Source: Oscillospiraceae bacterium
GTDB lineage: Bacteria > Bacillota > Clostridia > Oscillospirales > CAG-272
Assembly: GCA_015063385.1 (NCBI GenBank)
Contig: SVUG01000002.1
Location: 1 to 64,000 of the forward strand
Direction: 5' to 3'
DNA: 64,000 nt
Positions within the stretch are counted from its first letter, which is position 1, and each line of letters opens with the position of its first letter. Below, one piece after another: positions 1 to 64,000 of this stretch. Made by a program: the position numbers and the translations under genes. Under the pieces are notes generated by a model, which saw only the letters and a list, made by a program, of their open reading frames with translations, searched no databases and had not been told where the DNA came from.

Positions 1-2
1 GT

Positions 3-296
3 GCCCATCTTGGATTAGAGCCTCAAAAAAAGATATATCAAGAAGAAAAAGTTCTTGCCAAAATAGAAAAAAGAATATTACGAATTCTCAAAAAGGCAGA
101 CAAAAAATCAGTGCAAAAAGTATGTAAAAATACTTTTTGGGATGCCTGTCGGTACGCTCATTCTTCGAAATATGCATACAAAACCGAGTTTTGTGGCAAA
201 GAACGCTTTACATGGGATATGATATTCATGTTTTTAGCGGTTGCCGTTGTTATTGCTATTTTGGCTACTGCATGGACAATAATTAAATTGCTTTAA
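3..296 (+). CDS. C-terminal part of a hypothetical protein with a C-terminal TM segment, truncated by the left window edge
   Basis: The 111..296 ORF frame stays open to position 3 (AHLGLEPQKKIYQEEKVLAKIEKRILRILKKADKKSVQK...). C-terminus MIFMFLAVAVVIAILATAWTIIKLL is hydrophobic. Confidence 0.55.
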   Translation, partial: AHLGLEPQKKIYQEEKVLAKIEKRILRILKKADKKSVQKVCKNTFWDACRYAHSSKYAYKTEFCGKERFTWDMIFMFLAVAVVIAILATAWTIIKLL

Positions 297-465
297 TTTC
301 ATTACATAGGCTTCGTTACAAGCATGGCGTTAAAAGTCCGGTAGAACGCGGAAACTTTTAACTCCCATCATCGCCAAGGGGGTAGTCTACCCTCTGCAAA
401 ACCAGCGTGCATCTAAATCAGCCACACACGGTTTTGCATCTAAATCGGCGTTACGTCACAACAAA

Positions 466-517
466 AAAGACCAGCCCTCGCTGCCCGTCTTTTTTGTTGA
501 CGGGTCCGCTTTGATTT
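466..517. repeat. 52-bp direct repeat, copy 1
   Basis: aaagaccagccctcgctgcccgtcttttttgttgacgggtccgctttgattt; recurs at 633..684 with one mismatch; contains CCCGTC/GACGGG hairpin. Confidence 0.85.
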
Positions 518-632
518 GAACTTAGCGTGCGTAGCACGCGTAAGTTCACATACCCCGACTGACGCTCGGAAAGCTCGCTTTCCAGACGAAAGGAGTGGGT
601 ATCTTCGCCATGGGCGAATATCTTGCTCCCCC

Positions 633-684
633 AAAGACCAGCCCTCGCCGCCCGTCTTTTTTGTTGACGGGTCCGCTTTGATTT
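633..684. repeat. 52-bp direct repeat, copy 2
   Basis: Same sequence as 466..517 with one substitution. Confidence 0.85.
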
Positions 685-705
685 TACGCGCGAGTCGCAT
701 AAAAA

Positions 706-731
706 CCGCCCCGAGTTTTTGCTCGGGGCGG
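706..731 (-). terminator. Rho-independent terminator of the 747..2243 gene
   Basis: ccgccccgag-ttttt-gctcggggcgg followed on the minus strand by a U-run. Confidence 0.8.
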
Positions 732-746
732 AATAGTCTTATTTTA

Positions 747-2243
747 TCAGGGCTCGTAGGGGATTCTCTCAAGGACGAGTGTTCCGAAGAAGGACTCGAA
801 CTCGTACCTGACGTATGCAGGCTCGGTAGCGGTTGCTTCGGAAATTATAGTCGCGTTTACGCCTATTTCAATCTCGTCTATGGCAGTGGAGCTGTTAGAT
901 GCAAACATACATCCTGCGTGCTTACACCTAAATTCTACAGTACCCTTTGAGGTTGCGGTAGGATTAACAATCGTTGCATAGTTGATAACGAAGCTGTGCG
1001 CCCCCTTCTCTGTACCGTTGATAACGATATTCTGACCGTTTACGCGATAAGTAGCCGTAGAAACCTGCTGACAGGTAGCGGGAGTTTCGGAAACCTTGGT
1101 CGCGTTGGTGACACGGAGATTTTTGTCATCACATCCCGGCTTGATGCAGGTTGCAGTGACGGTATAATAGCCGCTGGTGCCGTTGGGAACCGCCTTATAG
1201 TTAGCATATTCGTGGGTGCAGGCTGCCACGTAAGGAATTCTCTCGAACACTACCGGTATACCGAGAGCGTCAAACTCATATCTTACGTAAGCAGGCGATG
1301 TAGCGGTCGCTTCTGAAACTATAGTAGAGTTTCCTCCCAAACCAACCTTTATCTTGGGAAGCTGAATATTTTCGTTTACAAATTCCGTACAGGTAGCGTT
1401 CTGACAGCTAAAGCCTATGTTTCCAACAGCAGTGCCCGTGGGATACGTGGCGTTGGCATAATCAAGCTTGAATTTGTGAGTGGGCATTTTAACGGTAATA
1501 GAAGCCTGGGCTTCACAAACCGCGCAAACAAACTTGCCCTCTCCGGTTTCACCACACTTAACGTTTGAAGTCACTCCTGCAACGTTAGCGTAATTATAAA
1601 CAACCGAAGAATCAATAAGAGTGCCGTTCAAGGTATGCTTTGAGAGCTTGTCCGTTCCGTACTCTACCACCTCAAGCTCAGAGCCGTCGGCAAGAGTTGC
1701 GGTGTACACGGTCTTAGAGGGCTCCTTGCAGGTAGCGGGAGATTCGCTCTTCTTCACTACGGATACAGCGGTCACGCTATTTGTTTCACCGCAGCCATCT
1801 GCCGTGCACTTGCCCGAGAGCTGATTGCCGTTTACATCATAATCAAAGCTATGCGGCTTCTTCTCCACCTTCACGGGATACTGAAGCGTTGTTCCGTTAT
1901 AAGAATATACGCAAAGAATCTGACCGGACTCGGTGCAGGTAGCCTCCTTGATAGGCAGCTGTGATACAGCAACTCCTGTAGCCAAGGTCTTCGCCTCGTC
2001 GCAGCCCTCAAAGCTGCAATCGCCCTTGACGTTGAAGAAACCACCGTTAAAATCCAGATAATATTCATCATAAGTATGCTCGTGAGGCTTTATACCGCCG
2101 GGCTGCGAGGTGTCCTTGCCGCAAAATGCAATAAGAAGAACAACTCCGATAAGCACGACGCCAAGAGCCGCCATCGAGGATATAACTATTATTTTTTCCT
2201 TGGGTTTAAGGGTTTTAAAAAAATCATTTATAATTCCGCCCAT
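747..2243 (-). CDS. Membrane-anchored protein with repeated His/Cys motifs
   Basis: N-terminal TM (IIVISSMAALGVVLIGVVLLIAFC), repeated H..C..C modules and ATATxPAYVRYEF repeats; SD aggagg before ATG. Confidence 0.75.
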   Translation of the reverse strand: MGGIINDFFKTLKPKEKIIVISSMAALGVVLIGVVLLIAFCGKDTSQPGGIKPHEHTYDEYYLDFNGGFFNVKGDCSFEGCDEAKTLATGVAVSQLPIKEATCTESGQILCVYSYNGTTLQYPVKVEKKPHSFDYDVNGNQLSGKCTADGCGETNSVTAVSVVKKSESPATCKEPSKTVYTATLADGSELEVVEYGTDKLSKHTLNGTLIDSSVVYNYANVAGVTSNVKCGETGEGKFVCAVCEAQASITVKMPTHKFKLDYANATYPTGTAVGNIGFSCQNATCTEFVNENIQLPKIKVGLGGNSTIVSEATATSPAYVRYEFDALGIPVVFERIPYVAACTHEYANYKAVPNGTSGYYTVTATCIKPGCDDKNLRVTNATKVSETPATCQQVSTATYRVNGQNIVINGTEKGAHSFVINYATIVNPTATSKGTVEFRCKHAGCMFASNSSTAIDEIEIGVNATIISEATATEPAYVRYEFESFFGTLVLERIPYEP

Positions 2244-2463
2244 AACTTCCTCCTAGAATTTTCGCATATTTTACATTATAACATTTTATCATATATATGT
2301 CGATTTGTCAACTTATTTGTAAAATAATTTTTGTTAAAAAGATGCAAAAAGCGTATCTCTCATTTGTGCATTTGTTATACTGCTTTTTGCCATCGATACC
2401 GCCGTCAAGCAACGCGAAAACAGGAGTTTTTGCAAACGATTATTTACTTTAGGCATAAAAAAA

Positions 2464-2493
2464 CAGCCCCGTTATGCACGGGGCTGTTTTTTT
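2464..2493. terminator. Probable (bidirectional) terminator
   Basis: acagccccgttatgcacggggctgttttttt with A-run 5' and T-run 3'. Confidence 0.7.
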
Positions 2494-2504
2494 CTCGCTT
2501 GCTA

Positions 2505-2747
2505 TTACTTGAGAACCTTAAGGTAATCAAGAACAGAAAGAACGATACCAACAACGAGGTATACGTCTACAAGACCGCCTGCGATGCCGATAATCCAGCC
2601 GATGATGGGAAGAATCTTTGCACAGATACCGATAAGTACACCTACTACAGCGCAGATAAGGAACTGAATGAGTATATTAACGATAAGTGCGCCTATGCTG
2701 TTCTTTGCCTTAAAGGAATAGGGAAAAATTTTCTTGAGAGTTTCCAT
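2505..2747 (-). CDS. Small hydrophobic membrane protein
   Basis: 80 aa, two hydrophobic stretches, SD ggagg upstream on the minus strand. Confidence 0.65.
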   Translation of the reverse strand: METLKKIFPYSFKAKNSIGALIVNILIQFLICAVVGVLIGICAKILPIIGWIIGIAGGLVDVYLVVGIVLSVLDYLKVLK

Positions 2748-2997
2748 TTCTAAAACCTCCTTATAGAATACTAAGTAAATTTTGGATAATCTTTCAGTTT
2801 ATCCGTGGGGTATTATAGCACAAATCAAGCGCAGAGTCAATATTTTTTCACAACTTTTACACGATTTTGTCAATTTTCCTCGCAAAACTCTTGTAAAAAC
2901 CGCCAAAACCGCTTGAAAAAAACAAAACTTTGTGATACAATATATGAGTACGCAAAAGGTGTGGGAAATATTCCCACAGATTCTATTTATTTCTCTT

Positions 2998-3074
2998 GTC
3001 GACGTAGCTCAGCAGGATAGAGCAACTGCCTCCTAAGCAGTAGGTCGGAGGTTCGAATCCCCTCGTCGACGCCA
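2998..3074 (+). tRNA. tRNA-Arg (anticodon CCT)
   Basis: gtcgacg acceptor pairs with cgtcgac; anticodon arm actgc-ctCCTaa-gcagt; ggaggttcgaatcccct T-arm; encoded CCA. Confidence 0.95.
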
Positions 3075-3119
3075 AAAGCCAAAGTGCAAGCATTGTCTTG
3101 TGCTTTGGCTTTTTATTTT
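3075..3119 (+). terminator. Terminator after tRNA-Arg (may also serve the convergent gene)
   Basis: aaagccaaagtgcaag...cttgtgctttggctttttattttttt. Confidence 0.75.
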
Positions 3120-3304
3120 TTCGTTTCAAGATTTAAAGGCTTCTCCAAACCACTTGAACGGCTTGATTTTACAATAAGTATTCCCTCTTCCGTCGGAATC
3201 AGATTCAACCTATCGTTTAGCGAAATATCATAATATTCTCTCATACCTTTAGGCAAAACTATTCTGCCGAGATTATCTATTTTCTTCTCTACCGTATACC
3301 TCAT
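3113..3304 (-). CDS. AbrB/SpoVT-family DNA-binding protein
   Basis: MRYTVEKKIDNLGRIVLPKGMREYYDISLNDRLNLI...; start chosen at MRYTV rather than the longer ORF. Confidence 0.8.
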   Translation of the reverse strand: MRYTVEKKIDNLGRIVLPKGMREYYDISLNDRLNLIPTEEGILIVKSSRSSGLEKPLNLETKK

Positions 3305-3429
3305 TTGCACAAGCCTCCATATTTTATATCCAAACGCGAGTTTTTTATATCTATTAGATAGTATAATATATTTTTTAGATAATGTCAATGTTTTTCTTTT
3401 TTTGCTACAATATATTTAGCTGAAAAGAG

Positions 3430-3672
3430 GTGTTGATAATGAATACGAAATACGAATCAGAATACAGGCAGTTAGGATTAAAGATAGCGTACTACAGAAA
3501 GCTGCGAGGCATAACACAGGAACAGCTTGCGGAAAAGATAGACAAGAGTGCCGCTTTTATCGGGCACGTCGAAGCGCCCAACGTTGACAAAGCTATCTCA
3601 CTTGACACTCTGTTTGATATTTCAGAGGCTCTGGACGTACCGGCGCACAAATTCCTCATTTTCGAGGAGTGA
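3430..3672 (+). CDS. HTH-type (XRE/Cro family) transcriptional regulator
   Basis: LGLKIAYYRKLRGITQEQLAEKIDKSAAFIGHVE... helix-turn-helix signature. Confidence 0.85.
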   Translation: MLIMNTKYESEYRQLGLKIAYYRKLRGITQEQLAEKIDKSAAFIGHVEAPNVDKAISLDTLFDISEALDVPAHKFLIFEE

Positions 3673-3687
3673 TGTTATTTTAATAGC

Positions 3688-3714
3688 AAAAGGGAGCGAT
3701 TTCGCTCCCTTTTA
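3688..3714 (+). terminator. Rho-independent terminator
   Basis: aaaagggagcgatttcgctcccttttatttt. Confidence 0.8.
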
Positions 3715-3723
3715 TTTTTATAT

Positions 3724-4167
3724 TTAGTTTTCCTGCTTCTCGGTCTCCGCTTGCTCGTCGGTGCTTTTTTCTGCCAGGGTGTTTTCCTGACCTCTGTAAA
3801 CCACGAATTTGCAGAAGAGATATTCGAGCAGGAAGTTAGCAAGCATGGTGATTATTAAAATCACGAAGTCGTTGCCGCCGTTCTTCTCCGCAAGGTCGCC
3901 AAGCCAGGTGGACAGCGGAGTGAACGCGAGATAGAAGCCAAAGACCTTAGCCATGGCGACGGGTACGTTCGCAGCCGATTTAAACGTGAAGCGACGGTTG
4001 AGAGTAAAGTTCCAAAGAATCGAAAGAACCAAGGAAATGAGATAAGGAATCCAATAATCCTTTATGAATATCTCAAGAATCGCAAACGAGCCTATCTGTA
4101 TAATTCCTGCAGAAATGGAGAACGCAGTGAACTTCAGTGCCTGCATAACCTGCTTTTTGTTATTCAT
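3724..4167 (-). CDS. GtrA-family membrane protein
   Basis: MNNKKQVMQALKFTAFSISAGIIQIGSFAIL..., NFTLNRRFTF motif, 4 hydrophobic segments. Confidence 0.8.
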   Translation of the reverse strand: MNNKKQVMQALKFTAFSISAGIIQIGSFAILEIFIKDYWIPYLISLVLSILWNFTLNRRFTFKSAANVPVAMAKVFGFYLAFTPLSTWLGDLAEKNGGNDFVILIITMLANFLLEYLFCKFVVYRGQENTLAEKSTDEQAETEKQEN

Positions 4168-4181
4168 AATCAAACCTCGCC

Positions 4182-5342
4182 TTATATGGATTTTGCGTAG
4201 CAGCGGCGGCGCTTGTGCTGCTCCTTGTCGAAATACTTCCAAAGACTATGCACCGCGCCGTTATCCTCAAGCATCGGGCCGGTCTCACAGCACACGATAT
4301 GGTGGTCGATGCACTTGCGCACTAGGGTGTCTATCAGTATCGCGGGAACGCCGTACATCTGATGCTTCGGGTCAACCGCGACGAAATACATCTCCAGGGT
4401 GTCGTTTTTTCCCTTGAGCGCCTTGAGCATATGTACTATACCGAACGGAAGCATTTTTCCGTGCGCCTTTTTGAACGCCTTGGCAAGCGAGGGCACCATA
4501 ACTCCAAAGGCAACGATGTGTCCCTCGGTATCCTTTACCGAGCAGATATAATCGAGGTGAACGAGAGGAATATAGTTATCTATCATATTCTTGATAACCG
4601 CGGGGGTCAGCGGAACTGTGCCGAAGAGCACCTCCTCCGCCTCGTCAACCACCGCGAACGCCTCGAAAGCATCGTTATAGAGCTTCTTTCTGTCGGTGTA
4701 GGTGACGACGGTGTACTTTCCGCGCTCAAGCAAATGGTGCGAGAGACGCTCGATATGAGAGTCGGGCTCGTCCGGGCACTTGATTTTATATTCAATCCAG
4801 TCGGTTGCTTTCGTAAGGCCGAGTCGCTCCATATGGTCTACGTAGTAGGGGTAGTTGTAGAAGGTAAGTGACATATTAAGCTGGTCAAATCCCTCGACGA
4901 GCATACCCTGATGGTCGGTGTCGTTAAAGCCCATGGGGCCCATAATCTGATTAAATCCGCGCTCCCTGCCCCAATCAATCACCGCACCCAGAAGCTTCTC
5001 TGAAACCTCGTAGTCGTCGATGAAATCGAATCTCGTGTAGCGGATTGCGTTCTGTCCCCACTTCTCGTTGTATGCAAAGTTTATAAGACCTGCAATTCTA
5101 CCCACGATTTTACCGTCCTTGTAAGCCAAGAAGAGCTTGGTTTCGCAGAACTCGTAAGAGGGGTTCTTACCCTCGGTAAACGTGTCAATCTCGTCTGATT
5201 CAAGGAACGGAACGAAGTTTTTATTGCCCTTATAGAGCTTATTCGGGAATCGCACCCATTTTATAAGGTCCTGTTTGGATACAACCTCTTTTATAGCAAC
5301 GGTTTCTTTAGTCGCAACTTTCATAAATCTAATTTCTTTCAT
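4182..5342 (-). CDS. GNAT-like acyltransferase family protein
   Basis: 386 aa; FLAYKDGKIVGRIAGLIN and MGPMGFNDTDHQGMLVEGFD, typical of GNAT-fold hypothetical proteins. Confidence 0.65.
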   Translation of the reverse strand: MKEIRFMKVATKETVAIKEVVSKQDLIKWVRFPNKLYKGNKNFVPFLESDEIDTFTEGKNPSYEFCETKLFLAYKDGKIVGRIAGLINFAYNEKWGQNAIRYTRFDFIDDYEVSEKLLGAVIDWGRERGFNQIMGPMGFNDTDHQGMLVEGFDQLNMSLTFYNYPYYVDHMERLGLTKATDWIEYKIKCPDEPDSHIERLSHHLLERGKYTVVTYTDRKKLYNDAFEAFAVVDEAEEVLFGTVPLTPAVIKNMIDNYIPLVHLDYICSVKDTEGHIVAFGVMVPSLAKAFKKAHGKMLPFGIVHMLKALKGKNDTLEMYFVAVDPKHQMYGVPAILIDTLVRKCIDHHIVCCETGPMLEDNGAVHSLWKYFDKEQHKRRRCYAKSI

Positions 5343-5535
5343 AAAATATTTTAAATATTTACAAGGCGGTTTTTACCGCGATGTCGAAATTATAGCATTT
5401 ATGGCGTTTGTTGTCAATAATTTAGACACAATTTTGGCGTTTTAGCCAACTTTCAAGCCTGAAATCGCGTTTTTTCGGCAAAATAATGAGCATTTTATAC
5501 AAAAATATCTATTATTTTCTCATAGGCGCAAAAAA

Positions 5536-5557
5536 AGAGCCGGCTTTTGCCGACTCT
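5536..5557 (-). terminator. Terminator of the 5566..6663 gene
   Basis: agagccggc-tttt-gccgactct followed on minus by a U-run. Confidence 0.75.
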
Positions 5558-5565
5558 TTTCTGTT

Positions 5566-6663
5566 TTATTCACCAAGCTTTGCGGTGAGGGTAAGGGTGA
5601 CGTCGATTGCATCGGTCGATTCGTTGGAAATTCTGATAATGATTTCCTCTCCCACGAATGCGTCAAGGCGCTCTTTGCCGTCCTCCCCGGTCTCCGAGTA
5701 AACGGGAATCTCCTGATCGTCCACAATTTTTATCTTGGAGAGCGAAACGCCGCACTTGTTCTCCGACTTGCTCACGGTAAATACGCAGTCGACCGCCGAG
5801 GTCCACTTGTAATAAACCATCTGTCCCTTTTCGAGATGTACCGCGATTTCATTTCCCTCTGCTATGAAGGGATTCTCGAGAGTACCGGGGTCGAAAATAG
5901 TGAGAATTTTGGTTTCTATATCAGCGTCCGAGGTATTCTTAACCGAGAAGGTTGCCATAAAGTTGACGTCGGTGGTTTCGTTGATTATAATGAACTCCTC
6001 GCCGCCTGCGTACTCCTGCTCACCGTATACGACAACGACGCCCTCGCCCTCGACCTTCATTTTACGCGAATCTGCAACGCGGCAGCTGTAGTAAAGCTCC
6101 TCGCCCGCGGGAACGGTGATAGCAAAATCGTAGTCTGCCACGAGATAGGGACGCTCCACCGAGCCGTTGGGGTTGTTATCTACCACGGTGACAGCTATGC
6201 CTGCGGTATCATCCTTAACTCTCAAAACCGAGAGGTCGGGCTGGAATCCCGAGGGAATGGTTGAATAGTCGTACTCTATTTCATACGCTCCGACGGGGAG
6301 TGTGACGGTAGCCTTGCCGTCTGCACCCGACTCAAGCGCGTAGGTGTTTGCCGAATTCTTCACTGTGAGCTTGATGCCCGACATAGGAGCTCCTGCCTCG
6401 TCCTTGAATTCAAGAGTGACGGTCGAGGTGATTATCTCAAGTCCGTCGTCGAACTCCGCACCGCACTCGTCACAAAGGAAGTCGTCATTCTTGTCGATAT
6501 GCTCACACTTGCCGCCGAGGACGATTATAAGCACCACCGCAACTACCGCCGCGACGCCTACGCCGATTATAGCGAATATCCACCAAGGCAGCTTCTTCTT
6601 TACGGGAGCAAGCTCCGCTGCCTGTTCTGCTTTTTCTTCAAAAATTTCGTTATTATTTTCCAT
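5566..6663 (-). CDS. Membrane-anchored surface protein with Cys-rich motif and Cna-B/SpaA-like domain
   Basis: N-terminal TM LPWWIFAIIGVGVAAVVAVVLIIVL, CEHIDKNDDFLCDECG motif, VTLEFKDEAGAPMSGIKLTVKNSANTYAL...TLPVGAYEIEYDYSTIPSGF. Confidence 0.7.
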   Translation of the reverse strand: MENNNEIFEEKAEQAAELAPVKKKLPWWIFAIIGVGVAAVVAVVLIIVLGGKCEHIDKNDDFLCDECGAEFDDGLEIITSTVTLEFKDEAGAPMSGIKLTVKNSANTYALESGADGKATVTLPVGAYEIEYDYSTIPSGFQPDLSVLRVKDDTAGIAVTVVDNNPNGSVERPYLVADYDFAITVPAGEELYYSCRVADSRKMKVEGEGVVVVYGEQEYAGGEEFIIINETTDVNFMATFSVKNTSDADIETKILTIFDPGTLENPFIAEGNEIAVHLEKGQMVYYKWTSAVDCVFTVSKSENKCGVSLSKIKIVDDQEIPVYSETGEDGKERLDAFVGEEIIIRISNESTDAIDVTLTLTAKLGE

Positions 6664-6717
6664 TTTTGACTCCTATGTATATTTTGGTATTTATTATAGC
6701 ATTTTTATATGTCGTTT

Positions 6718-7407
6718 TCAAGTATTTTTTGTAAATATCAGCCGAGGCAGGTCGGAGGCGGTGTCTGCGATACAGTCTGCGCCCGATTCTATGAGCACCT
6801 CTCGGCTGCGGTAGCCCCAGGAAGCACCTACCGAAAGCGCAACGCCTGCGTTCCTTGCCGTCAGCATATCGACGTCGGAGTCACCGATATAGGCGCACTG
6901 CGCTGGGCTCGCGCCAAGAGAGGCGATAGCGTCAATGAGCGCCGTGGGATTTGGCTTTAGGGGTACGCCCTCCCTGCCGCCGAGAACTACGTCAAAGGTA
7001 TCGGGGAAAAACCTCTCTATCGTCGCGCAGGTGGCAAAGTGCGGCTTGTTCGATAGCACTGCGAGCCTAACGCCCGACTCAGCGAGAGTGCGAAGCATCT
7101 CGCCAACGCCCTCGTACACCTCTGTGAGATGGTGCGGCTCGGCATCGTACGCGGTGTTATAGTCCTCAAGCATTCTCGCAAAAAGCGAGTCGGTGTACTC
7201 TCCCCTTGCCTCTATGGCGCGAAGAATGAGCATTCTGACTCCGTCACCGACGAACCCACTGCACTCCTGCTCGCTGACCGGGGAAAGCCCGCTTTTTTGC
7301 AGAGCAAAATTCAGATAGTGTGTTATCGTTTTTATAGTATTAAGAAGCGTGCCGTCAAGGTCGAAAACGGCACATTTTATCTCGTTTTTGCAAATTTTAG
7401 TTGACAT
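6718..7407 (-). CDS. HAD-superfamily hydrolase (phosphoglycolate phosphatase-like)
   Basis: FDLDGTLLNT, LSNKPHF, YIGDSDVDMLTARNAG motifs. Confidence 0.88.
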   Translation of the reverse strand: MSTKICKNEIKCAVFDLDGTLLNTIKTITHYLNFALQKSGLSPVSEQECSGFVGDGVRMLILRAIEARGEYTDSLFARMLEDYNTAYDAEPHHLTEVYEGVGEMLRTLAESGVRLAVLSNKPHFATCATIERFFPDTFDVVLGGREGVPLKPNPTALIDAIASLGASPAQCAYIGDSDVDMLTARNAGVALSVGASWGYRSREVLIESGADCIADTASDLPRLIFTKNT

Positions 7408-7408
7408 T

Positions 7409-8674
7409 TTACAGTGTTTTTATGATTTCCGCAAGTTTTGCGGTGTCTATTTTGTTTTTATTACCCTTGAGAGTCAGGGTGAGATTTTGCGGTCTGAAGA
7501 GCTCACGCGCTACCTCTCTGATTCTCTCGCTTGTGACAGATGAGTATGCCCTGCGCCTTGCCTCAATATCCTCGTAGCCGAGGTCCATTATATGATTATC
7601 GTAGGCAAAGGTGAAGTTCAGCTCACGCGGGTCATCGTAGAGGAGGTAGGCGTTGGATACGTAGCCCGCCTTCATAAGCGCCGCGTCGTCAAAGAGCGCG
7701 TTTTTGAACTCGCGAAGCTCACTAACCGTCATTTCGGCAGCCTCGTATACCGAGCCTGCACGCACCTCAAAGGAGAAGGTGAAAAATCCGACGTTCTTGT
7801 AGCGCTCGCTAGCGCCCGTGAGGTCGTAGAAGAGTCCCCGCTTCTCGCTCATTTCAATGAAAAAGCGCGAGTTGTACCCGCCAAGGAGCATATCGTAGAT
7901 AAGGTCGGTCTCCGGAAATGACATTTTCGTCATATCCATATCAAAGGTGAAGCGGAGCATCGTAAAATCTGCGTTTTTCAGATACACCTTTCCCTCTCGC
8001 CTTCCGAAATCGCGGCTGACGGGGGCGATATTCTCGCGCCTCTCGCCAATCGGTAGCTCGTAGCCCTCAATCTCGCGCACGAGCGAGGCTATATCGTCAT
8101 CTGTATAATTTCCCGTCACGTAGAAAAAGATGTTTTTGCTCGTCATAACCGAGCGGCGATACTCCTCAAGGCGCGTCTTAGTGATGCGCGAGACGCTGCC
8201 GAGAGTGCCGGTGATGCTGCCCGAAAGTGACGTGCCCTCGTTTACTATATTATTAGTAAAGGTAGAGAGCGAGGTGCGCTCGTCGTTCTCGCGAATCTCC
8301 GCCTTGACTCTCTCGCACTCGGTGCGGATTTCAGCGGTGGTGAGGACTATCGGCGAGAGCAGCCTTGCTATAATCGGCGCGGCGCTTGAGAAATTCTCGC
8401 TTGCGCCGCTGATATAAAACTGCACCATCTCGCTGTAGGTCGAGGCGTTGAACTCCATGCCGCACTTGTCGAGGGTTGGGTAAAGCTCACCATTCATAAG
8501 CGCCGCGACGTTCCTTATCGCCGTGTGCTCAAGAAAATGGGTGATTCCGCCCTCGCTCTCGTGCATGCTGCCCGCCCTGACGAAAAGCGAGATAAAGAAG
8601 CTATGCGACGCAGGGTTCTTATAGTCGTATATTTCTACACCGCTACTCGTCACTGTTATTCTTTCCTTATGCAT
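7409..8674 (-). CDS. M16-family (insulinase-like) peptidase
   Basis: GGITHFLEHTAIRN (HxxEH) plus ECERVKAEIREN. Confidence 0.85.
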   Translation of the reverse strand: MHKERITVTSSGVEIYDYKNPASHSFFISLFVRAGSMHESEGGITHFLEHTAIRNVAALMNGELYPTLDKCGMEFNASTYSEMVQFYISGASENFSSAAPIIARLLSPIVLTTAEIRTECERVKAEIRENDERTSLSTFTNNIVNEGTSLSGSITGTLGSVSRITKTRLEEYRRSVMTSKNIFFYVTGNYTDDDIASLVREIEGYELPIGERRENIAPVSRDFGRREGKVYLKNADFTMLRFTFDMDMTKMSFPETDLIYDMLLGGYNSRFFIEMSEKRGLFYDLTGASERYKNVGFFTFSFEVRAGSVYEAAEMTVSELREFKNALFDDAALMKAGYVSNAYLLYDDPRELNFTFAYDNHIMDLGYEDIEARRRAYSSVTSERIREVARELFRPQNLTLTLKGNKNKIDTAKLAEIIKTL

Positions 8675-8694
8675 AGCCTCTCCTTTCGTTAAAA

Positions 8695-11109
8695 TTACAT
8701 TTTTTTAAGCTTGGCGTAGGTCGCCATAAGCTTCTTTTGCTGTCCGTTATCGAATTTCACCTCGTAGAGCACGTCACCGCCCATATCGCGCGCAGAGAGT
8801 ATCTCTCCCTCGCCGAACATATCGTGGCGCACGCGCGTGCCGGGGACAAATTTAGTGATGCCGAAATCGGCAGCACCTGCCTTTGCGCGCTTCTTCTCCT
8901 CCACGGCTGCCGCACGGCGAATCTCGGTGAAATAGTTGCGCTCGTGGCTCTGCTGAATAGTCGATGCCCCACCCCAGCCTGCATATGCAGGGCGCGAACG
9001 GCGGGGATTATCCTCGTGTATGAGTGCCTTCGGCATCTCGTCAGCGACGAAGCGCGAGAGGCGATTGTACCCCGTCTTGCCGTACATCATACGGCTCTTT
9101 GCGTGGGTGATATATAGCTTTTCCTTGGCTCTGGTTATCGCAACGTAGGCAAGCCTTCGCTCCTCGCTCATCTCGTCAGGCTCGCCGATATTCTGCTGCG
9201 AGGGGAAGATGCCGTCCTCGACTCCTGCGAGGAATACCACGGGGAACTCAAGTCCCTTGGCGGCGTGAATGGTCATCAGCACAACCGCGTCGGCACTCTC
9301 GTCGTACTTGTCGACGTCGGCAACGAGCGAGATTTCCTCAAGGAATCCGGGGGCGGTCGGCTCAATTTCAAGCTCGGCACAGCGCGACTCATACTCGACT
9401 GCCGCACCGATAAATTCGCGCACGAACTCTATCTTTCCCTCTCCCTCAAAGCCCTCGGCAATAAGCATCGCCTCGTAGCCTGACTCCTTGAAAATTGCTT
9501 CAATCATCTCGGAGGGAAGCGTCTTTTCCGCCTTGATTTTCTCCATCATATCGGTAAAGGCGGTGAGCTTGTCAGCGCTCTTTGACAGCGCAGTAAACTC
9601 GCCTGCCCGACGGCAGACCTCGTACATTGAATAGCCGCGGCCGCTTGCAATCTCCTCAATGGCGTCAACCGTTGCAGCGCCTATTTTGCGCTTTGGCTCG
9701 TTGATTATGCGCTTTAAGCGCAGGTTGTCGAACGGAGATACGAGCACAGAGAGGTAGGCCATCATATCCTTGACCTCCTTGCGATCGTAGAAGCCCATAT
9801 CTCCGACCACCCTGTACGGCACACCGCTCTTGGCAAAGCCCGTCTGGAGCGAACGGCCGAGTGCGTTGACTCGGTAAAGCACGGCAAAGTCGGAATAGCG
9901 TCTGCCGCCCTCACGGATTGCCGAATTTATCCTATCTATTATATAGCGCGACTCGTCACTCTGGTCCTCTGCCTCGTGGAGAGTGATTTTTTCACCGTCG
10001 CCCTTGTCGCACCAGAGCCTCTTGTCACGGCGGCCCTCGTTATGATGAATAACCGCATTCGCCGCCTCGAGAATATTTCCCGTCGAGCGATAATTCTGCT
10101 CGAGCTTTATGACGGTGGCGTCTGGATAGGTTTTGTCAAAATTAAGTATATTTTCAATGGTAGCGCCGCGGAACTTGTAGATGCTCTGGTCGTCGTCGCC
10201 CACTACCATTATATTTCTGTATTTATCCGAGAGGAGCTTCGTCAGGACGAACTGCGCGTAGTTGGTGTCCTGATACTCGTCAACGAGGACGAAGCGGAAC
10301 TTGTGCTGATAATACTCGCGCACCTCGTCGTCCGACTCCAGCAGCTCGACGGTTTTCATAATAATGTCGTCAAAGTCAACTGCGTTATACTCCGAGAGCT
10401 TCTTCTGATAGAGCTTATAAATCGCGGCAATATCGCGGCTTCTCGGGTCGTGGCCAGCCTCGTACTCGTCGGGCGACTTCAGCTCGTCCTTAGCCATGCT
10501 GATAGCCGTGCAGACTGCCTTGGGCGCGAGGCGCTTTTCATCAATATCAAGCTCGCGCATGCAAAGGGTGACGAGGCGCTTCTGGTCGTCGGTGTCGTAA
10601 ATCGAGAATCCCTCGCGGTAGCCCACGCGCTCACCGAATCGGCGCAGAATACGCAGGCAAATCGAATGGAAGGTGCCTGCCCAGACCGAGCGCGAGGTTT
10701 CCTCGTCGTCAAAGGTGCGGCTGAGTCGGTCGCGAATCTCGCCTGCCGCCTTGTTGGTAAAGGTGATGGCAAGCACCGACCAGGGTGCTACGGGCGAGGT
10801 AATAAACTGCGGCAAAAGCTCCTCTATTTCAGAGGGGGAAAGCTCGAGCGCCCCCTCAAGAGCCGAGACCGCCTCGGCAGTGAGTCCCTCGGGAGCATAC
10901 TCCGAAAAATAGGCGTTGCCGTAGCGGATAATATATGCAATTCTGTTGACCAAAACGGTGGTCTTTCCGCTTCCCGCGCCCGCAAGAACCAAAAGCGGTC
11001 CGTCGGTTGTGAAAACCGCGCGGCACTGCTCGGGATTAAGCCTCGCACCGTACGCTTTATCAAAGAGCGCGCGCTTGGCTTTTATGTATTTTTGTGCTAA
11101 ATCCTGCAT
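8695..11109 (-). CDS. pcrA: UvrD/PcrA-type ATP-dependent DNA helicase
   Basis: LNPEQCRAVFTTDGPLLVLAGAGSGKTTVLVNRI, VDEYQDTNYAQF, VMTIHAAKGLEFPVVF-type motifs; 804 aa. Confidence 0.93.
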   Translation of the reverse strand: MQDLAQKYIKAKRALFDKAYGARLNPEQCRAVFTTDGPLLVLAGAGSGKTTVLVNRIAYIIRYGNAYFSEYAPEGLTAEAVSALEGALELSPSEIEELLPQFITSPVAPWSVLAITFTNKAAGEIRDRLSRTFDDEETSRSVWAGTFHSICLRILRRFGERVGYREGFSIYDTDDQKRLVTLCMRELDIDEKRLAPKAVCTAISMAKDELKSPDEYEAGHDPRSRDIAAIYKLYQKKLSEYNAVDFDDIIMKTVELLESDDEVREYYQHKFRFVLVDEYQDTNYAQFVLTKLLSDKYRNIMVVGDDDQSIYKFRGATIENILNFDKTYPDATVIKLEQNYRSTGNILEAANAVIHHNEGRRDKRLWCDKGDGEKITLHEAEDQSDESRYIIDRINSAIREGGRRYSDFAVLYRVNALGRSLQTGFAKSGVPYRVVGDMGFYDRKEVKDMMAYLSVLVSPFDNLRLKRIINEPKRKIGAATVDAIEEIASGRGYSMYEVCRRAGEFTALSKSADKLTAFTDMMEKIKAEKTLPSEMIEAIFKESGYEAMLIAEGFEGEGKIEFVREFIGAAVEYESRCAELEIEPTAPGFLEEISLVADVDKYDESADAVVLMTIHAAKGLEFPVVFLAGVEDGIFPSQQNIGEPDEMSEERRLAYVAITRAKEKLYITHAKSRMMYGKTGYNRLSRFVADEMPKALIHEDNPRRSRPAYAGWGGASTIQQSHERNYFTEIRRAAAVEEKKRAKAGAADFGITKFVPGTRVRHDMFGEGEILSARDMGGDVLYEVKFDNGQQKKLMATYAKLKKM

Positions 11110-11291
11110 TTTTTAACCGTGCTTTCGTAATATTTGAGCAACAATGTACAAATTTCGTAAAAATTACGCAACTTTTCGCCTCTGTGGCGCTCAAAGCTTT
11201 CTCGCGCGCCGTCTTTGCCGAGGCACTGCTGTGGTAAGTTCGACTATAAATTCCCGACTTTTCGGGGGTAATTCTTTTTATTTCAAAAGCG

Positions 11292-11399
11292 TTTTCCACA
11301 GAAATAACTGTTGAAAATGTGGAAAAGTTTTTGTCGAAAAAGGGCGCAAAAGGCTCGGTAGGCTTATGGAAAACCGAAAAACCACACAGGTTTTCCACA
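11292..11399. promoter_or_regulatory. Cluster of near-consensus DnaA-box-like 9-mers
   Basis: TTTTCCACA at 11292 and 11391, TGTGGAAAA at 11319; each one mismatch from TTATCCACA. Confidence 0.35.
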
Positions 11400-11562
11400 T
11401 TTTGTCCTCTCGCTATTCCAGATGCTGACAGGTCGGGCAAAAATTACACTTTTCCGTTATTTGAGCGAAAACGCTTCAAAGGGGGCAATAAATGATTTTT
11501 TTCCTGCATTTGCTTCTGCCCTCGTTTTTTTCGCATTTTCGCTTCGTAATTTATACGAACTT

Positions 11563-13719
11563 TTAGCGTTTTTTGCTTTTTTGGAACTGTTTTTGCGTGT
11601 TTTTAGTTGACTTTTGTCTTTTAGCGCCGCCACGCTCGCTCATCTGTGCAGCCTCGCGTCTGATACGGCTCGCGTCCTCGCCGAAAATGCGGTCGAATTT
11701 CGTCTTTTTTGAACGCGATACGCTCTGCACGGCCGATTTTCCTCTTTGTGCGGTGCTCTGAGAGGCCGATTTTCCTCTTTGTGCGGTGCTCTGAGAGGCC
11801 GATTTTCCTCTTTGCGCGGTGCTCTGTGCAGAGGCTCTGCCCCTTTGCGACGGCTGACGGGTGTGCTTGCCGGACGGTTTTTTCTTATCGGGAATATATC
11901 TTCCGCCACCCTGCGCGAATGCAGGGCGCACGAGGCAGTCGGGAGTGTTGCCAATCAGGTCCTCCCTGCCCGCGATTTTCAGCGCCTCGCGCACGAGATT
12001 TGCGTTTTCAGGCTTTGAATACTGAAGAAGCGCGCGCTGCAGCGCCTTCTCGTGATAGTCGGTAGTCACCTCGACGCGCTTCATAGTCATCGGGTGAATT
12101 CCCGTGTAGTACATTACCGTGGATATTGTGCCCGGAGTGGGATAGAAATCCTGCACCTGCTCCGGCATATAGCCCCATTTTTTGAGCCAGAGAGCCATTT
12201 CCACCGCGTCCTTCATAGTCGAGCCCGGGTGGCTGGACATAAGATACGGCACGAGGTACTGCTCAAGGCCTGCCTCGGAGCAAAGGGCGAAATATTTCTT
12301 TTTGAATTTCTCGTAGACCTCAATAGGCGGCTTGCCCATCATAGAAAGGGCGTTATTCGAGCAGTGCTCGGGCGCCACCTTGAGCTGTCCCGACACGTGC
12401 CTTGTGACGAGCTGACGGAAGAAGGAGTCGTCAGGGTCGCAGGTAAGGTAATCAAATCTGATGCCCGAGCGCACGAAAACCTTTTTCACTTTTGGCAGAG
12501 CCTCTATATCGCGGAGCATTTTCGCATACTCCGAGTGGTCAACCTCAAGATGCTTGCAAGGGGTTGGGGAGAGGCATTTCTTCGAGGGGCAGACACCGTT
12601 TTCCGCCTGGCGCTTGCAGGACGGATAGCGGAAGTTGGCGGTAGGGCCGCCAACTTCATTGATGTAGCCCTTGAAGTCGGCAAGCTCGGTAATCTTTTTC
12701 GCCTCGGAAATAACGCTCTCGACACTGCGCGAGCGCACCTCGCGTCCTTGGTGGAAGGCGATAGCGCAGAAATTGCAAGCGCCAAAGCAGCCGCGGTTAT
12801 GAGTTATCGAATGCTTGACCTCGGTTATGGCGGGAACGCCGCCCTCCGAGTCGTAGTCGGGGTGATAATCGCGCGCGTATGGGAGCGAATAAACCGCGTC
12901 AAGCTCCTCGCGCTCAAGAGGCGGCATAGGCGGATTCTGCACGAGCATCTTGTCACCGTAATACTCGATTATCGCCTTGCCTCTTACCGAATCGGTGTTT
13001 TTATACTGCGTGGCAAACGCGCGTGCGTATGCCTCCTTATCGCTTTTAAGTATATCGTAATCGTCTGTTTCGATAGAATCAAAATGCACCGTCTCACCGC
13101 GCTTTGCAAGATATACCGTACCGCGCACGTCGCGGATTTTCTTAATCGGAACGCCCTTGCCGATAAGCTGCGCCACGCGGCGAAGAATATTCTCACCCAT
13201 TCCGTAGGTCAAGAGGTCTGCGCGCGAATCGACCAGAATCGAGCGCCTCACGCGGTCGTCCCAATAGTCGTAGTGGGCAAAGCGGCGAAGCGACGCTTCA
13301 AGTCCGCCGATAATAATAGGAACGTCACCGTAAGCCTCGCGTATGCGGTTTGAGTAAACTATAACCGCGCGGTCGGGGCGTGCACCCATTTTACCGCCTG
13401 CGGAGTAGTAGTCGTAGGAGCGACGCTTTTTGGACACGGTGTAGTGTGCCACCATAGAGTCGATATTACCGCCCGTCACCAAAAAGCCAAGACGGGGCCT
13501 GCCGAAGCGTTTAAAATCCTCACAGCTCTTGTAGTCGGGCTGGGAGAGAATTGCCACGCGGAAGCCCTCTGCCTCGAGGACGCGCGATATAATAGAAACG
13601 CCAAAGGACGGGTGGTCGACATAAGCGTCACCCGTCACGTATACGAAATCAACCTCGGACCAATTCCGAGCCCTGACGTCATCGGCATTTACAGGAAGAA
13701 AATCAAGTCTGTCTTTCAT
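11563..13719 (-). CDS. YgiQ-family radical SAM protein
   Basis: NRGCFGACNFCAIAFHQGR radical SAM CxxxCxxC, MMGKPPIEVYEKF, VQDFYPTPGTISTVMYYTG. Confidence 0.92.
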   Translation of the reverse strand: MKDRLDFLPVNADDVRARNWSEVDFVYVTGDAYVDHPSFGVSIISRVLEAEGFRVAILSQPDYKSCEDFKRFGRPRLGFLVTGGNIDSMVAHYTVSKKRRSYDYYSAGGKMGARPDRAVIVYSNRIREAYGDVPIIIGGLEASLRRFAHYDYWDDRVRRSILVDSRADLLTYGMGENILRRVAQLIGKGVPIKKIRDVRGTVYLAKRGETVHFDSIETDDYDILKSDKEAYARAFATQYKNTDSVRGKAIIEYYGDKMLVQNPPMPPLEREELDAVYSLPYARDYHPDYDSEGGVPAITEVKHSITHNRGCFGACNFCAIAFHQGREVRSRSVESVISEAKKITELADFKGYINEVGGPTANFRYPSCKRQAENGVCPSKKCLSPTPCKHLEVDHSEYAKMLRDIEALPKVKKVFVRSGIRFDYLTCDPDDSFFRQLVTRHVSGQLKVAPEHCSNNALSMMGKPPIEVYEKFKKKYFALCSEAGLEQYLVPYLMSSHPGSTMKDAVEMALWLKKWGYMPEQVQDFYPTPGTISTVMYYTGIHPMTMKRVEVTTDYHEKALQRALLQYSKPENANLVREALKIAGREDLIGNTPDCLVRPAFAQGGGRYIPDKKKPSGKHTRQPSQRGRASAQSTAQRGKSASQSTAQRGKSASQSTAQRGKSAVQSVSRSKKTKFDRIFGEDASRIRREAAQMSERGGAKRQKSTKNTQKQFQKSKKR
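11731..11829. repeat. 33-bp tandem repeat x3 encoding STAQRGKSASQ units in the YgiQ tail
   Basis: ggccgattttcctctttgtgcggtgctctgaga starting at 11731, 11764, 11797. Confidence 0.9.
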
Positions 13720-13721
13720 AA

Positions 13722-14963
13722 TCAAAGGCTGAAGCTGTCGAGCGAAACCTCTCTCTGCTCGCCCGATTCCATATCACGAAGCTGGGCAATACCAGCGTCA
13801 ATCTCGGAGTCGCCTATAATAAGAGTGTACCTTGCGCCCTTCTTGTTGGCGTATTTCATCTGCGCCTTAAGGCTTCTGCCAACCACGTCGCACTCGGCAA
13901 ATTTGCCCTCGCGGCGAAGTCGCTCGGCAATCTCAAGTCCCTTAATCATCGCTCTTTCGCCAAGAGAAGCAATATAAATTTCGGGCCTTTCCGCCTCAAG
14001 TGAGTCAAGTCCGAGCTCGCGCAGAGCAAGGATAAGACGGGTGATGCCCATGCCGAAGCCAATGCCCGAAAGCTCAGGGCCGCCGAGTGAGGAAACGAGT
14101 CCGTCATAGCGACCGCCGCCGCAGACGGTGGACTGTGAGCCGATGCCCTCGGCAATAAACTCAAATACCGTACCCGTGTAGTAGTCGAGTCCTCTGACTA
14201 TCGCGGGGTCAACCTCGTAGTCGATATTCATAGCGTCAAGCGCTCTGCCAAGCATATCAAAATTGCCCTTACAGGTGTCGCAAAGGTGGTCGACCGTTCT
14301 CGGTGCGCCGGCGGCGAGTGCGTGGCAGTCGGGGTTCTTGCAATCTAAAAGTCTGAGAGGATTTTTGTCAAGTCTTGTCTTGCAGGTGTCACAAAGGCTG
14401 TCAATATGTGAACTATAGTAGTCAACAAGTGCCTTTCTGTAGGTAGGACGGCAGTCCTTGCAGCCAATCGAGTTGACGTGGAGCTTCACGTTTTTGAGTC
14501 CGAGTCTATTAAGAACCGAGTTCGCAAGCGAGATAGCCGTTGCGTCAGCAGCAGGACTTGCAGAGCCGAACATCTCCGTGCCGAACTGGAAGAACTCTCG
14601 GCTTCTGCCCGCCTGTGGCTTCTCGTGACGGAAGCAGGACATGATATAGTAATATTTCAGGGGCATCGGGTCGGAGCATTTGCCGTTCTCGATAAGCGCT
14701 CTGACAACCGAGGCAGTGCCCTCCGGACGAAGCGAGATAGAGCGTCCCTCGTCTCTGTCTGCAAAGGTATACATCTCCTTTTGCACGACGTCTGTGGTGT
14801 CGCCGACTCCTCTGACGAATAGCTCGGTGTTCTCAAAGGTGGGCGTTCTGATTTCGCCATAGCCGTATCTCTCGGCTTCCTCGCGCATAATTCCCTCTAT
14901 ATGTCTCCAGAGGGGAGTCTCCTCGGGAAGTATATCCATCGTACCTTTAATTTTCTGAATCAT
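13722..14963 (-). CDS. hisS: Histidyl-tRNA synthetase
   Basis: MIQKIKGTMDILPEETPLW..., FRHEKPQAGRSREFFQFGTEMFG, VRGLDYYTGTVFEF, GGGRYDGL. Confidence 0.95.
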   Translation of the reverse strand: MIQKIKGTMDILPEETPLWRHIEGIMREEAERYGYGEIRTPTFENTELFVRGVGDTTDVVQKEMYTFADRDEGRSISLRPEGTASVVRALIENGKCSDPMPLKYYYIMSCFRHEKPQAGRSREFFQFGTEMFGSASPAADATAISLANSVLNRLGLKNVKLHVNSIGCKDCRPTYRKALVDYYSSHIDSLCDTCKTRLDKNPLRLLDCKNPDCHALAAGAPRTVDHLCDTCKGNFDMLGRALDAMNIDYEVDPAIVRGLDYYTGTVFEFIAEGIGSQSTVCGGGRYDGLVSSLGGPELSGIGFGMGITRLILALRELGLDSLEAERPEIYIASLGERAMIKGLEIAERLRREGKFAECDVVGRSLKAQMKYANKKGARYTLIIGDSEIDAGIAQLRDMESGEQREVSLDSFSL

Positions 14964-14994
14964 TTTTATATATCTCCTAAATTTATTATCAAAA

Positions 14995-15114
14995 GTCACG
15001 CTTGCAAGGCAAGCATATATATCACTCTCGCAGAGCGAGAATACCACGCTTGCAAGGCAAGCATATCACTCCGACAGAGTCGGAATATCTCTCTCACGAA
15101 GTGAGCATATCACT
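14995..15114. repeat. Array of short hairpins separated by ATATCAC-like linkers
   Basis: TCAC-GCTTGCaagGCAAGC-atatATATCAC-TCTCGCagaGCGAGA-ATACCAC-GCTTGCaagGCAAGC-ATATCAC-TCCGACagaGTCGGA-ATATCTC-TCTCACgaaGTGAG... Confidence 0.85.
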
Positions 15115-15496
15115 ATTCTTCGTGTGCAGCGCGAAGAAGAACATCCAGCCTCTCTCCGTCGCCAATCCATTCGAGCATTCCGATAACCGCCTCAAAGCCC
15201 GTGGCAGCGCGGTAATCTGCGGCGCTGGCGTGACGCGGCTTGTTGAGATGCCCCGAATTTGCAGCCCTCTTATAGACCTCACGCTCGTCCTCAAGCAGCA
15301 TCGGCTCGATTTTGCGCATCATATTCGCCTGCGCCTCGGCGGTGACAAATTTCAGCGCCGCCTCGTTGAGCTCACCGGATTTACATATTCCGCTATCAAC
15401 GAGCATTCGTCTGACGAACAGCGCGTGGCGCGCATCACCGAGATATGCAAGAGCCGCCACAGTCGGCAGGCTCGTTCCGAGAAGTCTATCGTGCAT
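15113..15496 (-). CDS. mrnC: Mini-ribonuclease 3
   Basis: VAALAYLGDARHALFVRRML and YRAATGFEAVIGMLEWIGDGERL. Confidence 0.85.
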   Translation of the reverse strand: MHDRLLGTSLPTVAALAYLGDARHALFVRRMLVDSGICKSGELNEAALKFVTAEAQANMMRKIEPMLLEDEREVYKRAANSGHLNKPRHASAADYRAATGFEAVIGMLEWIGDGERLDVLLRAAHEE

Positions 15497-15674
15497 TACT
15501 GCTTCCTTTCTAAAACGACATTTTTTCGCGATTATATTGTATCATAAAAATTTTATAAAATCAATATTAAAAATAATAATATTTTTTGTTTTAAGGCTTG
15601 AAATCTAAAAAACGATATGGTATAATTGTGATGTTAGAGTGCAAATTATGCAAAAATGCGTGCGGAGGGTGAGA

Positions 15675-16364
15675 ATGAGCGAATTTGCTTATATTGAAAA
15701 GAACCTTCGCGAGCTTTCTTCTGAGATAGACGAGCTTGCTGCTGCAAAGGGGCGCGAGGTCAGGCTTGTTGCAGTGACGAAAAGCGGCTCGGACGAGGAG
15801 CTTCTGGCGCTTTGCCGCGCGGGTGCTCTCGATATTGGTGAGAACCGTCCGGGTGAGCTGCGTCGCAGAGGGGACTTGCTTTTTGCCGAGGGATTTACTC
15901 CCACGCTACACGAAATTGGCAATCTTCAGCGCAATAAGGTCAAGCTGATTATCGAGTCGGTGGGGCTTATCCACTCGCTTGACAATATGGCGCTTGCTCT
16001 GGAAATAGACAAGCAGGCAGGGCGTGTCGGTCGGCGCGTGAGCGTGCTGATTGAGATTAACTCGGCGCGCGAGGAGCAAAAGGACGGTGTGCTTCCCGAG
16101 GAGGCAGAGGCGTTTTTCCTTGAGGTGCGAAAGCTGCCGAATATATCTGTCGCAGGACTTATGACTATGGGCCCCGTGTGCGAAAATCCCGAGGAAATCA
16201 GACCTTATTTCAGGCTGACGAGGGAGCTATTTGATAGATTAAACAGAACCTACGGCTTTGAGGGTGGGATACTCTCGATGGGAATGAGCGACAGCTATCG
16301 CGTTGCCATTGAGGAGGGCTCAACGCTTGTCAGAGTCGGACGGAAGCTTTTTAATAAAGATTAA
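15675..16364 (+). CDS. yggS: YggS-family pyridoxal-phosphate-binding protein
   Basis: VRLVAVTKSGSDEELL, DIGENRPGEL, HEIGNLQRNKVK, LSMGMSDSYRVAIEEGSTLVRVGRKLF. Confidence 0.9.
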   Translation: MSEFAYIEKNLRELSSEIDELAAAKGREVRLVAVTKSGSDEELLALCRAGALDIGENRPGELRRRGDLLFAEGFTPTLHEIGNLQRNKVKLIIESVGLIHSLDNMALALEIDKQAGRVGRRVSVLIEINSAREEQKDGVLPEEAEAFFLEVRKLPNISVAGLMTMGPVCENPEEIRPYFRLTRELFDRLNRTYGFEGGILSMGMSDSYRVAIEEGSTLVRVGRKLFNKD

Positions 16365-16383
16365 AAGAAAGGAAGTACCCAAA

Positions 16384-16797
16384 ATGTTTGAGGATTTCAA
16401 GAAAAAATTAAGAAAAATGGGAATCGGCGCGGATGAGGGCACTGATATTCCCGCATTTCCCACATACGAGGAGGTCACACCCATGAACAACGTTATTAAA
16501 GAAGAACCCAAGAAGCCTGCAGCTCCCATAGTTGCAAACACCGGCGACGCTGACAGCAATATCGAGCTCAAGGTAGTTCGTCCCGCATCCTTTGAGGAGG
16601 TTAGCGAGATTGCAGATTATCTCATCGAGGGCTGCACCGTAGTGCTCAACCTCGAGCTTCTCGACGGCGCACAGACGCTCCGCATGCTCGATTTCCTTAA
16701 CGGAGTCACCTACTCCAACGACGGTGAAATCAAGAACGTGGCTAAGAGCACCTACATCATCACTCCCCATAACGTAGACGTTTCCGACGATAACTGA
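16384..16797 (+). CDS. sepF: SepF-like cell division protein
   Basis: VVRPASFEEVSEIADYLIEGCTVVLNLELLDGAQTLRMLDFLNGVTYSNDGEIKNVAKSTYIITPHNV. Confidence 0.9.
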   Translation: MFEDFKKKLRKMGIGADEGTDIPAFPTYEEVTPMNNVIKEEPKKPAAPIVANTGDADSNIELKVVRPASFEEVSEIADYLIEGCTVVLNLELLDGAQTLRMLDFLNGVTYSNDGEIKNVAKSTYIITPHNVDVSDDN

Positions 16798-16806
16798 TTT
16801 TGGAAT

Positions 16807-17000
16807 GTTAGATTTGGTGAGAACGAAAATCCAGGGTTAAATTAAAAACCGAATTGTGTGCAAAAGCCGCTATGATGGCTAGTAATGCCTAAATCCTACG
16901 GATTTATTTTTATCGTGGGATTTTCTTGCACCGTTTGCTTCCTCCGACGTATCTTTATACGCCTCTCGGTCGCAAACGGCACATCTCCCCTAAATCTGCC
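16807..17000. repeat. MITE-like palindromic element (longer copy)
   Basis: Imperfect inverted ends gttagatttggtgaga ... ctcccctaaatctgcc. Confidence 0.5.
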
Positions 17001-17015
17001 TATCCCAAAACCGTT

Positions 17016-17088
17016 GTCAGATTTGGTGAGAGAGAAGGTATGTATATAGCCTCTCGGTCGCAAGCGGCACATCTGACCGAAATCTGCC
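17016..17088. repeat. Second, shorter palindromic copy
   Basis: gtcagatttggtgag ... ctgaccgaaatctgcc; shares cctctcggtcgcaaRcggcacatct with the first copy. Confidence 0.5.
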
Positions 17089-17183
17089 TATCTGAAGCAA
17101 TTTTTAATAGCTAAAACTGATTTTCTATGGGAATCGGCAACGGTTGCCGATTCCCTTTTTACTTTTTTAAATTGGAGTTTAAA

Positions 17184-17756
17184 ATGGTTTGGTTTAAGAA
17201 GAAAACACCGCTTGAATATATAATCTATTCGGCGATAATCCTCGGCGGTATACTCATCGACCAGCTCTCGAAGTTTTTGGTCTTTAAGTTTATGCACCTT
17301 TACGAGTCGATACCGCTTATCAAGGGATTTCTACATATCACCTACACCACCAACGACGGCGCGGCGTTCGGCATGATGGACGGCGCGAGGTGGGTATTTA
17401 TAGTCGTGTCGCTTATCGCCATACTCGTCTTTGGCGCTTACCTCTACCTCGGTCACGCGGATAATTGGCTGTACGCGGTGGCACTCGGTATGGTCATTTC
17501 GGGCGGAATCGGCAATATGATTGACAGACTCGGTCTTGGCTTCTACGTCAATCCCGTGACGGGAAATGGCGAGGTCATCGACTTTATCGACTTCTGCGGC
17601 ATCTGGAACGCGATTTTCAACGGTGCTGACTCCTTCGTGTGCGTTGGCGCAGGACTGCTGATTTTGGCGCTGGTGATTGATATAGTCAAGGAATCAAAGG
17701 AAGAAAAGGCAAAGAAAGCCGCTTTGGGAAAAGAAAATGATTCTGACGGTAAATAA
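17184..17756 (+). CDS. lspA: Lipoprotein signal peptidase II
   Basis: LIDQLSKFLVFKF, TNDGAAFGM, GGIGNMIDRLGLGFVvDFIDF-type motifs, 4 TMs. Confidence 0.92.
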   Translation: MVWFKKKTPLEYIIYSAIILGGILIDQLSKFLVFKFMHLYESIPLIKGFLHITYTTNDGAAFGMMDGARWVFIVVSLIAILVFGAYLYLGHADNWLYAVALGMVISGGIGNMIDRLGLGFYVNPVTGNGEVIDFIDFCGIWNAIFNGADSFVCVGAGLLILALVIDIVKESKEEKAKKAALGKENDSDGK

Positions 17757-18672
17757 CGAGCAAGCAGGCGTACGCCTCGACGCATTTTGCGCCGAGGCGG
17801 CATCTATATCGCGCAGTCAGGCGGCACGGCTTATCGAGGACGGCTGCGTGACGGTGGGCGGTCGATCAGAGGCGAAGAAATACGCGGTGCGCGAGGGCGA
17901 CGAGGTGGAAATCACTCTCCCCGAATGTAAGGAGCCTGAGGCGGTGGCGGAGAATATTCCGCTCGACGTCGTGTACGAGGACGATTACATTATAGTCATA
18001 AACAAGCCCAAGGGTATGGTGGTGCATCCCGCGCCCGGCAACTACTCGGGTACACTGGTCAACGCTCTGCTCTATCACTGCCGCGACTCGCTCTCGGGAA
18101 TCGGCGGCGTAATGCGCCCGGGAATCGTGCATAGAATAGACAAGGACACCTCCGGACTGTTGGTCGTGGCAAAAAATGATGAGGCGCACGCCTCTCTCTC
18201 CGACGACCTCAAGGTACACGCGGTTGAGCGCGAATATCGCGCGCTCGTGACAGGGGGCTTCGGTGAGGACAGTGGCACTGTCAATTACCCGATTGGCCGT
18301 CATCCCGTCGACCGTAAGAAAATGGCGGTGCTTCTCGGTGACGAGAACGCGCGCGAAGCAATCACGCACTACGAGGTGCTGGAGCGATTTGGCAATATTT
18401 CCTACCTTGCCCTGAAGCTAGAGACCGGCAGAACGCATCAGATAAGAGTGCATATGTCCTACACGGGACATGCCCTGCTCGGCGACGAGGTGTATCAGAA
18501 AACGAAAACGCAGTTTGAAAAAAAGCACCCGTCACTCTTCAGGGGCCAGGCTCTGCACGCCATTCGCCTAACCCTCACGCACCCAAAAACAAAGGAGCGC
18601 ATGACCTTCGAGTGCGAGCTTCCAGCCGAGTTCAAAAAAGCGCTCGAAATACTCAAAAACGAGCAAAATTAG
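17737..18672 (+). CDS. rluD: RluA-family pseudouridine synthase
   Basis: S4-like N-terminus; HRIDKDTSGLLVVAKN; GRTHQIRVHMSYTGHALLGDEVY. Confidence 0.9.
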   Translation: MILTVNNEQAGVRLDAFCAEAASISRSQAARLIEDGCVTVGGRSEAKKYAVREGDEVEITLPECKEPEAVAENIPLDVVYEDDYIIVINKPKGMVVHPAPGNYSGTLVNALLYHCRDSLSGIGGVMRPGIVHRIDKDTSGLLVVAKNDEAHASLSDDLKVHAVEREYRALVTGGFGEDSGTVNYPIGRHPVDRKKMAVLLGDENAREAITHYEVLERFGNISYLALKLETGRTHQIRVHMSYTGHALLGDEVYQKTKTQFEKKHPSLFRGQALHAIRLTLTHPKTKERMTFECELPAEFKKALEILKNEQN

Positions 18673-18733
18673 ATAAAAAAGTAAACTATACGCAACAAAT
18701 TCCGCTATTTTTTTAATTAAAAGGTGTAGATTT

Positions 18734-20404
18734 ATGTTAAAGACTAAAATAATTTCTTCAATGGAAAAGGTCTTTGCTGACCAGAAGACAGAGGACTTTT
18801 GCACCCTCTCCTATATCTCGGCTCTCAAGGGCGAAAGGCTCTCCCTCCAGCTCATATACTCAGACGATAACGACTCACCCGACAGAGCGCGCGTGCGCCT
18901 TGCGCCTGTACTCGAGGGTGATATTGCAAAATACGCGACCACTCGCAGCGTGAAGCAGATTCCCGTCACCTATCCTGCCGAATTCGTCTACGACGAGGAG
19001 TATCTGCGCACGACGCCCGGTCTCTTCCCCGACCTGCTCTCTCCGCTTAGCTACGACGGCAGGGCGGTTATCGGTCTTGATGCGATTCCCGGGGCGCTCT
19101 CTAGCCTGTGGATAGAGATTGACCTGCCGACCGACGTGCAGGCAGGCGTACATAAGCTCGCGGTCAAGCTCACCGACGAGAGCGGTGAGGTGCGCGCTGT
19201 GGAAGAGGTGGAGATTGACGTCATAAACGCTGTCCTGCCCGAGCAGAAGCTCATCTTTACACAATGGCTCCACTGTGACAGCCTTGCAGAATATTATAAC
19301 GTCCCCGCCTGGTCGGATAGGCACTGGGAAATCATTGAAAACTATGCGCGCGTAGCGGTCAGAAGCGGTGTCAATATGCTTCTCACTCCCGTTTTTACCC
19401 TCGCGCTTGACACGGCGATAGGCGGTGAGCGACTCACCACGCAGCTCGTCGGGGTTAAGAAAAACGGCGACCGATACACCTTTGACTACAAGCTCCTGGA
19501 CAGATGGATTGATATGTGCGACAGAGTGGGAATCAAATATCTCGAAATTTCACATTTCTTCACTCAATGGGGTGCAACCCACGCGCCGAAGATTATGGCG
19601 ACCGTGGACGGTGAATATAAGCGCATTTTCGGTTGGGATACCGACGCGCACGGTGAGGAATACAAGAAATTCCTGCACTCCTTTATAAAATCCTTCCTTA
19701 ATTATATGAAGAAGCGCGGTGACGACAAGCGCTGCTACTTCCACGTCTCCGACGAGCCAAACGACGAGCAGCTTGAGGACTACAAGAAGTCCAAGAGAAT
19801 CGTGGCAGGACTCTTAAAGGATTACGTCATTATGGATGCGCTCTCGAGCTACGAGTTTTATAAGCGCGGCATAGTCAAGACTCCTATTCCCTCAAACGAC
19901 CATATTTCTAAATTCATCAAGAATAAGGTAAATGGACTATGGACCTATTATTGCGGCGGTCAGCGGCAGTGGGTTTCCAACAGATTTATCGCTATGCCCT
20001 CGTACAGAACGCGCTCTATCGGCATGCAAATGTATAAGTACGACATCGTCGGCTTCTTACATTGGGGCTTCAATTTCTACAAAAATCAGCACTCCTGCAA
20101 CCTTATTAATCCCTATCTCGACCAGAGTGGCGAGAATTGGGTATCGGCAGGCGACACCTTCTCGGTTTACCCTGCGCCCGACGGCACGGCACTCGAATCA
20201 CTCCGCATACCCGTATTCTTCTCAGGACTGTGCGACGTGCGCGCGATGCAGCTCTGCGAGAGCCTGTATTCCAAGGCTGAGGTGGTTGCCGCCATTGAGG
20301 GCGAGCTCGGTGAGGAGCTGACCTTTGACAGATGCGCTCATTCGGCTGATGAAATGCTCCGAGTGAGAGAAAAAATCAACGCAATGATTAAAGCAAAAAT
20401 ATGA
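18734..20404 (+). CDS. DUF4091-like (putative glycoside-hydrolase-fold) protein
   Basis: TQWLHCDSLAEYYN, HVSDEPNDEQLEDY, LWTYYCGGQ, FLHWGFNFY. Confidence 0.75.
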   Translation: MLKTKIISSMEKVFADQKTEDFCTLSYISALKGERLSLQLIYSDDNDSPDRARVRLAPVLEGDIAKYATTRSVKQIPVTYPAEFVYDEEYLRTTPGLFPDLLSPLSYDGRAVIGLDAIPGALSSLWIEIDLPTDVQAGVHKLAVKLTDESGEVRAVEEVEIDVINAVLPEQKLIFTQWLHCDSLAEYYNVPAWSDRHWEIIENYARVAVRSGVNMLLTPVFTLALDTAIGGERLTTQLVGVKKNGDRYTFDYKLLDRWIDMCDRVGIKYLEISHFFTQWGATHAPKIMATVDGEYKRIFGWDTDAHGEEYKKFLHSFIKSFLNYMKKRGDDKRCYFHVSDEPNDEQLEDYKKSKRIVAGLLKDYVIMDALSSYEFYKRGIVKTPIPSNDHISKFIKNKVNGLWTYYCGGQRQWVSNRFIAMPSYRTRSIGMQMYKYDIVGFLHWGFNFYKNQHSCNLINPYLDQSGENWVSAGDTFSVYPAPDGTALESLRIPVFFSGLCDVRAMQLCESLYSKAEVVAAIEGELGEELTFDRCAHSADEMLRVREKINAMIKAKI

Positions 20405-20406
20405 CA

Positions 20407-20435
20407 AAAAGCCCCGGAAAATCGGGGCTTTTTGT
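20407..20435. terminator. Rho-independent terminator (convergent genes)
   Basis: aaaagccccggaaaatcggggctttttg. Confidence 0.8.
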
Positions 20436-20453
20436 TTGTTTTATTAAGTTTCT

Positions 20454-22319
20454 TTACTCACTCGGCTCTGGAACGTATTCGTAGTGAATGGTAGCGTTAG
20501 TGAGCGCGTCGTTCAAGCTACCAAAATCTATCATTTCCCACTCTTCCTTTCTACCCGTGTAATACACGTCGGTGAGCGAGGTGCAACCGTAAAAGGTCCT
20601 GTATTGTATAGTCCAAACACCAAACGGAATCAATATGCTTTTAAGAGCGGTGCAGGAATAGAACGCATTCTCTCCAATATCGGTAAGGCCGTAGGGAAGC
20701 ACCACGCTAGTCAGGCTCTTGCAGTCTCCGAAGGCGTATTTATCAACGCTTGTGAGACCGTACGGAAGCTCAACGCTTCTAAGGTATTCACAGTTAGAAA
20801 ACGCACTATTACCAATAGAGGTGCACTGGCTACCCTCTGCGAAGCTTACGCCATACAGATTGTCACAGCCATAGAATGCGCCTTGACGAATAGACTTGAC
20901 CGTGCTCGGAATTTCAAGGTGGTCGATACCTTCTCCGTCACAATACATTTTTACTGCACTTGAACCGACCAGAGGACCTGAACCCATCGGGAGATTCAGC
21001 CAATCCTCAATGCTCTTAATCGACACGCTTCTTGTATTCCATATCTGAGTGAAGGCGTTGTCGGCGATATAAGTGACGTCCTTGGCATAGAAATTAAAAG
21101 AACCGATTTTGCTATAAGCAAACGCCATTTCTCCAATATAGGTGACGCTTTCCGGAATTGTGACTATCGCAATCGCTTGATGGCTGAGTGCATAAGCATT
21201 AATCACATTTACTCCCTCGGGAATGTCAGCGCTGTCACCATTGAGATATTTATACCTCTCGAGAGTCTTGCCGTCGTAGCTGTAAAGCGAGCCATCAACG
21301 TCCTTATAAGAGGTGCTCTCGTCGGATACCTCAAACGAGCCCTTAAAGCTACTAAATGCACTCGCACTAATCGAGGTGACGCTCGCGGGTATAACGACAG
21401 TAGCAGCCGTGTCGCAAAAAGCACTGTCGCCTATTGCTACTACCCTGTCTCCGCTGGGAGATATCTCGGGAATTACCATTTTCGACCTCGTGCAGCTACC
21501 CTTCGTGACCGAGCAGGTGCCGTCGCCGTTGGATGTGTATTTTAATTCAAGCGTGCTCGCGTGAATCGAGCAAACGGTGCAGACGTCATCCGAATTATAT
21601 TCGTGGTCACCGAGTCCGACCGGCTCGGTGCGCTTGCAGCCTCTCACGCAGTTATATTCCTTAACACCCTCGCTGATGCAGGTCGGCTGGGTGGTGACGT
21701 TGCCCTCGTCCCACTCGTGACCAAGCTTTTTAATCACGGTAGGATAAATGTCGGATTTGCAGTCGTTGCAATAAGAGTGCTGGGTGTAGCCGTCCTCCTC
21801 GCAGGTGGCAGGCTGCTCTGCCTCTATTACCTCAATATTTTCGTGAGGACATTCAAGGGCGGAGCGATAGCCCTCGCAAACGTTGCACTGATCGTCGTAG
21901 TCGTTATCATAGACGTGATCAACCGCAAGCGTAGCGTAATAGAATCCACATTCCAGACATATAGGAAAGCAGGGAAATTCCAAGTCGTGATCGAGCTTTG
22001 GAATCTCTTCGCGCGAGTCATAGTCGGGCTGGTTGCAGTGCTTGCAATAAAGAAGCGGAGTGTATCCGACGCTTGTGCAGGTGGGCTCTGTTCCGTGGTC
22101 TACGGTTTCGATATAATCGTGCCCCAGCGCGGGAATTTCGCGTTCGTCTCCCAGCCATGCACCGCACTCACAGTAATCTCTCTCCCACCCCGGAGCGTCA
22201 CAGCTTGGCGGCCCCTCCTCCGTGTATGAGACGGCATGCTCGTGCGGGTTGCCTGAGCAGGACGCCAGCGCGATTATAAGGCAAAAAATCGCCAAAAATA
22301 GAAGTGCTATTCTTTTCAT
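20454..22319 (-). CDS. BspA-type LRR (LRR_5) lipoprotein with N-terminal Cys/His repeats
   Basis: Lipobox ALASCSGN; GHDYIETVDHGTEPTCTSVGYTPLLYCKHC-type repeats; C-terminal SIGNSAFSNCEYLRSVELPYGLTSV-type LRRs. Confidence 0.85.
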   Translation of the reverse strand: MKRIALLFLAIFCLIIALASCSGNPHEHAVSYTEEGPPSCDAPGWERDYCECGAWLGDEREIPALGHDYIETVDHGTEPTCTSVGYTPLLYCKHCNQPDYDSREEIPKLDHDLEFPCFPICLECGFYYATLAVDHVYDNDYDDQCNVCEGYRSALECPHENIEVIEAEQPATCEEDGYTQHSYCNDCKSDIYPTVIKKLGHEWDEGNVTTQPTCISEGVKEYNCVRGCKRTEPVGLGDHEYNSDDVCTVCSIHASTLELKYTSNGDGTCSVTKGSCTRSKMVIPEISPSGDRVVAIGDSAFCDTAATVVIPASVTSISASAFSSFKGSFEVSDESTSYKDVDGSLYSYDGKTLERYKYLNGDSADIPEGVNVINAYALSHQAIAIVTIPESVTYIGEMAFAYSKIGSFNFYAKDVTYIADNAFTQIWNTRSVSIKSIEDWLNLPMGSGPLVGSSAVKMYCDGEGIDHLEIPSTVKSIRQGAFYGCDNLYGVSFAEGSQCTSIGNSAFSNCEYLRSVELPYGLTSVDKYAFGDCKSLTSVVLPYGLTDIGENAFYSCTALKSILIPFGVWTIQYRTFYGCTSLTDVYYTGRKEEWEMIDFGSLNDALTNATIHYEYVPEPSE

Positions 22320-22394
22320 ATTTTGCTCCTCAAATATTTTATTCTCGTGCTTTTATTTTACCATTACTTTAGAAAGTTGTCAAGCGTCACCGAG

Positions 22395-23837
22395 TTAAAT
22401 CTCCACTGCCTTGGCGTACTCGTCCTTGGGGATTGGGCAGTAGTAGCCGTCCTTCGTATTTTCTTTGAATTCTGCCTTGGCGGCGGCGAGGATTTCGGGG
22501 CTTTCGTAAAGCTCGACGGCGGTAGCGGCGAGCGCCTTTGCGGCGTAGAGCATACCCTTGTGCGCTATTGAGGTCTTACCGAGCGAGACGTTCTGCCAGG
22601 AGTGACCGGGCGCGCCCGAGGTGAAGCAGGCGGTGTAGAGCTGGACGGTGGGAGTCTGCCAGGAGACGTCGCCGACGTCGGTCGAGCCGGGCGAGAAGTG
22701 GTCGCCGCGGTGAAGCGGTGCTACGAAGCGGTTGAGCGCTGCCTTTCCACCGTCAGTCAGGGCTTCTATCTCCGCCTTTGCCTCCTTGCTGTACTGCGCG
22801 GCTATCGAGAGCGTGCCGTGAGACTGGTAGGTCGCCTTGATTTTCTCGGCAAGTGCCTCCTCCTCGGCGGTGTATTCGGGAAGCGGAATTTCCAGCATAT
22901 TCTTATACGCAAGCTCCTCGAGGGGCGAATTTGAAACCGTGCCCGAGCAGCCGTCGATAAAGACGCGCTCAAAGGTGGTCTCGGTCATAAGAGCTGCGCC
23001 CTCGGCAATTTTGTCAACCCTCGCCTGAAGCTCAAGGGCGTCCTTAACGAGCTTGGAGCGCACCATATAGAGCACCGAGGCGGTAGGCTGAACGACGTTG
23101 GGCGATGCTCCGCCGCCGTCGATTATCGCGTAGTGGATGCGCGCGTCGTCCTTGGTATGCTCGCGCAGGTACTGCACGCCGACGTTCATAAGCTCGACCG
23201 CGTCAAGCGCGCTTCTGCCGTGCTCGGGGTTGCCTGCCGCGTGAGAGGCTACGCCCTTATATTTATAAAGCACCTGGATACAGGAGTTGCAGGTGCCGAC
23301 CGACACCTCGTTTACGTCGAAGGGATGCCAGGTGAGCGCGGCGTCGAGGTCGTACCAGATACCCTCCTTTGCCATGAACGCCTTGCCGGCTCCGCCCTCC
23401 TCACCGGGAGTGCCGTAGAAGATTACCGTGCCGCTTTTGCCTGTGGATTTAAGATATTCCTTGATGCCGTAGGCGGCGGCAAGCGCACCTGCACCGAGCA
23501 GATTATGTCCGCAGCCGTGGCCGCAACCGCCCTTTACCAGCTCACACCTCTCGGCAGAGCCGCCAACCTGCGAGAGTCCCGAAAGCGCGTCGTACTCACC
23601 GAGTATGCCGATGATAGGCTTTCCCTCTCCCCATTTTCCAAGGAAGGCGGTGGGAATATCCGCGACGTTTTTCTCGACCTCAAAGCCGAGGCTCGCAAGC
23701 GTTTTGCAGTAGTCGTCTGCCGACTTGAATTCCTTCAGCGAAAGCTCTGCGTATTCCCAGATTCTGTCGGAAAGCGCAGTGAAAATTTCCTTATTATTAT
23801 CTATTGCCGATATGGCTATTTGCTTTTTTTCGTTCAT
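22395..23837 (-). CDS. M20-family amidohydrolase/peptidase (AbgB-like)
   Basis: GILGEYDALSGLSQ, CGHGCGHNLLGAGALAAAYGIK, GTPGEEGGAGKAFM, HFSPGSTDVGDVSW. Confidence 0.88.
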   Translation of the reverse strand: MNEKKQIAISAIDNNKEIFTALSDRIWEYAELSLKEFKSADDYCKTLASLGFEVEKNVADIPTAFLGKWGEGKPIIGILGEYDALSGLSQVGGSAERCELVKGGCGHGCGHNLLGAGALAAAYGIKEYLKSTGKSGTVIFYGTPGEEGGAGKAFMAKEGIWYDLDAALTWHPFDVNEVSVGTCNSCIQVLYKYKGVASHAAGNPEHGRSALDAVELMNVGVQYLREHTKDDARIHYAIIDGGGASPNVVQPTASVLYMVRSKLVKDALELQARVDKIAEGAALMTETTFERVFIDGCSGTVSNSPLEELAYKNMLEIPLPEYTAEEEALAEKIKATYQSHGTLSIAAQYSKEAKAEIEALTDGGKAALNRFVAPLHRGDHFSPGSTDVGDVSWQTPTVQLYTACFTSGAPGHSWQNVSLGKTSIAHKGMLYAAKALAATAVELYESPEILAAAKAEFKENTKDGYYCPIPKDEYAKAVEI

Positions 23838-23854
23838 AAATACCTCGTATTTTG

Positions 23855-23888
23855 AAAAATGGCTGCCGTTTGACAGCCATTTTTTTAT
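23855..23888 (-). terminator. Terminator of the amino-acid ABC operon
   Basis: aaaaatggctgccgtttgacagccattttttt. Confidence 0.7.
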
Positions 23889-23934
23889 AACCCCATCCGT
23901 CACCTGCGGTGACACCCTCTCCAAAGGGAGATGG
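23889..23934. repeat. Candidate interspersed structured repeat
   Basis: ccccatccGTCACCtgcGGTGACaccCTCTCCaaaGGGAGatgg, nested palindromes. Confidence 0.35.
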
Positions 23935-23947
23935 ATTAATTCCGAAT

Positions 23948-24955
23948 TTACAATACTTTAGAGAGGAAGTCCTTAAGACGCGCGTCCTTCGGATTCTTGA
24001 AGAGCTCGTCGGGAGCGGATTCCTCCTTTATGTAGCCCTCGTCAACGAAGAGCACGCGGTTTGAAACCTCGCGGGCAAAGCCCATCTCGTGAGTGACGAT
24101 AACCATCGTCATGCCCTCGTTTGCAAGCTGCTTCATAAGGTCAAGCACCTCGCCTATCATCTCGGGGTCGAGCGCCGAGGTAGGCTCGTCAAAGAGGATA
24201 ACCTCGGGGTCCATAGCAAGCGCACGGACTATTGCAATTCTCTGCTTCTGACCGCCGGAGAGAGTCGAGGGATAAACGTTCGCCTTTTCTTCAAGACCTA
24301 TTCTCTTGAGAAGCGACATAGCCTTTGCCTCTGCCTTCTCGATCAGCGACTTCTTGGTTTCGGTAATCGGGGTAAGCGGCGCTTTATCCTTCTTAAAAAG
24401 GTTAGTGAAGCTAACCCAGGCGTTGTGACGCTTGGCAGCGTTGATTTTCTCCATTCCCGTCTTGACGGGAGCAAGCATAATATTCTCCTTAACCGACTTG
24501 TTGTTAAAGAGATTGAACTGCTGGAACACCATGCCCATCTTCTGACGGGCAATATTTATATCAAGGTGATTTTCGTCGTAGATTTTCTTGATAGCCTTCT
24601 TGTATTCCTTGCCCTCTGCGGTGGAGAATTTCTCGTTGAGCAGGTCCTCCGCCTTGATTTTGGCAATAGCGTCAGAGTCACTCATTCCCTCTGCCACAAG
24701 CTTCTTGTAGGTGTTGGAAACGGCTATAACCTCGGGGTGAAGATAGGGGTCAACGGGAGTGAGAAGCTTGCCGTCCATCCACACCTCGCCAAAGGTGGGA
24801 GTTTCAAGCAGGTTCATGCAGCGAAGGAGCGTAGACTTACCCGAGCCGGACGCACCGATAATGGAAACGACCTCGCCGTCGGTAATCTCGGTGGAAACGC
24901 CCTTGAGGACCTCCAGCTTGCCGAAGTTTTTATATATGTTATTAATCTTAAGCAC
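23948..24955 (-). CDS. Polar amino acid ABC transporter ATP-binding protein with two insertions
   Basis: [55 protein letters not shown]; about 335 aa versus about 240 expected. Confidence 0.9.
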
Positions 24956-25640
24956 GAGCCTTCATCCTCCTTTCAAAGAAGCCGAGAGCCTTGGAAAGCA
25001 CAAAGTTAAGTATGAAGTAGATAATACCTATTATCATAAGAATAGGAAGCGAGTTGTGCGTCTTTCCGACGATAACGTGATACTGTGTCATAAGCTCGCC
25101 GATAAAGAAGGTAGACGCAAGCGAGGTTTCCTTGATAACGGTGATAAACTCGTTGCCAAGCGCGGGAAGAATATTCTTTACCGCCTGGGGAAGAACTATC
25201 TGTGTCATAGTAGTGGTGCCGTTAAGTCCAAGGCTGCGTGCTGCCTCGGTCTGTCCCTTGTCAACCGCCTCGATACCCGAACGGATAATCTCCGAGACGT
25301 ATGCGGCGCTATTCAATACGAGCGTAAAGGAAATGCAAAGGAGCTTCTTGTTTTCAAGCTCGTTCATAGCGGGAATTAACACGGGAATAAGGAAGGTGCT
25401 TATGTAAAGCTGAAGCAACATGGGCGTACCGCGGATAACCTCAACGACCGCGTTGACAAGCCATTTGAGTGGCTTTAGCTTTCCTATTTTTATGAGTGCC
25501 AGAAGCGAGCCGAAAACCGTGCCCAAAACGACAGTCATAAGTGAGAGAAGTATGGTTGCACTAAGGCCCTCTATCAAAAACAAATCCCAGTATTTGACAA
25601 AGATTTTGCCCATATCCTCAAACATTGTGATTATATACAT
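24948..25640 (-). CDS. Amino acid ABC transporter permease (HisM/GlnP family)
   Basis: [59 protein letters not shown]. Confidence 0.93.
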
Positions 25641-25723
25641 ATTTTTTCTCCGTTTTTATAGGTTTATAAAACGCAACACGAGCCGCCGTACCGAAATCGG
25701 CACGGCAGCCCTATCGTTATAAA

Positions 25724-26629
25724 TTACTCGGTAATCTTATTACCCTCGTCGTCGTAGCCAAGCTCGTCAAGAGTCTTAACCTCAGCGTATACCTGGCATG
25801 CCTCGTACCAAGTGTCGTAGAGATCTGCTGCCATAGCCTTTGCAAGTGCTTCATTTACCTTTTCAAGAAGCTCTGCATCGGTCTTGTTGAGAAGAATTAC
25901 GTTGTTCTTGTACTTCTCTTCAACCTCGAAGTAGAAATCGGAAAGAACGATGGTATCATTTGCAAGAGCCTCACCGTTGCCGTATGCAACTGCAAGAGCA
26001 TCGATTTCACCGGTAGCAAGTGCGGTAGCTGCATCGTTGATGTTGATGTAAAGCTCTATCTCTGCGCCCTTGGTCACAAGCTGTTCTTTAACGAGGAGCT
26101 CCTGGAGAGAACCGCCCTGTGCGCCTATCTTAAGGCCGGTGAAGTCAGCCTTGTCTGCGGTGAACTGATCCTTCTTTGCAGCGGTGGTGATAAGAATCTG
26201 CTCGGTCTCGTTCTCACCTGCTACGTAGTAGTCGGAGATAAGGAAGGTCTCTGCACGCTCTGCGGTCCAGGAGAAGCCGGAGATTGCAAGGTCAGCGTTG
26301 CCGGAGGAAACTGCTGCCATAGAAGCGTCGAAGGACATAGGATCAAGAACGAGCTTCATGCCAAGCTCTTTTGCAATATAGGTAGCAAGAAGAACGTCGA
26401 AGCCAACGATTTCATTCTTTGCTGTGTCGTAGAACTCCATGGGAGCGAAGTCAGGGGACATTGCAACTGTGAGAGTCTCTGCGTTAGCTGCGGGAGCGTA
26501 GCCGATTGCCGCGTAAGCCTTGTCGTATGCCGCAGAGAGATTTTCTTCCTGGGGCTTACAAGAGCCGAGTGCGAATATAGAGCAGAGCGAAAGTGCTGCT
26601 ACAAGTACAAGAGAAATAATTTTTTTCAT
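25724..26629 (-). CDS. Amino acid ABC transporter substrate-binding lipoprotein
   Basis: Lipobox IFALGSCKP; SPDFAPMEFYD...GFDVLLATYIAKELGMKLVLDPMSFDA. Confidence 0.92.
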   Translation of the reverse strand: MKKIISLVLVAALSLCSIFALGSCKPQEENLSAAYDKAYAAIGYAPAANAETLTVAMSPDFAPMEFYDTAKNEIVGFDVLLATYIAKELGMKLVLDPMSFDASMAAVSSGNADLAISGFSWTAERAETFLISDYYVAGENETEQILITTAAKKDQFTADKADFTGLKIGAQGGSLQELLVKEQLVTKGAEIELYININDAATALATGEIDALAVAYGNGEALANDTIVLSDFYFEVEEKYKNNVILLNKTDAELLEKVNEALAKAMAADLYDTWYEACQVYAEVKTLDELGYDDEGNKITE

Positions 26630-26877
26630 TTTGGGTTCCTTCTTTCTGTGGGCTGTCTGCCCGTTTGTTTTTTGTGATGTCATAATTATACACTCGCCAA
26701 AACGAAAAGTCAATAGTTTTTTGCAAAAAAATTCACTTTTGTTGCATATTTATTTATTTTTCGGTTTTTCAAAGCTGTTTTTATGCAATATATACAATAA
26801 AACCGCCCATTTTATTTTAAAATAAAGATTTTTGTTTCCTTAAAAATAAAATAAAACGCGTGCGGGCGAAAATATTT

Positions 26878-26947
26878 TATGCGTTTATGCATTTTATGCA
26901 CTGTTTATGCATAATGAATATGCGAATATTTATGCATTTTATGCGAA
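26878..26947. promoter_or_regulatory. Cluster of TTTATGCATTTTATGC repeats between divergent genes, candidate operator
   Basis: Exact 16-mer at 26884 and 26929; further TATGCRT half-sites; 12-mer GCATTTTATGCA recurs inverted at 43728. Confidence 0.45.
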
Positions 26948-27025
26948 TAAAAGGCAATATTGATTTTTTTCTTCATTTGTGATAGAATACTTAATGTTAA
27001 TAATTAGATTGGAATATAATATATA

Positions 27026-28951
27026 ATGATAGCTTTATCCACACAGGATATTACACTTGAGTTTGGCGGCGAGGTGATACTCTCCGAGGTGTCGTTTGCA
27101 ATTAACGACGGTGACAGGCTCGGTATTATCGGTGTCAACGGTGCGGGCAAAAGCTCGCTTTTCAAAATAATAACCGGCGAGTATGCGCCGACGAGCGGTG
27201 CGGTCTACGTGCAAAAGGGACATACAGTCGGTATGCTCTCGCAGAATGCCGACCTCACTGCCCTGCCCCGTGATATCTCCTGCCTTGAATATATGTATAC
27301 GGCACACCCCGAGCTTATCGCGCTTGAGGGTGAGATTAGCGCGACCGAGGAGGCTCTTGCAGAGGCGGCAAAATCGGGAAAAGAGGCTCTGACGATGTCG
27401 CTGACGGCAAGGCTTGCCGAGCAGACGGCACGCTTTTCGGCAGGCGGCGGACTTGAATTTCGCTCGCGCTGTCGCGGAATGCTTCTGCGACTCGGCTTTG
27501 ACGAGGAAATGATAGAGCGCAATATCGGCACTCTGTCAGGCGGTCAGTACACGCGCCTTGCGCTTGCGCGGCTGCTGGCGACCGAGCCTGATATTCTGAT
27601 GCTCGACGAGCCGACAAACCACCTCGATATTGACGCGCTCTCGTGGCTGGAGGGCTTTATTGCTTCCTACAAGAAAACCGTGCTGATAATCTCGCACGAC
27701 CGCTTTTTCCTTGACAGAACGACGAACAAGACGCTCTGGCTCAGGTACGGCAAGGCGCGTCTGTATAACGGCAGCTACTCGCGCTGCAAGGAGCAGAGCG
27801 AGGCAGAGGCGGCGTCTCTTGAGAAGCGGTACAAGGAGCAGCAGAAGGAGATAGCCAAAATCAAGGCGAACATCGAGTTCCAGCGCCGCTGCAACCGTGA
27901 GCACAACTTCGTGACGATACGCTCAAAGGAAAAGCAGCTCGCGAGAATGGAGAAAATCGAGCTTGCGCCAAAGGACGAGAAGAACATTCGCCTCTCATTT
28001 GCCACCGAGGAGGAATCGGCGGGCGAGGTCGTCAAGGTGGAGAATCTCGCGTTCTCCTACGGAGGCGCGACGCTTATTAACAATCTTTCCTTCCTTATTA
28101 GAAGATACGAGCGCGTGATGCTGCTCGGGCCGAACGGCTGCGGAAAATCGACGCTTATGAAGCTGCTGAATTCCCTGCTCGTGCCGACGAGGGGCAAAAT
28201 CACGCTTGGATATAATATAAAGATAGGATATTACGACCAGGAGAACCGCGGACTCTGCCCGACGAATACCGTCTTTGAGGAGCTGCGGCTCGAGTATCCC
28301 GACAAGACCGACCTAGAGCTTCGCTCTACGCTCGCGCTGTTCCTCTTTGACGCTGACGATATTACAAGGACGGTTTCCACCCTTTCGGGCGGTGAGCGCG
28401 CGAGGCTGACGCTGGCAAAGCTGATACTCAAAAAGGTCAACCTGCTTATAATGGACGAGCCGACCAACCACCTTGATATCGGCTCTTGTGAGGCGCTGGA
28501 GAGCGCTTTGCTCGCCTTTGACGGCACGATAATCGCCGTCTCGCACGACAGATATTTTATAAATAAGATAGCAACGAGAATTATAGAGCTTGCGCCCGAG
28601 AGAGATAACGGAATGCTCGATTATCCTCTGGAGAGCTACGACGACGCATTTCTTGAATATATGGCTCGCCGCGAGGCAAGACGGACTGCGGTTGCCGAAA
28701 AGCTGACGGTCGTGAGTGACTCGAGGGCAGACTACGAGCAGAAGAAGCGCGAAAACGCAAAGCGCAGAAGCGAGGAGCGCCAGAGGGCGCGCGCAGAGGA
28801 GAAAATAGCGGCGCTTGAAGAGGAGCTTGAGGCGCTTGAAGAGGAGCTGTTCGGCTCTGCGGCAAGCGACTACGTAAGGGCAGCCGAGATTGACACGCGA
28901 AAGGCGCAAATCGAGGAAGAGCTGCTCGAACTATACGAAATTGTAATGTAA
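27026..28951 (+). CDS. ABC-F family ATP-binding protein
   Basis: Two NBDs: GVNGAGKSSL...LSGGQYTRLALARLLATEPDILMLDEPTNHLDI and GPNGCGKSTL...LSGGERARLTLAKLILKKVNLLIMDEPTNHLD; no TM. Confidence 0.93.
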   Translation: MIALSTQDITLEFGGEVILSEVSFAINDGDRLGIIGVNGAGKSSLFKIITGEYAPTSGAVYVQKGHTVGMLSQNADLTALPRDISCLEYMYTAHPELIALEGEISATEEALAEAAKSGKEALTMSLTARLAEQTARFSAGGGLEFRSRCRGMLLRLGFDEEMIERNIGTLSGGQYTRLALARLLATEPDILMLDEPTNHLDIDALSWLEGFIASYKKTVLIISHDRFFLDRTTNKTLWLRYGKARLYNGSYSRCKEQSEAEAASLEKRYKEQQKEIAKIKANIEFQRRCNREHNFVTIRSKEKQLARMEKIELAPKDEKNIRLSFATEEESAGEVVKVENLAFSYGGATLINNLSFLIRRYERVMLLGPNGCGKSTLMKLLNSLLVPTRGKITLGYNIKIGYYDQENRGLCPTNTVFEELRLEYPDKTDLELRSTLALFLFDADDITRTVSTLSGGERARLTLAKLILKKVNLLIMDEPTNHLDIGSCEALESALLAFDGTIIAVSHDRYFINKIATRIIELAPERDNGMLDYPLESYDDAFLEYMARREARRTAVAEKLTVVSDSRADYEQKKRENAKRRSEERQRARAEEKIAALEEELEALEEELFGSAASDYVRAAEIDTRKAQIEEELLELYEIVM

Positions 28952-28970
28952 AAGCGGAAAGGAGATGCCG

Positions 28971-29897
28971 ATGCAGATATACGAGTATCCAAAAGAAAAC
29001 AGAATAGGCAAGGATTGCGTGCTTGCGCTCGGCTTCTTCGACGGAGTGCATATCGCCCACCGCGACCTCATTAAAGCGGCACGCGCTCTGGCAGACGAGC
29101 GCGGAGTCGAGCTTGGAATTCTCACCTTTGGCGGTGAAATCAAGTCGGGGACTAGAAGAATTTACTCCGACGCGCAAAAGGCGGAGATTTTCGAGGCGCT
29201 GGGCGCAGATTTTACGGTGATATACGATTTTTCAGCCATAAAGGACATGTCGACTGAGGAGTTCGTTAGGAAAATACTGATAGATGAGCTTTGCTGCTCG
29301 GTGGCGGTCGCGGGCTACAATTTCCGCTTCGGCAAGGGAGCAGCAGGCGATGCCTCGGCACTCACGGCTCTGATGAGAGAAGGCGGCGGCGAGGCTCACA
29401 TACGCGAAAAGATAACCGCGCCTGACGGTGAGGCGGTGTCCTCGACGAGAATCAGGGATTTGCTTGCTCTTGGCGAGGTTAAACTCGCCTCGGAGCTGCT
29501 CGGACTTCCTTATTATATAAAAGGAAGAGTTGAGAAAGGCAGAGGGGAGGGGCGCACGCTCGGCTTTCCCACGCTGAATATGCCCGTGGGCGAGGCGGTC
29601 CTTAAGCGCGGGGTATACCGTTCGGCAACCGCGGTTGGTGAGAGGATTTATCCAAGCCTTACGAATATCGGCACTTGCCCGACCTTCCTCGCGCGCCCCT
29701 CGCACGCGGAGACCTATCTAATCGACTTTTCGGGCGACCTGTACGGCGAGGATATCCGCGTATATCTGCTCGACTTCTTGCGCGAGGAAATCGCATTTTC
29801 CTCACCAAATGAGCTTAAAATGCAAATAAATATTGACAAAAATAGAGTAATTTCAGAAAATGGAGACGAAAAATGGCAGGAGCTTGGACTAAAATAA
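28971..29897 (+). CDS. ribF: Bifunctional riboflavin kinase/FAD synthetase
   Basis: ALGFFDGVHIAHRDLI; GRGEGRTLGFPTLNMP. Confidence 0.88.
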   Translation: MQIYEYPKENRIGKDCVLALGFFDGVHIAHRDLIKAARALADERGVELGILTFGGEIKSGTRRIYSDAQKAEIFEALGADFTVIYDFSAIKDMSTEEFVRKILIDELCCSVAVAGYNFRFGKGAAGDASALTALMREGGGEAHIREKITAPDGEAVSSTRIRDLLALGEVKLASELLGLPYYIKGRVEKGRGEGRTLGFPTLNMPVGEAVLKRGVYRSATAVGERIYPSLTNIGTCPTFLARPSHAETYLIDFSGDLYGEDIRVYLLDFLREEIAFSSPNELKMQINIDKNRVISENGDEKWQELGLK

Positions 29898-30787
29898 CGG
29901 TTGTAGGAAAAACCAAAAATCTCGACGACATCACAGCCGTGATGAGCATGCTCGACAACGGACTTATGATTGAGGATTACAGCGATTTTTCGCTCAACGG
30001 AATGTACGGCGAGCTGGTTGACGAGAGCATACTGAACGCCGACCGTGATACCGTGCGCGTGTCGCTTTTCGTACCGGAGGAGCGCTCGGCGGCAGAGTAT
30101 AAGGAGTTTATTGAAACTCGCCTGGCGGCTCTCGGAATTGAAAGCTCAATAGAGCTTGACGGCATAAACGAGGACGACTGGGCAGAGAGCTGGAAGCAGT
30201 ACTACAAGCCCGTACCCCTCGGCCGCGTGACTATAGTTCCCGCCTGGGAAAAGTACGAGGCAAGAGAGGACGAAATCGTGGTAAGAATGGATCCCGGTAT
30301 GGCGTTCGGCACGGGAACGCACGAGACGACGAGGCTGGTTATCCGTCTGATGCAGGACGAGCTTCGGGGCGGTGAGCGAGTGCTCGACGTCGGCACGGGC
30401 TCGGGTATCCTCTCTATCTGCGCGTCGAAAATGGGCGCAAAATGGTGCAACGCCTACGATATCGACCCCGTGGCTGTAAAGGTTGCGCGCGACAACGCGC
30501 TCTCCGACGGCTGTACCAACATAACCGTCGGGGTGTCGGATTTGCTGCGCGGAGTTGACCTCTCCTGCGGTAAGTACGACTTCTGCGTTGCGAACATCGT
30601 CGCGGATATTATCATAAGAATGCTCCCCGATATTAAAAATTATCTTCGCGAGGGCGCGCCGCTTATTCTCTCGGGAATTATCGGTGAGAGAGCCGACGAG
30701 GTAAGGACTGCGGTGCTTGCCGAGGGCTTTACCGTCGAGCGTGAAATCACCGAGAACGACTGGGTAGGAATGCTGGTGAGGGTTTGA
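29873..30787 (+). CDS. prmA: Ribosomal protein L11 methyltransferase
   Basis: MDPGMAFGTGTHETTRLVIRLM, VLDVGTGSGILSICASKMGA, FCVANIVADII. Confidence 0.93.
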   Translation: MAGAWTKITVVGKTKNLDDITAVMSMLDNGLMIEDYSDFSLNGMYGELVDESILNADRDTVRVSLFVPEERSAAEYKEFIETRLAALGIESSIELDGINEDDWAESWKQYYKPVPLGRVTIVPAWEKYEAREDEIVVRMDPGMAFGTGTHETTRLVIRLMQDELRGGERVLDVGTGSGILSICASKMGAKWCNAYDIDPVAVKVARDNALSDGCTNITVGVSDLLRGVDLSCGKYDFCVANIVADIIIRMLPDIKNYLREGAPLILSGIIGERADEVRTAVLAEGFTVEREITENDWVGMLVRV

Positions 30788-30788
30788 T

Positions 30789-31526
30789 ATGCCGAGATTT
30801 TTCGTTGATAAAGAATATATTAAGGAAGAAAAAATTATAATTTCGGGCTCTGACGCGCACCATATTGCGCGCTCGCTTCGCATGGCGGAGGGTGACGCGG
30901 TGACGGTGTCCGACGGTGAGGGCATGGAGTACGAGTGCCGTCTCTCTCGCATACGCGACGAGGAGTGCGAGTGCGAAATTCTCCTAAAATCGCCGAGCGA
31001 GCGCGAGTCACCGGTATACATAACTCTTTTCATGGCTTACCCCAAGGGCGACAAGCTCGAGGTGGTTATACAGAAGGCGGTGGAGCTTGGCGCTTCGCGC
31101 ATAGTTCCCTTCGAGTCCTCGCGCTGTATCAAGCGCCCGAAGGCAGAAAAGCAGGATAAGCAGCTTGCAAGGCTGAAAAAAATCGCTGAGGAGGCGGCAA
31201 AGCAGTGCGGCAGGGCAAGGATTCCCGAGGTCAGCCTGCCCCTCTCCTTTGAGAAGATGCTCTGCGAGATGAAAAAAAGCGCTCTTTCGCTCCTCTGCTA
31301 CGAGGACGAGCGCGGAACTAATATAAAAACGGCGCTCCGCGAGGCAGGCGAAAAGGACTCGATAGCCGTTATAGTCGGCTCGGAGGGCGGCTTCTCCGAG
31401 GGTGAGGCAGAGGCTGCAAAGGCGGCAGGCGCTCGTGCAGTTTCGCTCGGAAAAAGGATTCTGCGATGCGAGACCGCACCCTCGTTTGCGCTCTCTGCGA
31501 TAGCCTATGAAATGGAATTGTCGTGA
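30789..31526 (+). CDS. rsmE: 16S rRNA (uracil(1498)-N(3))-methyltransferase
   Basis: SDAHHIARSLRMAEGD, AKQCGRARIPEV, VIVGSEGGFSEGEAEAAKAAGARAVSLGKRILRCETA. Confidence 0.93.
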   Translation: MPRFFVDKEYIKEEKIIISGSDAHHIARSLRMAEGDAVTVSDGEGMEYECRLSRIRDEECECEILLKSPSERESPVYITLFMAYPKGDKLEVVIQKAVELGASRIVPFESSRCIKRPKAEKQDKQLARLKKIAEEAAKQCGRARIPEVSLPLSFEKMLCEMKKSALSLLCYEDERGTNIKTALREAGEKDSIAVIVGSEGGFSEGEAEAAKAAGARAVSLGKRILRCETAPSFALSAIAYEMELS

Positions 31527-31585
31527 ATTCTTACAAAGATATTAAAATTTTTTTGTTAATTTCGTAATTTTTTTTGAAAAAACTA

Positions 31586-31614
31586 TTGAAAATTAGCCAA
31601 AAATGAGTTAAAAT
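31586..31614 (+). promoter_or_regulatory. Sigma-A promoter
   Basis: TTGAAA-17 nt-TAAAAT. Confidence 0.6.
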
Positions 31615-31639
31615 GTAGTACAGTATACACAAATTACCC

Positions 31640-31687
31640 TTGCAGACATCTGTAAAACGGTGTCTGCATGGCAATTTTTATTTTTCA
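31640..31687 (+). terminator. Terminator-like hairpin in the leader of the CdaR-like gene
   Basis: GCAGACA...TGTCTGC then GCAATTTTTATTTTT. Confidence 0.5.
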
Positions 31688-31728
31688 GCGCATCAATTTA
31701 ATTTAAAAAAAAGAAAGGGAGACCCCAA

Positions 31729-32814
31729 ATGTCTAACCGTTTATTTCAGACCCTTCTGCATCAGATGAAAGAGGTCGTCGGCCGCACTATTGGCGTTATT
31801 GACGAAAACGGAATCGTTATTGCCTGCAGCGAGCTTTCCAAGATTGGAGAATCCAAGCAGAGAATCAGAGAGGAGCTTTCCTACTCCGGCGACGCCGTTA
31901 TTTACGAGGGCTACACCTACCGCTTCATTAACGTTTCGGGCAAGAACGACTCCATTTGCTTCGTAGAGGGCGGAGATTCCCACGCGAGCAGTATGGCAGA
32001 GCTTCTGTCGATTTTCCTCGGCAATATGAAGAGCCTTTACGATGAAAAGTACGACAAGGGTTCGTTTATCAAGAGCATTATTCTCGATAACATTCTCCCA
32101 AGCGATATTTACATAAAATCTAACGAGCTTCACTTCTCCAACGACGAGAGCCGTATCGTGCTGGTTGTGAAATTCCAGACTCTCTCCGACACTCCTCCCT
32201 ACGAAATCGTTGAGGAGCTGTGCGAGGGCGGTGACAAGGACTACGTCATCAACATCAGCGAGCAGGACGTCGTTATCGTAAGAGAGGTTGAGGACGGAAT
32301 CGACGTCGAGCAGATTGAGGCGTACGCGCGCTCTATCATCGACACTATCTTCAAAAAGCACGGTCTTAAGGTGCTCGTCGGAATTTCCTCTGTCGTTGAC
32401 AACCTCAAGGACCTTGCAAGAGCGTATAAGGAAGCTAGAATTGCATTCGAGGTCGGCAAGGTGTTCGACATCGAGCGCCCCGTTATCTCCTACGAGAACC
32501 TCGGCATCGGCAGACTTATCTATCAGCTTCCCACCACCCTTTGCGAGATGTTTCTCTCCGAGGTGTTCAAGAAGGGCTCGCTTGAGTCGCTCGACCGCGA
32601 GACTCTGATGACCGTTCAGAGCTTCTTTGAGAACAACCTCAACGTGTCCGAGACCTCAAGAAAGCTCTTCGTGCACAGAAACACCCTCGTATACAGACTT
32701 GAGAAAATCAGAAAGCTCTCCGGTCTTGACCTTCGCGAGTTCGACCACGCGGTCACCTTCAAGGTTGCGCTTATGGTTAAGAAGTACCTTTCCAACAAGC
32801 CCACCAAGTACTGA
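31729..32814 (+). CDS. CdaR/PucR-family transcriptional regulator
   Basis: Diacid-recognition-like N-terminus (GRTIGVIDENGIVIACSELSKIGES) and C-terminal NNLNVSETSRKLFVHRNTLVYRLEKIRKLSGLDLREFDHAVTFKVA. Confidence 0.88.
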   Translation: MSNRLFQTLLHQMKEVVGRTIGVIDENGIVIACSELSKIGESKQRIREELSYSGDAVIYEGYTYRFINVSGKNDSICFVEGGDSHASSMAELLSIFLGNMKSLYDEKYDKGSFIKSIILDNILPSDIYIKSNELHFSNDESRIVLVVKFQTLSDTPPYEIVEELCEGGDKDYVINISEQDVVIVREVEDGIDVEQIEAYARSIIDTIFKKHGLKVLVGISSVVDNLKDLARAYKEARIAFEVGKVFDIERPVISYENLGIGRLIYQLPTTLCEMFLSEVFKKGSLESLDRETLMTVQSFFENNLNVSETSRKLFVHRNTLVYRLEKIRKLSGLDLREFDHAVTFKVALMVKKYLSNKPTKY

Positions 32815-32949
32815 TAATTTTTCCGTCGCGCGACGGTTTTCTTGGAATTTTTTCCGCCGTTTCGTGATACAATTTAAATAATGAGATTTTGGGGTTGCCG
32901 CATGATAAGTGCAGACAACCCCGAAATATGTAAATTACGAGGTCATGTA

Positions 32950-34359
32950 ATGCAAATTTCTGCAAAAAATACGCTGAGCAGACTTTTACTGCTTATTCTG
33001 ACTCTCTCGGTTATTCTATCCTCTCTCTGCTCCTGCTTCCTCTTCAAAAAGCAATACTTTGCCGGAAGCGAGGACGAGATTCGTGCGAATATTGCCGCAT
33101 CGCTTGACGGCGGTGGCGAGTCGTACAAAACGGTGCAGGAATACCTCAGCTCATGGGGAATTCCCGAATTCGACCGTGTCAAATTCCGCTATTTTGAATC
33201 GACTGTCAACCTTTATTACAATTACGCCCCTGCTCCGCAGGTTATGACTCACGCGGCAGAGCTTGCGAATATATTCCTCGACGAGTATTACGGAGAAATT
33301 GACCCTGCTGACAAAGCCGAGGTCACTAACGCCCTGCTCTCTTGCTATGCGCGCACGCTCGGCGACCCCTACGCGATATACCGCGCAGCCGAGGCGACCT
33401 CTGACTACGAGGTTGATATGAGCGGTAAGTTCGGCGGAATCGGCGTTATGATTGAGTACGACCACGTGGAAGAGACTCTTATGGTCAGCGTGGTTTACCC
33501 CGACTCTCCTGCAGAGAAGGCGGGAGTCGAGGTCGGTGATTTTATCGTCGGCGTTGACGGCAAGCGTGTCAGCGACATCGGATATCTCAACGCGGTTAAC
33601 CACGTGAGAGGTAAGATTGGCACGACGGTGAATATCACTCTCCTGCGCGGAGATAGAGAAATTGAGGTCTCGGCAGTGCGTGCCGAGGTTGAGGAAATCA
33701 ACGTTTCCTACGATATTATTGAAGAAAAAAATCTTGGCTACGTGCAGATAATCGCCTTTAAGGGCAACACCCTAGAGCAGTTCAAGGAGGCTATAGACGC
33801 ACTTGAGGCGGCAGGCGTTGCGGGTATTATTTTCGACCTGCGCGGCAATCCGGGCGGCTTTCTTGACAGCGTCGTCGACGTTATATCCTATATGATTCCA
33901 AGCGGTCATACGATAGTTTCCTATAACTACAAAAATATGCCCACGACCACCCGTAAGTCAACGGACGACGGCGACGGTGACCACACGGTCAATCTTCCTA
34001 TGGTCGTTATTGCAGACGAGTATACCGCATCGGCAGGTGAGATTTTCACCGCGGCTGTGCGCGACTACCGTAATCATAACATGCTAAAGGCGACGATAGT
34101 CGGCACTACCACCTTTAAAAAGGGTATTATGCAAAGCTCATTTGGCTACAAGCCCGACGGCTCGACGCTGACTATGACTATTGCATTCTACAATCCCCCC
34201 TCGGGCGAGAATTATCACGGCATCGGCGTTAGCCCCGACCGAGAGGTCCTGCTTCCCGAGCCCGTGTTTGACGAGGCAACAGGCAAGTATCTCCCCGTAC
34301 ACGACACACAGCTTGATGCGGCTGTCGAGGAGCTTGAAAAGCTCATAAATGCAAATTAA
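32950..34359 (+). CDS. S41-family C-terminal processing peptidase
   Basis: PDZ MVSVVYPDSPAEKAGVEVGDFIVGVDG; GIIFDLRGNPGGFLDSVVDV; ADEYTASAGEIFTAAVRDY. Confidence 0.9.
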   Translation: MQISAKNTLSRLLLLILTLSVILSSLCSCFLFKKQYFAGSEDEIRANIAASLDGGGESYKTVQEYLSSWGIPEFDRVKFRYFESTVNLYYNYAPAPQVMTHAAELANIFLDEYYGEIDPADKAEVTNALLSCYARTLGDPYAIYRAAEATSDYEVDMSGKFGGIGVMIEYDHVEETLMVSVVYPDSPAEKAGVEVGDFIVGVDGKRVSDIGYLNAVNHVRGKIGTTVNITLLRGDREIEVSAVRAEVEEINVSYDIIEEKNLGYVQIIAFKGNTLEQFKEAIDALEAAGVAGIIFDLRGNPGGFLDSVVDVISYMIPSGHTIVSYNYKNMPTTTRKSTDDGDGDHTVNLPMVVIADEYTASAGEIFTAAVRDYRNHNMLKATIVGTTTFKKGIMQSSFGYKPDGSTLTMTIAFYNPPSGENYHGIGVSPDREVLLPEPVFDEATGKYLPVHDTQLDAAVEELEKLINAN

Positions 34360-34400
34360 ACTTAACAAAATATATACTTTTTAGGAGAAACAACAAGAAA

Positions 34401-34874
34401 ATGGAACAGAAGACCTACACCCAGGCAGGATACGATGCTCTTAAAAACGAGCTTGCCGATATAAACGAAAAGATTGAAATTAACAAGAAGGACATCTCTA
34501 CTGCGCGCTCCTACGGCGACCTCTCGGAGAACTCCGAGTACGACGAGGCAAAGCAGGAGCAGGGCAAGCTTCACGCAAGAAAGGCTGAGCTTGAGGAGAT
34601 GATTGCTCATGCAAAAATCGTTGACGAGTCGCAGATTGACTGGCAGAAAATCAGCGTCGGCTCTATCGTCACCCTCTTTAACGTAGAGAGAAACGCAGAG
34701 TTTACCTATCACATCGTTGGCTCTTACGAGACCGACCCCAAGAACGGCAAGATTTCTGATTCCTCGCCCGTAGGACTTGCGCTCATCGGTGCGCAGGAGG
34801 GCGACGAGGTCGTTGTTGCAGGCGTTAAGGAGCAGCATCTTAAGATTAAGAGCGTGACGAGAGCTAAGGACTAA
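34401..34874 (+). CDS. greA: Transcription elongation factor GreA
   Basis: YTQAGYDALKNELADI, ARSYGDLSENSEYDEAKQEQGKLHARKAELEEMIAHA, SPVGLALIGAQEGDEV. Confidence 0.95.
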   Translation: MEQKTYTQAGYDALKNELADINEKIEINKKDISTARSYGDLSENSEYDEAKQEQGKLHARKAELEEMIAHAKIVDESQIDWQKISVGSIVTLFNVERNAEFTYHIVGSYETDPKNGKISDSSPVGLALIGAQEGDEVVVAGVKEQHLKIKSVTRAKD

Positions 34875-34906
34875 TTAGCCGAAAGGCTACCGAAAGGACG
34901 GAAAAA

Positions 34907-36415
34907 ATGGCACAGGAAAGCATCAATCAGAATCAGAACAGCACAAGCGAGCTCGTGGTCAGACGCGAGAAGCTGAACGCACTTTACGAATCGGGCAACA
35001 ACCCCTTTGAAATTACGAAATACGACGTCACTCACGAGAGTGTGGACGCTATAAAGCTCTTTGAGGAAAAAGAGTCCACTCTTGCTGAGGGTGAGGTTAT
35101 CACCGTCAGAGTGGCGGGCAGACTCGTCAGCCGCAGAATTATGGGTAAGGCTTCCTTTGCTCACCTGCTTGACGGCGCCGGCAGGATTCAGCTTTATATC
35201 GCGCGTGACGGCATCGGTGAGGAGTCCTACGCGGCGTTCAAGAAATGGGACGTCGGTGACATCGTCGGCATTGAGGGACATCTCTTCCGCACGAGAACAG
35301 GTGAGATTTCTATTCACGCGACTAGCGCAACCCTGCTTGCAAAATCGCTTCTTCCCCTGCCCGAGAAGTTCCACGGACTTACCAACCTTGAGCAGAGATA
35401 CAGACAGAGATACGTTGACCTTATCGTTAACCCCGAGGTTAAGGACACCTTCGTTAAGCGCTCGAGAATTCTCTCGCTTATTCGCTCCTTCCTTGATTCC
35501 AAGGGCTATCTTGAGGTTGATACGCCTATTCTTCTTCCCATTGAGATAGGCGCGTCGGCGCGTTCGTTCAAGACGCACCACAACACCCTTGACATTCCTA
35601 TGTATCTGCGTATCGAGACCGAGCTTTACTTAAAGCGCCTTATCGTCGGCGGTATGAACAAGGTTTACGAGGTTGGCCGTATCTTCAGAAACGAGGGTAT
35701 GGACCAGAAGCACAACCCCGAGTTCACCACTATCGAGCTTTACGAGGCGTTCACCGACTACTACGGAATGATGGACCTCGTTGAAGAGCTTTACTCTATG
35801 CTTGCGCGCGAGGTTTGCGGTGACACCAAGATTACCTATCAGGGCATTGAAATCGACCTTGGCAAGTGGGAAAGACTCACTATGGTTGAGGCTGTTAAGA
35901 AATATGCAGGCGTGGACTACCACGACTGGAAGAGCGACGAGGAGGCTCGCGAGGCTGCAAAGGCGCTTCACGTAGAGGTTCCTGCCGACGCATCCTGCGG
36001 TACTGTTCTTATAGAGATATTCGACGCTTACGTTGAGGACAAGCTCATTCAGCCCACCTTTATCTACGACTATCCCGTTGAGAACTCGCCTCTTGCAAAG
36101 AGAAAGCCCACCGACCCCCGCTTTACCGAGAGATTTGAGTACTTCATCAACTGCACCGAGTACGGCAACGCATTCTCCGAGCTTAACGACCCTGTCGACC
36201 AGAGAGAAAGATTTGAAAATCAGGTCGCAAAGAAGCGCGCGGAGGACCCCGAAACCACCGCAGAGGTTGACTACGATTACGTCACCGCGCTTGAGTACGG
36301 TATGCCCCCCACAGGCGGTCTCGGCTTCGGCATTGACAGACTCGTTATGCTTCTCACCGACTCGGCTTCGATTAGAGACGTTTTGCTTTTCCCCACAATG
36401 AAACCCGAAGCATAA
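34907..36415 (+). CDS. lysS: Lysyl-tRNA synthetase (class II)
   Basis: RQRYVDLIVNPEVKDTFVKRSRI, FRNEGMDQKHNPEFTTIELYEAF, MPPTGGLGFGIDRLVMLLTDS. Confidence 0.96.
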   Translation: MAQESINQNQNSTSELVVRREKLNALYESGNNPFEITKYDVTHESVDAIKLFEEKESTLAEGEVITVRVAGRLVSRRIMGKASFAHLLDGAGRIQLYIARDGIGEESYAAFKKWDVGDIVGIEGHLFRTRTGEISIHATSATLLAKSLLPLPEKFHGLTNLEQRYRQRYVDLIVNPEVKDTFVKRSRILSLIRSFLDSKGYLEVDTPILLPIEIGASARSFKTHHNTLDIPMYLRIETELYLKRLIVGGMNKVYEVGRIFRNEGMDQKHNPEFTTIELYEAFTDYYGMMDLVEELYSMLAREVCGDTKITYQGIEIDLGKWERLTMVEAVKKYAGVDYHDWKSDEEAREAAKALHVEVPADASCGTVLIEIFDAYVEDKLIQPTFIYDYPVENSPLAKRKPTDPRFTERFEYFINCTEYGNAFSELNDPVDQRERFENQVAKKRAEDPETTAEVDYDYVTALEYGMPPTGGLGFGIDRLVMLLTDSASIRDVLLFPTMKPEA

Positions 36416-36455
36416 ATATCCCAATGCACGCCCCGACGCGTCGCATAGTCAAAAA

Positions 36456-36484
36456 GGACAAGAGCCAAGGCTCTTGCCCTTTTC
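36456..36484 (+). terminator. lysS terminator
   Basis: ggacaagagccaaggctcttgcccttttct. Confidence 0.7.
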
Positions 36485-36578
36485 TCTTTGCTTTAGCGCC
36501 ATCACTTCGCCAAAACGATACTTAATCGTTTTGGCTTGTTCAGCCTTGCTTGAATTGTAGCAAAATAAACTTAAAATA

Positions 36579-36607
36579 TTGACAATTACTCATTTTTACG
36601 ATATAAT
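36579..36607 (+). promoter_or_regulatory. Sigma-A promoter of the R-M operon
   Basis: TTGACA-17 nt-TATAAT. Confidence 0.8.
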
Positions 36608-36695
36608 TGTAATTAAAATTAACTATTTTGATGCTGAAATATAGCAAAATGTGCAAACTTTCCGGCTTCTGAGTATTTTAGGAGTAGACATCTTA

Positions 36696-37754
36696 ATGAC
36701 CACTAATAATCTGAGCAATGCAAAAGAAACCAAAAAGGTTGTTTTAGGACAGTTTTTTACCAAGGATAACGTTTGGCTTAGACCACAAATTGTCGAATTC
36801 ATTAAAAACACAAAGGCTTACGTTGCTTACGACCCCTTTGCAGGAGCAGGCCACCTACTAAACGCAGCCAAAAACAAACTATCTTTTGAAAAAACCGTGG
36901 GATTGGATATTGACGAAACACTTCACTGGAATGTAAACGATTCCCTTATTTCAATTCCACATATAGATAACTCAATAATTATTACAAATCCACCCTATAT
37001 TTCAAATTACAGCGCTTCGCGAAAAAAGGTCGGAGAAAATTTAAAAAAATATTTTGATTCCTCCGTATATGATGACGTTTACTTTATTGCTCTTGACAAA
37101 ATGCTTGATGCTCAAGAATATGTCGTTGCTATAGTACCAGAGACGTTTATCAATTCTTCATATCGAAGAAAAAATCTTTTACACTCAATTACTATTTTGG
37201 AAGAAAGCCCCTTCGATGATACGGACGCACCGGTTGTAGTTTTGTGCTTTGATAGCGTTGTGAAAAACTTCGATGAAATAAAAATTTATAAAAACGACAC
37301 TTTCATTGATTTGTTGGGAAATATCGAATCATTAAGATTAATTCCAAACAACTCGGTTAAGATGACATTTAATGACAGGCAAGGATGGCTTGGAGTTCGG
37401 TGCGTAGACTCAACAGATCCTACCGATATGTTGAGATTTGATTTTAAGAATAACATTGATTACGATTGGGATAATGGCATCAAGGTTTCGTCAAGACTGT
37501 TAACCTTAATAAGCATAGATGTGCCCGAGTCAAAAAAACAAGATTTTATCAACTGCTGTAATAAAATTTTAGTCGACACAAGAATAAAAACCGCTGACAT
37601 TATTTTCAGCCCATTTAAGGGAAATATGAAAAACGGTGTTAGGAGAAGAAGATTGGATTTTAAAACGTGCAGAGCAATCATTGAATCAGCATACCAGCAA
37701 ATCAACAACTCCGAGATTGAGGAAAAAAAGAATGAACAATTATCACTATTTTGA
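36696..37754 (+). CDS. N6-adenine (NPPY) DNA methyltransferase of a type II R-M system
   Basis: VLGQFFTKDNVWLRPQIVEFI, YDPFAGAGHLLNAA, IIITNPPYISNYSASRK. Confidence 0.88.
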   Translation: MTTNNLSNAKETKKVVLGQFFTKDNVWLRPQIVEFIKNTKAYVAYDPFAGAGHLLNAAKNKLSFEKTVGLDIDETLHWNVNDSLISIPHIDNSIIITNPPYISNYSASRKKVGENLKKYFDSSVYDDVYFIALDKMLDAQEYVVAIVPETFINSSYRRKNLLHSITILEESPFDDTDAPVVVLCFDSVVKNFDEIKIYKNDTFIDLLGNIESLRLIPNNSVKMTFNDRQGWLGVRCVDSTDPTDMLRFDFKNNIDYDWDNGIKVSSRLLTLISIDVPESKKQDFINCCNKILVDTRIKTADIIFSPFKGNMKNGVRRRRLDFKTCRAIIESAYQQINNSEIEEKKNEQLSLF

Positions 37755-38706
37755 ATATTCAAAAAACCACCCAGAGGAACTGCTGGATTCTTTTTATGCA
37801 AAAGATAAGGTTATTATTCCGAAAACAAATTTAGAGAGCAACACGCTGACTCAAAGAAATTCGGAATTGATTGAACTTATTACAGCATTCAAAGTTTTAC
37901 GCAATCTGGGAAAAACAATTAACGATGATGATATCAAAGAAATTGTTAAGCGAATTATTTTTATAATGGACGACACCGAGGGAATAAATATGTCCGCCTT
38001 TTCCCAATTTTTCATGGTCTACAACTTTACTTATTCCATGTATAAGGGTATTAAAACATTTGAGGAAAAAGTGACCGTGATATATGCTTTGCTGAATAAA
38101 TTCTGTGAAGAAAGGCATGACATGTATTTAAGCCATGGATATTCCAATACCATATTACAAGTAATGTGTGATAATTATTCGCATAAACGCAATAGCAAAA
38201 GTGGAATAGAAAAGGTTTTAGGAATTTTAAAACCCTTAAATTTGAATCGTTTAAGCAATCCTGGCGATTTAGATGACCGAGATGACTATTATTTTCTCCC
38301 TGACAAAGGTGACTCTTCCGTTTTTGAATATTTTTTAAAGTATTATGACTTAAAAATGGAATCACGAGCTATAGAACAAAACAAACTACCCGACATAGTT
38401 TTTAAACACGACGCTCATTTCTATATTTGCGAATTAAAAACCATGAAAGAGGGTGGCGGTGGACAAAACAAGCAAATAGTAGAAATGGCTAATTTTATTA
38501 ATTTTTCTGAGGGATCAAGCAGATTTCACTATGTCACATTTTTGGACTGTCATTATTCAAATATATTATTACATGATATGTCACCGAAAGTATTGTCGCA
38601 AAGGCAGGACATAGAAGAAGCATTGCAAAACAATCCGAATAACTACTTTTTAAATACGGCTGGATTGATTAAATTTGTTCACGATATGTCGTATGTGACT
38701 GTATAA
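37732..38706 (+). CDS. Putative cognate restriction endonuclease (PD-(D/E)XK)
   Basis: Overlaps the MTase 3' end by 23 bp; PDIVFKHDAHFYICELKTMKEGGGGQNKQIVEMANFI matches a PD-Xn-ELK catalytic core. Confidence 0.75.
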   Translation: MNNYHYFEYSKNHPEELLDSFYAKDKVIIPKTNLESNTLTQRNSELIELITAFKVLRNLGKTINDDDIKEIVKRIIFIMDDTEGINMSAFSQFFMVYNFTYSMYKGIKTFEEKVTVIYALLNKFCEERHDMYLSHGYSNTILQVMCDNYSHKRNSKSGIEKVLGILKPLNLNRLSNPGDLDDRDDYYFLPDKGDSSVFEYFLKYYDLKMESRAIEQNKLPDIVFKHDAHFYICELKTMKEGGGGQNKQIVEMANFINFSEGSSRFHYVTFLDCHYSNILLHDMSPKVLSQRQDIEEALQNNPNNYFLNTAGLIKFVHDMSYVTV

Positions 38707-38727
38707 TCAAATCGCAAAATCAATTTT

Positions 38728-38762
38728 AAGGAATGAAAGTTAGCTTTCGTTCCTTTTTCTTT
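38728..38762 (+). terminator. Terminator after the R-M operon
   Basis: aaggaatgaaagttagctttcgttcctttttcttt. Confidence 0.75.
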
Positions 38763-38944
38763 GCTTTGTTAGTGTTTTTCGTCATATTCCCGTAGCACAC
38801 GGGCAATGCAAGAGGCGCACAACGGAAGCGGTGCGCCATCGGAAAGCTCCTTGGTTCTTTCGTTATTTTATTTTAACTTGACATATTTTTTTAAATGATG
38901 TATACTAAAATTAACCGGTATATTAAAATTAAGCAAGGGGAGTT

Positions 38945-41900
38945 ATGATAAAAATGAAAAATCTGTTTTTATGTCTGATTCTTTGCATTTCTTTGACGGT
39001 TATGCTGCTTTCGGGCTGCACTCCATCAAGCAGTAATAAGGGTAATGGCGACGGTCAGGGCAGTGGCGGCTCCGGCTCTGAAACCGTTATCCCGACTAAT
39101 CAGGATTTCTACTTCTATAATGACACGGTGACGGGCTATAAGGGACGCAACGCAAACCCCGTTATCCCCGAGGTCACTCCCGAGGGACATACCGTCACCA
39201 AGCTTTCAAAAGAGCTTTTTAAAGACATTGCGATAAAAACGGTCACCATACCGAAAACCGTGACCCAAATCGGTCAATCCGCCTTTAATGGCTGCGAAAA
39301 ACTGGAGGCGGTGTACTTTGAGGGCAGCCTTGCCGACTGGTGCTCCATCACCTTTGATATAGACGCCTCACCCTTTTTCGCTAACAACTCGGTTCAGCTT
39401 TACTGCGGCGGCGTGGAGATTTCGGGCGATTTGATTATCCCCGCGGGCATTGAGGAGATAGTCCCCTACGCGTTTTACAACTATTCAAAAATCAGCTCCG
39501 TCACTATTCCCGAGGGCGTAAGGACTATCGGCGATTACGCCTTTTACGAAACCGATATTACCTCTCTTTCCCTGCCCTCGACGCTTGAGAGGATATGCAG
39601 GAAAGCCTTTTCCGAATCGGATATTACCGCACTCGAGCTGCCCGACTCGCTGAAAAGGATAGACGCGCATGCATTCCGCTATAACTATGCGCTCGAAACG
39701 GTGGATTTCGGTGACGGTATTGAATATATCGGCGAAGCCGCCTTTTCAAGCTGCAATAAGCTCGGCAATTTCACGCTTCCCGATTCGCTCGTCGAGCTGG
39801 GTGAAGGGGTATTCCACGGCTGCAAATCTATCACCTCCTTCACCCTGCCGAAAGCTATAACAGCCGTGCCCTCGTCGCTTCTCGGATACTGTCAGAATCT
39901 CACCGAGATAAATCTGCACGACGGTGTAAATGAAATCGGAATTGCTTCGTTCCAGGGCTGTACGAGCCTTGCGGAGATTGACATTCCCGACGCCGTCACC
40001 GTAATTCCCGACGTGGCATTTTACGACTGCACGAGCCTTTCCTATATGCCTATACACGAGAATATCACCGAAATAGGCGACCGGGCGTTCTGTAATTGCG
40101 CCTTGAAGGAATTGGTCCTTCCCTCTCATATAACGAAGCTCGGCTCGGGCGTGTTCTACGAATGTAAATCACTCACAAGCGTCACTATTTCCCACTCGGT
40201 CGAGATTGGCGACGAATATTTGCTCTTTAAACACTGCCAGAACATCAAGAGCGCTGACGTTCCGTTCGAGATACTCGGCGAGCTTGCCGACTCGCACGCG
40301 AGCATTGAGTCACTCGTGCTTAACGATATTACCTCCGTCACCGTCAATGATATGTCGGGCTTCACGGGGCTAAAGGAGCTTTTCCTCTCCGAGAATCTGA
40401 CGGAAATTGCGAAGGGTGCGCTTCCCGAATCGCTTATCTCGCTTCACTACAACGGTGATATTTACGACTGGATGGAGGTTTCCCTAAGCGAAAACCTCTC
40501 GACTATTGTCGACGAGCTTTACATAGACGGCACTAACGTATATCTTGACGGCGACGTCGCGCTCGTCATTGAGGACGGCACACAGGAGCTTGGGGCTTAT
40601 CAGTTCTGCGGCTTTAAGTGCTTTGACAACATCACCATGCCCGCGAGCCTTACGAAGATAGGCATTTCTGCCTTTGACGGCTGCGATAATATCAGCCGCC
40701 TTAACTATACGGGCACTCTCAAGGAGTGGTACACCGTTGATAGACACAGCTTTGCCGCACTTATCAATAACAGCACGGAGCTGAAGATAAGCAACGAGGC
40801 TATTCCCTCCCGCGTGGTTATCGGTACCGACGTGACCTACGTAGGCTCTTACGCCTTTGCAAATCAGACTCAAATTCAAGAGGTAATAATCGAGAACACC
40901 GACGTCACGATGGTGTCAGCGACGGCATTTGTGGGATGCACGGGCATCACTCACGCAGAGGGTGATTTCAATACCTTGTATTCGGTTACCCAACATAATG
41001 AAGGTCTTTACCCTGCTCTTAAATCGGTAGTGGTCAAGGGTGATAGGGCGTTTAATTTCTCTACCTGCCCGAACCTTCTGAGCATTACCTACGAGCAGGA
41101 TCTCGTTGGCTTCAGTAGAAGGCAGGTTGAGGGCACGGCATTCTTCAGCGATAAAAGCAACTGGAAGGACGGCGGTCTTTACATTCACAGCACGCTCCTA
41201 GCCGTTGATCCCGATGCGGTCAGCACCTCGTTCACGGTAGCCGACGGTACGTTATACATCGGTAGCCGTGCCTTTGACGGCGTTGAGATAACCGAGCTGA
41301 CTCTCCCTGAGGGACTGCTCACTATTGGTGCGAGCGCACTTTACAAGCTGCCACTCACCAGCCTTACTCTCCCCGACGGACTTCTCACTATCGGTGATAG
41401 CGCGCTCTACGAACTCCCCATTACCGAGCTCGTTCTGCCCGACTCGCTCACCACTCTCTCTGCGAGGGCGCTTGGAAAAATGGAGCTTCGCTCGCTGGTT
41501 ATAGGCAAGAGCTTAACCAACGTTGCCGACGATGCCTTTTTAAACACCTCGGCATTTGAGATTCTCAACAAATCAAAGAAGTTTACCGATTTTCTTGGTG
41601 TCGACCACACCTATAAGGTCAATCAACAAGGCTATTTCTCCAACTATAACGGCTTATACACCTATTATAACCCTACCGTAAACTATAACGGCAGTAAGGT
41701 TCGACATCTGTTATCATACAGCGGTAGCGACTTAACGGTTATTGACCTGGGCTCATACTCGTATATTGAGCCCGGTGCATTTGAAGGACACACCGAGATT
41801 CGTGAGCTTACCGTTGGCGTGCAGGTTATACAAGCAGACACCTTCAAGGGCTGCACCGGTATTACCAAGCTGACTCTGCTTGAGAGCGTTGAGACTATTG

Positions 41901-42130
41901 AGGCCGGGGCATTCGCAGGCTGCGGTAATTTTACTGAAGTGACCGTCGAGGGAATTAGATTTCTCCATCACAAGTCGTGGCTAAATCCCCCTGATGTCGA
42001 AGATGCGGATGACTACACTCCCGGCTACGACCATGAATGGGCGTACGAGAGCGACCCGTTGCTGCCATACATCTTTAACGACTCGCGTGTGACCGCCAAC
42101 AAAATAAAAATAGAACACTGGTCCGAATAA
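38945..42130 (+). CDS. Large BspA-type LRR_5 lipoprotein (1061 aa)
   Basis: Lipobox MLLSGCTPSS, then many VTIPxxVxxIGxxAFxxCxxL repeats. Confidence 0.9.
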   Translation: MIKMKNLFLCLILCISLTVMLLSGCTPSSSNKGNGDGQGSGGSGSETVIPTNQDFYFYNDTVTGYKGRNANPVIPEVTPEGHTVTKLSKELFKDIAIKTVTIPKTVTQIGQSAFNGCEKLEAVYFEGSLADWCSITFDIDASPFFANNSVQLYCGGVEISGDLIIPAGIEEIVPYAFYNYSKISSVTIPEGVRTIGDYAFYETDITSLSLPSTLERICRKAFSESDITALELPDSLKRIDAHAFRYNYALETVDFGDGIEYIGEAAFSSCNKLGNFTLPDSLVELGEGVFHGCKSITSFTLPKAITAVPSSLLGYCQNLTEINLHDGVNEIGIASFQGCTSLAEIDIPDAVTVIPDVAFYDCTSLSYMPIHENITEIGDRAFCNCALKELVLPSHITKLGSGVFYECKSLTSVTISHSVEIGDEYLLFKHCQNIKSADVPFEILGELADSHASIESLVLNDITSVTVNDMSGFTGLKELFLSENLTEIAKGALPESLISLHYNGDIYDWMEVSLSENLSTIVDELYIDGTNVYLDGDVALVIEDGTQELGAYQFCGFKCFDNITMPASLTKIGISAFDGCDNISRLNYTGTLKEWYTVDRHSFAALINNSTELKISNEAIPSRVVIGTDVTYVGSYAFANQTQIQEVIIENTDVTMVSATAFVGCTGITHAEGDFNTLYSVTQHNEGLYPALKSVVVKGDRAFNFSTCPNLLSITYEQDLVGFSRRQVEGTAFFSDKSNWKDGGLYIHSTLLAVDPDAVSTSFTVADGTLYIGSRAFDGVEITELTLPEGLLTIGASALYKLPLTSLTLPDGLLTIGDSALYELPITELVLPDSLTTLSARALGKMELRSLVIGKSLTNVADDAFLNTSAFEILNKSKKFTDFLGVDHTYKVNQQGYFSNYNGLYTYYNPTVNYNGSKVRHLLSYSGSDLTVIDLGSYSYIEPGAFEGHTEIRELTVGVQVIQADTFKGCTGITKLTLLESVETIEAGAFAGCGNFTEVTVEGIRFLHHKSWLNPPDVEDADDYTPGYDHEWAYESDPLLPYIFNDSRVTANKIKIEHWSE

Positions 42131-42175
42131 TCCCACTATACTTTGATAAGCGCTGTACGCGCTAAAGGAGAAAAT

Positions 42176-42916
42176 ATGATAAAATACGAGATTGAGGGCG
42201 GTCACCTCCCCGTAGTAATTTGCTATCCGGAGCCGGGGCAGACTCTCTGCACCGAGACGGGCGCTATGAGCTGGATGAGCCCGAATATGAGAATGAACAC
42301 AACCACGGGCGGCGGCATCAGAAAGATGTTCGGCAGAATGTTCACGGGTGAGTCGCTCTTTATGAACGAATATACTGCCGAGGGCGGTGCGGGTATGATT
42401 GCCTTTGCGTCCTGCTTCCCCGGCTCGATTATCCCCTACCACGTCACCCCGGATAACCCCATAGTCGTGCAGAAAAAGGGCTTTCTCGCTATGGAAAAGG
42501 GGCTGGAGCTGTCGGTCTACTTCCAGAAGAGGCTCGGCGGAGCGCTCTTTGGCGGTGAGGGCTTCATTATGCAGAAGATTTCGGGTGACGGTATGGTCTT
42601 TATCGAGATTGACGGTCACTGCAAGGAATATACCCTTGGCCCGTACGACACCATTATCGTGGACACCGGCTACCTCGCGGCTATGAGCGCAAGCTGTCAG
42701 ATGGACGTGCAGATGGTAAAGGGCGCGAAAAATCTCTTCCTCGGCGGCGAGGGCATTTTCCACACGAGAATACAGGGCCCCGGCAAGGTATACATACAGT
42801 CGATGCCCGTGATAAACACGGCAGAGAGGCTTGCACCCTATATCGAGATACATACTCACTCGTCGAACAATTCAAGTAATGACGGCGGCGGATTCAATAT
42901 AAAATTCGGTGATTAG
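42176..42916 (+). CDS. TIGR00266/AIM24-family protein
   Basis: ETGAMSWMSPNMRMNTTTGGGIRKMFGRMFTGESLFMNEYTAEGGAGMIAFA. Confidence 0.88.
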   Translation: MIKYEIEGGHLPVVICYPEPGQTLCTETGAMSWMSPNMRMNTTTGGGIRKMFGRMFTGESLFMNEYTAEGGAGMIAFASCFPGSIIPYHVTPDNPIVVQKKGFLAMEKGLELSVYFQKRLGGALFGGEGFIMQKISGDGMVFIEIDGHCKEYTLGPYDTIIVDTGYLAAMSASCQMDVQMVKGAKNLFLGGEGIFHTRIQGPGKVYIQSMPVINTAERLAPYIEIHTHSSNNSSNDGGGFNIKFGD

Positions 42917-42974
42917 TCGATTTTTAGCGCTTTTTGACAATTAAACTTGTCATTTTGGCGCAAAAGAGGTATAA

Positions 42975-43727
42975 ATGGAAGATAAAAATAGAATTGAGGG
43001 CGATGTAAAAATTTCCTCGCCCTTTATGAAAAAGCTGGAGAATTTCTGGTATCACTACAAGATACACACCCTTGCCGCGCTCTTTGCGCTCGTGGTGCTG
43101 GTGGTGCTGCTCGTGCAGACCTGCTCGCGAGTCGAGTATGACGCGTATATACTCTACGCGGGTGAGCACGAGATTAAGCATACCGCCTCTGGCGGTGACC
43201 TTGCGCCCTACATCAAGATGACCTCTGCCTTAAAGGCGGTGTGCGAGGATATAAACGACGACGGCGCGGTGAACGTCTCGCTGCTCAATCTCTTCGTCGT
43301 GAACGACGCGGAGGCAGACGAGCTGATTAAGGATAACCCGTCGTTTGAGATTAACTCGGCGCTCGTCAAGGAGGACACCGAGCGGCTTGGGCAGAATCTT
43401 CTTTACGGTGATTATTACGTCTGCCTGCTGTCCGAGAGGCTATTCCTTGAGTACGAGGAACGGTTCGAGGGCGGTCTGTTCGCGCCGCTTGCGCCCTATA
43501 TTCCCGAGGGAGTGGAGTGCGAGATGGTAAACGAGAGAGGAGTCTATCTCTCCTCGCTTGCGCTCTACGAGCTGCCCGAAATATCGGCTCTGCCCGACGA
43601 CACGGTGGTCTGCCTCAGACGCTTGAGCGAGGTTTCTGAGTCGTTTGGCAAGGCGAAAAATCAGGCGGCATTCACCAGGGGCGAGAAAATTATCATAAAT
43701 ATTTTCGCCTACGGTGAGGACAAATAA
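42975..43727 (+). CDS. Hypothetical single-TM protein
   Basis: 250 aa, one TM IHTLAALFALVVLVVLLVQTC. Confidence 0.7.
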   Translation: MEDKNRIEGDVKISSPFMKKLENFWYHYKIHTLAALFALVVLVVLLVQTCSRVEYDAYILYAGEHEIKHTASGGDLAPYIKMTSALKAVCEDINDDGAVNVSLLNLFVVNDAEADELIKDNPSFEINSALVKEDTERLGQNLLYGDYYVCLLSERLFLEYEERFEGGLFAPLAPYIPEGVECEMVNERGVYLSSLALYELPEISALPDDTVVCLRRLSEVSESFGKAKNQAAFTRGEKIIINIFAYGEDK

Positions 43728-43809
43728 TGCATAAAATGCGCATATATGCATATTTTTTCATAATTCTCGCATAAAATTACAAATTTCTTTGTATTTTTTA
43801 AAATATCTA

Positions 43810-43838
43810 TTGACATCTGTGAATTTTTTTGCTACAAT
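43810..43838 (+). promoter_or_regulatory. Sigma-A promoter of the T-box operon
   Basis: TTGACA-17 nt-TACAAT. Confidence 0.85.
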
Positions 43839-43849
43839 GTTTTCATTAT

Positions 43850-44203
43850 TAAAAGCGTTTGAGTGAAGAGCAGTAATACTTCATTAAGGCTGCAGAGAGC
43901 CGTCGGGAGCTGTGAGACGGTGCTTTATACAGTATGAATTCACTTCACGAGCCGTTTGCTGAAAGCCGACGTTATATATTATGTAGGAAAAGTAGGCAAC
44001 ACCGGGTGCGACCGTTATATTGCAGGAGCTTAACGCCTATACGAGAGAGCCGTCCGAGCTTGCGACGGTTTGAGGGATATTTCCCCTTACATTCAGAGGC
44101 ACGAGCTTATCAAGGTCACCTATCGCAAGAGGGTGGCAAAGCAGAGTGGTACCGCGATTATTTTCGTCCCTGCGCTCCTTTTTTCGAGCGCAGGGATTTC
44201 TTT
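43850..44203 (+). promoter_or_regulatory. T-box riboswitch, probable tRNA-Phe specificity (UUC specifier)
   Basis: Stem I base gtgaag(43863)/cttcac(43943); agcagtaata; cagagagccg; specifier TTC at 43939-43941 followed by A; T-box AGAGTGGTACCGCG; terminator tccctgcgctc/gagcgcaggga. Confidence 0.9.
44167..44203 (+). terminator. T-box terminator hairpin
   Basis: tccctgcgctccttttttcgagcgcagggatttcttt. Confidence 0.88.
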
Positions 44204-44215
44204 ATAACAACATTT

Positions 44216-44698
44216 ATATCACTTCGGCAAAGCCAAAATATCACGCGCGACAGCGCATATCACTTCACCCTTTGGGTGAAATATCACTCTCGCAAGGCGA
44301 GAATATCACTTCGGTAAAGCCAAAATATCACGCGCGACAGCGCATATCACTTCACCCTTTGGGTGAAATATCACTCTCGCAAGGCGAGAATATCACTTCG
44401 GCAAAGCCAAAATATCACGCGCGACAGCGCACACCACCTCACCCTTTGGGTGAAATATCACTCTCGCAAGGCGAGAATATCACTTCGGTAAAGCCAAAAT
44501 ATCACGCGCGACAGCGCATATCACTTCACCCTTTGGGTGAAATATCACTCTCGCAAGGCGAGAATATCACTTCGGTAAAACCAAAATATCACGCGCGACA
44601 GCGCATATCACTTCACCCTTTGGGTGAAATATCACTCTCGCAAGGCGAGAATATCACCTCGGTAAAGCCAAAATCAAAATATCACGCGCGACAGCGCA
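44216..44698. repeat. ATATCAC hairpin array, 87-bp super-period, 5 full periods plus a partial one
   Basis: Order A(TTCGGYAAAGCCAAA)-B(GCGCGACAGCGC)-C(TTCACCCTTTGGGTGAA)-D(TCTCGCAAGGCGAGA), each preceded by ATATCAC; A units start at 44216, 44303, 44390, 44477, 44564, 44651. Confidence 0.95.
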
Positions 44699-44716
44699 TA
44701 AATTAAGGAGACTAAA

Positions 44717-46357
44717 ATGCCAATCACAGACCTTCTTGAAAGAAACGCCAGAATTTATCCCAACGAGGTTGCGCTGGTTGAAATCAACCCCGAAAAGCAG
44801 CCTGCGAAAAATCTCACCTGGCGCGAATACAGCCTTATTGAGACTGCCGCAGAGGGAGACCGATACCGCCGCGAGATTACCTGGCGTGAGTTCGACGTCA
44901 AGGCAAACAGATTTGCCAACCTTCTCTTTACCAGGGGCGTGCGCCGCGGTGATAAGGTTGCAATTCTTCTTATGAACTGCCTTGAATGGCTTCCTATATA
45001 TTTCGGTATTCTCAAGGCGGGCGCAATAGTCGTGCCTATGAACTACCGCTACTCCTCTGACGAGATTAAGTACTGTCTTGACCTCGCTGACGTGAGAATG
45101 CTGGTGTTTGGCCCTGAATTCATTGAGCGCGTGGGCGCAATTAAGGACGAAATCGATGCCGTTGACAATATTTTCTTCGTTGGAAAAAAGGAGGACACCC
45201 CCTCCTATGCAGACAACTACGCAGAGATGACCTATTACTGCTCGACGACCGTTCCGCCCGTTGAAATCTCCGACGAGGACGACGGTGCGATATACTTCTC
45301 CTCGGGCACTACGGGCTTCCCAAAGGCTATTCTTCACCGCCACCGTGCACTCGTGACGGCGGCTGAGGTTGAGCGCGAGCATCACTCGCAGTCGCGCGAT
45401 GACGTATTCCTCTGTATTCCCCCGCTATACCACACGGGTGCGAAGATGCACTGGTTCGGCTCGCTGGCGGCAGGCTCAAGGGCAGTGCTGCTGCGCGGCG
45501 TGAGTCCCGAATGGGTGCTGGAGACCGCGTCTGACGAGAAGGCAACTATCGTATGGCTGCTCGTGCCGTGGGCGCAGGATATTCTCGACGCTATCGACCG
45601 CGGCGACGTTGATATGTCAGAGTACGACCTGTCGAAATGGCGACTTATGCACGTTGGCGCACAGCCCGTTCCTCCCTCTCTTATAAAGAGGTGGAAGGAG
45701 AGATTCCCAAGCCACGACTATGACACCAACTACGGTCTGTCCGAATCTATCGGTCCCGGCTGCGTGCATCTTGGCGTTGAAAATATACATAAGGTCGGTG
45801 CTATCGGTAAGGCAGGCTACGGCTGGCAGACTGCAATTATCGGTGAGGACGGCAAGCCCGTAAAGCAGGGCGAGGTCGGTGAGCTGGCGGTTAAGGGCAA
45901 CGGCGTTATGAAGTGCTACTACAAGAACCCCGAGGCAACGGCAGAGATTCTTAAGGGCGACTGGCTTCTCACGGGCGATATGGCAAAGGAGGACGAGGAC
46001 GGCTTTATCTACCTCGTCGACCGTAAGAAAGACGTCATTATCAGCGGCGGTGAGAACATTTATCCCGTGCAGATTGAGGACTTCCTCAGAGCGCACGATT
46101 GCATAAAGGACGTGGCGGTTATCGGTATGCCCGACAAGCGACTTGGCGAGATTTCCGCTGCTATCGTAGAAATCAAGGAGGGCGCAACGCTCACCGAGGA
46201 GGAGCTTAATGAATTCTGCCTCGGTCTGCCAAAGTACAAGCGTCCGAGAAAAATTATATTCGCCCGCGTACCGAGAAACCCCACGGGCAAGATAGAAAAG
46301 CCGAAGCTGCGTGAAATTTACTCGGGCGGAAGTCTTGTTGAGGCGCAGCTGGTTTGA
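44717..46357 (+). CDS. AMP-dependent acyl-CoA synthetase/ligase
   Basis: IYFSSGTTGFPKAILHRH, NYGLSESIGPGCVHLG, LLTGDMAKEDEDGFIYLVDRKKDVIISGGENIYP, PRNPTGKIEKPKLRE; SD aaggag. Confidence 0.93.
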   Translation: MPITDLLERNARIYPNEVALVEINPEKQPAKNLTWREYSLIETAAEGDRYRREITWREFDVKANRFANLLFTRGVRRGDKVAILLMNCLEWLPIYFGILKAGAIVVPMNYRYSSDEIKYCLDLADVRMLVFGPEFIERVGAIKDEIDAVDNIFFVGKKEDTPSYADNYAEMTYYCSTTVPPVEISDEDDGAIYFSSGTTGFPKAILHRHRALVTAAEVEREHHSQSRDDVFLCIPPLYHTGAKMHWFGSLAAGSRAVLLRGVSPEWVLETASDEKATIVWLLVPWAQDILDAIDRGDVDMSEYDLSKWRLMHVGAQPVPPSLIKRWKERFPSHDYDTNYGLSESIGPGCVHLGVENIHKVGAIGKAGYGWQTAIIGEDGKPVKQGEVGELAVKGNGVMKCYYKNPEATAEILKGDWLLTGDMAKEDEDGFIYLVDRKKDVIISGGENIYPVQIEDFLRAHDCIKDVAVIGMPDKRLGEISAAIVEIKEGATLTEEELNEFCLGLPKYKRPRKIIFARVPRNPTGKIEKPKLREIYSGGSLVEAQLV

Positions 46358-46367
46358 GGATAGAAAA

Positions 46368-47933
46368 ATGACACCTACACAGATACTTACAACGATACTC
46401 GTAGTCCTGTTCTTCGGACTTATGATAGGCATAGGCATTTACTGCCGAAAGCACGCAGGCAGCGTTGACTCCTTCGTGCTGGGCGGTCGCTCGGTCGGCC
46501 CGTGGCTCACGGCGTTTGCCTTTGGTACTTCCTACTTCTCGGCGGTTATCTTCGTCGGATATGCAGGACAGTTCGGCTACAATTTCGGACTTGCGTCCAC
46601 CTGGATTGGCCTTGGCAACGCCTTTATCGGCTCGCTTCTTGCCTGGAACGTGCTGGGCAGGCGCACCAGAGTCATGACTCAGCACATCGACTCGAAAACC
46701 ATGCCCGACTTCTTTGAGAAAAGATATGCGTCGACCGCGCTCAAGATTGCGGCTTCCATAATCGTATTCATATTCCTTATTCCCTACACCGCATCGCTCT
46801 ACAACGGTCTGTCCAGCCTTTTCGGCATCGCGTTTGATATTCCCTATTGGGTTTGCATCGTGATTATGGCAGTGCTGACGGGACTTTACGTCATCTTCGG
46901 CGGATATATGGCGACGGCGATAAACGACTTCGTGCAGGGCATCATAATGCTCATTGGCATCGCGGCGGTGGTGATTGCCGTGCTGAATCAGAACGGTGGA
47001 TTTATGCCCTCCATCGAGGCGCTGGCGAATTCGGCTAATGCGGGCTGGGAGTACACCTCATTCTTCGGCCCTGACCCCATATCACTCCTTATGGTCGTGC
47101 TGCTCACCTCGCTCGGCACTTGGGGACTGCCCCAGATGGTCGGCAAGTTCTACGCGATAAAGAGCGAGTCGATGATTCAGAAGGGCACGCTTATCTCCAC
47201 CCTCTTTGCAATAATCGTGGCGGGCGGCTGCTACTTCCTCGGCGGATTCGGCAGACTGTTCGTTTTAGAGAGCGAGATGAAGGGCTTCGATATGATAATC
47301 CCCACTATGATTTCAGGCCTTGCGCCGATTATCGTAGCGGTGGTAATCGTGCTGGTGCTTTCGGCGTCGATGTCCACGCTTTCCTCTCTCGTTCTTACCT
47401 CGTCCTCTACGCTGACGCTTGATATTATCGTTCCTCTTATGAAAAAGGAAACGAGCGAGAAGAAAAAGCTCCTTATTATGCGAGTGCTGATAGTGTTCTT
47501 TATCGCGCTTTCGGCAACAATCGCAATTCTCAAGGACACCGTATGGTCGGGCGTGGTATTTATCGCGCAGATGATGGGCGTTTCCTGGGGCGCGCTGGCA
47601 GGCGCATTCCTTGCCCCCTTCCTCTACGGTCTATACTGGAAAAAGGCTACGCGCCCTGCAGTTTGGGCTTCGTTTGGCTTCGGTGTCGGACTTATGACGG
47701 TTCAGCTCCTCGTTTCGATGAAGGTTATCAGCTTCTCGGGCGGAGTGCTTGGATTTGTGTTCACCAATTCTCTTTACTCGGGCGTATTCGCTATGCTCGG
47801 CGGACTTATAATCGTTCCGATAGTCAGCCTGCTTACAGGAAAGCACAAGCCCGAAAATACCGACGAGATTTTCTCTTGCTACGACGAGCGCGTCAGCGTG
47901 CCTGTGAGCGTGGCAATTACAAAGGATTCGTAA
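46368..47933 (+). CDS. Sodium:solute symporter (SSS family)
   Basis: DSFVLGGRSVGPWLTAFAFGTSYFSAVIFVGYAGQFGYNFGLAS...; about 13 TMs. Confidence 0.9.
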   Translation: MTPTQILTTILVVLFFGLMIGIGIYCRKHAGSVDSFVLGGRSVGPWLTAFAFGTSYFSAVIFVGYAGQFGYNFGLASTWIGLGNAFIGSLLAWNVLGRRTRVMTQHIDSKTMPDFFEKRYASTALKIAASIIVFIFLIPYTASLYNGLSSLFGIAFDIPYWVCIVIMAVLTGLYVIFGGYMATAINDFVQGIIMLIGIAAVVIAVLNQNGGFMPSIEALANSANAGWEYTSFFGPDPISLLMVVLLTSLGTWGLPQMVGKFYAIKSESMIQKGTLISTLFAIIVAGGCYFLGGFGRLFVLESEMKGFDMIIPTMISGLAPIIVAVVIVLVLSASMSTLSSLVLTSSSTLTLDIIVPLMKKETSEKKKLLIMRVLIVFFIALSATIAILKDTVWSGVVFIAQMMGVSWGALAGAFLAPFLYGLYWKKATRPAVWASFGFGVGLMTVQLLVSMKVISFSGGVLGFVFTNSLYSGVFAMLGGLIIVPIVSLLTGKHKPENTDEIFSCYDERVSVPVSVAITKDS

Positions 47934-47954
47934 ATTTTATTTTGGAGATTATAT

Positions 47955-49691
47955 ATGAAAAAAATGATGCTTGGAAACGAGGCGGTTGCCAGAGGCTTCT
48001 ACGAGGCCGGCTGTAAGGTGGTATCGAGCTACCCCGGCACTCCCTCGACAGAAATAACCGAATACGCCGCAAAATACGACGAGGTATACTGCGAATGGGC
48101 GCCCAACGAGAAGGTTGGACTTGAGGTTGCCTTTGGTGCGTCGCTTGGCGGTGCTCGCGCGGCGGCTTGTATGAAGCACGTCGGTCTTAACGTGGCGGCA
48201 GACCCCCTATTTACTATGTCCTATACCGGAGTTAACGGCGGTCTGGTCGTTTGCGTGGCTGACGACCCCGGTATGCACTCCTCGCAGAACGAGCAGGACT
48301 CGCGCCATTATGCCGCCGCGGCAAAGCTGCCTATGCTTGAGCCGTCCGACTCGCGCGAGGCAAAGGAATTTGCAAAAGTAGCCTTCGAGCTTTCCGAGAA
48401 ATTCGACACGCCGGTGATTTTCCGCACCTGCACGAGAATCGCGCACTCGCAGTGCGCGGTGGAGCTTGAAGCACCCATCGAGGTTGCGCTCAAGCCCTAC
48501 GAGAAGCAGCCACAGAAATACATAATGGCTCCTGCCAACGCTATCCGCCGTCACCCCGTTGTTGAGGCGCGCACGGCGGCGCTTACCGAATACGCGGAGG
48601 ACTGCCCTCTCAATAGAGTCGAGTATGCAGAGAGAGGCGCGCTTGGTATTATCACCTCGGGCACGTGTTATCAGTACGTCAAAGAGGTGTTCGGAGACTC
48701 GGTATCGGTATTAAAGCTCGGTCTTGTCAATCCCCTGCCGAAGAAGCTTATCCTTGATTTCGCCGCGAAGGTTGACAGACTCGTGGTTGTCGAGGAGCTT
48801 GACCCATTTATTGAAAATCACTGCCGCTGCCTAGGTCTTAACCCCGACGGCAAGAATATATTCCCCATCTGCGGTGAGTTCTCGCAGGCGCTTATTGCAA
48901 AGACGCTTCTGGCACCGTCGGCAGACTTTATCCCCGCAGACCCCGTTCCCGTCCGTCCTCCCGTAATGTGCGCGGGCTGTCCCCACAGAGGACTCTTCTA
49001 CGTGCTCTCGAAGAAAAAGGTGACGGTTATCGGTGACATCGGCTGCTACACCCTCGGCTCTGCCGCGCCCCTTACGGCTATCGACTCGGTGCTTTGCATG
49101 GGCGCGTCGGTTTCGGGCGTGCACGGCTTCAACAAGGCAAGCGGCGGCGCGAGCGAAAATAAGACGGTGGCGGTTATCGGTGACTCGACATTTATGCACT
49201 CGGGTATGACGGGACTTGCAAACATCGCCTACAACGGCACGAATTCCACCGTAATTATAGTAGACAACTCCATCACAGGTATGACGGGACATCAGCAGAA
49301 TCCCACCACGGGCTACAATATCAAGGGCGACCCCGCTACGAAAATCGACCTTGAGGCGCTCTGCCACGCGCTCGGAATTAACCGCGTGAGAGTGGTCGAC
49401 CCCTACGACCTCGCGGCAACCGAAGCGGCCATCACCGAGGAGCTTGCGGCAGACGAGCCGTCGGTTATAATTTCAAGACGCCCCTGCGCGCTCCTTAAGT
49501 ACGTCAAGGCAAAGCCCGCCTTTACGGTTGACTCGGAGAAGTGCAAGAGCTGCAAGATGTGTATGAAGATAGGCTGTCCCGCTATAAGCATGAAGGACGG
49601 CAAGGCGAAAATCGACGCGACGCTCTGCGTAGGCTGCGGTGTTTGCCAGCAGATGTGCAAATTCGACTCTATTCTCGGAGGTGAGGAGTAA
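47955..49691 (+). CDS. iorA: Indolepyruvate ferredoxin oxidoreductase, alpha subunit
   Basis: LGNEAVARGFYEAGCKVVSSYPGTPSTEI; GDIGCYTLG; C-terminal ferredoxin CKSCKMCMKIGCP ... CVGCGVCQQMCKF. Confidence 0.94.
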   Translation: MKKMMLGNEAVARGFYEAGCKVVSSYPGTPSTEITEYAAKYDEVYCEWAPNEKVGLEVAFGASLGGARAAACMKHVGLNVAADPLFTMSYTGVNGGLVVCVADDPGMHSSQNEQDSRHYAAAAKLPMLEPSDSREAKEFAKVAFELSEKFDTPVIFRTCTRIAHSQCAVELEAPIEVALKPYEKQPQKYIMAPANAIRRHPVVEARTAALTEYAEDCPLNRVEYAERGALGIITSGTCYQYVKEVFGDSVSVLKLGLVNPLPKKLILDFAAKVDRLVVVEELDPFIENHCRCLGLNPDGKNIFPICGEFSQALIAKTLLAPSADFIPADPVPVRPPVMCAGCPHRGLFYVLSKKKVTVIGDIGCYTLGSAAPLTAIDSVLCMGASVSGVHGFNKASGGASENKTVAVIGDSTFMHSGMTGLANIAYNGTNSTVIIVDNSITGMTGHQQNPTTGYNIKGDPATKIDLEALCHALGINRVRVVDPYDLAATEAAITEELAADEPSVIISRRPCALLKYVKAKPAFTVDSEKCKSCKMCMKIGCPAISMKDGKAKIDATLCVGCGVCQQMCKFDSILGGEE

Positions 49692-50257
49692 TGACTAAAA
49701 ATATTATGATAGTCGGCGTGGGCGGTCAGGGCTCACTGCTTGCGAGCAAGCTGCTCGGTAATCTCCTTGCCGACGAGGGATACGAGGTTAAGGTCTCTGA
49801 GGTGCACGGAATGAGCCAGAGAGGCGGCAGCGTGGTCACCTACGTCAGATACGGTGACAAGGTTTACTCACCCATTATCGACAAGGGCGAGGCTGATTTC
49901 ATTATCTCGTTTGAGAAGATTGAGGCGGCAAGATACGCCGAGTTCCTAAAAAAAGGCGGCAAGATTATCGTCAATACCCAGGAAATCGAGCCGATGCCGG
50001 TTATCACAGGTGCGGCAGAGTACCCCTCCGATGCGCTTGATAAGCTCGCCGCGGCCGGAATTGAGGTTGACGCGCTCGATGCGCTCACCCCTGCAAGCGA
50101 GGCAGGCTCGCCCAAGGCGGTCAACATCGTGCTTATGGGCAGGCTCTCAAAATATATGGATATTTCCGAGGAAAAGTGGCTAGGCGCTATCAGAAAGAGC
50201 GTAAACCCCAAGTTCGTAGAAATGAACGAGCGCGCGTTCGCACTCGGTAGAAAATAA
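49691..50257 (+). CDS. iorB: Indolepyruvate ferredoxin oxidoreductase, beta subunit
   Basis: IMIVGVGGQGSLLASKLLG, SEVHGMSQRGGSVVTYVRYG. Confidence 0.93.
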   Translation: MTKNIMIVGVGGQGSLLASKLLGNLLADEGYEVKVSEVHGMSQRGGSVVTYVRYGDKVYSPIIDKGEADFIISFEKIEAARYAEFLKKGGKIIVNTQEIEPMPVITGAAEYPSDALDKLAAAGIEVDALDALTPASEAGSPKAVNIVLMGRLSKYMDISEEKWLGAIRKSVNPKFVEMNERAFALGRK

Positions 50258-50278
50258 TTTTTTCAGGAAGAAAAGGCT

Positions 50279-51592
50279 ATGGAAAAGAGAAAGTATTATC
50301 AAGAAGAAATTGAAACAATGCCACTCGAACAGCTGCAGAAGCTCCAGTCGGAAAAGCTCGTAAAGCAGGTCAAGCACGTTTACGAGAATCTCCCATACTA
50401 CCGCGGCTTGATGGAGAAAAAGGGCGTGACGCCCGACGACATTCACGGCATTGAGGACCTTTACAAGCTTCCCTTTATTGAAAAAAGCGACCTTCGCGAG
50501 TGCTACCCCGACGGTATGCGCGCGATGCCCCTCTCCGAGTGTGTAAGAATTCAGTCCACCTCCGGCACTACGGGCAAGAGAGTTATTGCCTACTACACCC
50601 AGCAGGATATTGATTTGTGGGAGGACTGCTGTGCAAGAGCTATAATCGCGGCAGGCGCAGACAAGGAGGACGTCGTTCAGGTCAGCTACGGCTACGGTCT
50701 GTTCACGGGCGGCCCCGGTCTTAACGGCGGCTCTCATAAGGTTGGCTCGCTGACGCTCCCCATGTCGTCGGGCAACACCGAGAGACAGCTTCAGTTCATG
50801 CTTGACATGAAGGCGACCGTGCTCTGCTGCACCCCCTCGTACGCCGCTTACCTTGGCGAGAGCCTCAAGGAGCAGGGCTACACCCCCGACCAGATTCCCT
50901 TAAAGGCAGGTATTTTCGGTGCAGAGCCCTGGACGCAGGAGATGCGACGCAGCATCGAGCAGACGCTCGGCATCAAGGCGTACGACATTTACGGTCTGAC
51001 CGAGCTTTCGGGCCCCGGCGTTTCGTTTGAGTGCTCCGAGCAGAACGGAATGCACATCAACGAGGACCACTTTATTGCTGAAATTATAAATCCCGATACG
51101 GGCGAGGTGCTCCCCGAGGGCGAAAAGGGCGAGCTGGTGTTCACCGCGCTCGACAAGCAGGCGTTCCCCGTGCTCCGCTACCGCACCAGAGACATCTGCG
51201 TGCTTTCGAGAAAGAAGTGCTCCTGCGGAAGAACTCATATCCGTATGGCAAAGCCTATGGGCAGAAGCGACGATATGATGATTATCCGCGGAGTCAACGT
51301 ATTCCCCTCACAGATTGAGGCAGTGCTTCTCGCGGAGGGCTTCTCGGAGAACTATCTCATCAAGCTCGGCAGAGAGAACAACAGCGATACCTTCGACGTA
51401 TACGTTGAGCTTCGCCCCGAGCAGTTCGACGACTCGGTCAAGAACATCACCGCTATGGAAAAATCTCTTGCAGGCGCTATGCGTAATATGATTGGCATCG
51501 GCCCTGCCGTGCATCTCGTTCCCCCCAAGACCATTCAGCGCAGCGAGGGCAAGGCGAAGAGAGTCATTGACGAGCGTAAGCTCCACGACTAA
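50279..51592 (+). CDS. paaK: Phenylacetate-CoA ligase family protein
   Basis: RIQSTSGTTGKRVIAYYTQQDIDLWEDCCARAI, YDIYGLTELSGPGVSFEC, YRTRDIC, GRSDDMMIIRGVNVFPSQIE. Confidence 0.93.
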   Translation: MEKRKYYQEEIETMPLEQLQKLQSEKLVKQVKHVYENLPYYRGLMEKKGVTPDDIHGIEDLYKLPFIEKSDLRECYPDGMRAMPLSECVRIQSTSGTTGKRVIAYYTQQDIDLWEDCCARAIIAAGADKEDVVQVSYGYGLFTGGPGLNGGSHKVGSLTLPMSSGNTERQLQFMLDMKATVLCCTPSYAAYLGESLKEQGYTPDQIPLKAGIFGAEPWTQEMRRSIEQTLGIKAYDIYGLTELSGPGVSFECSEQNGMHINEDHFIAEIINPDTGEVLPEGEKGELVFTALDKQAFPVLRYRTRDICVLSRKKCSCGRTHIRMAKPMGRSDDMMIIRGVNVFPSQIEAVLLAEGFSENYLIKLGRENNSDTFDVYVELRPEQFDDSVKNITAMEKSLAGAMRNMIGIGPAVHLVPPKTIQRSEGKAKRVIDERKLHD

Positions 51593-51837
51593 AAAGCGGC
51601 GGATTTTTGGCGAAAACAAAAACGGCACTTCAGGATAAAAAAACTTTTATTCCTGCCTCACTAAACACTTTTTAGTCAGGTTGAATTTCTTCGAAATTCT
51701 TTTATTTAAGCCGTTTTCTAGCACCGCTTTTGCCCTCTCGTCGTATATTTATACGCCTTCGGAGCAAAACCCGCGCTTTTCGCTCAAAACTCCCCGAGCT
51801 TTTGGCGAACATCTCATATATATAAAGGAGAATTATT

Positions 51838-52263
51838 ATGGCAATCAGACAGTTATCGGTTTTTGTTGAAAATAAGCAGGGCTCGCTGCACGAAATCACA
51901 GACACGCTCGCAAAGGCTAACATCGACCTGCGCTCTATGTGCGTGGCTGATACCTCAAACTACGGCATCGTGCGTATAATCGCCGACCAGCCCGAAAAGG
52001 CAAAGGAGCTGCTCGACAAGGAGGGCCACGCGGCAAACGTGCGCCTCATCAACGCATTTGCAGTTCCCGACCAGCCCGGCGGACTCACCAAGGTGCTCAG
52101 TCTGCTCGAGGGCAAGGGTGTCAACATTGATTATATGTACGCGCTCATCACAAGCGAGGACGGCAAGGCGTACTCGGTAATGCGTACGGGCGACACCGAG
52201 ATGACCGACAAAATCCTCATAGAGAACGGCATTGAGCTTCTCGTTGAAGAAAAGCTGCACTAA
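51838..52263 (+). CDS. Tandem ACT-domain protein
   Basis: IRQLSVFVENKQGSLHEITDTLAKANIDLRSMCVADTSNYGIVRII...DQPGGLTKVLSLLEGKGVNIDYMYA. Confidence 0.92.
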   Translation: MAIRQLSVFVENKQGSLHEITDTLAKANIDLRSMCVADTSNYGIVRIIADQPEKAKELLDKEGHAANVRLINAFAVPDQPGGLTKVLSLLEGKGVNIDYMYALITSEDGKAYSVMRTGDTEMTDKILIENGIELLVEEKLH

Positions 52264-52313
52264 CCCTAAAATTCAAAATTCGAAATTAAAATCACTGACT
52301 AATATTAACAGCC

Positions 52314-52345
52314 AAGCGCGCTCCGAGAAATCGGGGCGCTTTTTA
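52314..52345 (+). terminator. Operon terminator
   Basis: agcgcgctccgagaaatcggggcgcttttt. Confidence 0.75.
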
Positions 52346-52408
52346 AATGGGAAAATACACGGTGCTCTCTCGCCCGGAGGGCTTACTATGTATGAATTTA
52401 TTTGTATT

Positions 52409-52468
52409 GTCTTTTCTTGTCTTCTCTTATCTTCTCTTCTCTATAATCTCCTCTCCTCTTCTCTCATC
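52409..52468. repeat. Polypyrimidine/polypurine tract
   Basis: tcttttcttgtcttctcttatcttctcttctctataatctcctctcctcttctctc. Confidence 0.8.
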
Positions 52469-52812
52469 TAACGCAAGCAATACTCTCCGTTTGGCTTGAT
52501 TTTCAGTTGCGAACGCTCCTCGGTGAATATCGTGGAAATATACCCCTCACGATCCGTAGAATTATGACATAACCAATGCATCAACACACAAACGCCTGTC
52601 TTAAATTCAAACAAAAAGCCTGCGTCTATCAGCATTCCGTAATTTTCCTCCGTAGCCTCTGCCATACGGACAACCCTCATTGGATCGTCGACAAATCCGT
52701 CGTCGTCTGCCTCTAAAATCATGTACTGATAAAGTATTCTCGCTCGGTCGGGCAGTCGTGTGAGATCCCTGCGGTAAATAATATTCTTATTAAACACTCT
52801 GCGCTTACTCAT
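52468..52812 (-). pseudogene. Phage replisome-organizer-like N-terminal domain (likely truncated remnant)
   Basis: RILYQYMILEADDDGFVDDPMRVVRMAEATEENYGMLIDAGFLFEFKTGVCVLMHWLCHN...YISTIFTEERSQLKIKPNGEYCL; followed by stop and polypurine tract. Confidence 0.55.
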
Positions 52813-53020
52813 TTCTATATCCTTTCGTTTTTGATTTCATTCTATCACAGATTTTCACGCCTGTAAGTATGGTTTGGGGTAAAAAAATCGGGTGCGAGGG
52901 TTGTCGAATTTGTGAAATATCACCAAAGGCAGAGGACGGACAAAAATATTTACTCTGACACTTGATTTGAGTGGGAAACTGTGGTACAATATTCCTGTTG
53001 AATTTTTTGGAGAAATTTGT

Positions 53021-53713
53021 ATGATAAAAACGGTTTTTTTGGACCTTGACGACACTATACTCGACTTTCAGCTTGCCGAGCATAAGGCAATACGCTCAGC
53101 ACTCGCTGAGGTTGGAGTCGAGCCGACCGACGAGGTTGTGGCAAGATATATTGAGATAAATCGCTCCTGCTGGGCGGCGCTCGAACGCGGAGAGCTTACG
53201 CGCGAGGTAGTGCTCACGCGGCGCTTTGAGCTGCTTTTTGCCGAGCTTTCGCTCGATATTTCACCCGCAGGGACGCAGAAAATTTATGCCGAGCGCCTTG
53301 GCAGCTTCCACGACTTTCTGCCGGGAGGCAAGGAGCTGCTCGATGAGCTTTACGCATCGGGAAAATACAACCTTTACCTCGCCACCAACGGCATTTATAA
53401 GGTTCAAGCGCCCAGAATTGAGGCGTCGGGAATTTCGAAGTATTTTAAGGACATTTTCATATCAGAGAAGCTCGGCTACAATAAGCCCTCGCGTGAGTTC
53501 TTCGAGAGGTGCGCCGAGAAAATTGAGGGGTATAACCCTAAAGAAGCAATTATCGTCGGGGACAGTCTGTCATCGGATATTCAAGGCGGAATTAACGCAG
53601 GAATTCTGACCTGCCATTTCAACCCCAAAAGCACCCCATACACGAGTATAAAACCCGATTACAAAATAAATAAGCTCTCGGAGCTACTACCGCTTCTTGA
53701 GAGCATAGAATGA
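53021..53713 (+). CDS. HAD-family hydrolase (YjjG-like)
   Basis: VFLDLDDTILDFQLAEHKAI, LATNGIYKVQAPRIEASGI, IVGDSLSSDIQGGINAGI. Confidence 0.9.
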   Translation: MIKTVFLDLDDTILDFQLAEHKAIRSALAEVGVEPTDEVVARYIEINRSCWAALERGELTREVVLTRRFELLFAELSLDISPAGTQKIYAERLGSFHDFLPGGKELLDELYASGKYNLYLATNGIYKVQAPRIEASGISKYFKDIFISEKLGYNKPSREFFERCAEKIEGYNPKEAIIVGDSLSSDIQGGINAGILTCHFNPKSTPYTSIKPDYKINKLSELLPLLESIE

Positions 53714-53722
53714 GGAAAATAT

Positions 53723-54982
53723 ATGTATTACGGATACAAAATCAGTGACGAAACTGCCGCTCTTGCACGCAGAGCAGAGGCAGATTGTAAAGAAATATTT
53801 GCAAAAATTGACGAAAACGCACTTATTTGCTCGGCAAAGGTGCTCACGGCTTTCCAGGAATGCAACGTATCCACAGCCGACTTTATTGAGGTGACGGGCT
53901 ACGGATTTACCGACTCCGGCAGAGATAAGCTGGAACAGGTTTACGCCCACGTATTCGGTGCGGAGGACGCCCTCGTCAGACCGCAGCTTATGTCGGGAAC
54001 GCACGCGCTGTGGGTGACTCTCGGAGGACTGCTCAAGCCCTCTGACACCCTCGTTTACATTACGGGTACTCCCTACGACACGCTCCAGACGGTTATCGGC
54101 ATCACGGGCGGCAGCCGCAACTCGCTTATGTCCTACGGGGTAAAGTACGAGGAGATTGACCTTCTTTCCGGAAAATTTGATATTGAGGCGATAAAGGAAA
54201 GATTCTCAAAATCCTTCGTCAAGGTTGCTGCAATTCAGCGCAGCCGCGGCTACGCGCAGAGAAAGAGCCTGACTATCGACGAGATTGCCGAGGCTATAGA
54301 GGCAATCAAGGAGGTTTCTCCCGACACGGTGGTTATGGTTGACAACTGCTACGGCGAGTTCACCGAGGACCGCGAGCCTAGCGAGGTTGGTGCTGACGTG
54401 TTCGTCGGCTCGATGATGAAGAATCTCGGTGCGGGCTTTGCCGTCAGCGGCGCTTACTGCGTAGGTAAAAAGGCGGTTATCGAGGACATTGCCGAGAGGC
54501 TCACCGCACCCTGCATCGGCAAGGAGCTTGGCGCGAACTTCAACCAGCTTGCCTCCTTCTTCAAGGGCTTCTTTATGGCGCCCTCGTGCGTGGCATCTAC
54601 GCTTAAATCAATGGTATTTGCCGCGAGAATGCTGGAGCTTGCAGGCTTTGAGGAGGTCAGCCCCCGCTACGACGAGAAGCGCACCGACATCGTACAGACC
54701 GTGAATCTGCACTCGGCAGACAGACTTATTAAGTTCTGCGTCGGTATTCAAAAGGGCTCGCCCGTCGAGGCGTATTGCACCCCCGAGCCCGGAGATATGC
54801 CAGGCTACGAGCACCCCGAAATTATGGCGGCAGGCACTTTTATCACGGGTGCGACCAACGAGCTCTCCTGCGACGGCCCGATTCTTCCGCCCTATACCGC
54901 GTATATGCAAGGCGGCCTCACCTACGAGTACGGCAAGCTCGGCGTTATGAAGGCAATCGACATGATGCTTGACCGTTCTTAA
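53723..54982 (+). CDS. Methionine gamma-lyase family protein (aluminum-resistance-like)
   Basis: VTGYGFTDSGRDKLEQVYAHVFGAEDALVRPQLMSGTHAL; VMVDNCYGEFTEDREPSEVGADVFVGSMMKNLGAG. Confidence 0.92.
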   Translation: MYYGYKISDETAALARRAEADCKEIFAKIDENALICSAKVLTAFQECNVSTADFIEVTGYGFTDSGRDKLEQVYAHVFGAEDALVRPQLMSGTHALWVTLGGLLKPSDTLVYITGTPYDTLQTVIGITGGSRNSLMSYGVKYEEIDLLSGKFDIEAIKERFSKSFVKVAAIQRSRGYAQRKSLTIDEIAEAIEAIKEVSPDTVVMVDNCYGEFTEDREPSEVGADVFVGSMMKNLGAGFAVSGAYCVGKKAVIEDIAERLTAPCIGKELGANFNQLASFFKGFFMAPSCVASTLKSMVFAARMLELAGFEEVSPRYDEKRTDIVQTVNLHSADRLIKFCVGIQKGSPVEAYCTPEPGDMPGYEHPEIMAAGTFITGATNELSCDGPILPPYTAYMQGGLTYEYGKLGVMKAIDMMLDRS

Positions 54983-55235
54983 CCCCCCTCTCACCCACTA
55001 ACGCGGGAGTTCTCCCCCACGGAGAGCCTTTGGCGGCCTCACCTACGAGTACGGCAAGCTCGGTGTTATGAAGGCAATCGACATGATGCTTGACCGTTCT
55101 TAACCCCCCTCTCACCCACTAACGTGGGAGCTCTCCCCCACGGAGAGCCTTTGGCGGCCTCACCTACGAGTACGGCAAGCTCGGCGTTATGAGAGCAATC
55201 GACATGATGCTTGATAGAGGGTAAATTAGAGATTC
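54911..55235. repeat. 121-bp tandem repeat (about 2.7 copies) covering the 3' end of the upstream gene plus spacer
   Basis: ggcggcctcacctacgagtacggcaagctcgg at 54911, 55032 and 55153; a few substitutions between copies. Confidence 0.95.
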
Positions 55236-55263
55236 GAAATCAAGATACGCAAATACTCCTTAT

Positions 55264-55295
55264 GCGCTCCGACTCGCTCGGAGCGCCTTTTAATT
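55264..55295 (+). terminator. Rho-independent terminator
   Basis: gcgctccgactcgctcggagcgccttttaattt. Confidence 0.75.
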
Positions 55296-55369
55296 TAATT
55301 GAAAATTAAAAGGCTTCTAGCAGTCTGTAAACTTTCATCTAAACATCTAATAACAATTATTAAAAAGAA

Positions 55370-55398
55370 TTGACACCGACTTCGACAAGTGCTATAAT
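55370..55398 (+). promoter_or_regulatory. Sigma-A promoter
   Basis: TTGACA-17 nt-TATAAT, directly abutting the 192-bp repeat. Confidence 0.85.
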
Positions 55399-55782
55399 AA
55401 TGGTTATAGAATGTAGAAAAGGCTCAGAAGCCTTTTCACGGCTGAAAATCAGCCGTAGCAAAAAGCAAAGAATAGCTTTTTGCCGCTATATCATTGCAAC
55501 AGAAATCGACAAGTTTCTTTTTTGAAGCTTGTTAGCAAATCAAAGATTTGCCGTCGAAATTCACGAATTTCGACCTTCGATTGTCGTTATAATGGTTATA
55601 GAATGTAGAAAAGGCTCGGAAGCCTTTTCACGGCTGAAAATCAGCCGTAGCAAAAAGCAAAGAATAGCTTTTTGCCACTATATCATTGCAACAGAAATCG
55701 ACAAGTTTCTTTTTTGAAACTTGTTGGCAAATCAAAGATTTGCCGTCGAAATTCACGAATTTCGACTTTCGATTGTCGTTAT
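55399..55782. repeat. Two tandem copies of a 192-bp hairpin-chain element in the operon leader
   Basis: aatggttatagaatgtagaaaaggctc... at 55399 and 55591; each copy carries about six short palindromes. Confidence 0.93.
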
Positions 55783-55823
55783 TATTACATAGTTCGAAAA
55801 AACAAGAAAGGGAGGTAAAACGT

Positions 55824-56108
55824 ATGAATAACCAAAAATTCAGGCGGCTGCTTGCATTTATATGCATTTTGCTCATGATCGTTTATGCCTCTGCATTGTT
55901 GTTGCCTCATTCACACGAAAATGGAGATGAGCATTGTGTGATCTGTGCACTTATCAAAGTGACAGGCGGCATTTCGGCGGCGACCGGACTCTATTTCCTT
56001 TTCTCCTTCAGAGAAGCGAGCCCTTATCGTTGCTTCGACCCCTTCCACGATGCGCTAATACTGCACGACAGTGCGCCTGTTTGGCTAAAAGTGAAGCTTT
56101 CGGATTAA
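55824..56108 (+). CDS. Small membrane protein with HSHENGDEHCVIC motif
   Basis: MNNQKFRRLLAFICILLMIVYASALLLPHSHENGDEHCVICALIKV...; SD gggaggt. Confidence 0.75.
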   Translation: MNNQKFRRLLAFICILLMIVYASALLLPHSHENGDEHCVICALIKVTGGISAATGLYFLFSFREASPYRCFDPFHDALILHDSAPVWLKVKLSD

Positions 56109-56156
56109 ATTTCGCCCTTTTCTCAAAGCGAAGTTTAATAACGAAAGGAAATAAAA

Positions 56157-56825
56157 ATGATAGAAATTAAAAATCTCGGTAAGCAATTTCAAAACGAAAC
56201 CGAAATTGAGTATCGGGATATGATCTTTGAAAACGGAAAGTCCTATATGCTGCTTGGTGCTTCAGGCTGCGGAAAGTCGACTTTGCTTAATATGATTGCA
56301 GGAATTATCTCTCCCACCAGTGGCGAGATTTTCATCGACGGTGTGAATATGAGTGCCTCACATCAAAAAGAAAAGGATCGCTTCAGAATCGAGAAAATCG
56401 GATATATCTTCCAGGATTTCAAGCTGATAAACGATATGACGGTTGCCGACAATATCGGAATTTTGCGCCTTGAGGGTGTAGACGTATCGGAAATGGATAG
56501 CATTCTCTCAAATCTCGGCATTCTCGAAAAAAAGAACGCTAAAATCAAGCACCTCTCGGGCGGTCAGAAGCAGAGAGTTGCTATCGCGCGTGCGCTAGTC
56601 AAGAATCCCGACATAATTCTTGCCGACGAGCCGACAGGCAACCTTAATTTCACCATCGGCGAGCTGGTTATCGGCGAGCTGACGAGAATTTCAAAGGGTA
56701 AAACTCTTATTGCCGTGACTCACGATGACAGACTCGCGAAATACTTCGACGTAGTTGTAGATATGAACGAGGTGACCGGCGGAATGCGTGACGTGATAAA
56801 CGAAAAGGAGGGTGAGTTATGCTAA
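56157..56825 (+). CDS. ABC transporter ATP-binding protein (LolD/MacB-like)
   Basis: [52 protein letters not shown]. Confidence 0.92.
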   Translation: MIEIKNLGKQFQNETEIEYRDMIFENGKSYMLLGASGCGKSTLLNMIAGIISPTSGEIFIDGVNMSASHQKEKDRFRIEKIGYIFQDFKLINDMTVADNIGILRLEGVDVSEMDSILSNLGILEKKNAKIKHLSGGQKQRVAIARALVKNPDIILADEPTGNLNFTIGELVIGELTRISKGKTLIAVTHDDRLAKYFDVVVDMNEVTGGMRDVINEKEGELC

Positions 56826-58015
56826 AATTTGCTCTCAAAAATATGGCTATCAAAAAGGTTCAAATCATTTTGATTGTGCTTTCCATAGTAATTTCCGCAG
56901 GTATCGGCGTTCTCGCCTTCAACGTGGCGACACAGGTCGACGAGGGCATCACAAGCAATGCGGGATACTATTCGGTTATCATAGGACCGGCAGGCAGTAA
57001 TACTCAGCTCGCGATGAACTCAATGTACTTCACCGACTCGCCCGTCGGCACTATTCCATACTCCGTCGCAGGCTCTTTGCAGCAGGATTCGCGCGTAACG
57101 AGTGTCATTCCCTTCGCTATGGCGGATAACTACAACGGCTACGGCGTGGTCGGCACTACTCCCGATTATCTCAACAGTAAGGAGATAGCAAGCGGTGAAA
57201 TGTTCGAGCTCGGTGGCAGTATGCAGGCGGTTATCGGCTCAAATATTGCAAAGTATAACGACCTAAAAGTCGGCGACCTGATTTACACAAGTCACTCGAC
57301 AGCCAGCACTGAAACGCACGCCGAGGGCATCACAGTAGTGGGAATCCTCAAAGAAAGTCACTCGGCATTTGACAACATAGTATTCACACAGCTCAAGACC
57401 CTTTGGGATATGCACGATCACGGTGAGCACGAAGAAGGCGGGGAGCATCAGCATACCCACGGTACAGTCTGTGCTATACTTATAAATACTAAAAACCCCG
57501 GCTACGCAATGCAGCTCGTTAATGAATACGACGGCAAGATTATAACCGAGAAGGACGGCGACAGCTACACCCTGCAGGCAATCGAGCCGATGAGCGTGGT
57601 GCGTGACGTGCTGAACGATGCAGATGATACGAAATATATCGTATTCGTGCTTTGTGCAGTTATTCTCGTTATGAATATAATGATAATTTCGATTATCACC
57701 CTGCTCAATATGTATCATTCGGCAAAGGAAATTTCTCTGATGCGACTGATAGGTATAAGCATGAAAAAAATAAATCTGCTCTACATTATTCAGAACAGCA
57801 TTATGGGACTTGCTTCGGTGCTTTTAGCATTCGGAGTATCGAGAATCTGTATGATTCTAATGAACGATTACGTCGAGTCCATGGGTGTGGTTCTCAATAT
57901 GTCAAAAGTTTATCCTGCTGAATTTATTATTCTCCTTGCAGTATTTACGATTAGCGTTCTGCCCACTGTAATCTGGACATTCACTATGTCGAGAAAGGAT
58001 AGCATTTCGGATTAA
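56819..58015 (+). CDS. FtsX/MacB-like ABC permease with His-rich extracytoplasmic loop
   Basis: N-terminal TM, periplasmic-type domain with MHDHGEHEEGGEHQHTHG, C-terminal 3-TM FtsX-like core. Confidence 0.85.
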   Translation: MLKFALKNMAIKKVQIILIVLSIVISAGIGVLAFNVATQVDEGITSNAGYYSVIIGPAGSNTQLAMNSMYFTDSPVGTIPYSVAGSLQQDSRVTSVIPFAMADNYNGYGVVGTTPDYLNSKEIASGEMFELGGSMQAVIGSNIAKYNDLKVGDLIYTSHSTASTETHAEGITVVGILKESHSAFDNIVFTQLKTLWDMHDHGEHEEGGEHQHTHGTVCAILINTKNPGYAMQLVNEYDGKIITEKDGDSYTLQAIEPMSVVRDVLNDADDTKYIVFVLCAVILVMNIMIISIITLLNMYHSAKEISLMRLIGISMKKINLLYIIQNSIMGLASVLLAFGVSRICMILMNDYVESMGVVLNMSKVYPAEFIILLAVFTISVLPTVIWTFTMSRKDSISD

Positions 58016-58019
58016 AGAT

Positions 58020-58988
58020 ATGAGAATGCAAACTAAACTTTTCAAAATTGCACTTTTTGCGTTGATTTTGGCAATGATACTTTCTCCGCTCTGCTCCTGC
58101 GGCAAGAAGAACGATGATAATTCCGACGCCATAAAGCTGAGCTTCAAGGCCTCGGCAAGCTATGATTATCTAAAGAGCATTGACGGCAGCAAGGTCACGA
58201 TAAGCGGATATATGGCTACGAGCTCACCGGTTGACGGCTCGTTCATGTTCCTTATGAATCTGCCGTATCAGAACTGTCCCTTCTGTGTTCCAAACACCTC
58301 CGAGCTTTCCAATACTATGGAAATCTATCCAAAAAAGGATGAGAGCTTTGGCTACACCTCACAGGCTATCAAGGTTGTCGGCACTCTGGAGGTCGCAGAT
58401 AACCCTGACGAGCCGTTCACCGATATGTACGGCTATGAATTTTCCTTTAAAATAGTTGATGCTACATACACGGTTATCAAGGCGGAGGAGCTTTCAGCCG
58501 ATCTCGCACTATGGCAGAAAATCGCAGAGGCCGACGTGGTTAATGACATTTATAAGATGTACGATTACGTCAACTTCCTCTGCTCTTGGAACACCTACTA
58601 CGTCAACAGCTATACCGATGCTGACGGCACGGTAATCCCCGGATATTACGTCTGGCCAAGCGCTGCAAAGAATTATATTTACACCGACGGTGCGCAGTTC
58701 AATTACGGCTACAAGGACGGCTACTTTGACTCTATCGTGAAGAAGATTGAGTCGATAGATAAGACCGCCTTTGCTGACCTCGTTTCGAACGTGCGCAAGG
58801 CGGAGGAGCTATCCAAGAAGGCTCTCGCCGAGCTGGAAGCCGGAAATTATACGAGCGAGTTTAAATATATTGAGATGTTCGGAAGAGAGGACTACGTTTA
58901 CACATTGGATAAAGGTGCGGAGCTGAAATCAGAGATGAATCAGATTTATATCGAATTTTCTATCTGGCTTGGCAGCTATGAAATGTAA
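58020..58988 (+). CDS. Lipoprotein with DUF3299-like CPFC domain
   Basis: Lipobox LSPLCSCGKK; VTISGYMATSSPVDGSFMFLMNLPYQNCPFCVPN. Confidence 0.7.
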   Translation: MRMQTKLFKIALFALILAMILSPLCSCGKKNDDNSDAIKLSFKASASYDYLKSIDGSKVTISGYMATSSPVDGSFMFLMNLPYQNCPFCVPNTSELSNTMEIYPKKDESFGYTSQAIKVVGTLEVADNPDEPFTDMYGYEFSFKIVDATYTVIKAEELSADLALWQKIAEADVVNDIYKMYDYVNFLCSWNTYYVNSYTDADGTVIPGYYVWPSAAKNYIYTDGAQFNYGYKDGYFDSIVKKIESIDKTAFADLVSNVRKAEELSKKALAELEAGNYTSEFKYIEMFGREDYVYTLDKGAELKSEMNQIYIEFSIWLGSYEM

Positions 58989-59008
58989 TCTTAAATTTAA
59001 TACAAGCG

Positions 59009-59039
59009 GTGCGCTCGTTTCGGGCGCACCTGTTTTTTT
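59009..59039 (+). terminator. Rho-independent terminator
   Basis: ggtgcgctcgtttcgggcgcacctgttttttt. Confidence 0.8.
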
Positions 59040-59073
59040 GAAATAATTTGAAACCGGAAATTTGAAATTTTTA

Positions 59074-59102
59074 TTGACAAACTGACACAGCGGTGTTATA
59101 AT
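59074..59102 (+). promoter_or_regulatory. Sigma-A promoter of the TPP riboswitch transcript
   Basis: TTGACA-17 nt-TATAAT. Confidence 0.85.
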
Positions 59103-59124
59103 AGTGACGAACCGAACAGAATAT

Positions 59125-59210
59125 ACATCAGGGGTGCGTTAAGCTGAGATGATGCCTTGCATCAAACCCTTTAACCTGATACGGATAATGCCGTCGTAGG
59201 AAGAATGGAT
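59125..59210 (+). promoter_or_regulatory. TPP (THI-box) riboswitch
   Basis: catcaGGGGTGCgttaaGCTGAGAtgatgcc...aACCCTTTAACCTGATacGGATAATGCCGtCGTAGGaAgaatg. Confidence 0.96.
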
Positions 59211-59230
59211 TTTGGTACTAACCTTTAGTC

Positions 59231-59266
59231 TACCGCGCGGATGTGTTTATCTGCGCGGTATTTTTT
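59231..59266 (+). terminator. TPP riboswitch expression-platform terminator
   Basis: taccgcgcggatgtgtttatctgcgcggtatttttt. Confidence 0.85.
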
Positions 59267-59286
59267 GTTGCAGCTTCTTCAGCTGC

Positions 59287-59555
59287 AAGCCGTAAGGGCA
59301 TCGAACTCGCAAGCCGCACGGCGAATAAATTTTAGCATCTTTTCCGGTATTTTGCCTCCCAGAGTCCGCACTCGACTTCGGCAAAATCCAAAAAAATTTA
59401 TTCACCGTGTGGTGCGAAGCAGTTTTGAGAGAATAAATTTTTTCATAGACAAGTCAATTTTTTCGCAGAATATGCGGATATTTCAGAAAAAATCGACGAC
59501 GTATAGGAGAAAATTTATCTTTCAAAACCTTGTTAGTTTGATTCCCTTACGGCTA
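59287..59555. mobile_element. MITE-like palindromic element between the TPP terminator and thiT
   Basis: Terminal inverted repeats agccgtaagggcatcgaa / tttgattcccttacggct; nested inner inverted repeats. Confidence 0.65.
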
Positions 59556-59569
59556 AAGGAGGAAACAAA

Positions 59570-60388
59570 ATGAAGAAACAAACTCTCGCACTCTGCGAGG
59601 CGGGTATTATGATTGCCCTCTCGACAGTGCTCGCAATGCTCAAGCTCATCGATATGCCCTACGGCGGCTCGGTGACCTTTGCACAAATGCTCCCAATACT
59701 TATTTTCGCCTACCGTCACGGCCCGAAATACGGTATGGGCGCGGCTCTTGCTGCTTCGATTATTCAGCTGCTGCTCGGTATGGAGAACTTCTCTTACCTG
59801 CCGCTCGTCACCTGGTATTCGGTGATAGTGCTTGCCCTGCTCGACTACGTCGTTGCCTACTCGGTGTTCGGCACGGTTGCCTTCTTTAAAAAGAAGCTCC
59901 CCTATAGACAGGCAATGATTACGGGCGCGCTCGTGGCGTCGGTCGTCAGATACGTCTGCCACGTCATCTCCGGCTTTACCGCCTGGACTGCCTTCGAGCT
60001 TCCAAGCGGTGCGGTGCTTGCCTACTCGTTCGGCTACAACGCGACCTATATGATTCCCGAAACTATCGTTCTCGTGGCGGCGGTAGCATATATCACCTCT
60101 GCGATAGATTTTGAAAAGGAAATTCCCGCACGCACGAAGGCGGTTGCAGGCGACGGCAGAATCGCGCTGATGAAGCTGCTCTCAGGCCTTGCCGTGCTTA
60201 TGGCAGTGCTGGTTGATACGGTGCTCGTGTTCTCAAAGCTTCAGGACGCAGAAAGCGGAGATTTCACTCTCTCAGGACTTGCCGAGGTAGATTGGCTCTC
60301 GTTCGCAATAGTGACCGTAGTATGCCTCGGTGCTGCAATTCTCTTGCGCGTGCTTAACAAAAGCAAGGCAGATATGGGCAAGAGATAA
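59570..60388 (+). CDS. thiT: ThiT-like energy-coupled thiamine transporter S component
   Basis: LALCEAGIMIALSTVLAMLKLIDMPYGGSVTFAQMLPILIFAYRHGPKYGM...; TPP riboswitch upstream. Confidence 0.92.
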   Translation: MKKQTLALCEAGIMIALSTVLAMLKLIDMPYGGSVTFAQMLPILIFAYRHGPKYGMGAALAASIIQLLLGMENFSYLPLVTWYSVIVLALLDYVVAYSVFGTVAFFKKKLPYRQAMITGALVASVVRYVCHVISGFTAWTAFELPSGAVLAYSFGYNATYMIPETIVLVAAVAYITSAIDFEKEIPARTKAVAGDGRIALMKLLSGLAVLMAVLVDTVLVFSKLQDAESGDFTLSGLAEVDWLSFAIVTVVCLGAAILLRVLNKSKADMGKR

Positions 60389-60441
60389 TAGCCTATTTGT
60401 AAATCACATTTTACATTTTAATACAAAATAAGCAAAAAAAC

Positions 60442-60476
60442 GCCTGTGCATCAGATTTGTGCACAGGCATTTTTTA
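60442..60476. terminator. Bidirectional terminator between thiT and the convergent exonuclease gene
   Basis: gcctgtgcatcagatttgtgcacaggcatttttt. Confidence 0.8.
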
Positions 60477-60612
60477 TTCCGAAGCGTCGGAGCTTCGAGC
60501 AACTATTCCGCGTGTATTTCGACTTTAATGAATTATTCCGCAGGAGCTGCGGCTTTGATAGATATTCCGCGTGTTGCGGCTTCGATGGATTATTCCGCAG
60601 GGGCTGCGGCTC
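60475..60612. repeat. About 29-bp tandem hairpin repeats overlapping the exonuclease gene 3' end
   Basis: ATTCCGCAGGRGCTGCGGCTTYGATRGATT-type units at about 60475, 60503, 60533, 60562, 60590. Confidence 0.8.
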
Positions 60613-61564
60613 TTCTTTTCGATTTCGGTCGGCGGCGGCGCGTGCTCTTGCGGCGGATATTCGCCTTTTCAAGCCCCTCGCGATACTCGGCGAGCGCCTC
60701 TGCCGTGGCAACCTTGACGGTGCGTCTGGCACGCCAGGTTTCGTTAAAATTACGGTGCAGCTTCAAGGAGAGGAGCATATCCCCGTGCTTTCTGCAAGCG
60801 TAGTGGAAGGTGTATCTCTGCCCCTTGGAGTGTAGAGGATTTCCCTCCATACTCATCGGCTTTTTGCATATCGGGCAGACGGGCGATTTCACAATATCGT
60901 CATCCATCATCTCACCGATGGTGACATAGCCGTCACCGCCTGCATCGGCGTCACCGATAACCGTGTCCTCAAGGAACTCACCGCGCATCGAGGAGTAGGT
61001 CCTGACTCCCTCGGGGGTGTCAAGCTCCTTTGCCACGAGGGCGGTAAAATATGCATCGTTGAGCGCATCGTGCGCGGGCAGATGCTGCTCAAGACCAAAG
61101 TAGTCCATCGCGTATTCGAGCGAGCGCTGCTTGGCGCTGTCCTCGGTCTGCTTATTGAAAATGCGCTGAAGGTCGTAGACGTTATCAAGCCAGGCAGACT
61201 GAATGTCGTGGACGTTGAAGTTCTCCTTCAGCATAGGAATGTCGTCAGGCCCCCATGTGAGAAAGGCAAAGTCCTTGCCGCACCATTTCTTAAAGCGCTC
61301 GGCAGCCTCGGGAAGCGGAGTTCCCATATCCATCTGCTCCTGGGTGATGCCCGTCAGCTCCGAGACGTGACGGTGGAGCTTCTTGAAGTACTGCGGCTTG
61401 ACGATTATCTGATACGAGCCGCATATGTTCATTTTCGCGTCCATCTTGACCGCGCCTATCTGGATAACCTCTCCGCGAAGTCGGCAATTAAGCCGCTTCT
61501 GCACCGCAAGAGCCTTCTGAGCGTACGCCTGATTCCACTCTAAATCAAGTGTTATATAGTACAT
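60590..61564 (-). CDS. DnaQ/RNase T-like 3'-5' exonuclease with basic C-terminal tail
   Basis: MYYITLDLEWNQ, GEVIQIGAVKMD, LPAHDALNDAYFTALVAKEL; tail RRKSTRRRRPKSKRR. Confidence 0.88.
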   Translation of the reverse strand: MYYITLDLEWNQAYAQKALAVQKRLNCRLRGEVIQIGAVKMDAKMNICGSYQIIVKPQYFKKLHRHVSELTGITQEQMDMGTPLPEAAERFKKWCGKDFAFLTWGPDDIPMLKENFNVHDIQSAWLDNVYDLQRIFNKQTEDSAKQRSLEYAMDYFGLEQHLPAHDALNDAYFTALVAKELDTPEGVRTYSSMRGEFLEDTVIGDADAGGDGYVTIGEMMDDDIVKSPVCPICKKPMSMEGNPLHSKGQRYTFHYACRKHGDMLLSLKLHRNFNETWRARRTVKVATAEALAEYREGLEKANIRRKSTRRRRPKSKRRAAAPAE

Positions 61565-61710
61565 CTATTTTTTCCTTTTTGTAAATCTTTCTCTAACATT
61601 ATATCACCGCCTATAATAAAAGTCAAGTCGGGATATAAAAACCTTGACATTTTTTAAGTAATAGTGTATAATTACACTATTAAAAATCCAAGGAAAGTGA
61701 AGTAGCGTAA

Positions 61711-63810
61711 ATGGAAAAGATGACGCGCGTATCCGATATTTTTGCCTCCGAGGTTTTCAGCGAGGACGTAATGAGAGAGAGGCTTCCTAAAGAGGTCTAT
61801 AAATCTCTGCTTAACACCATCGCACGCGGCGGTGAGCTTGACGCATCTATTGCCGACGTTGTTGCAGGCGCGATGAAGGACTGGGCTATCGAGCACGGTG
61901 CTACTCATTTCACGCATTGGTTCCAGCCGCTGACGGGCGTGACTGCCGAAAAGCACGACGCATTTCTCTCTCCCGTCGGAAACGGCAAGGCTATAATGGA
62001 GTTCTCGGGCAAGGAGCTAATCAGGGGCGAGCCCGACGCATCCTCCTTCCCCTCGGGCGGTCTTCGCGCCACCTTTGAGGCTCGCGGATACACAGCCTGG
62101 GACCCTGCCTCTTACGCCTTTATCAAGGACGGCTCGCTCTACATTCCCACGGCATTCTGCTCGTTTGGCGGCGAGGCTCTGGACACCAAGACTCCCCTGC
62201 TTCGCTCTATGGACGCCATAAGTGCGGAGGGACTGCGTATTCTGCGCCTGTTCGGTGACTCGGAGACGAAAAGAGTCGTTTCCAACGTGGGCGCGGAGCA
62301 GGAGTATTTCCTCATCGACTCCGAGGACTTTAAGAAAAGGCGCGACCTCTATTTCTGCGGCAGGACGCTTTTCGGTGCGCCTGCGGTCAAGGGACAGGAG
62401 CTTGACGACCATTATTTCGGTATTCTTCCCACGCGCGTGAGCGCGTTTATGAAGGAGCTCGACCTGGAGCTGTGGAAGCTCGGCATCGCGTCAAAGACCA
62501 AGCACAACGAGGCTGCCCCCGCGCAGCACGAGCTGGCTCCCATCTTCACAAGCACCAATATTGCAGTTGACCAGAATCTTCTGACTATGGAATATATGCG
62601 CAAGCTCGCGCCAAAATTCGGTATGGAGTGTCTGCTTGCGGAAAAGCCCTTTGAGGGCATCAACGGCTCGGGTAAGCACAACAACTGGTCTATCTCGACC
62701 GATTCGGGCAGAAATCTTTTGAAGCCCGGCAAGCACCCTGCCGAGAACAAGCAATTTCTCTTAATTCTCGCCGCCGTCATTCGCGCGGTGGACGAGTATC
62801 AGGACCTGCTCCGCATCTCTGCGGCAACGGCAGGCAACGACTGCCGCCTTGGCGGTCACGAGGCACCTCCCGCGATAATCTCGATATTTCTCGGTGAGGA
62901 GCTTGAGACGCTCGTTAATTCGATAGTCGACGGCTCTGCCTACTCTGACGCCGAGCGCAAGTATATGTCGCTCGGAATTCCCTCTCTGCCCACTATCCGC
63001 AAGGATACGACCGACCGCAACCGCACCTCGCCCTTTGCCTTTACGGGCAACAAGTTCGAGTTCCGAATGGTCGGCTCGTCGCAGAATATTGCGCTTGCGA
63101 ACATCGTTATAAACACTGCCGTTGCCGAGTCGCTCTCCATTTTTGCAGACGCGCTTGAGGAGACTCTCGACTTTGACGGCACGCTCGACGCGCTTATTGC
63201 CGACACCCTGCGCCGTCACGGCAGAATTCTCTTCTCGGGCAACTCCTACTCGCAGGAATGGGAGGCCGAGGCTGCACGCAGAGGTCTCTCAAACTTCAAG
63301 ACCGCACCAGAGGCGTACGCCCACTTCACCGACGAGAAGAATATTGCCCTCTTTGGCAAATTCGGCGTTATGAGCGAGACCGAAATGCGCTCGCGCCGTG
63401 AGATTTTCTTCGAGAGCTACCGCAAGATTAAGAACATTGAGGCAAGGGTTATGCTGGAAATGACCGTCAGGGATATTATCCCCGCGGTGTCGAAATATAT
63501 CGGCAGCCTCACCGACAGTATAAATTCGCGCCTCACATTCTCAAAGACCGCAAATATCAGCGCCGAGCGCGATATTATCGAGAAGCTCTCGAATCTTCTC
63601 TCTGCGACCTACGAGGCGTACAACGCGCTTGAGCTGTCGGAAAAGGTCGCTATCTCCAAGACCGACTGCGAGGAGGCGGCGTTCTACTACAAGTCGAGCG
63701 TTATTCCGAGAATGGACGCGCTTCGTAAGTGCGTGGACGCTATGGAGGTCCTCACCGCGCGCGAGTATTGGCCGATTCCGACCTATGGAGATATAACGTT
63801 CAGAGTTTAA
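61711..63810 (+). CDS. glnN: Type III glutamine synthetase
   Basis: [80 protein letters not shown]. Confidence 0.96.
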
Positions 63811-63826
63811 ATATTTGAATAAAACA

Positions 63827-63863
63827 CCCCGACAGGCGTCAAGTTCTGTCGGGGATATTTTTT
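63827..63863. terminator. glnN terminator
   Basis: ccccgacaggcgtcaagttctgtcggggatatttttt. Confidence 0.75.
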
Positions 63864-64000
63864 GTAGCCTCGGTAAGATATGCGGTAGCGAATTTCACAC
63901 CGCTTGAAAAGGCTTCGCGCGCGCAGACCTCTCTAAGCTCCATGGAAAGCTCGATATATCTTTTTAAAACCATATCGCCCTCGCCACCAAGAAGCACGCG
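63839..64000 (-). CDS. C-terminal end of an unidentified protein running off the right edge
   Basis: Continuous minus-strand frame ...RVLLGGEGDMVLKRYIELSMELREVCAREAFSSGVKFATAYLTEATKNIPDRT*. Confidence 0.55.
   Translation of the reverse strand, partial: RVLLGGEGDMVLKRYIELSMELREVCAREAFSSGVKFATAYLTEATKNIPDRT

Follow-up and report, generated by a model that had tools for sequence, protein, structure and literature searches.

A predicted structured, tandemly duplicated 5' leader in an Oscillospiraceae genome reads as two copies of a MITE-like element inserted at the -10 box of a host promoter

The two 192-nt units that separate a consensus promoter from a metal-like gene module in an Oscillospiraceae bacterium are very probably copies of a small, non-autonomous, MITE-like element, whose arrival would have retained the host promoter and whose effect as a leader would be incidental. 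This reading follows from the dispersed copies of the unit, their sharp ends and AT flanks, an empty orthologous site and the reading frames restored when the element is removed. The units lie in a window of 64,000 nt (positions 1 to 64,000 of contig SVUG01000002.1) and their features are collected in Table 1. They are direct head-to-tail repeats with 5 differences (97% identity), and the array lies 43 nt 5' of the first downstream ATG. The promoter upstream of unit 1 displays a 12/12 match to the sigma70-type consensus, with a 17-nt spacer and an extended TG. A sequence-only reading of this DNA had described a duplicated 192-bp chain of hairpins at a consensus promoter, and both the two copies and the promoter bear this out. 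The same reading placed the beginning of unit 1 exactly after the -10 box; the unit does adjoin the box, but it starts with the last AT of the box itself. With the promoter in this position, transcription should begin within unit 1, so that a structured 5' UTR of ~400 nt is expected, and the element would probably form the first ~400 nt of the downstream module's transcript in this genome. The ~400-nt structured 5' UTR proposed earlier is therefore compatible with the promoter position, but not as a leader designed for the metal-like module, since the unit is a dispersed mobile repeat; a leader of this length on the module is plausible yet accidental.

Table 1. Positions of the array, its folded parts and the neighbouring features within the window
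Feature	Position	Strand	Remarks
-35 box TTGACA, host promoter	55370-55375	+	Spacing conserved at other insertions too
-10 box TATAAT	55393-55398	+	Final AT serves as the left-hand insertion AT for unit 1
Element copy 1, type A, 192 nt including left AT	55397-55588	+	
Closing helix P1, 5' strand, copy 1	55398-55409	+	Pairs with 55486-55496; overlaps left terminal inverted repeat
Hairpin 1	Copy 1 55416-55437; copy 2 55608-55629	+	
Hairpin 2	Copy 1 55438-55456; copy 2 55630-55648	+	
Hairpin 3	Copy 1 55458-55483; copy 2 55650-55675	+	
Closing helix P2, 5' strand, copy 1	55498-55508	+	Pairs with 55578-55588, right end
Hairpin 4	Copy 1 55509-55532; copy 2 55701-55724	+	
Hairpin 5	Copy 1 55535-55551; copy 2 55727-55743	+	
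Hairpin 6	Copy 1 55553-55574; copy 2 55745-55766	+	
Element copy 2	55589-55780	+	1 of 192 bases different from the copy on contig C12
Right-hand AT, target duplication or element end	55781-55782	+	AT here in all copies with an intact right end
Putative ribosome-binding site GGAGG of downstream gene	55811-55815	+	Read from sequence
94-aa membrane protein with HSHENGDEHCVIC motif, first downstream gene	55824-56108	+	No match in Pfam/NCBIfam
ABC ATPase	56157-56825	+	Same module
MacB/FtsX-type permease with His-rich loop	56819-58015	+	Same module

Copies of the unit are dispersed in this genome and in its relatives. The draft genome (1.69 Mb, 88% complete) holds three near-complete copies, two in the window and one full copy on contig C12, together with partial or diverged copies on C15 and elsewhere on C22. 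Sequence matches to the unit occur in 11 of the 69 genomes of the genus, reaching 14 in G047 and up to 20 in G058, while the 23-nt end sequence is found in 13 of the 69, against 0 for the reversed pattern used as control, and an element of any type in 16 of the 69. The genomes compared are draft MAGs, and the copy numbers are minimum values because draft contigs break inside elements, as many do in G057, G058 and G015. When 84,980 species genomes were scanned for the central motif, the only hits were 'Clostridia bacterium' bins from the gut of goat, sheep and roe deer, and a single Tidjanibacter-labelled bin that is probably misbinned. We place the element in a Clostridia lineage from the ruminant colon. 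Two other genera of the family carry related ends with a similar hairpin chain (G282 and G206; G330), whereas G265 and G184 display end matches yet no such chain. Neither the end pattern nor the central motif was matched in viral contigs. The contexts of the copies are mixed, with elements inside genes, at the 3' sides of genes and before unrelated genes, in both orientations; ORF-based counts of orientation relative to neighbouring genes display a mild bias only and rest on rough gene calls, so that they carry no weight in our argument.

Copies with intact ends share a common start base and a common stop base, and lie between unrelated flanks with AT on each side. The terminal inverted repeats are imperfect and span 23 bp (ATAATGRTTATAGNANGTMGAAA), with 17 of 23 positions matching in type A by direct reading, and are stronger in types B and C than in type A. 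The preferred site is T-AT-A, the left AT being preceded by T in 24 of 38 insertions and the right AT followed by A in 26 of 38. A target duplication and an AT borne by the element give the same letters on both sides, and the relatives are too divergent at the exact site to separate the two. Removal of the element from three in-gene insertions (L040, L058 and L059), with one AT kept, restores the open frame. At L051 the element is located at a stop codon, and the product of the gene that follows reads as an undecaprenyl-diphosphatase; the orthologous junction there is short and holds no element in about 20 relatives. MITEs are sequences of 50-500 bp without coding capacity, with terminal inverted repeats, a target site duplication and dispersed copies with empty sites, and their ends are usually, though not universally, shared with an autonomous transposon acting in trans. 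The present element, about 60-246 nt of stems and loops only with no conserved ORF seen in its copies, is likewise short and non-coding, with terminal inverted repeats and dispersed copies with empty sites. A longer element with these ends was not seen among the genome hits, in which draft contigs often break at repeats.

Sigma70-like -10 boxes are over-represented among the insertion sites when these are read in the direction of the element. The host sequence was reconstructed as it would read before each of 38 insertions, and a -35/-10 score was computed with the -10 set to contain the insertion AT. At a score of 9.5 or more, a cut-off chosen after the data had been looked at, 11 of the 38 qualify in the direction of the element and 2 of the 38 in the reverse direction (Fisher p = 0.006); without the window the counts are 10/37 and 2/37 (p = 0.012). 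The same cut-off is reached by 3.3% of nearby AT sites, by 10% of nearby TATA sites and by 10 of the 18 T-AT-A insertions. In a rank test the score distribution as a whole does not exceed the background of TATA sites (p = 0.13), the excess being in the top tail. Apart from the window, evident examples are TTGACA-17-TATAAT at L037, TTGAAA-17-TATAAT at L009 and L072, TTGACA-18-TATAAT at L065, TTGATT-17-TATACT at L008 and TTGATT-16-TATAAT at L048, and a TG extension precedes the box in 9/38 left flanks vs 1/38 reversed. At four tandem or remnant loci (L043, L045, L046 and L047) the rebuilt -10 derives partly from a neighbouring element. Since the element starts with AATG, insertion at T-AT-A leaves TATAATG and the box is rebuilt on the left side, while the right end, read inward, rebuilds only TATAAC. 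The sequence-only reading had proposed a search for the unit genome-wide and in relatives, and had named an inert repeat placed at random in intergenic DNA as the outcome opposed to its view: the unit is indeed a repeat, but its placement is non-random, with an enrichment in -10 boxes in one orientation. The orientation bias is predicted equally well by orientation-specific targeting and by selection for intact promoters. At the present locus insertion would have taken place in the AT that closes the host TATAAT box; with TATAATG left in place the host promoter would still work and transcribe the element as a structured 5' leader.

The boundary of an inserted element reads T-AT-A again, or close to it, and so forms a target for the next copy, which accounts for the exact 192-nt periods and for tandems of mixed types. 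The second copy of the array would have been added at such a boundary. We infer this order of events, whereas the repeat nature of the units, their ends, the flanking AT, the empty site and the near-identical copy are observed directly. Plain slippage or tandem duplication of local sequence, as in the 121-bp repeat upstream (54911-55214), is an extremely unlikely source of the array: the adjacent repeat indicates that local duplication occurs, and copy 2 could stem from duplication of copy 1, which makes slippage possible for the doubling step only, but it leaves unexplained the dispersed copies with identical ends and the mixed-subtype tandem pairs. As the origin of the unit, slippage is refuted by the dispersed copies. 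In the MITE-like reading the tandems would be successive insertions, and several sister types take part in them. Type A measures 192 nt, type B 211 nt (L189, L180, L187) and type C 246 nt (L019, L017, L196), with an intermediate type at L197 and single-hairpin forms of ~60 nt at L190. The types have a common architecture of three hairpins, a central linker with ATCATTG or a variant, and three further hairpins, between the same ends; the first linker half is the pairing partner of the left end and, in types A and C, the second half that of the right end, so that two closed domains form. Type B is followed by type A at L056, and type D, a single-hairpin form, by type C at L196. In G058 three loci (L064, L065 and L072) each carry a pair of the same two subtypes; thus pairs may also move as one unit.

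The fold of the element is strongly conserved. Each unit displays six hairpins, in agreement with the roughly six short palindromes per unit noted at first, and their stems measure 9, 8, 9, 9, 7 and 9 bp for hairpins 1-6. Two closing helices gather the hairpins in threes to form two cloverleaf-like domains, and helix P1 carries a compensatory AU to GC change in three copies. One unit reaches a fold energy of -72.4 kcal/mol, compared with a shuffled mean of -37.3 (z = -9.1; 0/200 shuffles as good), and the whole two-unit leader gives z = -12.4 against shuffled sequence. Among 39 type A copies, standard pairs occupy 98.1% of the pair cells and 11 pairs display two-sided changes, vs 2.1 in shuffles (0/500 as high); when the partner is shifted by one column, pairing drops to 54% or less. 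Between types the stem sequences are mostly replaced with pairing retained. Hairpin 2 is built, depending on the type, from ACGGCTGA/TCAGCCGT, GAGTCG/CGACTC or AGCCGAT/ATCGGCT, and hairpin 3 from GCAAAAAGC/GCTTTTTGC or GGGCATCATTCATTT/AAATGAATGATGCTC. As the stems are swapped between types and pairing persists, it is the pairing and not the sequence that is conserved. Because the hairpin domains are kept in this manner, the folded form would matter for the life cycle of the element itself, as RNA or as single-stranded DNA. The strand test gave 16 GU vs 8 AC in wobble columns, and fold energies of -70.8 vs -71.6, equal or slightly better on the other strand. The folded molecule may be read equally as RNA or as DNA, with no preference for the RNA-like strand.

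A single-stranded route of mobilisation bears on both the fold and the promoter bias. The element could move as single-stranded DNA and join the single strand exposed in an open promoter complex, so that its orientation at -10 boxes would be set by this step. We consider this improbable, although it would agree with the orientation-specific placement in these boxes and with a conserved fold without preference for the RNA-like strand. Element-bearing genomes also have Y1 genes above cut-off somewhat more often (7/16 vs 8/53 of the others, p = 0.02, uncorrected). Against this, no Y1 gene was detected in G047 despite its 14 element matches, and selection for orientations that rebuild TATAAT accounts for the bias equally well. 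In all, IS200-type Y1 genes are present in 18 of the 69 genomes. Y1 (IS200) transposases were rejected as mobiliser, the IS200 ends being unlike those of the element. IS630-type transposases are the usual movers of TA-flanked MITEs; IS630-type DDE_3 transposases are absent from all 69 genomes of the genus, and DDE_Tnp_1 (IS4/IS5) from the 14 genomes tested. The DDE_3, DDE_Tnp_1 and Y1 families thus yielded no candidate for the mobilising enzyme. A broader proposal, to which we also give little credence, is a new class of folded element that is moved by an unrecognised enzyme and directed to open promoter complexes, where it would join the exposed non-template strand of the -10 in a single orientation, rebuild TATAAT from its own first bases and travel as the 5' end of host transcripts, so that transcription would both pick the target and keep the insertion harmless.

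Among described repeats the nearest single precedent is CREE, or NEMIS, of Neisseria, a non-autonomous repeat of ~70-157 bp with inverted repeats and stem-loop transcripts that lies 5' of genes (PMC2649163). A CREE whose first six bases supply a -10 can complete a promoter with a native -35, the Snyder promoter, or a CREE may lie downstream of a promoter, ahead of the genes that it serves, and be transcribed along with them (PMC2649163). The ends TATAG(C/T)GGATTAA and the TA insertion of the CREE type (PMC2649163) were not found here, the ends being ATAATGRTTATAG and the flanking dinucleotide AT. The likeness lies in the short, non-autonomous nature, the inverted repeats, the stem-loops and the promoter-linked insertion. 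In contrast, CREE starts with TATAG and has 5'TA termini, whereas the present element has AT at both ends in a genus from which IS630-type transposases are absent; in addition, the host -10 pre-exists in the rebuilt empty site, and the fold is a double three-hairpin structure with interchangeable stems. We know of no sequence similarity between the two. The BOX, RUP and SPRITE repeats of Streptococcus pneumoniae are small, AT-rich, structured, modular and of variable size, confined to one lineage and sometimes found in leaders (PMC3049150). The present element is similarly small, structured, lineage-confined, variable in size and modular. The movement of RUP, at TA sites, has been attributed to IS630-Spn1 (PMC2229807); the present element differs from it in its ends, in its target and in the lack of an IS630-type IS. 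For the CIR repeats of Caulobacter and Brucella an RNA model has been proposed with two arms and a linker as two independent halves (PMC2229807). Each CIR arm consists of one long stem-loop that carries a GANTC motif, whereas the present halves are closed three-hairpin domains combined with terminal inverted repeats. REP/REPIN and other IS200/IS605-derived elements are palindromic and may need single-stranded DNA folding. The element resembles them in its palindromes and in the Y1 genes of some genomes, but it is much longer, with multiple hairpins and inverted-repeat ends, and the local IS200 ends do not match it.

The literature on MITEs that target -10 boxes, or on such repeats in rumen Clostridia, yielded nothing closer than the Correia elements. 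The family is set apart from these by its ends, target dinucleotide, architecture and apparent mobiliser; it is apparently undescribed, and the nearest known kind is the bacterial MITE. Two peculiarities are measurable: the fold is kept though nearly all stem sequences change, and insertion into the -10 has the orientation in which the box is rebuilt. If this is confirmed, the element would exemplify in nature a mobile sequence fitted to entering promoters without damage to them, in genomes from which the usual candidate transposases are absent.

The metal-like module downstream also comprises a gene for a protein with a lipoprotein-like start. Orthologues of the 94-aa protein in three relatives have no element upstream. 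Those of G067 and G020 lie directly 3' of a gene that reads as a Fur-like regulator, and that of G050 directly 3' of a gene that reads as a small Cys-rich regulator. Small His/Cys membrane protein orthologues follow a Fur-family-like gene directly at L245 and L246, a neighbourhood that supports a metal-related role for the module. As the orthologues in the three relatives are without the element, the latter is, on this comparison of sequences, no part of the ancestral control of the module. A dedicated cis-regulatory leader for the module (riboswitch, attenuator or protein-binding RNA), doubled for tighter control, would be in keeping with the position at a consensus promoter, 43 nt before the first ATG, and with the strong covariation. 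It is nevertheless highly improbable, since the unit also precedes unrelated genes, lies within genes or on their 3' sides, and is missing from the first-gene orthologues. No terminator with a switchable stem was recognised, and Rfam scans were empty both for the stretch examined in the window (up to E = 1) and for four related loci (up to E = 0.1). A riboswitch in particular is opposed by the mixed contexts in both orientations, with no association with the 5' UTRs of a single pathway. The locus also cautions that structure and duplication in the leader of a gene can mark the footprint of a transposon and not a regulator of that gene.

Co-option of the mobile element is somewhat less remote, though still rather unlikely: the tandem would have been retained since its folded leader tunes the operon through mRNA stability, RNase III cleavage or translation. 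Precedents exist among the Correia elements, one of which separates the mtrCDE genes from their promoter (PMC2649163), and in a BOX element within a T-box leader (PMC3049150), and both position and promoter are preserved here. The copies are however very young at this locus (1-5 differences) and so had little time for selection, and no orthologous retention is known. Under the MITE-like reading, any effect on the metal-like module would be a side effect of the insertion.

Remnants and other repeats were also observed. Solo remnants of 24 nt (ATAATGATTATAGAATGTCGTTAT or close variants) lie at G047:C42:20608, G057:C78:36678, G057:C96:9277, G057:C98:50342 and G022:C11:43705 (L191), as if the folded interior had been deleted between the short GTCG repeats at both ends. 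In the window, positions 54911-55273 hold the 121-bp tandem repeat, with two copies of 98% identity and a diverged third; it duplicates the 3' end of a methionine gamma-lyase-like gene and the following DNA, and the third copy encodes a different C-terminus. At L050 (2900-3650, G045:C21) 192-nt elements are embedded among arrayed hairpin units of 22 nt (ATCATTACGCCGCCAGGCGTTT and its variants), both with the same AT boundaries, which hints at one insertion boundary for short arrays and long elements. The design that the unit was first said to have in common with the ATATCAC arrays of the window is reduced to an analogy, for which L050 provides one suggestive link. The larger of these arrays (44216-44674) consists of short hairpins joined by ATATCAC with an 87-bp period of four different hairpins, and is flanked by a ligase-like gene and by a putative T-box leader with a terminator; among its copies the spacer is constant and the stem varies. 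Positions 14997-15115 hold a further array of hairpins, shorter than the first and with variant ATATCAC spacers.
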